Shown: piece by piece, positions 1 through 43,610 of the stretch | Layout of the letters: each line of letters begins with the position of its first letter | Numbering within the stretch: the stretch's first letter is position 1 | From: a bacterium | Lineage (GTDB): Bacteria > Joyebacterota > Joyebacteria > Joyebacterales > Joyebacteraceae | DNA: 43,610 bases | Assembly: GCA_025774245.1 (NCBI GenBank) | Contig: JALGWI010000019.1 | Coordinates: forward strand, 1 to 43,610 | Direction of reading: 5' to 3' | The notes under the pieces: generated by a model | What the model saw: only the letters and a program-made list of their open reading frames with translations | Told to the model about the DNA's origin: nothing | Databases searched by the model: none | Translations under genes and position numbers: made by a program

Positions 1-55
1 CAGCGGCGACCCCGAAGATGATGCTCAGGATCGACTTCACATAGAAGAGCGACAT
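1..55 (-). CDS. N-terminal fragment of an unidentified membrane protein (runs off the window)
   Basis: Only the first 18 codons are in the window. An ATG at 55 is preceded on the minus strand by a purine-rich GGGGGGAGGGA Shine-Dalgarno region. The peptide begins MSLFYVKSILSIIFGVAA, which reads like the start of a hydrophobic transmembrane helix. It lies 112 bases downstream of the DUF2769-type gene on the same strand and may be transcribed with it. The rest of the gene lies before base 1, so no family can be assigned. Confidence 0.5.
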   Translation of the reverse strand, partial: MSLFYVKSILSIIFGVAA

Positions 56-167
56 TCCCTCCCCCCAGGGGTCCGGAGCGACGCGCCCCCGGCAGCGGAG
101 AACACCACCGGGGGACGCCAAAGTCAGGCAGCGAGTTGAGCGCCGCCGCTCATGCAGATGGAATCGG

Positions 168-392
168 TTACTCGGCGGCGCCGGTCTCGCAGTAGTACAT
201 CTTGTCGAGATCGTAGTCCGAGGCGACCGGGCATCCGCCACAGATGCACCCATTCCTCGTCACGGCGCACGTCGACTTCCCGCGTGCGCAGAAGAGCCCC
301 TCCATCTTGTCCTTCATGCACTGGTCGTGCGACGGGCAGGCTCCGCAGGTGCACTTCATCAGATTCTCTTTGGTATCCGGTACCTTCGCCAT
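168..392 (-). CDS. Small cysteine-rich DUF2769-type protein
   Basis: This 74-residue soluble protein has ten cysteines (14, 16, 19, 25, 35, 42, 49, 51, 54, 68). The arrangement CxCxxCP occurs twice, at C14-C19 and C49-C54, so the protein looks like an internal duplication of a metal-binding knuckle. The spacing resembles DUF2769, a cysteine-rich family of unknown function found in archaea and anaerobic bacteria. I infer that it binds zinc or an Fe-S cluster; no catalytic residue is visible. The start is the ATG at 392 because a strong AAGGAGGAAGGA sits just upstream; the reading frame stays open further upstream but without a ribosome site. It follows the P460-like cytochrome gene on the same strand, separated by a hairpin at 462-500. 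Confidence 0.8.
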   Translation of the reverse strand: MAKVPDTKENLMKCTCGACPSHDQCMKDKMEGLFCARGKSTCAVTRNGCICGGCPVASDYDLDKMYYCETGAAE

Positions 393-461
393 TCCTTCCT
401 CCTTCGGCGGCCCGTTGCCATCTCGGCCGGGCCATCCGCTTGTGATGTCCGTCCGGCGAAC

Positions 462-500
462 GTGAGACGCCAGAGGCCCCGCGGGCCGCCGGCGTCTCAC
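462..500 (-). terminator. Strong intergenic hairpin without U-tract
   Basis: GTGAGACGCC at 462-471 pairs perfectly with GGCGTCTCAC at 491-500, and the GC-rich loop can form an inner GGCCC stem. It lies between the P460-like gene and the DUF2769-type gene. No T run follows on the minus strand, so it may be an mRNA stabilising or attenuating hairpin rather than a full intrinsic terminator. Confidence 0.45.
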
Positions 501-616
501 CGAGTCCTATCCTGCTGCTCACCGGCTGCCCGGGACACACTGCCCCTCGCGCGCCTGTCCCCAGGGGCGCGCCGTGAAGCACTTCGCAGCCTCCCGGAGT
601 GCCGGTCTGTCGGAAC

Positions 617-1168
617 CTAGTGGTCGTTCGAGAACAGGTAGTCGCCGCCCTTCGCCTTGGCGTGGCAGGCGATGCAGCCCATCTCCATGCCCTTCGCGAC
701 GCGGCCGGCGAGGGCCATGCCGTCGGCATTCTTCTCGATCATGCCGTCGCCCATGTACTTCACCCAGAACCAGTCGTTGTTGTCCGCGTCGTAGCCCGCC
801 TCGCGCTGGACCATGACCGTCACAGCCATAGCGGGCGTCGTGGGATCCGCCGCCAGGGTCTCGAGCGTGACGCCCTCTCCCCCGTAGTTGTCCTTCGCAA
901 TGACGTGGTACGGGGTACCGTCCACGGTCACCATGTTGTAGTAGAGACGGACGAACATCCCGTGCGGTGTCCCGCCCGGGTAGAAATCCGACTGCATCTT
1001 CCACCCCTGGTAGTCGGCCATCGCCGTCCAGAGAGCGGTCCCGAAATCGACGTCCTCCTGCTCACCGAACGGCATCGCCTGCCCCGAGCTGCACGCCGGG
1101 AAGATGACGACGGCCGTGGCGATGAGCGCCAGACTCACCAGGACGCTCAGCACTACCTTGAATCTCAT
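617..1168 (-). CDS. Cytochrome P460-like c-type cytochrome
   Basis: This 183-residue exported protein starts with a hydrophobic signal segment (about residues 4-24, followed by PACSS; C26 could be lipidated but the lipobox is poor). A single haem attachment motif C165-I-A-C168-H169 sits 14 residues from the C-terminus, followed by KGGDYLFSNDH. A C-terminal CxxCH followed by a DY(V/L)F(T/S)xD stretch is the hallmark of the cytochrome P460 / cytochrome c-prime-beta fold, whose members oxidise hydroxylamine or bind NO. The lysine that cross-links haem in true P460 cannot be located by eye, so the reaction is not assigned. The ATG at 1168 has GAGGAGAGG just upstream. A consensus promoter lies at 1218-1246. 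Haem attachment would need the ResB-CcsA proteins encoded at 40753-42768. Confidence 0.8.
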   Translation of the reverse strand: MRFKVVLSVLVSLALIATAVVIFPACSSGQAMPFGEQEDVDFGTALWTAMADYQGWKMQSDFYPGGTPHGMFVRLYYNMVTVDGTPYHVIAKDNYGGEGVTLETLAADPTTPAMAVTVMVQREAGYDADNNDWFWVKYMGDGMIEKNADGMALAGRVAKGMEMGCIACHAKAKGGDYLFSNDH

Positions 1169-1626
1169 CCTCTCCTCCTCTGCTGGACCCAGCCTAACCA
1201 GCACCTCTCTCCCAACCTCAATAGGCCAAAGCACCACCGATGTCAACCGAATTCCCCTCAGTGAAGGAGCGCCGCACGGCGCTCCAGGACACTCCCGGGC
1301 GCTCCGGACCACTCCGCGTCACCCCGCTCCCACTCGCCACCCCGCCCAACTCCATGGGGCCTCCAGTATCATGCGACATGCCACATCATCCAGGTGCTGC
1401 GCCCGCCGCTCGCCCACCTCGACCGAGCGGGATGGAGGCCGTGAGACGGGAGCTCGCCCCTCGTTGTAGATGCCCCGGAAACGCCACGGATTCCGCCCAT
1501 TCGGTCCGTCATCCGGCACGGGACATGCATCGTTCCGGTTCGATACCCCGGGTTGCCCGCGCGTCGGGCCGGTGCGTCCGGCCCGCGCGCGGATCTTCTC
1601 TCCACGTGAATCCGGAGTTCGACTTG
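1169..1626. other. Divergent intergenic region between cytochrome and kinase genes
   Basis: This 458-base stretch separates the minus-strand P460-like gene from the plus-strand kinase. It holds the cytochrome promoter at 1218-1246. The kinase frame is open back to 1240, but the upstream codons encode low-complexity Pro/Arg/Ser text without family similarity and without a convincing ribosome site. I see no consensus promoter on the plus strand. Confidence 0.5.
1218..1246 (-). promoter_or_regulatory. Sigma70-type promoter of the P460-like gene
   Basis: Read on the minus strand, TTGACA (1241-1246) is followed after exactly 17 bases by TATTGA (1218-1223). The start codon at 1168 is about 43 bases below the expected transcription start. 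Confidence 0.6.
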
Positions 1627-4029
1627 GTGCGCGACCAGGAAGGAAACGACACGCAGTTCGTGCAGGAGCTCTGGCGACTCCGCCGGCGCGTCGCGGATCT
1701 TGAGGCGCGCGAGCGGGAGCTCCAGGACGCCCGGGCGGACCTCCTCTCCGACGCGCAGGACGCCGCGGCCCTCCTCAATGTGCCGACGGAGAGCTCCGCG
1801 ATCATCTCCCCAGAGGGCGTGATCCTCGCGATCAACGACACAGGAGCGGCCTGCCTGGGACGCGCGCCCGAGGATCTCGTCGGCACTTCGGTTCACGACG
1901 CCTTCCCCAGCGACCTCAACGCCACCCGCATGGCCAAGGTGAGCGACATCCTTCGCACGGGCGAGCCCGCAGTCTTCGAGGACGAGTCGTCCGGAGCGCT
2001 TCTCAGCAACCGATTCTACCCCATCCGCGACGAGCACGGCGAGATCGTCCGGATCGCGGTCTTCAGTCGCGACATCACCGAGCAGAGAGGGATCGAGGAG
2101 AAGCTCAGGGCCTCGGAGAGGAAGTACAGATCGCTCTTCGACAAGAGCCCCTCGCTGAAGATGGTCATCGGCGCCGACGGGGGGATCAAGGACGTCAACG
2201 CGGCGACGCTCGAGAGCCTCGGCTATGCGAGGGAAGAGCTCATCGGGAAGGACGGACTGTCGTTCGTCGTCCCGGAGGACCGCGCCCGCGCCGGGAAGCG
2301 GCTCGAGGCGAGCCTTCGAGGAGAAGCGATCCAGGCGCCGGAGACGCGAGTCTACGCCAAGGACGGTTCGATCCACACCTTCCTCTGCACGCCCGCCGTC
2401 GTCGTCGATGACGAGGAGGGGACGCCGACCGTGCTCTTCTCCTGGACGGACGTCACGGAACGGGGAGAGACCCGGCGGGCCCTCCACGAAAGCGAGGAGA
2501 GGTACCGGGCGATCTTCGAGGAATCGACCGACGTCATCTACATCACCTCTCGCGACGGGAAGCTGATCGACATCAGCCCGTCGGCCGAGTCGCTCTTCGG
2601 CCGCCCGCGGCTGGAGCTCATCGGTTCAGACGTCCGCCCGCTCTACGCCGAACCCGAGGAGCGCGTGCGGTTCCAGAGAGAAATCGAGGAGACGGGCTCC
2701 GTCAGGGAGTTCGAGGTTCGCTTCCTCGGTCCCGACGGCAACGAGCTTCACTGCCTCCTCACGTCGAGCCTCCGTCGCGACGCGGACGGCGCCGTGATCG
2801 GGTACCACGGGATCATCCGCGACATCACCGAACGCCGGCGCGCCGAGGACGAGAGAGAGAGCCTGGAGGCGCAGCTCCTCCAGGCGCAGAAGATGGAGGC
2901 CGTCGGGACGCTGGCTTCGGGCGTCGCCCACGATTTCAACAATCTCCTGACGGCGATCCAGGGCTTCGCCGACCTCGCGATGTCGTCCGCCGAGGGATCG
3001 GGACATCTTTACGGCGACCTCAGGAAGATCCGTTCCGCCGCGGACCGCGGCGCGGCCCTGACACGCCAGCTCCTCCTCTTCAGCCGAAGGCAGTCGGTCG
3101 AGCGCGTCCCGCTCGATCTCAACAGGACGGCCGAGGGCCTCCTCGGCATACTCTCCCCCCTCATCGGGGAAGACGTCGCGATGAAGACCGAGCTCGAACC
3201 CGAACTGCGGCCCGTCCTCGCAGACGAAGGAAGTATGCAGCAGATCATCATGAACCTTGCCGTGAACGCGCGAGACGCCATGCCCGAGGGAGGGCGGCTC
3301 GTCATCGGGACGAAGAACGTCGACTTCGACGATGAGCCCGCTTCCGGCGATCCTGGGGCGCGGGCCGGCGAATTCGTCTCCCTCTCCGTGACGGACACCG
3401 GCGTCGGCATGGACGCCACCACCGTCCAGCGGGTGCTCGAGCCGTTTTTCAGCACGAAGGACCCCGGCAAGGGCACGGGGCTCGGACTCTCCGTCGTCTA
3501 CGGGATCGTGCAGCAGCACGAGGGTTGGCTCGACATCAGGAGCACGCCCGGCCGCGGGTCCACATTCGAGATCTACCTTCCCGCGACGTCCGCCAGGCCG
3601 GACTATTCGCTCCGCACGTCCGAGCACGAAGAATGGAGCCTCACGAACACGACCGGCCAGGGCGAGCGAATCCTCGTCGTCGAGGACGAGGGGGCGGTAC
3701 GCGAGCTCGCGGTGAAGGTCCTGCGACAGAGCGGCTACGAGGTGCTCGAGGCGGGGACAGTGGCGGAGGCCCTCTCAGTCTTCGAGGAGCAGGAGGGACA
3801 CTTCGATCTCATCTTCAGCGACGTCATCCTGCCCGATCACACCGGTATCAGGCTGGCCGAGATGCTCCTCGAGATGAAACCCGACCTCCCGTTCCTGCTG
3901 TCGAGCGGACACGCCGACGACCGCTCGCGCTACGCGACGATCAGAGGGAAGGGGCTCGCGTTCCTCCGCAAGCCCTACTCGCTCCCCGATCTCCTCCGCA
4001 CCGTGCGCCAGATCGTAGCACCGAACTGA
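1627..4029 (+). CDS. Hybrid sensor histidine kinase, PAS-PAS-PAS-HisKA-HATPase-REC
   Basis: About 800 residues, cytoplasmic, with no transmembrane segment. A short coiled coil (residues 10-45) precedes three PAS domains at roughly 45-155, 165-280 and 288-400; each ends in a D-(I/V)-T-E-(Q/R) linker. The HisKA domain carries the phospho-accepting His435 in [10 protein letters not shown], a motif typical of NtrB-like PAS kinases. The ATPase domain has the N-box Asn547, a DTGVGM box and GTGLGLS. A C-terminal receiver domain has its acceptor Asp732 (SDVILPD) and Lys782. It would autophosphorylate and pass phosphate to its own receiver; no output domain or partner regulator lies beside it. The start is uncertain: GTG 1627 has GGAG nine bases upstream; ATG 1525 and GTG 1606 are alternatives. 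It is the only plus-strand gene and diverges from the cytochrome gene. Confidence 0.88.
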
Positions 4030-4138
4030 CCAACTCGCCGGTCCCGGCGAGATCCGATCTCCAACAACACCATCCCGGCAGCGTCGCGCCCCCGACACGC
4101 GGGAGCACGCCGACGAGCGCCCCGACGGAGCGGCCACC

Positions 4139-4175
4139 AAAAAGGATGGAGCCCGCCGGCGTCCCGGCGGGCTCC
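4139..4175 (-). terminator. Intrinsic terminator of the promoter-distal duplicated secreted-protein gene
   Basis: A perfect 12-bp stem (4148-4159 with 4164-4175, CGTC loop) is followed on the minus strand by ATCCTTTTT (4139-4147). It lies 34 bases past the stop codon at 4210. On the plus strand no T run follows, so it acts mainly on the minus-strand transcript. Confidence 0.88.
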
Positions 4176-4209
4176 ACCAAGGGGAGAGGTGCGATACCGC
4201 ACCTGGGTA

Positions 4210-5442
4210 CTACCTGTACATGGCCTTGACTCTGCCCCAGCTGCTCTCCTCGACCGGATCGATGAACTGGCCCTCGACCCACGTGTCGTCCAGGTTGATG
4301 CCCGCGCCGCCAGCAGCGCCGGGACCGCAACCGTTGTCGGTCGTGTAGAACGTGAGCCTGTAGACGAAGTCGTTACCCTCGCCCAGGAACTCAGTGACGT
4401 CCTCGCCATCGATGCCGGCCGTGCCCCAGCCGTCGCATCCGGCGAAGTCGCCCCACCACGAGCCGAGCGAGTGGAAGGTCGTGCCTCCGTCAAGGCTCGC
4501 CTCGTTCTTCCAGTAGTCGTTGTCTACCTGCGGAACCTCGGCGTGGATGAGCATGCGGAGCGTGCACGTGAACGCGCCCGAGACATCGACCACCGGCGAG
4601 TACAGCGCGTTCGCGAGGCCCGGCGGGATCAGGCTCGTGTCGGCGTCGTCGCCACACCACCAGCTGTTCGGCGGGCTGAACGACGAGCACAGATCGGTCA
4701 CGATGTGCCAGTAGTCACCCGCAGCGCCCGGAACCGCCGGCGTGCAGAGGGGACCGGTGAAGTCGACGTCGTCAAAGAAGTAGACCGCGCCGCCGTAGAA
4801 GTCGAAGATCTTGACGTCGTCGAAGTGGCACGCACCGGCGTCCGAGTCGTAGAGGTCGTCCGCGTCCGACCACGCACCGTCGGACACGAAGCGGAAGCGG
4901 CACTCGGCCGGGTTGTCGTAGACAAGCGGGAACCCGTAGAGACCGATGTCGAACCAACCGCCACTCGAGCCGTTGTAGCCCAGGTTCAGATCGGTGTAGA
5001 CGCCGCCCTGCTTCGCCTGGACGTACGTGTAGTCGTACGCGAGTTCAGAGTCATAGCGACCCTTGAAAGTCAGGATCGGATACGCAGCGGCGCCGACGTC
5101 GACCGGCGGAAGCTCCAGCCTGTCGTCCCAGCTATTCGCGTAGCCGTCGCCACCGGCGAAGTCGGGATTCTCCTCGCCGCACCAGTAGCATTCCGGACCC
5201 ACGTGACCGGCCAGGTCGCACGCGTAGTACGTGTCGACGTGGAAGTGGGGCGACGCACCAACGGTCATGTCTTCCGACCACCAGCCCGGCGCGCCGCTGT
5301 CCATGTCTTCGAAGTAGAAGAGGGTGTTGGCGTCGCTGAGGATGCCATCGAAGTCCTTCGACACGAACTCCGGCTGGACCCTCGCCGACGCGGCACCGGC
5401 GATGAGAACGAGCATGCCCAACGCGACTATCAGCTTCTTCAT
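4210..5442 (-). CDS. Secreted protein with two MAM-like modules, duplicate copy B
   Basis: This 410-residue protein begins with a clear Sec signal peptide (MKKLIVALGMLVLIAGAASA, cleavage after ASA). The mature part holds two related all-beta modules. The first contains YWCGE, DYTYVQAK and CHFDDVKIF; the second contains WWCGDDAD, VDNDYW, SLDGGTTFH and GINLDDTWVEG. The pattern of a W-W-C-G start, a D-Y-x-Y-V strand, a D-G-G-T turn and a final (F/L)DD resembles the MAM-like jelly roll of immune-inhibitor-A-type secreted proteins. No protease motif is present. The C-terminus ends PVEESSWGRVKAMYR. It is a near copy of the gene at 5658-6887 and has no recognisable promoter of its own, so it is probably reached by read-through from that gene. 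A GGGGGG-containing ribosome site precedes ATG 5442. Function is unknown; adhesion or surface-layer roles are possible. Confidence 0.82.
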   Translation of the reverse strand: MKKLIVALGMLVLIAGAASARVQPEFVSKDFDGILSDANTLFYFEDMDSGAPGWWSEDMTVGASPHFHVDTYYACDLAGHVGPECYWCGEENPDFAGGDGYANSWDDRLELPPVDVGAAAYPILTFKGRYDSELAYDYTYVQAKQGGVYTDLNLGYNGSSGGWFDIGLYGFPLVYDNPAECRFRFVSDGAWSDADDLYDSDAGACHFDDVKIFDFYGGAVYFFDDVDFTGPLCTPAVPGAAGDYWHIVTDLCSSFSPPNSWWCGDDADTSLIPPGLANALYSPVVDVSGAFTCTLRMLIHAEVPQVDNDYWKNEASLDGGTTFHSLGSWWGDFAGCDGWGTAGIDGEDVTEFLGEGNDFVYRLTFYTTDNGCGPGAAGGAGINLDDTWVEGQFIDPVEESSWGRVKAMYR

Positions 5443-5482
5443 GAGTGTCCCCCCCTGAGAAGCGATGAACGATGGGTTCGTG

Positions 5483-5492
5483 ACCTGCAGGT
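5483..5492. repeat. Palindrome ACCTGCAGGT in the leader, copy B
   Basis: A perfect 10-base palindrome lies 40 bases upstream of ATG 5442. The same palindrome lies at the same distance upstream of the other copy (6927-6936), so the duplicated unit includes the leader. It could be a small operator or simply inherited sequence. Confidence 0.5.
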
Positions 5493-5571
5493 CTGGTCTG
5501 CGCAGCTTCCGAGAGCGTTCCGGGACCTCTCTTCCGGCCGCCCGGTCGCTGCCTGTCTGCCCCTAAGAAGG

Positions 5572-5607
5572 ATGGAGCCCGACGCATAACTCCGCGTCGG
5601 GCTCCAT
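5572..5607 (-). terminator. Hairpin terminator between the two duplicated genes
   Basis: A perfect 14-bp stem (5572-5585 with 5594-5607, 8-base loop) lies about 50 bases past the stop of the 5658-6887 gene. On the minus strand it is followed by CCTTCTTAGG, a poor T-tract, which may allow partial read-through into the downstream copy. The sequence between stop codon and hairpin (AAGGGGAGAGGTG) matches that after the other copy. Confidence 0.65.
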
Positions 5608-5640
5608 GAAGGGGAGAGGTGTAGTACCGACGCTCCGGTA

Positions 5641-5667
5641 CTACCTGTACTGCTTTGCTACCTGTAC
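5641..5667. repeat. Short direct repeat at the stop codon of copy A
   Basis: CTACCTGTAC occurs at 5641-5650 and again at 5658-5667. On the minus strand each unit reads GTACAGGTAG, so the codons for Tyr-Arg and the stop are repeated 17 bases apart. The other paralogue has only one unit, so this is probably a small local duplication. Confidence 0.45.
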
Positions 5668-6887
5668 ATGGCCTTGACCTTGCCCCAGCTGCTCTCCTCG
5701 ACCGGAACGCCAGCCTCGCCCTCGAGCCAGGTGTCGTCCAGGTTGATGCCAGCACCGCCGGCCGCACCCGGGCCGCAGCCGTTGTCGGTCGTGTAGAACG
5801 TGATCTGGAACTGGAAGTCGGTGCCGTCACCAAAGAACGGAGTCAGGTCGTCGCCAGCGAAGCCGGCGGAACCCCAGCCGTCGCAGCCCGCGAAGTCGCC
5901 CCACCAGGCGTTCGTGGCGTGCCACGTAACACCACCGTCAAGACTCACGTCCTCGGCCCAATAGTCGTTGTCGACCGTCGGAACCTCGGCGTGAACCAGG
6001 TGACGGAGCGTGCACGTCGCCGCGCCGGCAATGCTGATCACCGGCGAGTACAGCGCGTTCGCCAGGTTCGGCGGAATCAGAGACGAGTCGGCGTCGTCGC
6101 CGCACCACCAGCTGTTCGGCGGGCTGAACGACGAGCACAGATCCGTAACGATGTGCCACCAGTCGCCTGCGGAGCCGGGAACTGCCGGCGTGCAGAGACC
6201 ACCCGTGATGTCGACGTCATCAAAGAAGTAGACCGTGCCGCCGTAGAAGTCGAAGATCTTGATGTCGTCGAAGTGGCACGCACCGGCGTCCGAGTCATAG
6301 AGCAGATCCTCGTCCGAATATGCACCGTCGGAGAGGAAACGGAAACGGCACTCTGCCGGGTTGTCATAGACGAGCGGGAACCCGTAGAGACCGATGTCGA
6401 ACCAGCCGCCACTCGAGCCGGCGTAGCCCAGGTTCAGGTTGGTGTAGGCACCGCCGCTCTTCGCCTGCACGTACGTGTAGTCGTACGCCACCTCAGAGTC
6501 GTAGCGACCCTTGAAGGTCAGGATCGGATACGCAGCGGCGCTGATGTCGACCGGCGGAAGCTCCAGCCTCTGGTCCCAGCCGTTCGGGTAACCGTCGCCA
6601 CCGGCCCAGGCGGCATTCTGCTCGCCGCACCAGTAGCACTCCGGACCCACGTGGCCGGCCAGGTCGCACGCGTAGTACGTCGTAACGTGGAACGTGGGCG
6701 ACGCAGTGGCCGTCAGGTCAACCGAGTACCATCCGGGCGCGCCGCTGTTCATGTCGTCATAGTAAAACAGCGTGTTCGCCCTGTTGGGTCCAGTGATCTC
6801 CGTCGTCGGAGTCGCCGTCTCGACACTGGCCGAGGCAACGCTCGCGAGGAGCACCAGAACGCCCAACGCAATAAACAGCTTCTTCAT
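5658..6887 (-). CDS. Secreted protein with two MAM-like modules, duplicate copy A
   Basis: This 409-residue protein has a Sec signal peptide (MKKLFIALGVLVLLASVASA) and the same two beta modules as the downstream copy. Module one runs from GPECYWCGEQN through CHFDDIKIFDF; module two runs from NSWWCGDDAD through INLDDTWLEG. The tail is PVEESSWGKVKAMYR. Cysteine positions match between the copies, and only scattered substitutions separate them, mostly after the signal peptide and in module two. Synonymous differences are also present, so the duplication is not brand new. It is the promoter-proximal gene of the pair, with GAGGGAGGACG before ATG 6887, a consensus promoter at 7160-7188 and a leader of about 266 nt. 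Both modules also resemble the N-terminal part of the 942-aa protein at 7443-10271. Probably a surface or extracellular protein; no enzyme motif is visible. Confidence 0.82.
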   Translation of the reverse strand: MKKLFIALGVLVLLASVASASVETATPTTEITGPNRANTLFYYDDMNSGAPGWYSVDLTATASPTFHVTTYYACDLAGHVGPECYWCGEQNAAWAGGDGYPNGWDQRLELPPVDISAAAYPILTFKGRYDSEVAYDYTYVQAKSGGAYTNLNLGYAGSSGGWFDIGLYGFPLVYDNPAECRFRFLSDGAYSDEDLLYDSDAGACHFDDIKIFDFYGGTVYFFDDVDITGGLCTPAVPGSAGDWWHIVTDLCSSFSPPNSWWCGDDADSSLIPPNLANALYSPVISIAGAATCTLRHLVHAEVPTVDNDYWAEDVSLDGGVTWHATNAWWGDFAGCDGWGSAGFAGDDLTPFFGDGTDFQFQITFYTTDNGCGPGAAGGAGINLDDTWLEGEAGVPVEESSWGKVKAMYR

Positions 6888-6926
6888 CGTACGTCCTCCC
6901 TCGAGAGGTCGAACAGACAGACCATT

Positions 6927-6936
6927 ACCTGCAGGT
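6927..6936. repeat. Palindrome ACCTGCAGGT in the leader, copy A
   Basis: The same 10-base palindrome as at 5483-5492, 39 bases upstream of ATG 6887. Its presence in both leaders shows that the duplication extends beyond the coding region. Confidence 0.5.
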
Positions 6937-7120
6937 CATGTTACAGACTGCGCACATCGCAGTCCGTCCTGCGACGCGATCGGAGCTCCCTTCTGTCCGC
7001 GCGAACAACTCATCCTCCGTTCGACGCGAGTCGAGGCCCACCGACCACGCCTTACTCACTACATAGGCACCCCTCCCCCGGGTTGCTCTACCCAACTACT
7101 AGCGTCGAGCCACAACGCTC

Positions 7121-7162
7121 ACTCAATCGGGAAGGCGAACCTTCCCTCAGTACGGATTGAGT
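7121..7162 (-). promoter_or_regulatory. Inverted repeat overlapping the -10 box, enclosing a UUCG hairpin
   Basis: ACTCAATC (7121-7128) and GATTGAGT (7155-7162) are perfect 8-base inverted arms, and the second overlaps the -10 element at 7160-7165. Between them GGGAAGG (7129-7135) and CCTTCCC (7140-7146) form a 7-bp stem which on the minus-strand RNA is capped by a TTCG tetraloop. The inner hairpin would sit at the very 5' end of the transcript; the outer arms include promoter DNA and could be a repressor site. Confidence 0.55.
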
Positions 7163-7188
7163 ATACTACTATTCTGGTTTTTTGTCAA
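7160..7188 (-). promoter_or_regulatory. Near-perfect sigma70 promoter for the duplicated secreted-protein genes
   Basis: On the minus strand TTGACA (7183-7188), a 17-base spacer and TATACT (7160-7165). This is an AT-rich island in GC-rich DNA. The predicted start near 7153 leaves about 266 nt of leader before ATG 6887. Confidence 0.8.
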
Positions 7189-7373
7189 GAGTCACCCGAC
7201 CCACAACCTACGATTGCAAGAACCCGGCCAGCACCACCGCGAGCGGCGGTGAATTCCGCTCACCCTCCAACGAACCGCCCGCGCTTCGGGCCCGGTCTCT
7301 GCAGCCCCCGCTGGCGGAGCCACGCGGGCCCGATCCCGCGACCGGGCAGCGGGACCCGCCGGGGCACAAAGAG

Positions 7374-7397
7374 AGGGGGATCGCAGGCGACCCCCCT
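7374..7397 (-). terminator. Possible terminator of the 942-aa secreted-protein gene
   Basis: AGGGGGATCG pairs with CGACCCCCCT with one mismatch around a four-base loop, followed on the minus strand by CTCTTTGTG. It lies about 45 bases past the stop at 7443. The T-tract is short, so the call is moderate. Confidence 0.45.
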
Positions 7398-7442
7398 CCC
7401 CTACGGCTCTTTCAAGCCCAGTCCCGGATTCCTCCGGTCCTG

Positions 7443-10271
7443 TTACTTCATCATGATCATCTTCTTCGACGACGCGAAGCCCGGCGCCTCGATGCGGTAG
7501 AAGTAGACACCGCTCGAGCAACGCTCGCCGCCGTCGTTCCGGCCGTCCCACACGACGTGACCGTTGGTGCCTGCCGCCATCTCCTCGTCGAGGAGGGTGC
7601 GAACGGCACGCCCGGCAACGTTGAAGACCCGGATGCTCACACGCCCCGCGTCTCTCACGCTGTAGGCGATCTTGGTCACCGGGTTGAACGGGTTCGGATA
7701 GGCCTGGCTCAGGGTGTTCCTGACCCCGCCGTCAACGACGCCCGTCGGGTCGCCGGTCGGCACAACCGCGAAGTAATCCATGATGTTCCGCATGAGATCG
7801 ACGCGGTCCCACACACCGGTCGTGTAGTAACCCTGGGTCCGCGACGTCTGCATGCTGTCCATCATGAACTCCATGCCGAAGCCGAGGTTCACCGTCTGGT
7901 AGCCCGAGGTCGCGTTCGTGTACGCCACGCCCGCGGACCGCCTCGCGGCATCCACCCTGACGTAGTCCGCGACCGTCTCGTTCCCGGGGATACCGGGGAA
8001 CGGCTCGACCACGTCGAAGTAGTTCAGGACCGGGCAGCCGCCACGGACGATGCAGGCGCCATCGTCGTACGTCATGAAGTCCCAGCCGCCCGCCTTGTCC
8101 TCGAGGCCCGGGACGCTGTCGACCGTCACCGCGCCGACCGCATTCTCGATCCAGTCCGACGCCATCCACGTCTCGTAGAACTGGAGCGTCTCCTTGTCGG
8201 CGATACCCATCAGCTCCTTGCCGATGTCGTTACCGGTCAGGAGGAGGTTGCGCTCGACGCCCGGACCCGACTGGTTCAGCCACTCGATCAGGTTCGCCTG
8301 GTCCGGCGGCTTGATCGTGTAGGAGTCGAACTCGTTCGTGAACCAGATCTGGGTGTGGTAGTACCGCATGCCCGCGCTGTCGGGGCCGGCCGACTGCTCC
8401 GTGCTCCCCGACGGAACCTCGACGTCGTACTTGTCGTACTCGTAGCCGAGGATCTCGAGGGGCTCCCGGTAGTAGTACTCCGAACTGTGCCGGTAGGTCC
8501 GGTCCTCGCCCGGCATCCGACGGCCGTGCTTGTCGACCAGGAGCATCGCGGGATTCACTTCGCTCCCCAGGATCGGGAGGATCGACATCTCGTACGACAG
8601 GTCGGGGAAACGGCTCGGGAGGACCGCGACGTTCCCAACGCCGTCGACGGCCTCGAACCCGTATCGGATGACGCTCCCAGGCGTCATCTCCACCGAGGGC
8701 GGCGGCCCGACGTACCAGTCGCCCTGGGGGTTCTCCTTGTGGCAGTCGTACGAACTCCACGTGAGGCCGCCATCGTTCGACGCCATCATGGTAACTGAGA
8801 GGATGTCGTCGTCATCCTTGACCTTGATCCTGGCGCTGTCCAGCAACGCATCGTTGATGTCGTCGATGAACCAGTCGTGGTAGAAGTTCCAGTCGTCAAT
8901 CTCCCACGCGGTGCCCGCATCGCCGGACGGGATGCCGACTCTCTGCCGGTTGAGGAAGATGCCGGCCGCGTGCGGGCCTGGCGACGGAGTACCGTCGGCC
9001 GGCGGAGAGTGCTGCTCCGCCCAGAGGATCGCCAGCCACTCGTTCCCGGCGAACGCATCCCAGTCGTCGCTCCACACGCTCCAGAACGGGCCTCCGTACC
9101 ACCAGCCCGTCTCTTCGTCGATGAAGCCCGACGGATCGACGACGCAGTCGATCAGGTCGTTCGACGCCAGGTAGAGGTTGAAGATGTCGTCCGAGGGACG
9201 CGGGAGCTCGACCCACATGTCCCACTGGCCGACCAGCTTCGGCGCACCGCTGATGTTGATCGGCGGGCTCATGAGCCACGCGTACTCATTGTCGACCATC
9301 GTGCTCGTCACCGGGTCTACGGCCGCGTACATCCAGCTGCCGATGGGCCGGTCGTCGCACGTGAAGTCCTGGCCCGTCAGGAACTCCATCCCGAACTGCC
9401 CGCGCTCGAAGGTGACGTTGGTCTGGCCGGACGCGTCCAGAGGCTCGTGAACCCAGCCCAGGTTGCCCGACTCGCTGTCATCGAGCCAGAACTGCCCGCT
9501 CGGGCCGATCAGCTCGATGTTGTCGATCTGCCAGGCGCCGTCCTGGACCGAGTGGTTCGGGGCGCCGTTGTCATACTCGTCCTCAGACGAGTACGCACCG
9601 TCCGACTCCATGCGGAACCGGATGCCGATGGTCGTGCCGGCGTAGGCAGTGAGGTCGACCTCGACGTGCCCCGTCTCGGCATCGTCCCAGTCCTTGGACA
9701 GACCGGGCTTCCCGGCGAACCCGGGGTTGTTGGCCGTCTCGAGCGTGATCCACGTGCTGCCGCCGTCGATCGAGACCTCCGTGTACCCGTAGTCGTAGTC
9801 GTGCTCCATCGCGAACCGCTGGTCGTACTCGAGGAAGAGATCGTCCCCGATGTTCGTGTTGGCCTCGATCTCCGGGAACTCACGCTCGAGAATCTGCAGC
9901 CAGTTGTTGCCGTAGCCACGGGGCTGCGGCCAGCAGATGTTGTTGGTGCCACACCACCAGGTGCTCTCTCCCAGATACGCTTCTGAGAGCCGAATCGTAT
10001 CGTGGTGCCAGTAGTTGTCCTGGCCCAGCGTTCCGCTCCGGTCGAATGACTGCCATCCAGCATTGTCGCCGCTCAGATCTTCGAAGTCGGCATCGAAGAT
10101 CCAGAGGGTCTCCAGCCTGGCCCCTCTGAGATCGGCGGGTGTGGCAGCACCACTGTACGGCGAGGGCACCCTGCTCACGAGGTCCGTATCGAGGCCAGTC
10201 GCAAAGGCCCCGCTCACGCACGTCGCCAACAGCACGCCGATCGCCAGAACAGCAAAGGGCTTGTACTTCAT
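7443..10271 (-). CDS. Large secreted multidomain protein with C-terminal FlgD-like domain
   Basis: This 942-residue protein starts with a Sec signal peptide (MKYKPFAVLAIGVLLATCVSGAFA). Residues about 85-250 form a MAM-like module (WWCGTNN, DYGYTEVSIDGGSTW, SDGAYSSEDEYD, WQIDNIEL), similar to the modules of the two duplicated proteins at 4210-6887. A second beta module follows (about 260-500), then a region with LLVDKHGRR and NLLLTGNDIG that resembles the glutamine-amidotransferase-like fold found in secreted FCB proteins. The last 80 residues (NPFNPVTKIAYSV, VSIRVFNVAGRAVRTL, VVWDGRNDGGERCSSGVYFYR) are an FlgD-Ig / type IX sorting-like C-terminal domain. It is probably exported through the outer membrane or anchored at the surface. 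ATG 10271 is chosen over an upstream in-frame ATG at 10289 because the signal peptide starts there and GGGGGG precedes it. A consensus promoter lies at 10563-10591. Confidence 0.83.
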   Translation of the reverse strand: MKYKPFAVLAIGVLLATCVSGAFATGLDTDLVSRVPSPYSGAATPADLRGARLETLWIFDADFEDLSGDNAGWQSFDRSGTLGQDNYWHHDTIRLSEAYLGESTWWCGTNNICWPQPRGYGNNWLQILEREFPEIEANTNIGDDLFLEYDQRFAMEHDYDYGYTEVSIDGGSTWITLETANNPGFAGKPGLSKDWDDAETGHVEVDLTAYAGTTIGIRFRMESDGAYSSEDEYDNGAPNHSVQDGAWQIDNIELIGPSGQFWLDDSESGNLGWVHEPLDASGQTNVTFERGQFGMEFLTGQDFTCDDRPIGSWMYAAVDPVTSTMVDNEYAWLMSPPINISGAPKLVGQWDMWVELPRPSDDIFNLYLASNDLIDCVVDPSGFIDEETGWWYGGPFWSVWSDDWDAFAGNEWLAILWAEQHSPPADGTPSPGPHAAGIFLNRQRVGIPSGDAGTAWEIDDWNFYHDWFIDDINDALLDSARIKVKDDDDILSVTMMASNDGGLTWSSYDCHKENPQGDWYVGPPPSVEMTPGSVIRYGFEAVDGVGNVAVLPSRFPDLSYEMSILPILGSEVNPAMLLVDKHGRRMPGEDRTYRHSSEYYYREPLEILGYEYDKYDVEVPSGSTEQSAGPDSAGMRYYHTQIWFTNEFDSYTIKPPDQANLIEWLNQSGPGVERNLLLTGNDIGKELMGIADKETLQFYETWMASDWIENAVGAVTVDSVPGLEDKAGGWDFMTYDDGACIVRGGCPVLNYFDVVEPFPGIPGNETVADYVRVDAARRSAGVAYTNATSGYQTVNLGFGMEFMMDSMQTSRTQGYYTTGVWDRVDLMRNIMDYFAVVPTGDPTGVVDGGVRNTLSQAYPNPFNPVTKIAYSVRDAGRVSIRVFNVAGRAVRTLLDEEMAAGTNGHVVWDGRNDGGERCSSGVYFYRIEAPGFASSKKMIMMK

Positions 10272-10621
10272 TCGCTCAGTCCCCCCCAATTAAGTGATCC
10301 AGCTCATCGCTCACATCTATGCAACTCAGTCCCCGACCGAGTGCTCGCGGGTCAGGGCCACCTCCGAACGCAGTGGTCGAGGTGATCTTCAAAGTAGCGA
10401 GGTGCTACTCATTCAGGGCGCAATCCCAGGTTTTCAGTCAACGCTCGATGTCTACTCAGTGCAGACGGATAAACCACCCCGTCTACAAAACAGCCCGGTC
10501 TTGCACTGGCGCAGGTGGGTCGACAGCGCGGGGCGCTCTCGCTATTTCCCGACTCGCTTGACATTATAACAGTCGGCGGGGCCGAAGTCAACGGCAATGC
10601 CCACATGGAGAATCGAGGGGA
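10272..10621 (-). other. Long leader and promoter region of the 942-aa secreted protein
   Basis: This 350-base non-coding stretch contains the promoter at 10563-10591 and a predicted leader of about 285 nt. On the minus-strand RNA a small hairpin AGTAGC/GCTACT (10393-10409) followed by TTTG is visible, and an AGACGG/CCGTCT hairpin lies upstream of it. No small ORF with a ribosome site stands out, and no known riboswitch class was recognised. Confidence 0.5.
10563..10591 (-). promoter_or_regulatory. Consensus sigma70 promoter of the 942-aa secreted protein gene
   Basis: On the minus strand TTGACT (10586-10591), a 17-base spacer and TATAAT (10563-10568). The predicted transcription start is near 10556. 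Confidence 0.8.
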
Positions 10622-13066
10622 TCATTCGGTGGGAGCGTCCAGTTCGCGCAGCAACGACTCGATCGCGGCGACCCTTTCCCCACCCAGCGCGAGGTGCCGC
10701 CGGTAGTGGTGAACCGCCAAGTTTGGGTTTCCTACGTGAAACTGGTACGTGAGGGCGAGATTCAGGTGCGCGGGAGCGAAATCCGGATCGATTCGGATTT
10801 CCGCTTCGTACTCCCGGATCGCTTCATCGTGATGGTTGATCTCACTCAGGAGGACACCCATCACGAAGTGTCCGTGCTCGAGGGCCGGATCGAGGCGGAG
10901 CGCCCGCGTCATCAGATCGATCGCCTCCTCCAGGAGCCCCATGTCACGCTTCAGAAGGGCCAGGCGGCGAAAGGGCTCTCCCGCCTCGGGCGCGAGATCG
11001 ATCGCCTCCTCGAAGACGTCGACGGCCTCCACGGCTCTCCCTGCGCGCGCCAGCGAGTCGGCCCTGGCCATCGCCCGCACGGCGGCCGCAGGCACCGCAC
11101 GTCGCTCCGGCCGCTCGATAAGACCCAGATAGAACTCGATCTCGGGCTTCTCCCGCCCGTCGTCCCAGCGGAGCGCTTCCGCGAAGGCCGACCTGGCCTC
11201 GTCCGGGCGCCCCGTGCGATAGAGCACGACGCCGCGCTCACGGAGCGCCATCGCGTTTCGCGGGTCGTACGCGATGACGCTGTCGAGCTGAGCCATCGCC
11301 GCATCGTAGTCTCCTCGTCGCTCGTGGGAGAGCGCCAGGTTCACCCGGGCCGCCGAGTAGCCGGGATCCAACCGGATTGCTGTCCGGAAGGCCTCGATCG
11401 CCTGCTCGTTCTCCCCTGCTTCGGAGAGAAGGGCGCCGAGGTTCAGGTAGCTCTTCGGGTAGCTCGGATCGATCGCAATCGATGTCCGGTACTCCTCGAT
11501 CGCCCGCTCGCTCAGGCCGCGATCACCGTAGATGATGCCGAGCCTGTAGTGCGGCTGGGCGAACCCCCTCTCCCGGTCGATCCCGTAGAAGTTGGCGTTG
11601 ACGACGAAGAGAAGGGCGAGGAGGACGAGGCCGGGAACGACGAGGCGCTTCCACTCGCGATCGCGCAGCCACCCGTAGGACTCGACGAGGGCGTACGAAG
11701 CCCCAATGGCGAGCGCGGGAACGGCCGGCAGGCGATAGCGGGCGAGCACGAAGAAGGCGACGACGGACAGGACGTAGACGCCGAAGAAGAGCGTCAGGAG
11801 CCTCGACCTCCTTCGGCGGAACGAGAGGCCGAGCCCGATGAGCCCGAGAGGAGCGATGATCGCGAACCCCGGGAGCGGGAACGAGAGGAGGCGGGAGTAG
11901 CGGCTCTGGAAGTAGTAGTTCTCGAGCTGCGGCAGCTCGTACGAGGTCATCGCGAACGAGAGCTTCCGGAGCGTGAGACCCAGCCAGCGCCCCGGGTTCT
12001 CCCGGATGAAACGGCCGGCGCGTCCGTACCAGTAGGACGAGACCTCCGACGGCTTGAGATCCCTGCCGAGAGCTTCCTCGGCGATTCTCTCTCCGTCCGC
12101 GTCCTCGACGATGTCGAGCCCCTCAGGGCGGACGTAGCTCCCCGACGCGATCTCGCTGTTCCCGATGTAGAAGTTGAGGCCGCCGTTCGATGTGACGATC
12201 ACGAAGTCGCGAGCGACAACGTAGTTCCTGACGGTGACGGGCACGATGACGACGAGCACGCCCAGGAGAACGAGCGCGGCGGCCCGCGCACCCGCGCGGA
12301 CCCGACCGGTCGATCGTCCCGCCCCGTTCTTCTTCGGGTGTGTCTTCGGGACCATCTTCGGGCGCTTCCCGTCAGCCGGTTTCCCGCCCGCTCGCCCCTC
12401 GCGGGATCCGTCCTGCGCCCCCATCCCGCTCCCGAGCCAGACCCAGGCGAGCGCGACGGGTATGAAGGCGAGAACGGCCGCCCTCCCAACCGTCGCGAAT
12501 CCGAGCGACAGGCCGGCCAGGGCGTACGCGACGGGCTTCCCCGTGATGTCGGCCCTGACCAGCAGGAAGAGCGACAGCAGATTGAGGAGGACCAGGAGCG
12601 GGGTCAGCAGTATCGAGCCGTCGTAGAAGATGAGTGCGCCGTAGGTCGCCGTCACGAGGCCGGCGAGGATGCCCACTCGCCTGTCGAACACGTCCGTTCC
12701 CAGGTAGTACACGAGCACGGCGGAGAGCGACCCGAGCCCCGCCTGAATCAGCCGCACCAGCAGGAGGTCGCGTCCGAACAGGCGATAGATCGTCGCGAGG
12801 AAGTAGGGATAGAGAGGCGTCATGAAGTACGCCTCGCCGGGCGCGCGCCCCTCGGCGATCTCGCGGGCCCAGCGGTCGTAGTACTTGGCGTCGAGGCCGA
12901 GGGTCTGGAAGAACGGCGTGTAGCGGACCTGCAGGACGTAGACGAGCCTGAGGACGAAGGCGAGCGCGAAGATGACGCAGGGCCAGAACCAGGGGGACTC
13001 GACGACCCTGCGAGCTACCGAGGGCTCCGCCTTCGTCTGTGTGGTGGTCGCGCTCCTCTTCGCCAT
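10622..13066 (-). CDS. GT-C family membrane glycosyltransferase fused to C-terminal TPR repeats
   Basis: This 814-residue integral membrane protein has about 10-12 hydrophobic helices between residues 22 and 485. The first periplasmic loop contains GLDAKYYDRWA and MTPLYPYFLA, typical of the ArnT/PMT-like GT-C fold (PF13231-type), where the acidic residue of the first loop is catalytic and the donor is a polyprenyl-linked sugar. Residues about 500-805 hold seven or eight TPR units (SYLNLGALLSEAGENEQAIE, ARVNLALSHERRGDYDAAMA and others), which would place a protein-binding scaffold on one face of the membrane. A strongly basic, glycine-rich insertion (about residues 213-255) interrupts the membrane part. 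ATG 13066 is chosen because AGGGGAGAC precedes it and it falls 28 bases after the stop of the upstream AlkP gene. It is the last gene of the long operon. The sugar and acceptor are unknown. Confidence 0.8.
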   Translation of the reverse strand: MAKRSATTTQTKAEPSVARRVVESPWFWPCVIFALAFVLRLVYVLQVRYTPFFQTLGLDAKYYDRWAREIAEGRAPGEAYFMTPLYPYFLATIYRLFGRDLLLVRLIQAGLGSLSAVLVYYLGTDVFDRRVGILAGLVTATYGALIFYDGSILLTPLLVLLNLLSLFLLVRADITGKPVAYALAGLSLGFATVGRAAVLAFIPVALAWVWLGSGMGAQDGSREGRAGGKPADGKRPKMVPKTHPKKNGAGRSTGRVRAGARAAALVLLGVLVVIVPVTVRNYVVARDFVIVTSNGGLNFYIGNSEIASGSYVRPEGLDIVEDADGERIAEEALGRDLKPSEVSSYWYGRAGRFIRENPGRWLGLTLRKLSFAMTSYELPQLENYYFQSRYSRLLSFPLPGFAIIAPLGLIGLGLSFRRRRSRLLTLFFGVYVLSVVAFFVLARYRLPAVPALAIGASYALVESYGWLRDREWKRLVVPGLVLLALLFVVNANFYGIDRERGFAQPHYRLGIIYGDRGLSERAIEEYRTSIAIDPSYPKSYLNLGALLSEAGENEQAIEAFRTAIRLDPGYSAARVNLALSHERRGDYDAAMAQLDSVIAYDPRNAMALRERGVVLYRTGRPDEARSAFAEALRWDDGREKPEIEFYLGLIERPERRAVPAAAVRAMARADSLARAGRAVEAVDVFEEAIDLAPEAGEPFRRLALLKRDMGLLEEAIDLMTRALRLDPALEHGHFVMGVLLSEINHHDEAIREYEAEIRIDPDFAPAHLNLALTYQFHVGNPNLAVHHYRRHLALGGERVAAIESLLRELDAPTE

Positions 13067-13094
13067 GTCTCCCCTGCCGGAGCGCCCCGTCAAG

Positions 13095-14447
13095 CTAGCT
13101 GATGTAGCCGAGGGATCGGAGCTGCTCCTTGATCTCCTCATCGACGGGAGAGGGAATCGGTTCAGGCTCCTCGGTCGGCTCGCCCGTCTCGTAGGTGTCG
13201 ATCGTGGTCACGGGGCGCGTCTCGAGGAAGTCCGGCTCCATCACGTTCGTGAGCGGGCGCCCGTCCATGTCGTCCGCGACGGGAAGCCCCATGAGCGCCA
13301 GGAGCGTCGGGCCGATGTCGAGCACGCTCGCGCCCGTGATCTCGACGCCCTTCCGGATGCCGGGACCCCGAACGAAGAGGACGCCATCTTCCCGGTGCAT
13401 GTCGGTCCCGACGGCGACGTCTCCCTCGAACCCCGGATAGCCCCGGTGTCCGGCGAAGCCGTGGTCGGAGCAGACCACGACGATGGTGTTCTCGCCAACG
13501 AGGTCGAGGACCTCGCCCAGCATCTCGTCCGTCTTCACGTAGTACCGCTCGATCACCGGCGCGAACGTCTCCACGGGCTCGGGTGCCAGATCCCAGCCCC
13601 AGCTCTCGGGCTCCATGTGTCTCCAGTACACGTGGCACACAAGGTCGAGACCGCGGAAGTAGACGGCCGTGAGGTCGGTCGGGCTCGTCTCGGTCATGTG
13701 GCGGAGCGTCGCGAGGGCGGAGAGATCCCCGGCGCGGATACGCCTGAGCTCCGCAAGAAGCGACCGCACCTCCGCGTTGTCGAGGTGGCTGGTGGTGCCG
13801 AGGTAGGACTCGATCTCGGACTCCGGGACGTCGCCCCCGGCAGCCCGGAGTTCCAGCAGCTCAGGGAGGAGCGTCGACGGATGAACGGCGTCCAGGAGGC
13901 GATCGAGCGAGCGCGTGATGTCGTCCGTGCGGTCGTCCCAGCTGAGCAGGCGACGGAGGCGGTTCGAGATGATGTATCCGTTGACGGGCTCGGCGGGCCA
14001 CGTCACGAGCCAGCCGATGACGCCGACGCTCATGTCGCGCTCGGTGAGGATCTGCCAGAACGCCTTGACTCGCCTCATGTTGCTGCTGGTCGGGGTCGCC
14101 TCGCGGGTCCTGCCCCTGTCGACCAGGAAGCCCTGGATGCCGTGCTTCTCCTCCGTCTTCCCCGTGGCCATGCTGGTCCAGATGCTCGGCGAGATGTAGG
14201 GAGGAATCGAACGAAGCATGCCCGACGTGCCTTCGCGGCGGAGCTGCTCCAGGGTGGGCAGACGCCCCTCCTCGATCATGTCCGCGACGCGTCCCCAGTC
14301 GAGGCCGTCGATGCCGACGACGAGGACACTCGGCATCCGTCGCTCCGCGAGCTCGTCGGCCCGGGTCTTCCTCGTGACCACGTAGGTGACGAGCGTCACC
14401 GCGACGGCGGCGGCAATGACTGCGGCCACGACGACCCTGGCTTTCAT
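13095..14447 (-). CDS. AlkP-superfamily phosphodiesterase-like protein, membrane anchored (array member 6)
   Basis: 450 residues with a single N-terminal anchor helix (residues 4-24; no lipobox). The fold is type I phosphodiesterase/nucleotide pyrophosphatase (PF01663, COG3379-like). Metal-site and nucleophile residues are all present: Asp47 in VVGIDG, Thr in PSIWTSMATG, Asp and His in RGLDLVCHVYW, Asp-His in CSDHGF, and a last His in DMHREDGV. KHGI follows the nucleophile loop. The C-terminus is PSPVDEEIKEQLRSLGYIS, shared with three sister proteins. GGAGGAG precedes ATG 14447. The protein probably works on the periplasmic side; the substrate is unknown, and hydrolase or phosphotransferase activity are both possible in this superfamily. 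A hairpin at 14469-14504 separates it from the gene upstream. Confidence 0.83.
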   Translation of the reverse strand: MKARVVVAAVIAAAVAVTLVTYVVTRKTRADELAERRMPSVLVVGIDGLDWGRVADMIEEGRLPTLEQLRREGTSGMLRSIPPYISPSIWTSMATGKTEEKHGIQGFLVDRGRTREATPTSSNMRRVKAFWQILTERDMSVGVIGWLVTWPAEPVNGYIISNRLRRLLSWDDRTDDITRSLDRLLDAVHPSTLLPELLELRAAGGDVPESEIESYLGTTSHLDNAEVRSLLAELRRIRAGDLSALATLRHMTETSPTDLTAVYFRGLDLVCHVYWRHMEPESWGWDLAPEPVETFAPVIERYYVKTDEMLGEVLDLVGENTIVVVCSDHGFAGHRGYPGFEGDVAVGTDMHREDGVLFVRGPGIRKGVEITGASVLDIGPTLLALMGLPVADDMDGRPLTNVMEPDFLETRPVTTIDTYETGEPTEEPEPIPSPVDEEIKEQLRSLGYIS

Positions 14448-14468
14448 GTCTCCTCCGAAGTGGTCGGG

Positions 14469-14504
14469 CGGGGCGCGCCTCGTGGAGAGGCGACGCTCGC
14501 CCCG
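14469..14504 (-). other. Intercistronic hairpin within the AlkP array
   Basis: CGGGGCGCGCCTC (14469-14481) pairs with GAGGCG (14487-14492) and CGCCCCG (14498-14504) with a five-base bulge. No T-tract follows, so it is more likely an mRNA processing or stability element than a terminator. Confidence 0.4.
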
Positions 14505-14539
14505 CACGCGGCGAGCGCGAGCCGCCGATGCGCGGAGCG

Positions 14540-15775
14540 CTACCTCGTGAGCATCTCGCGCCGCGGCGTTCCCTCGGTCGTGTCCGGAATCGGAATCGAC
14601 GCCGCCTGCATGATGGTCGGCGCCACGTCGAAGAGCGCCGCCTCCTCGACCCGAGCGCCGGCGACGACGCGCGGGCCGCTGAGGATCCAGAATCCCCTCT
14701 CGCTGTGCATCTCGAGACCGATCTTCGGCCTGCCGGCGCTGTCGAACTCGATGCCGACGTACCCGTGATTGGCGATGACGGCCACGGTACCGTTCTCTCC
14801 GACCGACGCTGTCAGCTCACCGACAAGCTCGTCGATGAACTCGTAGTAGCGGTCGATGGTCTCGTCCAGCGCGTCGCTGAGCTTGTCGAGGTGTTCGCGC
14901 TCCGGACCATCCGAGGGGAGGTTCCGCATCGCCTCCGGATCCATGTAGTGCCAGAAACGCTGGCTCACCTCGTCCACGCCGCCGAGGTAGACGAGGACGT
15001 TCGCGATCCCGAGCTCGCCTGCCGCGTAGAGGGCGGCGCTCACCATCGAGCGATCCCCTCCCACGGCGGTCTGGAGCGCGATGTAGTTCTGCCCGGACAG
15101 CGCCTCCAGCCCGAGGTCGCTCTCGAGATCGACGAAGCGGGAGAGGTCGCGACGCTTGATGCTCTCCATGTCGACGATGAGGGCGTCGAACTCGCTCGCG
15201 AGGTGCAGCGGATAGCACGCCCTCTCCCGCGTCTCCTCGTGATGCCGGTCGAGGACGTACTGCGTGTACCCGCCCACCATCGCGCCGTCCACTTCCTCCA
15301 CCGGCCACGTGCCGGGCCACCCCATCACGGCGACCGGCGTGCCCGCGTTCGAGAGCACGGTCCAGATCGTGTCGACGGTGCGAAACCGCGGTTTGAGCGG
15401 GGTCTTCACCATGTCGCCCCGCTTCGACTCGTGACGGCCACCGATGCCCTGGTTCTCCGGCGTCACCCCGGTCACGAGTGAGGTCCAGACGATCCGTCCG
15501 TCGACGCTCTTCCCGAGCGTCGGGAACCCGCCGACTGCCCCCTCGGTCATGAGCCGCGCGAGGTTCGGCATCCTGCCCTCTGCCACGAGGCGCTCGACGA
15601 TCGATTGCTCGAGGCCCTCGATTCCCACGATCAGGAGCGAGACGGAGCCGGGTGCGACGTCTCCCGCCACCGGTGCCGGCGCCTCCTGGCGACGGGAGAT
15701 CTTCGGCACGAGGACGAAGAGCCCCGCCGCGAGAACTACGATGATCAGCACAATCAGGATTCTCTCGGTCTTCAC
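14540..15775 (-). CDS. Degenerate AlkP-superfamily protein, likely pseudoenzyme (array member 5)
   Basis: 411 residues with an N-terminal anchor helix and the same fold and order of motifs as its neighbours, but three expected metal ligands are changed. The first aspartate of GIDG is Glu53 (GIEG), the His of DxxxH is Gln272 (VDEVSQRFW), and the Asp of SDHG is Asn336 (IANHGY). The conserved HGI after the nucleophile loop is QGI. The nucleophile Thr (VWTSLVTG) and last His (EMHSERGF) remain. It also lacks the LRSLGYI tail and ends EMLTR. The frame is intact with no stop or frameshift, so it is kept as a protein and not called a pseudogene. It is closest to the next upstream member (shared LGL..L.GQN). 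A GTG at 15775 is preferred over ATG 15781 because GGAGGA abuts that ATG, which is too close. Confidence 0.8.
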   Translation of the reverse strand: MKTERILIVLIIVVLAAGLFVLVPKISRRQEAPAPVAGDVAPGSVSLLIVGIEGLEQSIVERLVAEGRMPNLARLMTEGAVGGFPTLGKSVDGRIVWTSLVTGVTPENQGIGGRHESKRGDMVKTPLKPRFRTVDTIWTVLSNAGTPVAVMGWPGTWPVEEVDGAMVGGYTQYVLDRHHEETRERACYPLHLASEFDALIVDMESIKRRDLSRFVDLESDLGLEALSGQNYIALQTAVGGDRSMVSAALYAAGELGIANVLVYLGGVDEVSQRFWHYMDPEAMRNLPSDGPEREHLDKLSDALDETIDRYYEFIDELVGELTASVGENGTVAVIANHGYVGIEFDSAGRPKIGLEMHSERGFWILSGPRVVAGARVEEAALFDVAPTIMQAASIPIPDTTEGTPRREMLTR

Positions 15776-15804
15776 AGACATTCCTCCGGCAGGCCGCGTG
15801 GGCG

Positions 15805-17163
15805 CTACTCTATGTAACCGAGCGAGCGGAGCTGCTCGCGTACCTCGTCGTCGACGGGCGATTCGATGGGCTCGTCGCCGTCGCCGCCGTGAGGTCCGGC
15901 GCCGTGCGTCTCCACGTAACGGACTCGGTGCGAGCGAGCGAAGCTCGTCGTGAAAGCCTCCTCGAGAACGCGGCCGGGCATGTCCTTGGCCACGGCCGAT
16001 CCGGCCATCGTCAGGAGCGTCGGCGCGATGTCGTAGACGGTCGCGCCCTGAAGCTCGACGCCGCGCGCGATCCCCGGACCGGCCAGGATCGCGACGCCGT
16101 CGAGCGAGTGCTGCCCGATGCCCATGTGCGGCCTCCCCTCCCCCCAGACTCCGGGACCCCGGAACCCGTGGTCGGAGCAGACGAGGACCGTCGCGTCCTC
16201 GGGGAAGATCTCCAGAATCCGCCCGACGTTCGCGTCGGCGTAGCGGTAGTACTCGCGCACGAGATCGACGAGGGCCTCGGTCTGTCTGGAGAGAAGAACC
16301 GTCGCGGGCTTCGACAGGTCGACGGGCGGACGCGTCTCCGGGTCCATGTACACCCAGAAGCGGTGGCTCACCTCGTCGACCCCGCGGATGTAGACGCACG
16401 AGAGGTCGGGCATCTCATCCGCCAGAAGCGAGAGGGCGACGGTCACTGCCGTCTCGTCTCCGGAGAACGCCCGTCTCAGGGCCTCCTCGTTCTGCCCCTC
16501 GAGGCTCCGGAGGCCGAGCTCGCTCTCCATGTTCACGAATCCGGCCATCTCCTCCGCGGTCACGCTGCCGGACTCGCGCACGAGGGGGGCGATGCGCTCC
16601 GCCAGTCCCGCGGGGAACGTGACGCTCCCGCCGGCCTCCTCGCCGGTGAACCCGGAGAGCCGCTGAACGTACTGCGAGACCATGAAGCCGTTCACTTCCC
16701 AGGCCGGCCACGTCACGAGCCAGCCGATGATCCCGACCTCGCGTCCTGCCCCTCCGATCACGTCCCAGAAGGCGCTCGCGCGCCACATGTTGCTGGAGAA
16801 CGGCGTGTTGTGGAACTCCGCGGCGGCCCCCTTCTCCTTCACGAAGCCCGAGATCCCGTGTTCCTCGGGCGGCTTCCCCGTCGCGATCGTGGTCCAGATC
16901 ACCGGCGACCCCTGACGCGGATCGAGCGATCGCAGAGGCCCGGACGCTCCTCGCTCGATCAGGCTCGCGAGGTTCGGAAGCTCGCCGCGCTCGAGCATCG
17001 GCCGGATGACGCTCCACTCGGCGCCGTCGATCCCGAGGACGACGATCGGTCCGTCCTCCGCGGCCGGAGGAGACGCCGACTGGCAACCCCCGACAACGAG
17101 AAGGACCGTCGCCAGGAGAAGCGTGGCAGCGATGGAAGCCTTGACGTGTCTAGTCCGTGCCAT
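15805..17163 (-). CDS. AlkP-superfamily phosphodiesterase-like lipoprotein (array member 4)
   Basis: 452 residues with a lipoprotein signal (LLVVGGC, lipidated Cys27), so it is predicted to be anchored in a membrane facing the periplasm. The AlkP/PF01663 motifs are complete: Asp46 in LGIDG, Thr in PVIWTTIATG, EEHGI, RGVDEVSHRFW, CSDHGF and GQHSLDGV. The C-terminus is ESPVDDEVREQLRSLGYIE. A flexible Gly/His/Asp linker (GAGPHGGDGDEP) precedes that tail. GGAGGACAC lies before ATG 17163. The stop is about 29 bases before the start of the degenerate paralogue, which it resembles most, suggesting a local duplication followed by loss of the active site in that copy. Substrate unknown. Confidence 0.84.
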   Translation of the reverse strand: MARTRHVKASIAATLLLATVLLVVGGCQSASPPAAEDGPIVVLGIDGAEWSVIRPMLERGELPNLASLIERGASGPLRSLDPRQGSPVIWTTIATGKPPEEHGISGFVKEKGAAAEFHNTPFSSNMWRASAFWDVIGGAGREVGIIGWLVTWPAWEVNGFMVSQYVQRLSGFTGEEAGGSVTFPAGLAERIAPLVRESGSVTAEEMAGFVNMESELGLRSLEGQNEEALRRAFSGDETAVTVALSLLADEMPDLSCVYIRGVDEVSHRFWVYMDPETRPPVDLSKPATVLLSRQTEALVDLVREYYRYADANVGRILEIFPEDATVLVCSDHGFRGPGVWGEGRPHMGIGQHSLDGVAILAGPGIARGVELQGATVYDIAPTLLTMAGSAVAKDMPGRVLEEAFTTSFARSHRVRYVETHGAGPHGGDGDEPIESPVDDEVREQLRSLGYIE

Positions 17164-17220
17164 GTGTCCTCCGGACCCGCGCGACCCTCCGACGCTCCCC
17201 GGTCGCCGTCCGTGTGCCGT

Positions 17221-17280
17221 GCTCGGTGTCGGTGTGTCCTGCTCGACGGCCGCGTGTCCCGCTCGACGGCCGCGTATCCT
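17221..17280. repeat. Three tandem 20-base repeats between array members 3 and 4
   Basis: Three adjacent 20-base units lie in the gap between two AlkP genes and end at the stop codon of the upstream one. The second (17241-17260) and third (17261-17280) share GCTCGACGGCCGCGT exactly; the first (17221-17240) is diverged but keeps GCTCG and GTGTCCT. It looks like slippage or a degenerate minisatellite. Confidence 0.6.
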
Positions 17281-18589
17281 ACTCGATGTAACCGAGCGAC
17301 CTCAGACGCTCGCGAACCTCGTCGTCGACCGGCGACTCGATCGGCTCCTCGTCGACTCCTTCGCGCTCGGCGTCCTCGTACGTCTCGACGGTGCCGACTG
17401 GGTGCGCGCGCAGGAAGGAGGGATCGATCGCCTCCGTGAGCACCTTCCCGTCCATGTCCTCGGCGACCGGAAGCCCGAGGAGCGCCAGGATCGTCGGCGT
17501 GATGTCGAGGACGCTGACGTCCCCGAGCTCGCGCGCAGCGACTACGTCCTTCCCCGCGATGACGAAGACGCCGGTCGGGTCGTGCATCGGAATGCCCCAC
17601 ACGTATCTCTCGCCCCGGAGCTTCGGCCCCGAGTGGCCGTGGTCAGACGTGACGATCACCGTCGTGTTCTCGTCCGCGAGCTCGAGAAGCTCGCCGAGCA
17701 CGGAGTCCATGTACTCGTAGTACCTGGGAATGACCTCGCCGAAGAGCGCCGCGTCCTCTGCCGTCGTTCCGGGGCCCGTGCCGGGGAGCATGTCGACCCA
17801 GTAGAGGTGCGAGGGTCCGTCGACGGCCCTGAAATAGACGGCGAAGAAGTCGACCGGCATCACGCGCGCCATCTCGAACGCGACCGCCCGGGCCGTCTCG
17901 TCGGTGGCGATGAAGTCCTTGAGCCCGTCGAACTTCGTCCGTCGCTCGCCCTTCGCCGGAACCTCGCCCGTCACGAACGTGGCCGCCCGCTCGTCGGGAA
18001 CGTCGCCCTTCGTGACCCGGAGGCGATCGAGGTCGTCCGCGAGCCCGTCGGGGAAGGTGATCGCGCGCCCTCCTGCGTGCAGATCGTGCCGTTCGTAGTT
18101 GAAGTAGCTCGTGACGAGGTAGCCGTTCACAGGCTCCGCCGGCCAGGTAGCGAGCCACGCGATCACACCGACGACGAGGCCCCGCTCGCCCAGTATGTTC
18201 CAGATCGTCTTCACGCGCCGGACGTTCGCCGTCACCGGCGTGGGCTCGTGCCGCCCACTCACGTTCTTCACGAACCCCGTGATGCCGTGCTTCCCGGGGA
18301 GCTTCCCCGTGGCGACGCTCGTCCAGATGACCGGCGACTCCAGAACGTCGAGCGACCTGATCTCGCCCCAGCAGCCCTCCTGCATGAGCGCCTCGAAGTT
18401 GGGAAGGCGGCCGTCCTCGAGCAGGGGTCCCATGACGTCCCACTCCATGCCGTCGATCCCGATCAGCATGATCCTGCGCTCGATCGGTTCGGGCGCGGTC
18501 TCGGTCGTCGCGCACGAGACGACGAAGACGAGCGTCGCCGCCAGGCACGCTGCTACGATGGTAGGCAGAAGTCGCTTTCCGACCGTCAC
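17279..18589 (-). CDS. AlkP-superfamily phosphodiesterase-like lipoprotein (array member 3)
   Basis: 436 residues with a lipoprotein signal (FVVSC, Cys26). Active-site motifs are complete: Asp46 in LIGIDG, Thr in PVIWTSVATG, GKHGI, RAVDGPSHLYW, TSDHGH and PMHDPTGV. The tail is ESPVDDEVRERLRSLGYIE. The start is the GTG at 18589: it overlaps the TGA of the upstream gene as GTGA (18586-18589) and has GGAGG six bases before it, so translation is probably coupled. The middle region (EVPAKGERRTKFDG) differs from the other members, as expected if each paralogue recognises a different substrate. Function is inferred only at the superfamily level. Confidence 0.84.
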   Translation of the reverse strand: MTVGKRLLPTIVAACLAATLVFVVSCATTETAPEPIERRIMLIGIDGMEWDVMGPLLEDGRLPNFEALMQEGCWGEIRSLDVLESPVIWTSVATGKLPGKHGITGFVKNVSGRHEPTPVTANVRRVKTIWNILGERGLVVGVIAWLATWPAEPVNGYLVTSYFNYERHDLHAGGRAITFPDGLADDLDRLRVTKGDVPDERAATFVTGEVPAKGERRTKFDGLKDFIATDETARAVAFEMARVMPVDFFAVYFRAVDGPSHLYWVDMLPGTGPGTTAEDAALFGEVIPRYYEYMDSVLGELLELADENTTVIVTSDHGHSGPKLRGERYVWGIPMHDPTGVFVIAGKDVVAARELGDVSVLDITPTILALLGLPVAEDMDGKVLTEAIDPSFLRAHPVGTVETYEDAEREGVDEEPIESPVDDEVRERLRSLGYIE

Positions 18590-19857
18590 TCCGTCCTCCT
18601 GTCCATGCGCTCGTACGAGGGGATGTTCCTCGCCCCGTGCCGCGCGAGGTAGCCCGGCTCGAACGCCTCCTCGAACACCTCTCCGTCCATGTCGTTGGCC
18701 ACGGGGAGACCGTAGAGCGCCAGGATCGTCGGCGTCACGTCTCGCACGTTCGCCTCGCCGACCTCGACGCCGCTCCGGAAGCCGTCCCCGGCCGCGATCA
18801 GAACGCCGACCGGGCCGTGCTCGTTGATGCCGCCCGGCTTCTTGCCGGGCTTCGGTCCCTCGAAGCCGTGGTCGGAACACACGATCACGGTCGCGCCGTC
18901 CCCGTACGCCTCCACGAGCTCACCGAGCATCTCGTCGGCGTACTCGTAGTAGAGGTCGACGGTCTCGCCGAAGACCCGCGCGTCGGTGTGAGAGATGGGA
19001 ATGCCGACCTCGCCGCGGTGCGCCGCGGCCCAGAACTTGTGGCAGACCGAATCCACGCCGCGAAGGTACACGATGCAGACGTCGGTCGGATGCTCCCGAA
19101 TGAGGTGTTTCGCCACCCGAAGGAACGTGCGGTCGCCGGCGTGGAAGTCCCGGAGGGGCGCGATCGTGCGCTCGAGCGCGTCGATCGCCCGCATCTCGAC
19201 GAAGAGCTCGTCCATCGGAAGCTCCCGCGCCTCATCCCTGGTCAGCGCCGCGTCGGGTGAGACGAACCTGGCGATCTCCTCGTCGGTGAGCATGTCCGAA
19301 GTGATGCGGAGCGGCTCGATCTCCGTCAGGAGCTCCTCGGGGTAGGTCAGGTCCTCGGGCAGTTCCCTGCCCGGCTTCTGGCCGAAACGGAAATAGTCGG
19401 TGACCATGTAGCCGTTCACCGCCTCGGCGGGCCAGCTCACGAGCCAGCCGATCACGGTGACGGTCTTCCCCTCCTCGCCGAGGATGTCCCAGAACGTTCG
19501 CGCGGTCCGCACGTTGCTCGTCAGGATCTTCTTCGACGTCGGGTCGATGTAGTCCGAGATGCCGTGCTTCTCGGGGTTCTTCCCCGTCGCGATGGTGGTC
19601 CAGATGACGGGCGACTTCTGCTTGGGCTCGAGGGAACGGAGCCCGCACGAGACGCCGGAGTCGATGAGCCGCTGGAGATTCGGCATCCGCCCCTCCTCGA
19701 GGAGCGGGCGGATCACGGCCCACTCGGCCGCGTCGATGCCGACCATGAGGAGCCTGCGGTCCGCCGGATCTCCGCCGCCGCATCCGGCGAGAGCCGCCAC
19801 GAGGATCGTGGTCGTTACGGCGGCCACGAGGCCGATCGCGAGCAGTCTTCGTGTCAT
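18586..19857 (-). CDS. AlkP-superfamily phosphodiesterase-like lipoprotein without C-terminal tail (array member 2)
   Basis: 423 residues with a lipoprotein signal (AALAGC, Cys26). Motifs: Asp42 in VGIDAAEW (Ala replaces the usual Gly after the Asp), Thr in PVIWTTIATG, EKHGI, RGVDSVCHKFW, CSDHGF and NEHGPVGV. It ends SYERMDRRTE, lacking the SPVDxE...LRSLGYI tail of four other members. The missing tail is not in another frame downstream, because the next gene starts at the stop codon. ATG 19857 has AGAGGA upstream. All metal ligands are present, so the protein is probably active. Periplasmic, membrane anchored; substrate unknown. Confidence 0.83.
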   Translation of the reverse strand: MTRRLLAIGLVAAVTTTILVAALAGCGGGDPADRRLLMVGIDAAEWAVIRPLLEEGRMPNLQRLIDSGVSCGLRSLEPKQKSPVIWTTIATGKNPEKHGISDYIDPTSKKILTSNVRTARTFWDILGEEGKTVTVIGWLVSWPAEAVNGYMVTDYFRFGQKPGRELPEDLTYPEELLTEIEPLRITSDMLTDEEIARFVSPDAALTRDEARELPMDELFVEMRAIDALERTIAPLRDFHAGDRTFLRVAKHLIREHPTDVCIVYLRGVDSVCHKFWAAAHRGEVGIPISHTDARVFGETVDLYYEYADEMLGELVEAYGDGATVIVCSDHGFEGPKPGKKPGGINEHGPVGVLIAAGDGFRSGVEVGEANVRDVTPTILALYGLPVANDMDGEVFEEAFEPGYLARHGARNIPSYERMDRRTE

Positions 19858-19934
19858 GCCGATTCCTCTTCGACGGCGACGCCCCCGCGTGCGAGAGCGC
19901 CGCTTGTGCGCCCGGCCGAGAACGGCCGGCACCC

Positions 19935-19968
19935 GAAGCGCGCGGCACATCCTTCGGGAGCGCGCTTC
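19935..19968 (-). other. Intercistronic hairpin between array members 1 and 2
   Basis: GAAGCGCGC (19935-19943) pairs perfectly with GCGCGCTTC (19960-19968) around a 16-base loop, immediately past the stop codon of array member 1. No T-tract follows. It may mark an RNA processing point inside the long operon. Confidence 0.4.
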
Positions 19969-19969
19969 C

Positions 19970-21307
19970 TTACTCGATGTAGCCCAAGGACCTCAGTCGC
20001 TCCTTGATCTCCTCGTCCACCGGCGAGATCACCGGCTCGTCCGTGTCGGGCTCGGTCCGCTCCGCCTCGTACGTGTCGACGAAGCTCACCGGGTTCCGCT
20101 CGAGGAAGCTCTCGTCGACGACGTCCGTGAGAACGTAGCCGTCCATGTCCCTGCCCACCGACTCACCGAAGAGGGCCAGGATTGTCGGGGTGATGTCCAT
20201 GACGCTCGCCTCGCTGCCCTCCCGCGGGCCGCCGATCCCCGGCCCCGCTGCGGCGATCACGCCGACGGGCCTGTGCATCCAGGTCCCGAGCTTGAGGCCG
20301 TCCTTCGAGCGGAACGGCCCCCGGAAACCGTGGTCGGAGCACACGATGACCGTCGCGTCGTCGCCGAAGCCGTCGGCGAACTCGCCGATCAGCTCGTCGA
20401 TCCGCTCGTAGTACCGCGGGATGAGATCGGAGAAGGTCTCGATGAACTCGTCGCTCTGGAAGAGATCGACCGTCGACGGGTCCATCTGCGCCCAGTAGCG
20501 ATGGCAGCAGATGTCGAGGCCGTTGATGTAGACCGCGAGGAAGTCGAGTTCCTCACCGGATTCGAGGAGGTGGTTCGTGATCGCGCGGACCGATTCGTCG
20601 ACCGTGTAGATCTCACGGAAGCCCTGCGCGCCGCCCTGCAGGGTCAGGTTGTCGGTCGCCCTCCACGCGTCGCCGTTCAGGTAGTACGCGATGTCGTCGT
20701 CGCTCGTCTCGTCGACCGTCCGCACGAAGGGCGCGAGCTCAGTCCTGAGCTCCTCCGGGTACGTGACGTGCTCCATGCTCTCGAAGTACTCCTCCCGCGC
20801 GTACCCGATCCTGTCGCTCACCCAGTAGCCGTTCGTCGGAAGCGCCGGCCAGCCGACCATCCAGTTGATGACGCCGACCCTGTGGCCCTTCTCCCCCAGG
20901 ATGTCCCAGATCGAGCGCGCCTTCCATCGGAGCGAGCTGAAGAGCGGCTGCCCCGGCATGTCCTCGAGGAAGTTACTGATGCCGTGCTTGTGCGGCGCCT
21001 TGCCGGTCGCGATGGTCGTCCAGATGATCGGCGACTTCATCCGGGGCTCCAGCGAGCGGAGGTCCCTTCTGACTCCATCTTCGATGATCCGCGCGAGGTT
21101 CGGGAGCTTCCCTTGAGCGAGGAGGGGATCCGCGACCCGCCAGTCCATCCCGTCGATGCCGATGAGTATGACACGGCGCCCGGACGCGCTCTCGCGCCCG
21201 CACCCCGCCAGGGCTGCCACGAGCGCAGCAAGGATGAGAACCGCGACGATCGTCGCGCCTACCACTCGAGTTGTCGGTCTTCCGTTCTTCCCGCGCGCGG
21301 TCGCCAT
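19970..21307 (-). CDS. AlkP-superfamily phosphodiesterase-like lipoprotein (array member 1)
   Basis: 445 residues with a positively charged N-terminus and a lipoprotein signal (AALAGC, Cys36). Motifs are complete: Asp52 in LIGIDG, Thr in PIIWTTIATG, HKHGI, NGLDICCHRYW, CSDHGF and WMHRPVGV. The tail is ISPVDEEIKERLRSLGYIE. The start ATG at 21307 shares its A with the TGA of glyS (TGATG), so this first array member is translationally tied to a housekeeping tRNA synthetase gene. It is in the COG3379-like AlkP family; hydrolysis or transfer of a phospho group on an envelope molecule is the likely chemistry, but this is inference. Confidence 0.85.
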   Translation of the reverse strand: MATARGKNGRPTTRVVGATIVAVLILAALVAALAGCGRESASGRRVILIGIDGMDWRVADPLLAQGKLPNLARIIEDGVRRDLRSLEPRMKSPIIWTTIATGKAPHKHGISNFLEDMPGQPLFSSLRWKARSIWDILGEKGHRVGVINWMVGWPALPTNGYWVSDRIGYAREEYFESMEHVTYPEELRTELAPFVRTVDETSDDDIAYYLNGDAWRATDNLTLQGGAQGFREIYTVDESVRAITNHLLESGEELDFLAVYINGLDICCHRYWAQMDPSTVDLFQSDEFIETFSDLIPRYYERIDELIGEFADGFGDDATVIVCSDHGFRGPFRSKDGLKLGTWMHRPVGVIAAAGPGIGGPREGSEASVMDITPTILALFGESVGRDMDGYVLTDVVDESFLERNPVSFVDTYEAERTEPDTDEPVISPVDEEIKERLRSLGYIE

Positions 21308-23394
21308 CAAGCGTCCTCCGTCTCCTCTCCTTCGAGCACGACCGTCGAGAAGTCGGCGATGCGAAGGAAGAGAGCTTTCACCTTCGCGAGAAGCCCCAGC
21401 CTCGACTGCTTGAGGCTCTCGTCGTCCACCATGACCATGACGTCGTCGAAGAACGTGTCGATCGGCTTCCGCAGGTTCAGAAGCTCGCGAACCGCGCGAT
21501 CGAAATCGCCGGCGGCGATCGCCTCTTCGACGAGACGCTCCGCCTCGACGCTCGCAGCGTCGAGAGCCTTCGACGAGGGCTCCACCAGGGCGCCGCCGTC
21601 GTGCGCAGGGTCGCCCTGTCCCTTGAGGATGTTCATCACGCGGCGCGCGCCGATGACGAGGCCTGCGAAGTCCTCCGACGCGCGGAAGTGCGTGAGCGCT
21701 TCGATCCTCGGCCGCACGCCGACCAGGTTGTCGAACGAGGCCTCGAGGACCGCATCGACGAGGTCGTAGGAGTAGCCCGCGTCGATGTAGAAGTTCCTCG
21801 CGCGCTGCCTGACGAAGCCGAGCACGTCCGAGACGATCTCGGACGACGGAGCGTCCCCTTCGGAGAAGCCCCGCGCCGCCTCGCGGGCGAGGTCGCCGAT
21901 CGAGACGGGGAGTCCCTTCTCGTCGATCGTCCGCACGAGACCGATGGCCTGCCGCCTCAGGGCGTACGGATCCTGGGACCCCGTCGGCACGAGCCCGGCC
22001 GAGAAACAGCCGACGATCGAGTCGATGCGGTCCACCATGCTCAAGATGATCCCCGCAGCGCTCTCAGGCAAGTCGTCCCCCGCAAACCGCGGCAGGTAGT
22101 GCTCGTAGATGGCCGTCGCCACGCCCTCGGGCTCCCCCGAGACCGTCGCATATTCCCGGCCCATGATCCCCTGGAGCTCGGTGAACTCCTTCCCGTCCCT
22201 GACCATCTCGGTCACGAGATCGGCCTTCGCCAGCCTCGCCGCCCTCTCGGCGGTGGCGGTCTCGTCCGAGCCCAGCTGCTCGCCGACGATCCGCGCGAGC
22301 CGCTCAAGGCGTTCGGTCTTCTCGTAGAGCGAGCCCAGGCCTTCGAGCCAGACGACGTTCCGAAGGGCCTCGACCTTGCTCTCGAACGGCGACTTCGTGT
22401 CTTCCTTCCAGTAGAACTCGGCGTCGGCGAGCCGCGACTCGAGCACGCGCTCGTTGCCGCGCCGGACGGCGTCCACGAAGTCCTGCGGACCGTTCATCAC
22501 GCAGAGGAAGAAGGGAAGGAGCCCGTGGCCGTCCGTCTCGACCGCGAAGTAGCGCTGGTGCCCCCTCATCGCTGCGACGACGACGTCCTTCGGAAGGGCG
22601 ATGAAGCGCTCGTCGAACCGTCCGGTGAAGACCGTGGGGAACTCCACGAGGAACGTGACCTCGTCGAGCAGGCCCTCATCGGGAATGACGGTCCCGCCGC
22701 ACCCGACGGCCTCGCGATCGATCCCCTCCTCGATTGCCCGCCTGCGCGCCGCGACGTCCGCGACGACGTAGGCGTCCTCGAGCACGCGGAGGTAGTCGTC
22801 GGGGCACGCGATCGCGTGCGGGCCGGACGACCAGAATCTGAGTCCGCGCGTCTCGCGGCCGGCGGAGACGCCGGCGTACTCGAAGTCGAGGACGTCTTCT
22901 CCGAAGAGGGCCACGATCCAGCGGATCGGCCTTCCGAAACGCGCCTCGCCTCCCCAGCGCATCGTCTTCGGGAACGTGATCGCCGCCACGGCGGCGCCGA
23001 GGCAGTCCGCGAGCACCTCGACCGCCGGCCTCCCCTCGTCGGTCACCTCGACGCGGACGTAGTCGTCCTTGACCTCGAGCGCCTCGACCGCCACGCCCTG
23101 GGACTTCGCGAAGCCGATGGCCGCCCTGGTCGGGCTGCCGTCCTCCCCGAACGCGACCTTCGCGGGCGGACCCTTGACCGCGCGGACGCGCGTCTCCTGG
23201 CTCTCGGCTACGCCCGAGCAGAAGATCGCGATTCGTCTGGGGGTCGCGTAGGTCCTGACGGTTCCCACGTCGAACGAGAGGCGCGCCTCGCCAAGCTGTC
23301 GCTCGAGCGCCGCGCGAAGATCCTCGACGGCCGGAGGAACGTACGACGCCGGCAGCTCTTCAACGCCGATCTCTAGGAAGAGGTCTCTCACCAT
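21307..23394 (-). CDS. glyS: Glycyl-tRNA synthetase beta subunit
   Basis: 695 residues, the normal size for the bacterial beta chain, which carries tRNA-binding HD-like and C-terminal DALR-type anticodon domains. The start LFLEIGVEELPASYVPPA and the internal KTMRWG, FGRPIRWIVALFG and RAIALVR-like (RRQAIGLVRTI) blocks are diagnostic. It pairs with the alpha subunit encoded just upstream to form the alpha2-beta2 enzyme that charges tRNA-Gly in the cytoplasm. ATG 23394 overlaps the alpha-subunit stop by one base (TGATG), and its own stop overlaps the first AlkP gene the same way. The reading frame is open further upstream, but that part belongs to the glyQ region. Confidence 0.96.
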   Translation of the reverse strand: MVRDLFLEIGVEELPASYVPPAVEDLRAALERQLGEARLSFDVGTVRTYATPRRIAIFCSGVAESQETRVRAVKGPPAKVAFGEDGSPTRAAIGFAKSQGVAVEALEVKDDYVRVEVTDEGRPAVEVLADCLGAAVAAITFPKTMRWGGEARFGRPIRWIVALFGEDVLDFEYAGVSAGRETRGLRFWSSGPHAIACPDDYLRVLEDAYVVADVAARRRAIEEGIDREAVGCGGTVIPDEGLLDEVTFLVEFPTVFTGRFDERFIALPKDVVVAAMRGHQRYFAVETDGHGLLPFFLCVMNGPQDFVDAVRRGNERVLESRLADAEFYWKEDTKSPFESKVEALRNVVWLEGLGSLYEKTERLERLARIVGEQLGSDETATAERAARLAKADLVTEMVRDGKEFTELQGIMGREYATVSGEPEGVATAIYEHYLPRFAGDDLPESAAGIILSMVDRIDSIVGCFSAGLVPTGSQDPYALRRQAIGLVRTIDEKGLPVSIGDLAREAARGFSEGDAPSSEIVSDVLGFVRQRARNFYIDAGYSYDLVDAVLEASFDNLVGVRPRIEALTHFRASEDFAGLVIGARRVMNILKGQGDPAHDGGALVEPSSKALDAASVEAERLVEEAIAAGDFDRAVRELLNLRKPIDTFFDDVMVMVDDESLKQSRLGLLAKVKALFLRIADFSTVVLEGEETEDA

Positions 23395-24374
23395 CAGCTC
23401 GCCCCCCTTCCCGCGGAGTCGTCGGGAGCGCCGCCGGCCGCCTCGCCGCCCGCCGTTCCGTCGCCCGTGGCGTCCGGCCGCTCGTCCTTCGGAAGGAGCG
23501 GGAAACCGAGCTCCTCCCGAAGCTCGACGTAGCGCACCGCCGCCTTGCGTGCGAGCTTCCTGACGCGCGCGATGTACCCCGTGCGCTCGGTCACGCTGAT
23601 CGCGCCGCGAGCGTCGAGGACGTTGAAGGTGTGCGAGCACAGCAGCAGGTACTCGTACGCGGGACCGAGGAGGTTCAGCTCGAAGAGCCTGAACGCCTCC
23701 GACTCGGCCTTGTCGAAAAGCTCGCGGTGGAACGGAACGTCGGCCTCCTCGAAGTGGTATCGCGAGAAGTCCACCTCGAGCCTCTTCTGGATCTCGCCGA
23801 AGCTGACGCCCGGCGCCCACTCGAGCTCGAAGAAGCTCTCGACGCCCTGGAGGAACGTCCCGAGCCTGCCCAGACCGTAGGTGATCTCGACCGACGGAAC
23901 CGTGAGCTCGAACCCTCCCACCTGCTGGAAGTAGGTGAACTGCGTGATCTCCATTCCGTCGATCCAGACCTCCCAGCCGAGACCGGCAGCACCCAGGGTC
24001 GGCGACTCCCAGTCGTCCTTGACGAGCCTGACGTCGTGCTCCTTGAGCACGATCCCGAGCGTCTCGAGGCTCGCGAAGTAGACGTCGAGGACGTCGTCGG
24101 GCGGCGGCTTCAGAAGCACCTGGTACTGGAGAAACTGCTGCATGCGGATGGGGTTCTCTCCGTAGCGGCCGTCCTTCGGGCGGCGCGACGGCTCCACATA
24201 CGCGACCTTCCAGGGCTCGGGGCCGAGCGACCGCAGAAACGTCGACGGGTTGAAGGTCCCCGCGCCGACGGCGGCGTTGTACGGCTGCGTGATGATGCAG
24301 CCGTATTCGGCCCAGTACTCCTGGAGTCGGAGAATGATGTCCTGGAAGAGAAGTCCCTTGCGCTCAGCGTTCAT
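23394..24374 (-). CDS. glyQ: Glycyl-tRNA synthetase alpha subunit
   Basis: 326 residues. The N-terminus TFQDII-like ([18 protein letters not shown]) with [17 protein letters not shown], and [20 protein letters not shown] with [13 protein letters not shown], are characteristic of the class II catalytic alpha chain. The protein is slightly longer than usual because of a low-complexity Gly/Ala/Asp tail of about 30 residues at the C-terminus. In many bacteria the N-terminal motif reads AEVGAGT; here it is AAVGAGT. The gene overlaps the end of recO by 11 bases and glyS by one base, fitting the common recO-glyQ-glyS order. Confidence 0.96.
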
Positions 24375-25164
24375 CGTCCCGATCCGGTTCGGTTCCCGAG
24401 TGTTCGACCCGTCTGACCTGGGCCAGGAAGTCGATCGACTTGAGTTTCAGTTGACGCCCGGTGTGTTCCTCGAGGAACTCCCGGAGCGTTTCCGCGACCT
24501 CGTCCGAGAGCGCGCTGCCTGCGATCTCGCCCGGCGCGGGGCCCTCGCCCCGCGCGAGGCACGTGAGGAGCGCTGCCGCCCGCGATCCCGCCGTGTGGAT
24601 CTCCGGCCGCGTCGCGAGGCAGTTTCGGCAGACGAGCCCCCCGAGCCGGGGGGCGAAGCGCGGCTCGTCTCCCGGCTCCCCCCCGCAGACCACGCACCGC
24701 GTGAACTCCGGGGTGTACCCGAGGGCCGTCGCGATCGCGAGCTCGAAGCGCCACAGGGCCGGGTCGAGCTCCGCAGGCGGGACGCCGTCCATCTCCTCGA
24801 GCGCGCCGACCACGAGCCCGAAGAGCGCGGCGTCCGGCTCCTCGCCGGAGACGAGTTTGTTGACGAGCTCCAGGACCACGCTCCCGTAGGCCATGCGGAC
24901 GACGTCGCGGCGGAGCGCCGGGAACTCGCGTTCGATCTCCGCCTGGGAGACGAGCGAGAGCTCGCGACCGGGCCGCTTGTAGAAAACCACCCCGGAGACC
25001 ATCAGAGGTTCCAGGGCAGCTCCAAGACGGCCCCCTCCCTTCCGCGCGCCCTTCGCCACCAGCCGCACCTTGCCGTGGTCTTCAGTATAGCACACCACGA
25101 CCTTGCTCGTCTCTCCGAGCCTGTAGGTGCGGAGGACGATCGCCCGCGATTTGACGAGCGCCAT
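24364..25164 (-). CDS. recO: DNA repair protein RecO
   Basis: 266 residues. An N-terminal OB fold ([26 protein letters not shown]) is followed by the helical domain and a four-cysteine zinc site, C157-x2-C160 and C179-x2-C182, as in the zinc-containing RecO subgroup. RecO anneals single-stranded DNA and, with RecR, loads RecA on SSB-coated DNA. ATG 25164 is preceded by GAGGGAACGA. It lies 86 bases after mgtE and overlaps glyQ by 11 bases; the recO-glyQ-glyS order is widespread. Confidence 0.92.
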
Positions 25165-25250
25165 TCGTTCCCTCGTCCCGGTTCCGTCACCGGGCGTAGT
25201 GCCGCCGCGGGGGTGAGCGTCGGGGCGATCGCTCACGATCGTCCGGGCCC

Positions 25251-26594
25251 CTAGGAGAGCCGTTCGATGAACGTGCTCGCGAGGCTGAGGTAGACGAGGA
25301 TCCCGATGATGTCGTTCAGGGTCGTGACGAACGGCCCCTGGGCGACGGCCGGGTCGACGCCGACCCTCCTGAGCGCGAACGGCATCACGGTCCCGAGCGT
25401 CGCGGCCACGAGGATCACGGCGGCGAGCGAGCCGCCGACGACCGCGGCCAGAGACCAGTCGCCAAACCACAGCCCGACCACCAGGTAGATCGTGCTCCCA
25501 AGAATGAGGGCGTTCGTGATCGCGACGCGCCACTCCTTCAGGAGGCGCCGTCCCGCCTCCCCCGCGAGGCCGCGCTCGGTCCGCATGCTGCGCACGATGA
25601 TCGTCGAGGTCTGGAGCCCCACGTTCCCGCCCATGGCCGTGATCACCGGAACGAAGAAGGCGAGCGTGAGCACCTTCTCGAGCGAGAACCGGTAGTGGTT
25701 CATGACGGTCGCCGAACCGAGGCCCCCCAGCGCGCCGATGACCAGCCAGGGAAGACGGATCCGGGAGACCTTGAGCGCGGAGTCCTCGTGCAGCTCTTCC
25801 TCGCTCGTTCCCGCCATGATGCTGATGTCTTCCTCGGCCTCGTCGTGCATGACGTCCATGATGTCGTCGACGGTGATCCGGCCGACGAGGATGCCGTCGG
25901 GATCGACGACGGGGATGGCGATGAGATCGTACTTCCGGAAGACTTCGGCGACGTCCTCCTGGTCCATGTCGGTCGACACGGTGACGACGTCCGGCTCCAT
26001 GACGTCGGCCACCCTGGCGCCGCGGGGCGCGAGGACGAGTGCGCGAAGGGGAAGCACGCCCCTGAGCCGCCGGTCCCTGTCGATGACGTAGACGTTGTGG
26101 AGATCGTCGATCTCGTCGGTCGCCTCCCGGATGAGGGCGATCGCGTCGTCGACGCGCGCGTGCTGGTTGACGTAGACGAGCTCGGCGGCCATGATGCCGC
26201 CGGCCGATTCGTCGGTGTATTGGAGGAGGTCGAGGACGGCCTGCCTGTCTTCCTCCTCGAGCTTCGAGAGGACCTCCGCGCGCTTCTCGTCCTCGAGCGC
26301 GCCGATCACGTCGGTCGCGTCGTCAGACTCGAGCTCGGCGGCGATGCTGGCGATCTCTTTCGCCTTGAGGATGCCGATGATGTCCTCGAGGGTGTGTTCC
26401 TCGAGGTTGATCAGGACGTCGGCCGCGGTCTCGGTGTCGAGCTGGAGGAGGACGCGGGTCAGCGTCTCCGCGTCCACGCGTTCGAGCGCCAGCGCGACGT
26501 CGGCCGGGTGGAGGCCCGCGAGCAGGCCGACCATCGTCTCGGGCGAGCTCTCGGGATCCAGATCGACCCTCGCGGCATCCTTGTGGTCCGACAT
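25251..26594 (-). CDS. mgtE: MgtE-family magnesium transporter
   Basis: 447 residues with the full MgtE layout: an N-terminal superhelical domain (about 25-130, LHPADVALALERVDAETLTRVLLQL), two CBS domains (about 135-260, ending in DDIMDVMHDEAEEDI), a plug helix and five transmembrane helices (about 285-445). The pore motif near the C-terminus is TTLNDIIGILVYLSLA, with the conserved Asp. MgtE is a Mg2+ channel gated by Mg2+ bound between the cytosolic domains. ATG 26594 is chosen over an upstream in-frame start because GAGGGCG lies before it. It sits with two CNNM/CorC-like genes, making a magnesium or divalent-cation block inside the phoH-glyS operon. Confidence 0.93.
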   Translation of the reverse strand: MSDHKDAARVDLDPESSPETMVGLLAGLHPADVALALERVDAETLTRVLLQLDTETAADVLINLEEHTLEDIIGILKAKEIASIAAELESDDATDVIGALEDEKRAEVLSKLEEEDRQAVLDLLQYTDESAGGIMAAELVYVNQHARVDDAIALIREATDEIDDLHNVYVIDRDRRLRGVLPLRALVLAPRGARVADVMEPDVVTVSTDMDQEDVAEVFRKYDLIAIPVVDPDGILVGRITVDDIMDVMHDEAEEDISIMAGTSEEELHEDSALKVSRIRLPWLVIGALGGLGSATVMNHYRFSLEKVLTLAFFVPVITAMGGNVGLQTSTIIVRSMRTERGLAGEAGRRLLKEWRVAITNALILGSTIYLVVGLWFGDWSLAAVVGGSLAAVILVAATLGTVMPFALRRVGVDPAVAQGPFVTTLNDIIGILVYLSLASTFIERLS

Positions 26595-26669
26595 GCGAAC
26601 GCCCTCATGGTTCGAGCCGGGTCGCCGCCACGGCACGGGCGGCGCAGGCTCTTCGGGGAGTCACGGCAC

Positions 26670-27410
26670 CTACCAGCTCTCGTCGTCTCCGCTGCGGAGG
26701 AGAGCGCCGGCCGAGATGATCAACTTCAGCCCCTCGTCGACCGGCATCGAAAGCGGGATCACCTTGTCCTCCGGAATGAGCAGGAAGAAGCCGGACGTCG
26801 GGTTCGGCGTCGTCGGCAGGAAGACGGTCACCATCCGCCCACCGACCGCTTCGGTCAAGGCCTCACCTGGCTCGGACGTTTGGAAGGCCATGCTGTAGAT
26901 CCCCTCGTGCGGGAAGTTGATGAGCACGACCTTCCGGAAGCTCGTGCTGCGCTCGTGCAGCACCGCCGAGAAAATCCCCTTCGTCGTGCGGTAGATCCAC
27001 CTCACGATCGGGATCCTCTCTACGAGGCTCTCGCCCACCCGGATGAGGCGCTTCCCGATGATGTTGCTCGCGATCCCCCCGATGATAATGATGAGGATGA
27101 TGAGCGCGACGAGCCCGACCCCCGGGATGTGCCTCCCGAGGTAGAAGTCGACGTACGGGGCGAGGATCCGGTCGAGCGCGAAGAAGAGACGCCAGAGAAC
27201 GAAGCCGCTGATTGCCGCCGGGAGGATGACGACTAGCCCCGTGAGGAAGTACCTCAGGAGCACGCGGAGGAAACCCGGCCGCGCGCTCGGCGGGTCGGTG
27301 ACCGGCGGATCGACCGGCGGCGGATCGCCGGCCGGCTGCCCGGTACCCGGCGCTCCGGCGTTCCCGCGTCGCCCGTTCGGTTCGCGGTGTTCTGTGCTCG
27401 CGTCGCTCAT
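26670..27410 (-). CDS. DUF502 family membrane protein
   Basis: 246 residues. After a proline-rich cytoplasmic N-terminus (about 45 residues) come two transmembrane segments (FLTGLVVILPAAISGFVLW and IPGVGLVALIILIIIIGGI) and then the family core ERIPIVRWIYRTTKG, VVLINFP and TTPNPTSGFFLLIP, typical of DUF502. The biochemical role is unknown; plant relatives (COV/LCV) are Golgi membrane proteins. The start ATG 27410 overlaps the stop of the preceding CNNM/CorC-like gene as ATGA and has TGAGGAAACG upstream. Confidence 0.88.
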   Translation of the reverse strand: MSDASTEHREPNGRRGNAGAPGTGQPAGDPPPVDPPVTDPPSARPGFLRVLLRYFLTGLVVILPAAISGFVLWRLFFALDRILAPYVDFYLGRHIPGVGLVALIILIIIIGGIASNIIGKRLIRVGESLVERIPIVRWIYRTTKGIFSAVLHERSTSFRKVVLINFPHEGIYSMAFQTSEPGEALTEAVGGRMVTVFLPTTPNPTSGFFLLIPEDKVIPLSMPVDEGLKLIISAGALLRSGDDESW

Positions 27411-28645
27411 CGTTTCCTCACCCTTATCTTCCCGATCCTGGTCGCGCTCGACGAGATCACCCGAAGCTCGAGCGGCCCCACGACGACCTCGTCTCCCGGT
27501 TCAGGTATCCGACCGAGAGCGGCCAGGACGAGGCCAGCGATCGTGTTATAGTCGCCCTCGGGCAGATCGAGGCCGAGCGCGTCCTCGACCGTGTCGATCT
27601 CGGTCCGCCCCTCGACGATGAACAGGTCGTCCCCGATCTTCCGCACGAGAGCCTGCGCGACGTCGTACTCGTCCTCGATCTCCCCCACGAGCTCCTCGAG
27701 AAGGTCCTCGAGCGTCGCGATGCCGGCGAGCCCGCCGTGCTCGTCAACGATGACCGCCATGTGCTGACGCCTCGCCTGAAGCTCACGGAAGAGCTCGTCG
27801 CACGTCTTCGTCTCCGGAACGTGCGGCAGGGGACGCACCAGATCCCGGGTCGGCTGTTCCCTCGGAAGACCCAGGAGGTCTCTCGAGTGCACCATGCCCT
27901 CGATCAACTCCCTGTCCTCCGAGAGGACGGGGAACCTCGAGAACCCGTGCCCGCGCACCAGCTCGACTGCGTCGCCCACGGTCGAATCAGGCGGCAGGCC
28001 TATGATGTCGGTCCGGGGAACCATGATCTCCCGCACGGTCGTCAGGGCGAACTCGAAGATGCCCGAGATGAGCTGCGTCTCCTGCTCGTCGACGGCGCCG
28101 GCCCGCTCCCCCTCGCTCGTCAGGAGCAGGCGGAGTTGGTCCTTCGTGAGCCGGCGGCGCCACTCCCGCGCCCGGAGGCCGAAGAGCCTCAGGATCGCGC
28201 TCGCGATCCCCGTGACGACCACGATCACCGGCGAGAGGATCCAGTAGAAGACGCGAAGCGGGTGGACAACCTTGAGTGTGATCGAGTCGCTGTATCGGCG
28301 GCCCACGACCTTCGGGATGATCTCGCCGAAGATGAGGAGCACGGCCGTGACCGTGACCGTGGACAGGAGCCCCACCCAGGCCGCCGGCCAGTCCTTCATC
28401 GTGTGGGCGAGCCGCCACGAGACGAGCGAAGAGGTCATCACGACGGCGATGTTCGTGCCGACGAGCGTCGTGCCGAGGAGCCGTTGCGGATCGGCCACGA
28501 ACCGCTCGAGCGAGCGGGCGCCGCGCCTCCCCTTCTCGAGCCAGTGCTCGAGCCGGATCCAGTTGATCGAGACGAGCGCGGTCTCCGACCCCGAGAAGAA
28601 CGCGGACATGACGATTCCGGCGATTATGAGCAGGATGACGATCAC
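27407..28645 (-). CDS. CNNM/CorC-family transporter-like protein, copy 2
   Basis: 412 residues. The N-terminal DUF21 membrane domain (about 1-190) starts with [15 protein letters not shown], followed by a pair of CBS domains (about 205-330; [41 protein letters not shown]) and the C-terminal CorC_HlyC domain (about 340-410; [20 protein letters not shown]). This layout is that of the HlyC/CorC (CNNM) family linked to Mg2+ and Co2+ efflux. The start is GTG 28645, six bases after the stop of the paralogous gene. It has diverged clearly from its neighbour, so the pair is an old duplication. Membrane location; substrate inferred from family and from the adjacent mgtE. Confidence 0.9.
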
Positions 28646-28651
28646 GTTCGG

Positions 28652-29920
28652 CTACGACTCCTCTTCCGCATCAGCCTCGAGTTTGACGATCCTGACACCA
28701 GTGATCCGCTGTTCCTCGACGTCCTCCACGGTGAACTCCAGGCCGTCGCGCTCGAGCTTCTCTCCCTCCGAAGGGATCCTGCCGAACGCGTCCATGAGGT
28801 ATCCGCCCAGCGTCTCGACGCCGTCCCCCTCGAGCCCGACCCCGACCTCCTCCGCAAGCTCGTCGAGCCTGACCATGCCGTCGGCGAGGAGCGTCGTCTT
28901 GTTGATCACCGTGAGGAGCTGTTCGTCCTCGTCGTACTCGTCGCGGATTTCGCCGACGATCTCCTCGATGAGATCCTCGAGGGTTACGAGCCCGGCCGTC
29001 CCGCCGTACTCGTCGACGACGATCGCGATATGGATCCTGCGGTGCTGCAGCTCCTTGAGGAGCTCGCCCGCGCCCTTGCTCTCCGGCGTGAACGTCGGCG
29101 CGCGTGCGACGTCGCGGATCGAGCGGTCCTGGTCGGTCTCCGGATCGAGCTTGAGGAGGTCCTTCGCGTAGAGGATGCCGACGATGTGATCGATGTCGCC
29201 ATCGTAGACCGGCAGGCGCGAGTACCCGGCCTCCTTCACGGCGCCGATGGCATCGCCGACCGTCGTCGTGTCATCCAGGCAGCTCATGTCGACCCGCGGG
29301 ACCATGAGCTCCCGCACGACGGTCTCCCCGAACTCCATGACGCTGTCGATCATGTCGCGCTCGTCCTCTTCGAGCGTGCCGCGCTGCTCGGAGATGGCCA
29401 CGATCGTCCGGAGTTCCTCCGCGGTGACGAAGGGGTTGTCGGCGATTCCCTCGCCCGACGCCTTGCCCGAGAAGAAGATCCGCTCGATCGCGTTCAGGAA
29501 CGGAGCGAAGACCTTCATCATTGCGCCAAGAAGGGGAGCGCTCCTCTGGAAGAAGAGCCTGTTCCGCTGCATCGCATACATCTTTGGAGCCACCTCGCCC
29601 ACGACGAGAATGAGGAAGGTGACGACCCCGACCTCGAGCGCGATGGTCAGGGCCTCGGGATACGAGCGGATCTCGCTGATGCGAAGCGCCGCGAGCGCGC
29701 CCAGCGAACCGACGGCCACGTTCACGAGCGTGTTGCCGAGGAGGATCGTAATGAGGAGCCTCTCCGGGGCGCCCATCAGGCGTTTGACAGGACTCTTGGG
29801 CTCCATCTCGCCGAGGTCGAGTCGCGAGAGGGAGAAGAACGCGGTCTCCGAGCCCGAGAAGAGCCCGGAGAGATAGAGCAGGACGGAGAATCCCGCGATC
29901 GTGGCAACGAGATAGGTCAT
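28652..29920 (-). CDS. CNNM/CorC-family transporter-like protein, copy 1
   Basis: 422 residues with the same three-part layout: DUF21 membrane domain ([14 protein letters not shown] at about residue 22), CBS pair ([41 protein letters not shown]) and CorC_HlyC domain ([19 protein letters not shown]). ATG 29920 overlaps the ybeY stop as ATGA. In E. coli a corC-like gene also follows ybeY, so this copy is probably the ancestral position and the other a later addition. Predicted role: divalent cation homeostasis at the inner membrane. Confidence 0.9.
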
Positions 29921-30426
29921 CGTGCAGCCCGGCGTGTGGCCTTGCCCTGCGGCTCCCGGTGCAGGAGCTCGCGGACGTACCGGTTCTCCACCTTCCGCAT
30001 GGCGGCCAGGTCGGCCGCCTTCTCGTGATCGTGGCCCAGGAGGTGGAGGACGCCGTGCGCGACAAGCTTCGCGACCTCGTGCTCCGCGGTCCTTCGGTAG
30101 CGACGTGCCTGCACGGCCGCGCGGTCGGTCGACACTACCACGTCTCCCAGGACCGCCTCGAGCTCCTCCGGATCCTCGCCCGGGGCGTCGCCCGGAGCGT
30201 GGCCCGAAGCGTCGCCCTCCTCCATCGCGAAGGCGAGGACGTCGGTCGGGCGGTCGATCATCCGATAGGACAGGTTGAGCTCGCGCACGAGGTCGTCGGG
30301 GGCGAAGACGATCGTGAGATCGGCGCCCGTGCGGTCGTGGTCTTCGAGGATCCGTTTGACGAGCCGGCGGACGAGCCGCCTATCGATCGCGATCCTCTTC
30401 TGTCTGTCGATGATCTTCGTGGCCAT
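29917..30426 (-). CDS. ybeY: Endoribonuclease YbeY
   Basis: 169 residues. The family signature H124-GVL-H128-LLG-HD-H134 supplies the three metal-binding histidines of this single-strand RNase, which acts in 16S rRNA 3' maturation and ribosome quality control. The substrate-binding strand (LNLSYRMIDRPTDVLAFAM) is present. An acidic, Gly/Pro-rich insertion of about 20 residues (GDASGHAPGDAPGEDPEE) follows it. ATG 30426 lies 47 bases inside the upstream 7TM-HD gene, with GGAGGAG at a long distance, so initiation may rely on coupling. Confidence 0.93.
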   Translation of the reverse strand: MATKIIDRQKRIAIDRRLVRRLVKRILEDHDRTGADLTIVFAPDDLVRELNLSYRMIDRPTDVLAFAMEEGDASGHAPGDAPGEDPEELEAVLGDVVVSTDRAAVQARRYRRTAEHEVAKLVAHGVLHLLGHDHEKAADLAAMRKVENRYVRELLHREPQGKATRRAAR

Positions 30427-32824
30427 TGCCGGTCCCGGTCGCTCCTCCGGTTTCGGACGCCGATTCCGTGCTCGTTCCCCCGCCCTCGACCGGCGCGCTT
30501 CCGCCGCCGGTGTCCGGATCCGTGGACGTCCCGGAGTCATCGTCCGGCGCAGACTCAACGTCCCCGTCCTGGTCCGGGTACTTGACGCGCTGGTGGTACA
30601 TCCCGGCAAGAACGCGGAAGAACGCATCGCGGATCTTCGTGAGATCGGAGAGCGTCAGCTCCGCGTCGTCGAGCTGGTGGTCGCGCCACCGCTTCTCGAT
30701 CACCGCGTCGATCTCCGCATCGATGCGCTTCGGCGTGAGCGGCTCGGTGATCGAGCGGATCCTCGCCTCGATCGTGTCGGCGAGCGCGATGATCGCCGAC
30801 TCCCTGCTGCGGGCCCGCGGTCCGGGGTAGCTGTATTCGCCGGCACCCACGTCGTCGGGATCCTCGGCTGCCTCACGCGCCTTGTTGTAGAAGAACTCCA
30901 TGACGCTCGTGCCGTGGTGCTCGCGGATGATGTCGACGATGGGCTCGGGCAGTCCTTCCTTCCTTGCGAGCTCCACGCCGTCCTTGACGTGAGCCTTCAG
31001 GACCATGCTCGACATCTTCGGCTTGATGGTCGCGTGCTTGCTGTCCTCGGGGTCGAGCCCCTGCTGGTTCTCCACGAAGTAGCCCGGGCCGACGAGCTTG
31101 CCGATGTCGTGGTAGTACGACCCGACCCGCGCCAGGAGTCCGTTGGCCCTGACGGCGTCGGCCGCCGCCTCCGCCAGATTCCCGACGACGATGCTGTGGT
31201 GGTAGCTCCCGGGCGCGGTCATCGCCATCTTACGCAGGAGCGGCTTGTTCATGTCGGCCAGCTCGAGGAGCGTGATGTCGGTCGTCACGCGGAACCCGCG
31301 CTCGAAGAGCGGCAGGGAGACCACGACGATGCCCATGCTCACGATCGCGTTCAGGCCGCCCCAGCCGCACCGCGTCAGGGTGTCGAGGCCGACGTCGATC
31401 TTGGCGATGTCCATCACGAAGATCGCGAGCGCGTACGCCGCGACGACCCGTATGCCGGACCAGTAGAAGTCCTCCCTGTCTCTGACACGCCTCACGGAGT
31501 GCGCGGCGACGGTCCCCCCGACGATCGAGACGAGCACGTACGGCAGGCCGAATCCGGTGTAGAGCGCCGTGAGGAGGACCGTGACGAACGTCGTCACGAT
31601 CGCGATCTCGAAATCGAAGAGGAGCGCGACGAGCATCGAGAGGACGGCGACCGGAACCAGATAGACGTACTCCGACGCGTCGGGCAGATTGCTCACCACG
31701 GCCGCGCCGATCATGACGATGGCGAGCACCACGAAGAACAGGATCTGGCTCCGAAGGTCGAGAAAGAGCCGCTTCCGACGCACCCCTGCGTAGAGGATGA
31801 GCACGCCGAGGAGAAGCGCGGCGGAGAGGAACCTCCCTATCGCCGGGAAGTGCCGCTCGGGGCCGGGCTTGTCCAGGAGAAGCTCCGCGCGCCTGACGTC
31901 CATCGAGTGGACGATGTTGATGTCGTCGTCGGTGATCCTCTGACCGCGCTCGATGATGAGCTCGTCCTTCTTCACGTCGATGCCGGTCGTGTCGCTGACC
32001 GCTTCGCGCGCGACCGCCTTGCGGCTCTGAGTCTCCTCCGAGTCGTAGATGACGTTTCCGGCGAGGAAGGGCGCCACGAGCTCGCGCACCGCCGTTCGCA
32101 TCGTCGGCTCGGCGAAGCTCACCTCCGCCTCGCGCTCCAGGAGCGCGGGCAGCCCCTCTTCCCGGAAGAACGACGAGACTCGCTCCATGCCCTCCCGATC
32201 GTCCTTGAGGAGCGCGACGGTCTGGTCGCCCGAGAACGGGGGATGCCCCTTCTCCGGTATGATCCCGCGCTCGTAGAGGCCGTGAAGGATCACGCGCGCG
32301 CGCTCCTCGATCAGCCCCGAACGCTCGGGATCGAGCAGGATCTGTCTCGTCGTGTCGGAGAGGGCAACTCCGAGCTGCCCCAGCATCTCGTGCTTCTGGC
32401 GGTCCGACTCGGCGCCCGCGCGGATGTCGTAGATGCGCGCGAGGAGATCGCCCATGCGCGTCCGTCGGTCCGTCTGCACCTGCCGGCTGAAGCGGTAGAC
32501 CGATATGACGTCCGCCTCGGCCATCGCCCGCTCCTGGCGGAGCTGGTCGGCGGACTTCATGACGACGAAGTCGAACGGCGCGACGATCTCCTCGCCCGCC
32601 ACCTGTCCGACCCTGAGCTCCATCCCGCGCTCCGCAGTGGCGCCCGGGAACAGGAAGTGCATGATCACGAGGAAGGCCAGTACCAGGAGCGCCCCGTAGA
32701 GGACGCTGGTCGAAAGCTCCTCGGGGTCCGAGCCGCCCGCCTGAACGTCGCTCCCCAGGCGGACCCGCTTCGCCCTCGCGGCCTCATGCCGTCGACCGAA
32801 GAGCCGATCGAAGAACCGGGCCAT
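30380..32824 (-). CDS. 7TM-HD domain protein (PgpH/YqfF family)
   Basis: 814 residues. One N-terminal helix (about 43-62) anchors an extracytoplasmic 7TMR-HDED domain (about 65-310), followed by seven transmembrane helices (about 320-490) and a cytoplasmic HD domain with YHHS, GSYYHDIGKLVGP and REHHGT. Listeria PgpH hydrolyses c-di-AMP and is the best functional guide. No diadenylate cyclase gene is in this window. The last 70 residues are low-complexity Ser/Gly/Thr/Asp sequence that overlaps the start of ybeY. Its ATG 32824 overlaps the phoH stop (TGATG). The phoH, yqfF, ybeY order matches Firmicutes and many other phyla. Confidence 0.92.
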   Translation of the reverse strand: MARFFDRLFGRRHEAARAKRVRLGSDVQAGGSDPEELSTSVLYGALLVLAFLVIMHFLFPGATAERGMELRVGQVAGEEIVAPFDFVVMKSADQLRQERAMAEADVISVYRFSRQVQTDRRTRMGDLLARIYDIRAGAESDRQKHEMLGQLGVALSDTTRQILLDPERSGLIEERARVILHGLYERGIIPEKGHPPFSGDQTVALLKDDREGMERVSSFFREEGLPALLEREAEVSFAEPTMRTAVRELVAPFLAGNVIYDSEETQSRKAVAREAVSDTTGIDVKKDELIIERGQRITDDDINIVHSMDVRRAELLLDKPGPERHFPAIGRFLSAALLLGVLILYAGVRRKRLFLDLRSQILFFVVLAIVMIGAAVVSNLPDASEYVYLVPVAVLSMLVALLFDFEIAIVTTFVTVLLTALYTGFGLPYVLVSIVGGTVAAHSVRRVRDREDFYWSGIRVVAAYALAIFVMDIAKIDVGLDTLTRCGWGGLNAIVSMGIVVVSLPLFERGFRVTTDITLLELADMNKPLLRKMAMTAPGSYHHSIVVGNLAEAAADAVRANGLLARVGSYYHDIGKLVGPGYFVENQQGLDPEDSKHATIKPKMSSMVLKAHVKDGVELARKEGLPEPIVDIIREHHGTSVMEFFYNKAREAAEDPDDVGAGEYSYPGPRARSRESAIIALADTIEARIRSITEPLTPKRIDAEIDAVIEKRWRDHQLDDAELTLSDLTKIRDAFFRVLAGMYHQRVKYPDQDGDVESAPDDDSGTSTDPDTGGGSAPVEGGGTSTESASETGGATGTGNGHEDHRQTEEDRDR

Positions 32825-33798
32825 CAGTCGTCCTCCTGCGCCCTCGCCTCGCGAACCTCGGCGTACCGCTCGAAGGCCTTGATGATCTCACGCACGAGAC
32901 GGTGTCTCACGACGTCGCTCTCGTTCAGATAGACGAACTCGATGCCGCGGATGTCGTCGAGGATCTCCTGGATCTTCACGAGTCCCGACATGTCGCTGTT
33001 CGCGAGATCGATCTGGGTAATGTCGCCCGTGACGACGGCCCTCGAGTTGAACCCGAGCCTCGTCAGGAACATCTTCATCTGCGATATCGTGCTGTTCTGG
33101 GCCTCGTCGAGAATCACGAACGCGTCGTTCAGTGTCCGACCCCGCATGTACGCGAGCGGAATGACCTCGATCGTGCCGATCTCCGTCAGTCGCCTCACCT
33201 TCTCCGGGTCCATCATGTCTCGGAGCGCGTCGTAGAGCGGACGGAGGTACGGAGCGATCTTCTCGTGGTAATCGCCGGGAAGGTAGCCGAGGCTCTCCCC
33301 CGCTTCGACGGCGGGACGAACCAGGACGATCCGCTCGACCTCCTTCAGCCGGAGCGCCGCCACGGCCATCGCCACCGCGAGGTAGGTCTTGCCGGTGCCA
33401 GCCGGCCCGATCGACACGACAATGTCGTGCGCCTGCATGGTCTCGACGTACTTCTTCTGGCCGACGGTCTTCGGTTCGACCGGCTTCTTGAGCCCGGCCA
33501 GGCGCGTCCCCCCCGCGTAGAACCGCGAGAGCTCCTCCGCCCGGTCGGAGCGAACCATGCCGATCGCGTACTCGACGTCCTCGCGACGCACCGTGCGGCC
33601 GCGACGGACGAGGTTCGCCAGCTCCGAGAGGACGGTCTCTATCTCACGGACCTCGTCGTCGTCGCCGACGATCGAAATCTCGCCGCCCCTCGCCGTCACC
33701 GTCGCCTCGAACGTGTCCTGGATGAGCCGCAGGTTGACGTCCTTCCTGCCGTACAGGTGCACCGAGTCGATGTCGCCGACTGAGATCTTGCGCTTCAA
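32824..33798 (-). CDS. PhoH-family ATPase
   Basis: 324 residues. Walker A is GPAGTGKT at 131-138, followed by RPAVEAGESLGYLPG and Walker B FVILDEAQNST, all diagnostic of PhoH proteins (superfamily I helicase-like ATPase core; linked with YbeY in RNA metabolism). An N-terminal KH-like region (about 10-90) precedes the core. The start is TTG 33798: it is the first possible start after an in-frame TGA at 33802-33804, and GGAGG lies nine bases upstream. It is the first gene of the long operon. A terminator hairpin ends 32 bases upstream of this start. Confidence 0.93.
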   Translation of the reverse strand: MKRKISVGDIDSVHLYGRKDVNLRLIQDTFEATVTARGGEISIVGDDDEVREIETVLSELANLVRRGRTVRREDVEYAIGMVRSDRAEELSRFYAGGTRLAGLKKPVEPKTVGQKKYVETMQAHDIVVSIGPAGTGKTYLAVAMAVAALRLKEVERIVLVRPAVEAGESLGYLPGDYHEKIAPYLRPLYDALRDMMDPEKVRRLTEIGTIEVIPLAYMRGRTLNDAFVILDEAQNSTISQMKMFLTRLGFNSRAVVTGDITQIDLANSDMSGLVKIQEILDDIRGIEFVYLNESDVVRHRLVREIIKAFERYAEVREARAQEDD

Positions 33799-33829
33799 AC
33801 CTCACTGCCTCCGTGCATCGATCGCCACC

Positions 33830-33877
33830 AAAAAGCGGGCTCCTGGTCCGAAGGGAACACCGGGGACCAAGAGCCCG
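33830..33877 (-). terminator. Intrinsic terminator between the LysM lipoprotein gene and phoH
   Basis: Two stem blocks, GGGCTC with GAGCCC and TGGTCC with GGACCA, pair across 33837-33876, followed on the minus strand by GCTTTTTGG. It lies about 115 bases past the LysM gene stop and 32 bases before the phoH start. No clear promoter fits between hairpin and phoH, so it could also work as an attenuator in a phoH leader. Confidence 0.82.
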
Positions 33878-33990
33878 ACCTCGCTGATGCAATGCTATCT
33901 CTCGAGCGACTCCCCCGTCCGGAGTGCCACTCCCCCACGTCCGCAAATGCGTCTGCCAGCGCCCATTGAGCCAACCAGCATCACCGCATC

Positions 33991-34686
33991 CTAACGGGGA
34001 ATCGTGAGGACCTGGCCCGGCTGGATGACGTCGGGGTTCGAGATCGAGCCCGTGTTGGCCTCGAAGATCCTCGTCCACATCCTGCCGTCGCCGTAGATCT
34101 CCCAGTAGCTCGCGATCCGCCACAGGGTCTCGCCCGGCTTGACCGTGTACGAGTACGGCCAGTCGCGCGGGATCACCAGCTCCCAGTCCGGGTAGATCAG
34201 GTTCGGGTCGTTGAACCCGTCGATCACGCCCTTGTTCGCCCGCCAGATGCGCTTCCACTTGAGCGGATCGGCGTAGACCTCCTCCATGCCGGAGATCTTG
34301 TAGAGGAAGTCGCCCTTCTCGACCGTGTACATCCTGGGCAACCCCTCGAAGTAGGCGATCTCGCTCTCGAGCCCCGCGACCTCGGACCGCAGGCTCATGA
34401 GGCGCGGCTCCATCCCGTCCAGCTCGCCCTGGAGGTCGGAGACGGCCTTCTGCTCCTTGCTCAGGTCGGCCTTGGCCGCGTCCACGCAGTCCTGGTTCAG
34501 GCCATACTCGTCAAGAAGCTGCCCGCAGTAGAACTCGCGCTGCTCCTTGTTGCACTTCTGGTACTCCTCCTCAGTGTAGAAGTCCCCGGACGCCGGGTCG
34601 GCCGTCCTCGGGCACCCTCCACCGCAGCCGGACATGAGTCCGATGGCCGCAAGGAGGACCGCTGCAACGATCAATCTGTTCAGCAT
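33991..34686 (-). CDS. Lipoprotein with coiled coil and two LysM domains
   Basis: 231 residues. A lipoprotein signal ends in LMSGC (Cys21), giving an envelope anchor. Residues about 68-112 form a coiled coil (KADLSKEQKAVSDLQGELDG). Two C-terminal LysM domains (about 120-173 and 180-231) each begin YTV(E/K)xG(D/E) and end in a xVIPR or LTIPR strand, with an insert (PLKWKRIW, GRMWTRIF) as in YgaU/XkdP-type LysM modules. It probably links membrane and peptidoglycan. Cysteines in the first 70 residues (25, 45, 54, 67) could form disulfides. AAGGAGG precedes ATG 34686, 18 bases after the small lipoprotein gene, with which it shares a promoter and a terminator. Confidence 0.88.
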   Translation of the reverse strand: MLNRLIVAAVLLAAIGLMSGCGGGCPRTADPASGDFYTEEEYQKCNKEQREFYCGQLLDEYGLNQDCVDAAKADLSKEQKAVSDLQGELDGMEPRLMSLRSEVAGLESEIAYFEGLPRMYTVEKGDFLYKISGMEEVYADPLKWKRIWRANKGVIDGFNDPNLIYPDWELVIPRDWPYSYTVKPGETLWRIASYWEIYGDGRMWTRIFEANTGSISNPDVIQPGQVLTIPR

Positions 34687-34704
34687 GATGTTCCTCCTTT
34701 CCGG

Positions 34705-34998
34705 CTAGCGTCCGCTGCCCTTTTTGAGGTCATTGAGTCGACGGGCCAACTGCTCCGGCTGCCCCTCGAGGGTCGCCAGCTCCGACCGAACCTCCGAGAC
34801 CTCGGCCTCGAGCTGCGCCCGCTCCTCCCTTGCCGCATCGAGCTCGTCCGTCGCCGCGGCGCACTCGTCCTGGGCCGTCTGAACCTGCGTCACCGACGCC
34901 CCCTCGCAGGGAGGCTTCGGTCCGCAGCCGCTCAGGCCGACACACAGGATCAAGATAAGTGCGGCGAAGGCGAGAGACCCAGCTGTGATCTTAGGCAT
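34705..34998 (-). CDS. Small coiled-coil lipoprotein
   Basis: 97 residues. The signal ends in GLSGC (Cys25). The mature part has a short Cys-containing segment (PPCEGAS, DECAAA) followed by a heptad-rich coiled coil (ATDELDAAREERAQLEAEVS). It resembles small Lpp-like envelope spacers but no family is certain. ATG 34998 is used because the lipoprotein signal starts there, with GGGGG about ten bases upstream. It is the first gene of a two-gene unit with the LysM lipoprotein, and both carry a coiled coil, so the two may assemble together. Confidence 0.8.
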   Translation of the reverse strand: MPKITAGSLAFAALILILCVGLSGCGPKPPCEGASVTQVQTAQDECAAATDELDAAREERAQLEAEVSEVRSELATLEGQPEQLARRLNDLKKGSGR

Positions 34999-35030
34999 CT
35001 CCTGCCACCCCCTTCCGGCAATCAACACCA

Positions 35031-35058
35031 ACCTCGCCCTGTCTCATCGGGGCGAGGT
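35031..35058 (-). other. Hairpin in the leader of the lipoprotein unit
   Basis: ACCTCGCCC (35031-35039) pairs with GGGCGAGGT (35050-35058) around a ten-base loop, 32 bases upstream of ATG 34998. It would lie in the 5' leader; no T-tract follows. Confidence 0.4.
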
Positions 35059-35083
35059 CGCAGTACCTCATTCCAGACAGCAA

Positions 35084-35113
35084 AACGTAGCAGAGGCCCA
35101 AGCAAGTGTCAAG
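35084..35113 (-). promoter_or_regulatory. Probable promoter of the lipoprotein unit
   Basis: On the minus strand TTGACA (35108-35113), 18-base spacer, TACGTT (35084-35089). The -35 is perfect, the -10 weak. Confidence 0.5.
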
Positions 35114-35202
35114 CCCATTCGCCCGGCTGGTGGGAGGTTAGGGGGCCTGGGCAGGCTCATGTGAGCTGTATTCAGCTATAATCGGGGAAGGTCTGCGTCC
35201 TG

Positions 35203-35223
35203 GAGACGGGCTCCGCCCGCCTC
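35203..35223 (-). terminator. Weak hairpin after the sulfatase-fold gene
   Basis: GAG-A-CGGGC and GCCCG-C-CTC pair around a TCC loop just past the stop at 35237. No T-tract follows on the minus strand, so termination here is uncertain. Confidence 0.3.
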
Positions 35224-35236
35224 ACGCAGGCCCCTG

Positions 35237-37222
35237 TCAGTGGAGATAACCGAGGGATCGGAGCATCTCCCGGGCCTCCGCGTCGGGCTCCGGGACCTCG
35301 ATCTCGTCCCAACCCGCCGTGATCCTGCCGAGCTCGTCCCCGAGAGCATGGACAACGGCCGTATCCGTATGAGCACGACTCAATAATTCAAGAGGATCCA
35401 CCATGAGATTGTAGAGCTCCGAGTCCCCGTCGGGGCGGCGGATGAGCTTCCACCCCCCTGCCCTGAGTGCCCGCCCTTCTACAGTCCCGTGCGGGTTCGC
35501 GTCGACCACAAGCGGCTCCTCCTCCCACGACGCTCCGGTCAGGAGCGGCATCAGGCTGCGTCCGAAGACGCCCTGGAATCCCGCGAAGCCCGCCACCCCG
35601 CCCGGCGCGGAGGCGATCCCGGACAGCTCGATCAGGGTCGGAGCGATGTCCATCGTGCTCACTTGGTCCTGCACGACACGGGCGTCGACGAGCCCGGGAC
35701 GCCAGACGATCAGGGGCACACGGCAGGTCTCCTCGTAGACGTCGGTGTGATCGAACCACCGCTCCGGCCGGAGCCGCTCTTCCGCCATGTGCTCGCCGTG
35801 GTCTGCCGTGATGACGACGATGGTTTCTTCGAGTGTGCCCGCGTCTCTGAGTGCGCCGATGAGTCTCCCGACGGCCTGGTCCACGTGCCGTATCTCGGAG
35901 TCGTACCCCCGGGAGGCCTTCTCCACGAACTCGCGGAGCTTCGCCTCTGGGGCCACCGCCATCTCCTCGTTGGGGACATTCCTGTAGGCGGTGCCTGGGT
36001 CCTCGTGGATCACGTACGGATGATGCGGATCGAAGAAGTGCACCCAAAAGAAGAACGGACGCCGGTCGCCCGTTCCAAGCCACTCCACCACGCGATCGCA
36101 CGTGGCGACGGCGTCGCGCTCGGATCCGATGATCCGTCCCTCGAAGGTCTTCGCGGCGCGGCGCCATCCGGAGTGGTACTTGAACCTGTCGTGGTCACCT
36201 CTGTCGTAGTAGTCGGCGAACCCCTGGCTCAGACCCGACATGTAACCGTCGAGGTGCCTCACGCTGACCGCGGCTCCGGTGCGGTAACCCGAGTCATGGA
36301 AAACCTCTGCCATGGTGGTCGCGCCGCTTGCGAGCTGGACGGCGTTCCTCACGACTCCGTGCTCGGCGGGGTACCGCGAGGTCAGGATCGAAGCGTGGCT
36401 CGGGTCGGTCGTGACCATCGGAACGATGGCCGCGTCGAACCGGGCGCCCTCGAGCGCCAGAGCGTCGATGACGGGCGACGTCCCCCGGCCGTCGGCCAGG
36501 GGCCCTCGCTCCAGCGGATAGCCGTAGCAGCCGAGCCGGTCCGCGCGGAGCGTGTCGATCGTGATGAGGAGGACGTTCCACGCGCCGTCGGGCAGGCTTT
36601 CCCTCGTCGGAGCGCGCAGCCCCGACCCCCTCGCGCCGAAGAAGACCCCCCACGCGGCGATGCTCAACGCGAGCACCGCGACAAGGGTGATCCAGAGAAC
36701 CCGGCGACAGACGGATCGGCGGCGGGCCGCGGACAGACCGACGACCGCCTTCACGATCCGCCACGCGACGACGAAGAGCACGACCGCCGTGCCGAGCATG
36801 GCCAGATGTCCGAGGACGTTCCCGACGGACCCGAAGAACCGGCTCCGGAAGACCGATCCCCAGTAGACGATGAGGAGGAAGGCCACGGCCGCCGCGAGCG
36901 CGGCCGAGGCAACGTGCCGGCGGTTCAGGACGACGGCTGCCAACGCGAGGACAACTCCGAGGACGAAGCCGCCGACCGCATACCAGAACGCCGGAATCAG
37001 GATGAAGGAGGCAAACGTCGGCGTGCTGTTGAAATAGTAGGAGTGCTGGAGAGCGCGGACGATGCTCTCGACACAGCCGACGGCAGAGCCCAGGAGGCTC
37101 GACGCCGCGGCGGTGAAGAGGATCTCACCACCCCGTGACATTCGCGGGACCGCGGCGGCTCGCGTGGGTGAGCCCGCGGGTCGGTGCCGTTCGGTCTCCG
37201 TGGGTCCGGGTCGATCAGCCAC
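35237..37222 (-). CDS. Membrane sulfatase-fold protein (AlkP superfamily, PF00884)
   Basis: About 661 residues. Five or so N-terminal transmembrane helices (to about residue 195) are followed by a periplasmic sulfatase domain: NVLLITIDTLRADRLGCYGY (metal aspartates), nucleophile region TTDPSHASILTSRYP, FFDPHHPY, VVITADHGEHM and MDIAPTLIELSGI. The C/S-x-P-S-R motif needed for formylglycine is replaced by T-D-P-S-H, so a threonine nucleophile, as in phosphotransferases of this fold, is more likely than sulfatase activity. It ends REMLRSLGYLH, the same tail as the AlkP array. The start is uncertain: GTG 37222 overlaps the aspS stop by 8 bases; ATG 37141 and ATG 37279 are alternatives. It is the last gene of the hisS-aspS unit. 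Confidence 0.85.
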   Translation of the reverse strand: MADRPGPTETERHRPAGSPTRAAAVPRMSRGGEILFTAAASSLLGSAVGCVESIVRALQHSYYFNSTPTFASFILIPAFWYAVGGFVLGVVLALAAVVLNRRHVASAALAAAVAFLLIVYWGSVFRSRFFGSVGNVLGHLAMLGTAVVLFVVAWRIVKAVVGLSAARRRSVCRRVLWITLVAVLALSIAAWGVFFGARGSGLRAPTRESLPDGAWNVLLITIDTLRADRLGCYGYPLERGPLADGRGTSPVIDALALEGARFDAAIVPMVTTDPSHASILTSRYPAEHGVVRNAVQLASGATTMAEVFHDSGYRTGAAVSVRHLDGYMSGLSQGFADYYDRGDHDRFKYHSGWRRAAKTFEGRIIGSERDAVATCDRVVEWLGTGDRRPFFFWVHFFDPHHPYVIHEDPGTAYRNVPNEEMAVAPEAKLREFVEKASRGYDSEIRHVDQAVGRLIGALRDAGTLEETIVVITADHGEHMAEERLRPERWFDHTDVYEETCRVPLIVWRPGLVDARVVQDQVSTMDIAPTLIELSGIASAPGGVAGFAGFQGVFGRSLMPLLTGASWEEEPLVVDANPHGTVEGRALRAGGWKLIRRPDGDSELYNLMVDPLELLSRAHTDTAVVHALGDELGRITAGWDEIEVPEPDAEAREMLRSLGYLH

Positions 37223-39032
37223 TGTCCCGATCTCGACTCTCTTCGTCCGGCGGCTCGACGAAGCGGATGCCGAGTTCATCGAGGACCGCCGGCTCTGCCT
37301 CGGACGGCGAGCCGTCCATCAGCGAGATGCCCCGGTACGACTTCGGGAAGACGATCGTGTCCCGGATCGAGTCCTCGCCCGTCACGAGCATGACGATCCT
37401 ATCGAGCCCGGGCGCCAGGCCGCCGTGGGGCGGCGCCCCGTAGTCGAAGGCCTTCAGGAGGAAGCCGAACCGGCGCTCGGCGTCCTCGCTCGTGATCCCG
37501 ACGACCGCCATGACGCGCTCCTGGATGTCGCGGCGGTGGATCCTGATGGAGCCCGACGCGATCTCGACGCCGTTCAGGACGAGATCGTAGAGGCGTCCCA
37601 GGACCTGGCCGGGATCGGTCTCGAGGAGATCGATGCACTCGGGCCTGGGCATGGTAAACATGTGGTGCTCGGCCTCCCAGGAGCCCGAGTCCTCGTTCCA
37701 CGCGAACATCGGGAAATCGGTGACCCAGAGGAAGTTCAGCCTGCCTTCCGGCACGAGGTCGAGATCGTCCCGGAGGGCGATTCGGAGCCTCCCCAGGATC
37801 TCGTTTGTCTTCTTCCGAGCGTCGGCGACGAAGAGGAGGAGGTCGCCGGCGGCGGCTCCCGCCCGCTCGCGCACGGCCGCCGTCTCCTTCTCGGAGAAGA
37901 ACTTGCCGATGCCGCCCTGGAGCGCCCCATCGACCGGCTTCGTCCACGCCAGACCCTTCGCGCCCCACTTCTTCGCGAGGGCTTCCCGCCTGTCGATCTC
38001 GCCCCGCGACCAGCCTCCGCACCCGACGGCGTTCAGGCACTTGACGGTGCCGCCGCCCTCGATCGTGGAGCGGAAGACATTGAACTCGGTCTCCCCGAGA
38101 AGATCGGTCAGGTCGACGATCTCCATCCCGAAGCGCGTGTCGGGCTTGTCCGACCCGAACCGGTCCATGGCCTCGCGGTAGGTCAGCCGCGGGAAGGGCG
38201 TCTCGATCGTAACGCCCGCGGCCTCCCGCCAGATGGCGGTCATGAGCCCCTCCGCCACGCCGAAGACGTCGTCCTCGGTGACGAAGCTCATCTCCATGTC
38301 GATCTGGGTGTGCTCCGGCTGCCGGTCGGCGCGGAGGTCCTCGTCCCTCAAGCACCTCGCGATCTGGAAGTAGCGGTCGCAGCCCGAGACCATGAGGATC
38401 TGCTTGTAGAGCTGCGGCGACTGCGGAAGCGCGTAGACCTTCCCACGGTGCACCCTCGACGGCACGATGAAGTCGCGCGCGCCCTCGGGCGTCTTCTTGG
38501 CGAGGATCGGCGTCTCGATCTCGAGGAACCCGTTGCCCGCGAGGTACTTCCTCGTGGCCAGCGCCGCCTTGTGCCGGGCCTCGATCAGGCGCTGCATGTG
38601 CGGACGCCTCAGATCGAGGAAGCGGTACTCGAGCCTGAGCTCGTCGCTCGCCTTGAGCGGTTCCTCCATCACGAACGGCGGGGTCTCGGAAGCGTTCAGT
38701 ACCCTGAGCTCTGCGACGTGAACCTCGACCTCGCCCGTCGGGAGGTCCGTGTTCACCGTGCCCTCGGGCCTCGCCATGACCTCTCCCCTCGCCCCGATCA
38801 CGTACTCGGCGCCGAGATGCTCCGCGCGCGCGAAGATCTCGGGGTCGTCGTCCGGGCGGAAGACCACCTGCGTGAGCCCGTGTCGATCGAAGAGATCGAC
38901 GAAGAGGAGGCCGCCCAGGTTGCGCCTGCGACGGACCCACCCCATGAGGACGACCTCGTTGCCGACGTCTTCCTTCGTGAGCTCGCCGCACGTGTGTGTT
39001 CGGTGGAGATCACCCATCAGGTCGAGCTTCAT
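37215..39032 (-). CDS. aspS: Aspartyl-tRNA synthetase
   Basis: 605 residues, the bacterial type with N-terminal OB fold (VVLMGWVRRRRNLGGLLFVDL), class II motif 2 (ARCLRDEDLRADRQPEHTQ) followed by IDMEMSF, an inserted GAD domain (GVDEVAR-like region) and motif 3 (GGLAPGLDRIVMLVTG) with a C-terminal extension DTIVFPKSYRG. It charges tRNA-Asp; whether it also charges tRNA-Asn cannot be told here. ATG 39032 overlaps the hisS stop as ATGA, with AGAGGAACAG upstream. The hisS-aspS order is common in several phyla. Confidence 0.96.
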   Translation of the reverse strand: MKLDLMGDLHRTHTCGELTKEDVGNEVVLMGWVRRRRNLGGLLFVDLFDRHGLTQVVFRPDDDPEIFARAEHLGAEYVIGARGEVMARPEGTVNTDLPTGEVEVHVAELRVLNASETPPFVMEEPLKASDELRLEYRFLDLRRPHMQRLIEARHKAALATRKYLAGNGFLEIETPILAKKTPEGARDFIVPSRVHRGKVYALPQSPQLYKQILMVSGCDRYFQIARCLRDEDLRADRQPEHTQIDMEMSFVTEDDVFGVAEGLMTAIWREAAGVTIETPFPRLTYREAMDRFGSDKPDTRFGMEIVDLTDLLGETEFNVFRSTIEGGGTVKCLNAVGCGGWSRGEIDRREALAKKWGAKGLAWTKPVDGALQGGIGKFFSEKETAAVRERAGAAAGDLLLFVADARKKTNEILGRLRIALRDDLDLVPEGRLNFLWVTDFPMFAWNEDSGSWEAEHHMFTMPRPECIDLLETDPGQVLGRLYDLVLNGVEIASGSIRIHRRDIQERVMAVVGITSEDAERRFGFLLKAFDYGAPPHGGLAPGLDRIVMLVTGEDSIRDTIVFPKSYRGISLMDGSPSEAEPAVLDELGIRFVEPPDEESRDRDSG

Positions 39033-40309
39033 CGCTGTTCCTCTTTCGTTGCGCCGAGCCTGTCTTCCAGATAGGCGACGACCCCGTCGAGAGACATCTC
39101 CTGCTGCTCTCCGGCCGCCATGTCCCGCACGATCGCGACGCCGCGCGCGAGCTCGTCCTCCCCGACGATCACGGCGAACCGCGCACCGAGCTTCCCCGCC
39201 TCGCGCATCTGCGCCTTCAGGCTGCGATCCTGGTAGTCGGTCTCGACCGTGTGGCTCCCGCGGAGGACGGCGATCATCGCCGCCTTGGCGAGCTGCGCCG
39301 CCTCTCCCAGGCAGACCATGTAGACATCCGGCCCCGGGGCGCCCTCGGGGAACGCACCGTCGCTCTCGAGGGCCATGATGAGCCTGCCGACGCCGCCTGA
39401 GACGCCGCAGGCCGGCGTGGGATCGCCCCCGAGCTCGCGGACGAGATCGTCGTACCGCCCGCCGCCGCAGAGCGCGCTCTGCGCGCCGAGTCCCGTGTGG
39501 TGGATCTCGAAGATCGTCTTCGTGTAGTAGTCGAGCCCCCGCGCCTGCGTCTCGTCGACGACGAAGTTGACCGACATCTTCGTGAGGTGCTCTTTCGCCC
39601 TCTCGAAATGCCCGCGGCACTCGTCGCAGAGCGAAGCGTGGATCGACGGAGCCTCCTTCAGGATCGCGAGGCACGATTTCCGCTTGCAGTCGAACATCCG
39701 TCTCGGGTTCTTCTCGAAGCGGACGTGGCAGTCGTCGCAGAACTCGTCGAGCCTCGGCTGAAGCTCGCTCCTCAGAAGCTCGTTGTACGCGGGCGTGCAC
39801 GCCGCGCACCCGGCGCTGTTGATCCTGGCCTCGGTCCCGGCGATCCCGAGCCGCTCGTGCAGGCTCACGGAGAAGTGGATGATCTCCGCGTCGATCGCGG
39901 GGCTCGCCGAGCCGATCGCCTCGAGCCCCCACTGCCAGAACTGGCGGTAGCGTCCGGCCTGCGGTCGCTCGTAGCGGAACATCGGACCGTAGTAGTGGAG
40001 CTTCGTCACGCGCGCGTTCCGCCCCATGTTGTGCTCGATGTAGGAGCGGACGACGCCCGCCGTCCCCTCCGGCCGGAGCGTGAGGCTCCTTCCCTTGCGG
40101 TCCTCGAAGGTGTACATCTCCTTGCGGACGATGTCGGTCGAATCCCCGATCCCGCGCGCGAAGAGATCGGTCTCCTCGAAGATCGGCACGCGGATCTCGC
40201 GGTAGCCGAACCTGTCGGCCGTCTCACGGAAGACCCTCTCCACGTGCTGCCACTTCCAGATGTCCTCCGGAAGAAGATCCCGCGTTCCTCTGGGGGCCTT
40301 GAATCTCAT
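39029..40309 (-). CDS. hisS: Histidyl-tRNA synthetase
   Basis: 426 residues. It begins FKAPRGTRDLLPED and contains motif 2 (YYGPMFRYERPQAGRYRQFWQ), the histidine-A box (RGLDYYTKTIFEI) and GGGRYDDL, ending with the anticodon domain. Four cysteine pairs (C168/C171, C191/C194, C208/C213, C228/C231) in the insertion region would build two zinc sites; such pairs occur in a subset of bacterial enzymes. ATG 40309 has GGGAGG about 11 bases upstream. It overlaps aspS by four bases and lies seven bases after the VanZ-like gene. Confidence 0.96.
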   Translation of the reverse strand: MRFKAPRGTRDLLPEDIWKWQHVERVFRETADRFGYREIRVPIFEETDLFARGIGDSTDIVRKEMYTFEDRKGRSLTLRPEGTAGVVRSYIEHNMGRNARVTKLHYYGPMFRYERPQAGRYRQFWQWGLEAIGSASPAIDAEIIHFSVSLHERLGIAGTEARINSAGCAACTPAYNELLRSELQPRLDEFCDDCHVRFEKNPRRMFDCKRKSCLAILKEAPSIHASLCDECRGHFERAKEHLTKMSVNFVVDETQARGLDYYTKTIFEIHHTGLGAQSALCGGGRYDDLVRELGGDPTPACGVSGGVGRLIMALESDGAFPEGAPGPDVYMVCLGEAAQLAKAAMIAVLRGSHTVETDYQDRSLKAQMREAGKLGARFAVIVGEDELARGVAIVRDMAAGEQQEMSLDGVVAYLEDRLGATKEEQR

Positions 40310-40316
40310 CGACGAA

Positions 40317-40721
40317 TCAGCCTCCCTGAGACCGCCGCTCCATCCGTCTCCGGTGGAGCAACGACCAGAGCCTGTTCCCGAGAATGATGCCGACGGCGTC
40401 CCCGACCCAGTCGAAGAACTCGACGCTCCTCCCGGGCACCGTCATCTGGTAGAACTCGTCGAACGCGCCGACGATGAGTCCCGTCCCGATCGCGAGGATC
40501 GGGACCAGCCGGGGCCTGCTGCTTCCGAGCGTCGCGAAGTACGCCGCTGTCAGAAGGAGCCCGAGCCCCGAGTACTCGGCGACGTGCGCCAGTTTGTCCG
40601 AGAGCCGGAACGGCGGCACCAGGTAGATCGACCCGTGGATCGACGAGACCGCGAAGATGACCGCCACGTACGCGATCGTCAGAATCCACGCCCTGCGCCT
40701 TCGGTCCGCTGCCACTCCCAA
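40317..40721 (-). CDS. VanZ-like family membrane protein
   Basis: 134 residues with four predicted transmembrane helices. The family motif is visible as LSDKLAHVAEYSGLGLLL, VGAFDEFYQMTVPGRSVEFFDWVGDAVGIILG. VanZ confers low-level teicoplanin resistance in one cluster, but most family members, like this one, are short proteins of unknown role. The start is TTG 40721, or GTG 40715 two codons later; both have GGGAAG-type sites. It sits between ccsA and hisS and is likely co-transcribed with both. Confidence 0.82.
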   Translation of the reverse strand: MGVAADRRRRAWILTIAYVAVIFAVSSIHGSIYLVPPFRLSDKLAHVAEYSGLGLLLTAAYFATLGSSRPRLVPILAIGTGLIVGAFDEFYQMTVPGRSVEFFDWVGDAVGIILGNRLWSLLHRRRMERRSQGG

Positions 40722-40752
40722 CCGCTTCCCGCCTTCCCGCCTCCGCGCCGAC

Positions 40753-41559
40753 CTAGCCGTACGAGTGGAGCCCCGCGAAGAAGATGCTCCCGAGGATCGT
40801 GAAGATCGTCAGCGCGAACCCTGCGATCGAGAGCCACGCCGCTCCCGTCCCGCGCCACCCCCTCACGAGCCGCGCGTGCAGGTAGATCGCGTAGACGAGC
40901 CACACGATGAGCGAGCTCGTCTCCTTCGGGTCCCACGACCACGGGGATCCCCAGGCCTTCTGCGCCCAGACCGCTCCCGCGAAGAGCGCCCCGATCGTGA
41001 AGAGCGGGAAGCCGATCCCGATCGAGCGGTAGGTCACCATGTCGAGCGTGTCGGCGTCGGGCAGCCCCTTGAACCCCTTCGGCGTGCCGATGAGATAGAG
41101 GACCGAGGCCACGAAGGCGACGGCGAACGCAGCCTCCGCCAGGACCGCGAGCGACACGTGGATCCACAGCCAGTAGCTCTGGAGCGCGGGGATGAGCTGC
41201 TGCTCGATCTCGGCCGGGAAGAGCGAGGCGACGACCATGATGCAGAAGGCCACCGGCGCCGCGAAGACCGTCAGGAGCTCGAGCCCCTTCCTCCGCCAGA
41301 TCGCGAGGAAGCCGATCACGACGGCCCACGCGAAGAGCGACATGTACTCGAACAGGTTCGTCACGGGCGGGTGCGCGGAGAGGACGCTCCGGACCACGAG
41401 CGCGACGGTGTTCGCCGCGAGCCCGATCACCGTGAGCCACAAGACGATGTTCCGCACCGACGGTTTCCGGAGGCCGACGTAGAACGCCGCCGCCACGGTC
41501 GCGCCGAGGTAGCAGCTGATGGCGATCCAGAAGAAGGGCATGTCGGGTCCGCTGACCAT
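40753..41559 (-). CDS. ccsA: Cytochrome c biogenesis protein CcsA/ResC family
   Basis: 268 residues with about eight transmembrane helices. The haem-handling WWD motif is WGSPWSWDPKET (about 215-226), and candidate haem-ligand histidines lie in HPPVTNLFEY, WIHVSLAV and YLHARL. With ResB it forms the system II synthase that exports haem and attaches it to CxxCH motifs of apocytochromes in the periplasm. ATG 41559 has GGAGGAACGGGGA upstream and lies 12 bases after the resB stop. A target cytochrome with CxxCH is encoded at 617-1168 in this window. Confidence 0.92.
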   Translation of the reverse strand: MVSGPDMPFFWIAISCYLGATVAAAFYVGLRKPSVRNIVLWLTVIGLAANTVALVVRSVLSAHPPVTNLFEYMSLFAWAVVIGFLAIWRRKGLELLTVFAAPVAFCIMVVASLFPAEIEQQLIPALQSYWLWIHVSLAVLAEAAFAVAFVASVLYLIGTPKGFKGLPDADTLDMVTYRSIGIGFPLFTIGALFAGAVWAQKAWGSPWSWDPKETSSLIVWLVYAIYLHARLVRGWRGTGAAWLSIAGFALTIFTILGSIFFAGLHSYG

Positions 41560-41571
41560 TCCCCGTTCCTC

Positions 41572-42768
41572 CTACTCCGTGTCCCGGTCGCCCGGGCCTC
41601 CGCCCGCGCCGCCCGTCGCGGCCTGTCGCTCCGCCGCCTGCCGGGGCCGGCGCGTCCAGAACGTGAGCATGAGCCCGAGCGACATCGCCGCGAACCCCCC
41701 GAAGAGGAGCGGCGTGCCGGGCTGGCTCGCGATCTCGAACCTGGTCAGGGCGTTGTCGTGGTCCGGCCAGTAGTCCAGGAGGATGAGCCGGCACGGAAGG
41801 TCGTCGCCCCCGTGCGCCGGGAACGACGCGAAGATCCACTTCTCTCCGAGGATCTCACCCTCGCGGGCTACTTGCACCAGAACCGCCGGGTTGTCGTGCC
41901 AAACAGAGGCCAGCTCGGCGGTTCCTCGCTCGATATCGTAGGTGAAGTGCCCGAGGAATTCCAGCACTTTCACCGTGAGGTCGCTCCCGGGCACCTCGAC
42001 GTCCTCACCCGGGGGCACCGCCACCTCGACGGGAAAACCCTCGCCGCCGTCCGCGAGGACCATGACGCCCAGCTTCACTTCTTTGACCGACGTGGCCGAC
42101 GGAAGCATCTCGAACTGGTAGAGCCCGACGCCGTTGTGAACGAGCGGCTCGTTCACCTCGATCCGTCGCGAGAACATCTCGTGGTCGTCCTCGATGACCG
42201 TCACCTCCGACACGTACTCGGAGAGCTTCCCCTCCTCGTTGAACTCGGTCCGCGCGGCGTCGACCCGCACGGTGAAGCCGCCCTCCGCGACGAGCATCTC
42301 ATCGCCCGCCGACAGGAACCGCTCCGCCGGATAGCGGAACCCGGAGAGCGCAGTCACGAGCCCGCCGGCCATCACGACCGCGATCGCCAGGTGCGTCACG
42401 AGCGACCCGAGCTTCGCGAGCCTCGCGCGCTTCGCGGTCCGGGTGATCCGAGCGAGGCGCGAGCCCGAACAGACGACGACCGAGAGCATGAGCGCCGCCA
42501 CGATGACGAGGAAGTACCACGCGCCGAAGACGTCGGAGAGGCCGGAGCGGGCGATGAACCCGCCGAGCGCCGCGCCGTGCCGCTCGACGTACGCCTCGGT
42601 CGGGAGGTTCTGGCCGATGAGGACGCCCGCCATCGAGAAAGCCGCGATGATCGCGAGAAGGATGATCGCCGTCTTCATCGACGCGAGCCACTCGCGTGAC
42701 CGGCGGTTGCCGACGAGCACGAAAACGGCCGCGACGATGAGTACCCCGATGTACACGCCGTGGATCAA
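41572..42768 (-). CDS. resB: Cytochrome c biogenesis protein ResB
   Basis: About 398 residues. A helix-rich N-terminal part (three or four transmembrane segments, SREWLASMKTAIILLAIIAA, FLVIVAALMLSVVVCSGS, LGSLVTHLAIAVVMAGG) with GNLVTH-like SLVTH histidine, a large periplasmic beta domain (about 180-355; EPLVHNGVGLYQ) and a final helix. ResB is the partner of CcsA in system II haem attachment. The start is TTG 42768, which overlaps the hypB stop as TTGA and has GGGGAGAG six bases upstream; an open extension back to 42867 lies inside hypB and is rejected. Confidence 0.87.
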   Translation of the reverse strand: MIHGVYIGVLIVAAVFVLVGNRRSREWLASMKTAIILLAIIAAFSMAGVLIGQNLPTEAYVERHGAALGGFIARSGLSDVFGAWYFLVIVAALMLSVVVCSGSRLARITRTAKRARLAKLGSLVTHLAIAVVMAGGLVTALSGFRYPAERFLSAGDEMLVAEGGFTVRVDAARTEFNEEGKLSEYVSEVTVIEDDHEMFSRRIEVNEPLVHNGVGLYQFEMLPSATSVKEVKLGVMVLADGGEGFPVEVAVPPGEDVEVPGSDLTVKVLEFLGHFTYDIERGTAELASVWHDNPAVLVQVAREGEILGEKWIFASFPAHGGDDLPCRLILLDYWPDHDNALTRFEIASQPGTPLLFGGFAAMSLGLMLTFWTRRPRQAAERQAATGGAGGGPGDRDTE

Positions 42769-43433
42769 GACAGCTCTCCCCTCTTCTCGGCGAGCTTCGC
42801 CCTCACCCAGTCGATCCACGCGTCCATGCCGTCGCCCGTGAGCGCTGACAACCTCAGGATCTCGCACTTGGGGTTCAGGACCTCGATCTCACCAGCGACC
42901 TTCTCGATGTCGTAGGTGAGGTGCGGAAGGAGATCGATCTTGTTCAGGATCGCGAGATCGGACTCGTGGAAGATCGCCGGGTATTTCATCGGCTTGTCGT
43001 CGCCCTCCGTGGTGGAGAGGAGCACCATCCGGACGTCCTCGCCGAGGTCGTAGGTCGACGGGCAGATCAGGTTTCCGACGTTCTCGATGAAGACGACGTC
43101 GCCGGCTTCGAGGTCGAGCTCCCCCAGTACCTCGTCGATCATCGCCGCGCTCAGGTGGCAGCCGCCACCGGTGTTGATCTGGACGCCCGACGCGCCGCGC
43201 GCCCTCACGCGGTCCATGTCGCGCTGGGTGCTGACGTCGCCCTCGATCACGATGACGTTCATCGTGTCGGTCAGGCGGTCGAGCGTCGACTCGAGAAGCG
43301 TCGTCTTCCCGGACCCCGGGGAACTGATCAGGTTCAGCACGAGGAGGCCGGCGTCGGTGAACGCCTTCCGGTTCCCGGCCGCCATGCGGTCGTTCTCGTC
43401 CTGGATCTTCTTCTGGACGTCGATCTTCGTCAT
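42765..43433 (-). CDS. hypB: Hydrogenase nickel incorporation GTPase HypB
   Basis: 222 residues. The P-loop is SSPGSGKTT (37-45), followed by the HypB-specific GDVSTQRDMDRVR, GGGCHLSAAMI, ENVGNLICPSTYDLGE and the guanine-specificity motif NKIDLLP. The Cys and His of GCHL and Cys of LICP form the dimer-interface metal site that passes nickel to the hydrogenase large subunit. No N-terminal His-rich or CxxCGC stretch is present. ATG 43433 has GGAGGAGAACGA and overlaps the upstream phosphorylase stop as ATGA. No hydrogenase or other hyp gene is in the window, so its client must be encoded elsewhere. Confidence 0.93.
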   Translation of the reverse strand: MTKIDVQKKIQDENDRMAAGNRKAFTDAGLLVLNLISSPGSGKTTLLESTLDRLTDTMNVIVIEGDVSTQRDMDRVRARGASGVQINTGGGCHLSAAMIDEVLGELDLEAGDVVFIENVGNLICPSTYDLGEDVRMVLLSTTEGDDKPMKYPAIFHESDLAILNKIDLLPHLTYDIEKVAGEIEVLNPKCEILRLSALTGDGMDAWIDWVRAKLAEKRGELS

Positions 43434-43610
43434 TCGTTCTCCTCCGGTGTCTTCCATGAATACGCGTTCACGAGGTATTGCGACAGCATCCGCTGACTGT
43501 TGAAGAACGACGCGTTCAGAGCGATCGTGGAGCGCATGATCGCGGCGAACGCCTCCGGCCTGCTGTAGTACGTGGGGAGGATCAGGTACTCGAGCTTGTC
43601 GTAGAGCGAG
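43430..43610 (-). CDS. C-terminal end of an alpha-glucan (glycogen) phosphorylase
   Basis: Only the last 59 codons are inside the window, in the frame starting at 43609. They read SLYDKLEYLILPTYYSRPEA, then an ALNASFFNSQRM block and QYLVNAY. This matches the C-terminus of the alpha-glucan family phosphorylases (lysine-pyridoxal phosphate enzymes that release glucose-1-phosphate), where LYDKLE...LP.YY and HAIALNGSFFNTQRM are conserved. The TGA stop overlaps the ATG of hypB. The catalytic part lies beyond the end of the window. Confidence 0.85.
   Translation of the reverse strand, partial: SLYDKLEYLILPTYYSRPEAFAAIMRSTIALNASFFNSQRMLSQYLVNAYSWKTPEENE

Follow-up and report, generated by a model that had tools for sequence, protein, structure and literature searches.

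The C-terminal motif that ends two adjacent genes in the window (the whole stretch of DNA that was analysed, 43,610 nucleotides) is, judged by sequence, a genome-wide ending, mostly C-terminal and independent of the protein body, and most of the proteins that carry it have a signal-peptide-like start. We propose, with a probability of roughly 0.55, that this tail serves as a short T9SS-associated sorting or attachment tag and that both tandem copies are its clients. The same peptide closes dozens of secreted proteins that are otherwise unrelated and is met again in related phyla, which gives it the look of a cell-surface address tag not described before; its dependence on T9SS is something we infer.

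A tandem pair with short shared flanks

Re-analysis agreed with the initial annotation on the coordinates of the two genes, their minus-strand orientation, the module order and the cysteines (Table 1). The proteins are identical at 316 of 409 positions (dN 0.157, dS 0.455), and the direct repeats in the pair are spaced 1448 bases apart, matching the duplicated unit of about 1.45 kb that had been proposed. Identity between the copies is 64-92% in the coding part (100-column blocks); 5' of the starts the alignment drops to 61% with many gaps, and over the hairpins it falls to 69% and then stops. The leader and hairpin similarity is therefore real but short, and the condition named as refuting a duplicated unit, that the DNA is similar in the coding parts alone, is not what we find. 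In a tree of 57 complete members the copies are mutual closest relatives (support 100/98). As in a tandem duplication, the neighbours are sisters and have flanking DNA in common, some of it from the hairpin region. The genus has two other genomes, whose nearest relatives (G001:C8 and G002:C208) have no adjoining second copy among the matches listed, and since both lie less than 1 kb from a contig start a neighbour may have been lost; the G002 gene, 61% identical to the first copy, was left out of the tree. At least 13 of 20 Candidatus Effluviviacota genomes have adjoining members of this family, and as a tandem duplication the pair is ordinary for this phylum.

Table 1 Features of the gene pair and its flanks (positions in the window)
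Feature	Position	Strand	Description
Upstream (first transcribed) copy	5658..6887	-	409 aa; signal peptide followed by two MAM/jelly-roll modules; ends in WGxVKxMYR tail
Downstream copy	4210..5442	-	410 aa; 77% identical to upstream copy
Tail VEESSWGKVKAMYR, codons and stop, upstream copy	5658..5702	-	Genome total of such endings: 62
Tail VEESSWGRVKAMYR, codons and stop, downstream copy	4210..4254	-	Same kind of ending
Sigma-70-like promoter TTGACA-17-TATACT	7160..7188	-	11/12 consensus matches; sole site found in 3600-7600
Palindrome ACCTGCAGGT	6927..6936	.	About 40 bases before first start
Palindrome ACCTGCAGGT	5483..5492	.	About 40 bases before second start
Hairpin after first copy, weak T-tract (CCTTCTTA)	5572..5607	-	-36.7 kcal/mol, z -6.7; possible leaky terminator
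Hairpin after second copy, then TTTTT	4145..4178	-	-36.9 kcal/mol, z -3.8; intrinsic-terminator-like
Adjoining secreted protein	7443..10289	-	948 aa; MAM-like module; T9SS type A sorting tail (TIGR04183, 28.6 bits vs cut-off 23)

By structure comparison the window protein matched InhA2 (Foldseek E 7e-7), and a relative with an internal motif (L076) gave Z 16.1 against InhA2 and 13.4 against Kgp K3 (3m1h; rmsd 2.8, 150 aligned). The two copies score 24.4 and 14.8 bits against PF20773 (InhA-like MAM domain), below its cut-off of 26.9 bits, and a sequence search of solved structures with the first copy gave no match. The protein encoded next to the pair is an example of this genome's other kind of C-terminal signal.

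The palindrome before each start and the hairpin after each stop were both recovered where the initial annotation had placed them, ACCTGCAGGT occurring exactly twice in the window. A role for the palindrome as a family-wide operator was rejected, with only 3 of 62 members checked carrying it, two of them the window's own. An Rfam search of 3900-7300 gave no match. The further claim, that a promoter precedes the upstream copy alone, agrees with a consensus scan at most; shuffles yield 0.4 sites (sd 0.7). Terminator-like sites in that scan number 3 against 2.2 expected by chance, and the fold energies are the stronger evidence. What the data support is a tandem duplication of the gene together with a short leader and a terminator-like hairpin.

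One possible though rather unlikely reading builds on these elements and sees dosage as the point of the locus: a whole transcription segment would have been duplicated, with the relative amounts of the two products set by the weak terminator at 5572. It draws on the one promoter-like site, the two hairpins and the weaker T-tract after the first copy, and a leaky terminator that sets the copy ratio is plausible given the weak T-tract at 5572 as opposed to TTTTT at 4145. Against this, the promoter comes from consensus scanning, a perfect stem of at least 9 follows the stop in 23 of 62 tail genes (0.6 in shuffles), many tandem copies are found elsewhere, and the genome-wide tail is left unexplained. 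This dosage effect can coexist with a sorting tag.

The WG tail as a genome-wide ending

The pattern [ST]WGx[IV]K[AG][LM][YF]R-stop terminates 62 proteins of the 3.2-Mb genome, and the reversed pattern terminates none. The tail VEESSWG(R/K)VKAMYR, listed earlier among the features shared by the copies, is indeed present in both, but with 62 such endings it is not specific to the duplication. Searched without the stop, the motif is found at 66 places, of which 62 are exactly at a stop, two have 1-2 extra residues, one has 8 and one is internal. The consensus of the tail is (P)VExx[ST]WGx[IV]K[AG][LM][YF]R-stop; looser ends such as WGSIKALLK, WGEIKAEFK and WTQIKALYR exist as well, so exact-pattern counts are lower bounds.

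With their tails removed, the 62 proteins form 29 single-linkage clusters (blastp E 1e-5), the largest holding 19. Domains on these bodies include beta-helix, MAM-like, plastocyanin, CBM20, PKD and lamin-tail, together with NCBI choice-of-anchor V (two proteins) and J (one) and polymorphic-outer-membrane-protein repeats (nine). TIGR04183 matched none of the 62 at E <= 0.01. The families listed for them, 17 from Pfam and 17 from NCBIfam, with domain positions read for the first member only, include no sorting-tail model. A signal-peptide-like start, called by a purpose-made rule and not by SignalP, was present in 43 of 52 tail ORFs compared with 10 of 37 other ORFs (p 1.3e-7).

Conservation of W, G, K, [YF] and R is partly by construction in sets that were gathered by pattern or selected for the tail, including the A2 alignment after the last module, where V, WG and K alone are invariant among members picked for having the tail. 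Positions that the DNA pattern does not fix are also strongly preferred ([ST] before W, the upstream V-E and P, A/G and L/M), and independent support for conservation of the motif comes from the 57 homology-gathered relatives and from the profile matches L225-L228.

Among these 57 complete relatives the motif is terminal in 37, lies in an internal loop in 19 and is at both places in none; the remaining relative has the one-letter variant WAVLKALYR at the internal place. None of three internal-form relatives matched TIGR04183. On module 2 the internal form is not one clade (AU p 2.9e-5, from 50 of 57 rows, seven lacking the landmark GCGPG having been dropped, with 17 internal forms and L162 making up the 18 held together), and a single inherited event was accordingly rejected, with the caveat that a single gain plus two losses may account for the three changes and that long branches are present; module shuffling between paralogues could also have produced the pattern. 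Four complete long proteins (1458-1835 aa) begin with the same two-module body and have no WG motif; their ends exceed the TIGR04183 cut-off in three cases and reach 20.3 of 23 bits in the fourth.

Association with T9SS and competing readings

All 20 family genomes have the tail, with 13-67 per genome, and in a wider sample it was found in 100 of 289 genomes. The reversed pattern matched 0 times in a 61-genome set and three times in each of the 289 and 296 sets, so some single tail matches elsewhere may be due to chance (L253 looks so). Each of the 100 tail genomes in the 289 set has a match to SprA, the T9SS translocon, at E <= 0.001, none of the 126 SprA-negative genomes has a tail, and 63 SprA-positive genomes are without an exact one; on the 207 genomes outside two rich groups the co-occurrence has p 1.5e-10. 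The curated SprA cut-off is passed by 121 of the 163 matching genomes, and weak matches include G200 (1.4e-4), G017 (8e-6) and G138 (9.6e-8). In the 61-genome set SprA was matched in 23 of 24 tail genomes, the exception being G012 (57% complete), which has 13 tails and no SprA match. In the genome studied here SprA is at G000:C51 (524 bits vs cut-off 200), with 22 matches to the C25 peptidase family and 143 to TIGR04183 at E <= 0.001. Since T9SS is reported from a few related phyla only (PMC11285876), the co-occurrence with SprA is confounded by descent.

In Bacteroidota-like genomes the motif is on one small secreted protein per genome, with the tail RTWG[SM]IK[AE][ML]FR. Its Pfam matches are all sub-threshold (e.g. 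F5/8 type C), and from the look of the sequence it is presumably Fn3-like. Its neighbours include an MXAN_6640-type metalloprotease in four scanned loci, in one case bearing a type A tail below threshold (20.5 of 23 bits); a further locus has SpoIID/LytB, and no T9SS core gene was seen near it in the loci scanned. Tentatively, and at somewhat less than even odds, WGxIKxxYR would be an ancient surface code of T9SS bacteria apart from the known CTDs, carried by one small protein per Bacteroidota-like genome. Effluviviacota and a few other lineages would have converted it to general use on dozens of proteins, where it could work in a terminal or an internal position.

As a sorting tag, the tail would act after Sec export. 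Its reader, in the periplasm or at the outer membrane, would most likely be the T9SS shuttle/attachment machinery or a surface receptor working with T9SS. Small proteins would thereby reach the cell surface, while larger proteins of this genome use the longer type A domain. Because some relatives also conserve the motif in an internal loop, the tag is likelier to be a displayed docking peptide than an obligatory free end. Counting against a T9SS tag, the internal form would be unusual for a T9SS signal, and the AF2 helix of the tail has low confidence (pLDDT about 60).

The internal form also bears on an unlikely reading, roughly as weak as the dosage one or slightly weaker, in which the tail has a dockerin-like role and docks onto a surface receptor or scaffold dedicated to it, the proteins cross the outer membrane by another route, and T9SS co-occurs through the scaffold or through lineage. 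Consistent with docking, the motif is conserved once per protein, be it terminal or in an internal loop, extensions of 1-8 residues past it occur, and its helical moment exceeds that of shuffles (0.43 vs 0.34, sd 0.018), though its beta moment of 0.48 leaves room for a beta reading. No candidate receptor was identified, however, and the long proteins in which this body is joined to a T9SS type A tail suggest delivery and not purely docking. That the tail is instead a periplasmic tag that has nothing to do with surface delivery, serving for example folding, retention or protection from proteolysis, is improbable: signal peptides put the proteins beyond the inner membrane, and crossing of the outer membrane is the inferred step, but the bodies are typically surface or extracellular types, including the polymorphic-outer-membrane-protein repeats and choice-of-anchor domains. 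Descent of all tails as functionless remnants of one gene family is hardly credible, for although some bodies are paralogous (up to 19 of 62 in one cluster), there are 29 body clusters, preference extends to positions the pattern leaves free, and all 57 complete homology-gathered members retain the motif, one with a variant letter.

Should the sorting-tag reading be true, a short second address tag would be added for T9SS-bearing bacteria, surface proteins of many uncultured phyla would become predictable, with 62 candidates from this genome by itself, and the small conserved protein of Bacteroidota-like genomes would offer a direct test case. We found no description of the WG tail in the open PMC literature, subscription papers and preprints being outside that scope, and the terms 'C-terminal' and 'sorting' have 0 occurrences in the available portion of the Effluviviacota description (PMC11323493).

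Comparison with known systems

In fold the modules resemble the MAM-like domains of immune inhibitor A and the gingipain cleaved adhesins; unlike those proteins, the window proteins have no protease part. In MYXO-CTERM, PEP-CTERM and rhombosortase tags a signature is combined with a transmembrane helix and a basic end. Like the WG tail, they are a common C-terminal tag on dozens of unrelated exported proteins per genome, and the body families choice_anch_V and MXAN_6652 are found with both; unlike them, only 2 of 62 WG-tail proteins contain, within the last 40 residues, 15 consecutive residues that are hydrophobic (mean KD 1.6 or more). Choice-of-anchor domains are named for their changing C-terminal anchors, and those on tail proteins (NF041895, NF038128) name the body and not the tail.

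The T9SS type A domain (TIGR04183/PF18962) resembles the tail in being C-terminal on diverse Sec-exported surface proteins, many per genome, and in ending, in examples among the long proteins with the two-module body, in hydrophobics and a basic residue; it differs in being an Ig-like domain with a 72-position profile that matches none of the 62 tail proteins. In P. gingivalis this domain is described as tolerating C-terminal extension (PMC11285876). The short T9SS CTDs of Prevotella intermedia (PMC11969387) are 43-55 aa long with three predicted beta-strands and motifs B, D (GxY) and E. None of these motifs was seen in the WG tail, which at about 14 aa (WGxIKxxYR) is far shorter; these two points count against a T9SS tag. 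Both are alike in being a reduced signal beside long CTDs in one genome.

The tandem gene pair and its products

The tandem duplication of a secreted two-module gene described in the initial annotation is confirmed: two minus-strand copies, coding for a MAM-like protein, are spaced 1448 bases apart and encode products identical at 316 of 409 residues. Similarity also extends, though briefly, into the leader and downstream sequence as had been claimed, and a strong hairpin was located 3' of both stops. A consensus scan found one sigma-70-like site, 5' of the first copy, which agrees with the proposal that only the upstream copy has a promoter. The copies have diverged to dS 0.455 and dN 0.157, and were sisters (support 100/98) in a tree of 57 complete members of the protein family, where a gene from another species of the same genus was closest to the pair. 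Viewed as a duplication, the pair is ordinary: of the 20 genomes in the taxonomic family, at least 13 (the window's genome, G000, and G003-G009, G013 and G015-G018) have adjacent members of this protein family, some of these neighbours being in pieces. The palindrome ACCTGCAGGT, a possible operator, occurs in 3 of 62 members checked, two of them in the window; in the third, from another genus (L169, start 549, reverse strand), it lies 47 bases 5' of the gene. The long antisense frames are probably a by-product of high G+C.

Features of the tandem region
Feature	Position	Strand	Length
First copy	6887-5658	minus	409 aa
Second copy	5442-4210	minus	410 aa
Neighbour with MAM-like module and T9SS type A tail	7443-10289	minus	948 aa
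Open frame antisense to second copy	4189-5589	plus	466 codons
Open frame antisense to first copy	5655-7160	plus	501 codons

In the AlphaFold2 model of the window protein (mean pLDDT 75.5), a signal peptide is followed by two beta modules and a linker, and the tail forms a C-terminal helix (residues 398-408). The model's top Foldseek match was immune inhibitor A2 (E 7e-7, TM 0.3), and Pfam returned InhA-like MAM alone, below threshold. A relative carrying the tail motif internally (L076) was modelled better (mean pLDDT 82.9) and matched InhA2, meprin MAM domains and a gingipain cleaved-adhesin domain, this last from a cargo of the type IX secretion system (T9SS).

A C-terminal tail shared by unrelated bodies

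The window's genome (128 contigs, 3.23 Mb, completeness 97.4%, contamination 3.2%) was searched at the DNA level with the pattern WGx[IVM]Kxx[YF][RS]-stop, which gave 62 matches and, reversed as a control, none. Omitting the stop gave 66 matches, comprising the 62 at a stop, two with 1-2 extra residues, one with 8 and a single internal match in a relative of the protein family. With their last 20 residues cut off, the 62 proteins fell into 29 single-linkage clusters (blastp E 1e-5), the largest of 19. Their bodies include right-handed beta-helices (20 of 62), InhA-like MAM (5), CBM20, plastocyanin, PKD, lamin-tail and pectate lyase domains, as well as NCBI 'choice-of-anchor' V (2 proteins) and J (1). 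No sorting-tail model was among the Pfam/NCBIfam families listed for them, and none of the 62 matched the T9SS type A profile. By a simple rule devised for this analysis, not SignalP, a signal-peptide-like start was present in 43 of the 52 tail ORFs whose 5' end is closed versus 10 of 37 other ORFs, which came from the window and three further loci (one from another genome) and include secreted proteins. Judged from sequence, the tail is a genome-wide tag independent of the body. A GAxGxGC stretch directly precedes the tail in several of the proteins (L012, L016, L018 and L025), and its bearers are probably the beta-helix ones.

The same genome encodes the T9SS translocon SprA (524 bits), 143 type A sorting domains of the T9SS (matches at E <= 0.001; 150 of 152 candidates scored), one being on the 948-aa neighbour, and 22 proteins that match the C25 peptidase family, which includes gingipains and PorU. 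Four complete long proteins (L213, L214, L215, L217) open with the two-module body of the copies and lack the WG motif; three end in a type A domain (33.8, 33.1 and 27.5 bits; cut-off 23), and L217 scores 20.3 bits, under the cut-off.

Among 57 complete ORFs of the protein family (8 partial ORFs and 2 with unknown residues being left out), the motif was only C-terminal in 37, only internal in 19 and in both places in none. L162 had it in neither position by the expression used, with a variant, WAVLKALYR, at the internal place. The 19 internal motifs all lie in a loop of module 1 after the same LPP-type strand, and the motif was helical in an internal-form model too (WGTIKAR, 114-120). Since a single clade of internal forms was rejected on module 2 (AU p 2.9e-5, 50 rows) and the starred branches of the trees require at least three changes, either the motif moved more than once or modules were shuffled, with one copy per protein as the outcome. 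This change of place with a single copy kept speaks for a displayed recognition peptide. Several internal-form relatives (L151, L153-L156) share another C-terminus, SPYRRF, SPYSKF, SPYAKF and similar.

Distribution of the tail and SprA

In a set of 61 genomes, all 20 of the taxonomic family, the window's included, carried 13-67 tails each, and 4 of the other 41 genomes had matches. SprA matched (E <= 0.001) in 23 of these 24 tail genomes, the exception being G012, which is 57% complete. In a second set, 289 relatives of one outside tail carrier, the tail occurred in 100 genomes (reversed pattern, 3 matches) and SprA matched in 163 at E <= 0.001, 121 above the curated cut-off, and in 0 of 14 control genomes. 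All 100 tail genomes fell within the 163, some matches being weak (1.4e-4 in G200), and no tail was found in the 126 genomes of this set without a SprA match. Outside two tail-rich groups (207 genomes of this set), SprA was matched in 22 of 22 tail genomes versus 59 of 185 tail-less ones (p 1.5e-10). Shared descent is a confounder of this co-occurrence. A signal-peptide-like start was present in 24 of 30 tail ORFs taken from loci of 30 genomes, one locus each, two of these genomes belonging to the window's family. Looser tails on homologous proteins (SSWGEIKAEFK, STWGEIKASNE and SWTQIKALYR in L236, L243 and L099) suggest that counts from the exact pattern are too low.

A third set comprised 296 genomes from the phylum of G300, probably Bacteroidota given its full-length 2705-bit SprA. 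Here 69 genomes had the tail, 68 exactly once (reversed pattern, 3 matches). In 20 of 21 inspected it ends one small secreted protein, whose last residues are RTWG[SM]IK[AE][ML]FR or nearly the same; L253, the remaining case, looks like a chance match. A profile from six of these proteins retrieved others independently of the DNA pattern. The family (L254-L274, L219-L228) mostly has one gene per genome and only sub-threshold Pfam matches, and in some genomes adjoins an MXAN_6640-type metalloprotease or SpoIID/LytB.

A putative sorting tag compared with known signals

At the sequence level, the analysis shows export-signal-like starts, a body-independent tag, co-occurrence with T9SS, type A tails on long relatives and one copy per protein. 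The tag would be recognised by components of the T9SS or by a surface receptor, either in the periplasm or at the outer membrane. We rate the tail, as a variant for which no earlier description was found in the open PMC literature searched, as belonging with C-terminal sorting tags. The last residues of the P. gingivalis C-terminal domain (CTD) are essential, but extension is tolerated (PMC11285876); the 1-8 extra residues that follow a few tail motifs of the window's genome resemble this. P. intermedia uses short CTDs (43-55 aa) beside long ones (PMC11969387). The present tail is much shorter than these and their motifs were not seen in it, and for these reasons we do not class it as a CTD.

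Follow-up and report, generated by a model that had tools for sequence, protein, structure and literature searches.

The window that we analysed, a stretch of DNA of 43,610 nucleotides, carries an array of six PF01663 proteins, M1 to M6, on its minus strand, and the fifth of them raises the question of whether a protein that has lost catalytic residues has been kept for a task other than catalysis. M1 (19970..21310), which overlaps the end of glyS by 4 bases, M2 (18586..19950), M3 (17279..18652), M4 (15805..17163), and M6 (13095..14507) are intact members, and M6 lies 32 bases downstream of M5 (14540..15775). The earlier note had reported Glu53 (GIEG), the change of HGI to QGI, Gln272 (VDEVSQ), and Asn336 (ANHG) in M5 at places where the five sisters have Asp, His, His, and Asp, and all of these residues were present. 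Between positions 13095 and 21310 of the window, lipoprotein-like Cys motifs occurred in M1 to M4 (lipobox-like in M3 and M4) and a plain N-terminal hydrophobic anchor in M5 and M6. The array is followed, wherever contigs reach, by a gene for a PMT_2-type glycosyltransferase with C-terminal TPR repeats (10622..13141, minus strand). Upstream of the array (window:25251-30627) are genes for YbeY, two CNNM/CorC-type proteins, DUF502, MgtE, and RecO, and then glyQ-glyS; several divalent-cation transport genes are located near a metalloenzyme array. The C-terminal LRSLGYI tail was present in four members of the array (M1, M3, M4, and M6), and it was frequent in relatives belonging to a different phylum as well. 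Its absence from M5, which had been listed as a peculiarity of this protein, was real, but M2 lacked the tail in every genome although it kept all catalytic residues, and tail loss was ruled out as a sign of inactivity.

The M5 gene is an open frame, as claimed previously, of 411 amino acids, starting at GTG with GGAGG 7 bases 5' of the start codon and an in-frame ATG 6 bases further upstream. Its product matched the PF01663 profile with 64.8 bits (E=1.4e-17), above the gathering cut-off of 23. The AlphaFold2 model had a pLDDT of 88.9. A PDB search using M5 as a single sequence gave no match; by profile search, the top PDB matches were all NPP/ENPP structures with a probability of 1.00, and the best fold match was Xanthomonas NPP (Xac NPP; E about 5e-12, 15% identity). 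TM-scores against NPP structures were just 0.4–0.5, and those of the intact M4 were similar. From the model and the profile matches, we are confident that M5 has a predicted AlkP/NPP fold. Residues 2–22 (15710..15772, minus strand) form a hydrophobic anchor without a lipobox, which coincides with a predicted helix; the protein would be oriented N-in, with its domain in the periplasm tethered to the inner membrane by this helix. Taken together, the open frame, profile match, model, and orthologues describe M5 as a membrane-anchored pseudo-phosphodiesterase of the PF01663 fold, and annotation pipelines would label it a phosphodiesterase, probably wrongly.

The earlier note had proposed an alignment with characterised NPP enzymes. 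In the profile alignment with Xac NPP (2gsn), Glu53 fell on a ligand Asp, and a further loss was found: residue 93 of M5, a Gly (codon 15497..15499, minus strand), was aligned with the nucleophile Thr. The nucleophile of the AlkP superfamily lies at the sheet-proximal end of a helix, with constant spacing to a TG that follows, and the distance of 9 residues is shared by NPP, PhnA, and sulfatases, as judged from aligned sequences and from what is generally known of these families. Position 93 or its equivalent was 9 residues from the T of TG in all six members of the window, and because this distance is constant, the assignment is independent of gap placement. In M5 the predicted helix began at residue 93, and in M4 it began at Ser86. 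A catalytic NPP/AlkP enzyme requires Ser or Thr at this helix N-terminus, and neither occurred in any of the 20 M5 orthologues, which had Pro (nine), Ala (five), Gln (two), Gly, Leu, Val, or Met. The intact sisters had Ser in 77 of 77 rows, and the relatives from outside the phylum (n=36) had Ser in 34 cases and Thr in two. Within the M5 clade, column 93 varied freely, with an entropy at the 82nd percentile. On these alignments, loss of the nucleophile, which the earlier note had overlooked, is the strongest evidence for a pseudoenzyme and more decisive than the ligand changes. Thr98 was considered as the nucleophile and rejected, since in NPP, PhnA, and sulfatases the nucleophile precedes the T of TG by 9 residues and corresponds to the Ser of SPxIWT in the sisters.

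The metal ligands were altered to different degrees. Eight catalytic positions were essentially invariant across the intact sisters (about 77 rows), so the substitutions at the matching positions of M5 are not due to chance, and homologues from outside the phylum kept the D/D/H/D/H set where aligned. At position 53, an Asp of metal site 2 (codon 15617..15619, minus strand), the sisters had Asp in 76 of 76 rows and M5 had Glu in 14, Gln in six, and Lys in one of 21 rows, one gene split over two contigs being counted twice among the 20 genomes; Gln occurred in all six g4 genomes, Lys in G009, and Asp in no row. The site-1 His at position 272 (codon 14960..14962, minus strand) was Gln in 20/20 orthologues and His in 77/77 sisters. 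The other site-1 ligand, at position 268, was Asp in 15 orthologues, Asn in three, and Glu in two. The codon for Asn336 (14768..14770, minus strand) occupies an Asp position of metal site 2 at which 18 orthologues had Asp, one had Glu, and only that of the window had Asn; this change is private to the species of the window, where a single base in a single assembly supports it. Of the three ligand losses claimed before, those at 53 and 272 therefore hold across the orthologue group, and that at 336 does not. The two-metal set of D, H, H and D, D, H was thus broken in M5 at positions 53 and 272 and in the window also at 336.

Other residues of the pocket were retained or newly fixed. Gln109 (NQGI; codon 15449..15451, minus strand) was present in 19/20 orthologues at a place where the sisters have His; Gln272-Arg-Phe-Trp and His337-Gly-Tyr were invariant in the clade (272, 337, 339), and Gln109, His357, and Ser358 nearly so, position 337 being His in 20/20 and position 357 His in 19 and Tyr in one. 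Since column 93 varies and yet 272, 337, and 339 are fixed, the pattern suggests that the chemistry was released in M5 while the pocket remained constrained and was rebuilt for a non-catalytic task. Asp336, His337, His357, and often Asp268 are still present in most orthologues, so weak binding of a single metal would be possible. M5 would separate residues needed for the chemistry (93 and 53) from those serving the retained function (109, 272, 337, and 339).

An M5 orthologue was found in all 20 genomes examined from the phylum, with 44–56% identity to M5 of the window and an open frame without stop codons in each; the relatives bearing names were Candidatus Eisenbacteria MAGs. Wherever contigs allowed, the gene order was glyQ-glyS-M1-M2-M3-(M4)-M5-M6-TPR-glycosyltransferase. 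In a tree with the catalytic columns left out, the six members each formed one clade, with a value of 99 for M5; the tree was built by a quick method, and its supports are indicative. The M5 clade predates the last common ancestor of the phylum. No M5-like dead homologue was found outside the phylum, where none of 36 relatives preferred the M5 profile. Neither Asp53 nor His272 was restored in any of the 20 genomes, in agreement with the earlier proposal of a pseudoenzyme under selection.

Purifying selection on the M5 gene was seen in the ratio of nonsynonymous to synonymous changes, which agreed with the same proposal. In close pairs, omega of M5 was 0.16–0.33, with a highest upper limit of 0.47 (NG86, codon bootstrap), well below 1, and that of the sisters by the same method was 0.10–0.26. 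In wider within-genus sets, the median omega of M5 reached at most about 1.9 times the value for same-genus sisters. In GC-rich genes with biased codon use, NG86 estimates of dS tend to be too low, so the values for M5 are if anything overestimates. M5 is under purifying selection, somewhat weaker than that on its sisters, and is not decaying. The alternative that M5 is decaying or is an artefact of assembly would fit with its being the fastest-evolving member of the array, although the difference is small (45% vs 47–56% median identity across genera), and with the Asn336 change confined to the genome of the window. This explanation is already contradicted by the orthologues, whose key changes are common to all and whose frames have stayed open in 20/20 genomes at such divergence with omega well below 1, and we regard it as extremely improbable.

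M5 might instead be a changed enzyme, either a single-metal AlkP of the LtaS/EptA/MCR kind using Glu53, Asp336, and His337, or one with a displaced nucleophile at Thr98 or Ser99, both invariant in M5. The site of LtaS and EptA is made up of Glu, Thr, Asp, and His (PMC7576196), and the M5 clade has Glu53 in 14/21 rows, Asp336 in 18/20, and His337 in 20/20. The Thr nucleophile is, however, kept in LtaS, EptA, and MCR, and M5 has Gly, Pro, Ala, or others there; position 53 is Gln in the six g4 genomes and Lys in G009, and the species of the window has Asn336. Thr98 comes 5 residues later in the helix; the sisters have Thr or Ala at this position, and because Ala occurs there in many outside relatives with an intact catalytic set, its conservation looks structural. 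A changed enzyme is therefore unlikely. The earlier note had proposed that M5 regulates the neighbouring M4, its closest paralogue. M4 adjoins M5 where present and was its best BLAST match among the paralogues (about 31–37% identity), but the tree resolved no sister group of M5. M4 was missing in 10/20 genomes, M6 in three (G010, G013, and G017), and M3 in G008, and M5 was kept in all of them. Regulation of M4 is contradicted as a general role, and we consider it very unlikely as the specific function of M5.

With its residue losses, open frame, orthology, synteny, and purifying selection, M5 is a homologue that lacks conserved catalytic residues and is retained under selection, as a pseudoenzyme is defined. 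M5 is very probably a genuine phylum-wide pseudoenzyme of the NPP type, kept as a binding, sensor, or scaffold protein, and together with its orthologues it makes up a pseudoenzyme family that is new and well defined. An ancestor of M5, older than the last common ancestor of the phylum, would have lost the nucleophilic Ser and the site-1 His and had its site-2 Asp replaced. The protein would then bind no catalytic metal pair and form no covalent phospho-intermediate, and would act through the retained fold and the rebuilt pocket (Gln109, Gln272-Arg-Phe-Trp, His337-Gly-Tyr, and His357-Ser). Its partner may be the enzymes of the array as a set, or the neighbouring TPR-glycosyltransferase, rather than M4 alone. 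We tentatively suggest, as one possible role, that M5 works in the periplasm, without metal, as a sensor or scaffold: its old active-site pocket, remodelled with fixed Gln109, Gln272, and Tyr339, would bind the phospho-ligand on which the sister enzymes act, and M5 would tune both the array and the TPR-glycosyltransferase next to it.

Most enzyme families have known pseudoenzymes. The case of M5 is unusually clean, an AlkP/NPP pseudoenzyme conserved throughout a bacterial candidate phylum, in one array with five paralogues that are intact, several of which are less consistently kept. Our literature search found nothing relevant on pseudoenzymes in the alkaline phosphatase superfamily and nothing on an Eisenbacteria phosphodiesterase. 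Xac NPP (PDB 2gsn, 7n1s, and 7mw8) and the ENPPs share the fold, the PF01663 family, and the motif order of M5; unlike them, M5 lacks the nucleophile, site-1 His, and site-2 Asp that define the di-zinc centre. The N-terminal half of PhnA phosphonoacetate hydrolase (PDB 1ei6 and 3szy) aligned with the profile of the sisters (E=3e-10), but PhnA is an active di-zinc enzyme, and M5 scored far under the TIGR02335 cut-off (33 vs 408 bits). By analogy, the best functional precedent appears to be YejM, also known as PbgA or LapC, which like M5 is a membrane-anchored periplasmic AlkP fold with an active site described as incomplete. YejM has been described as an AlkP-fold inner-membrane protein without properly placed catalytic residues that modulates LapB/FtsH (PMC7773988), and another study reported a phosphatase activity that depends on Mg, together with conservation of Thr302 (PMC7576196). 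Because a protein called non-catalytic was later reported as a Mg-dependent phosphatase, activity is not safely judged from sequence alone. YejM acts with the TPR protein LapB, and the M5 array adjoins a gene for a TPR protein, a link of gene neighbourhood alone. YejM is part of the LtaS/arylsulfatase branch, with five TM helices and its nucleophile Thr302 retained, whereas M5 is of the NPP type by its PF01663 match, has a single N-terminal helix and no nucleophile, and falls outside the YejM family. If M5 is a sensor or scaffold, a YejM-like control circuit would have evolved independently in the NPP branch. The AdoMetDC prozyme of Trypanosoma, a catalytically dead paralogue that activates its partner in a complex (PMC5201418), is like M5 an inactive paralogue kept beside active copies.

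Array members turned over while M5 remained single-copy: G007 had two M4 copies and an M2 moved to another contig (L059:7985-10710 (-) and L123:888-2252 (+)), and G009 had two M6 copies (L061:6393-9361 (-)). A fragment of M3 at a contig end in G017 (L070:2-409 (+)) had TSDNGH for TSDHGH, which may be real or an assembly error. Outside the array, a distant AlkP homologue in G007 (C114, L124:718-2163 (-)) apparently lacked several catalytic residues and, in a loose alignment, had Pro where the nucleophile would stand. In G003, the M1 orthologue (L055:14164-16422 (-)) was a second, independent degenerate member with an open frame, in which the nucleophile Ser was changed to Val, Asp268 to Leu, and SDHG to SSVG, and the LRSLGYI tail was missing.
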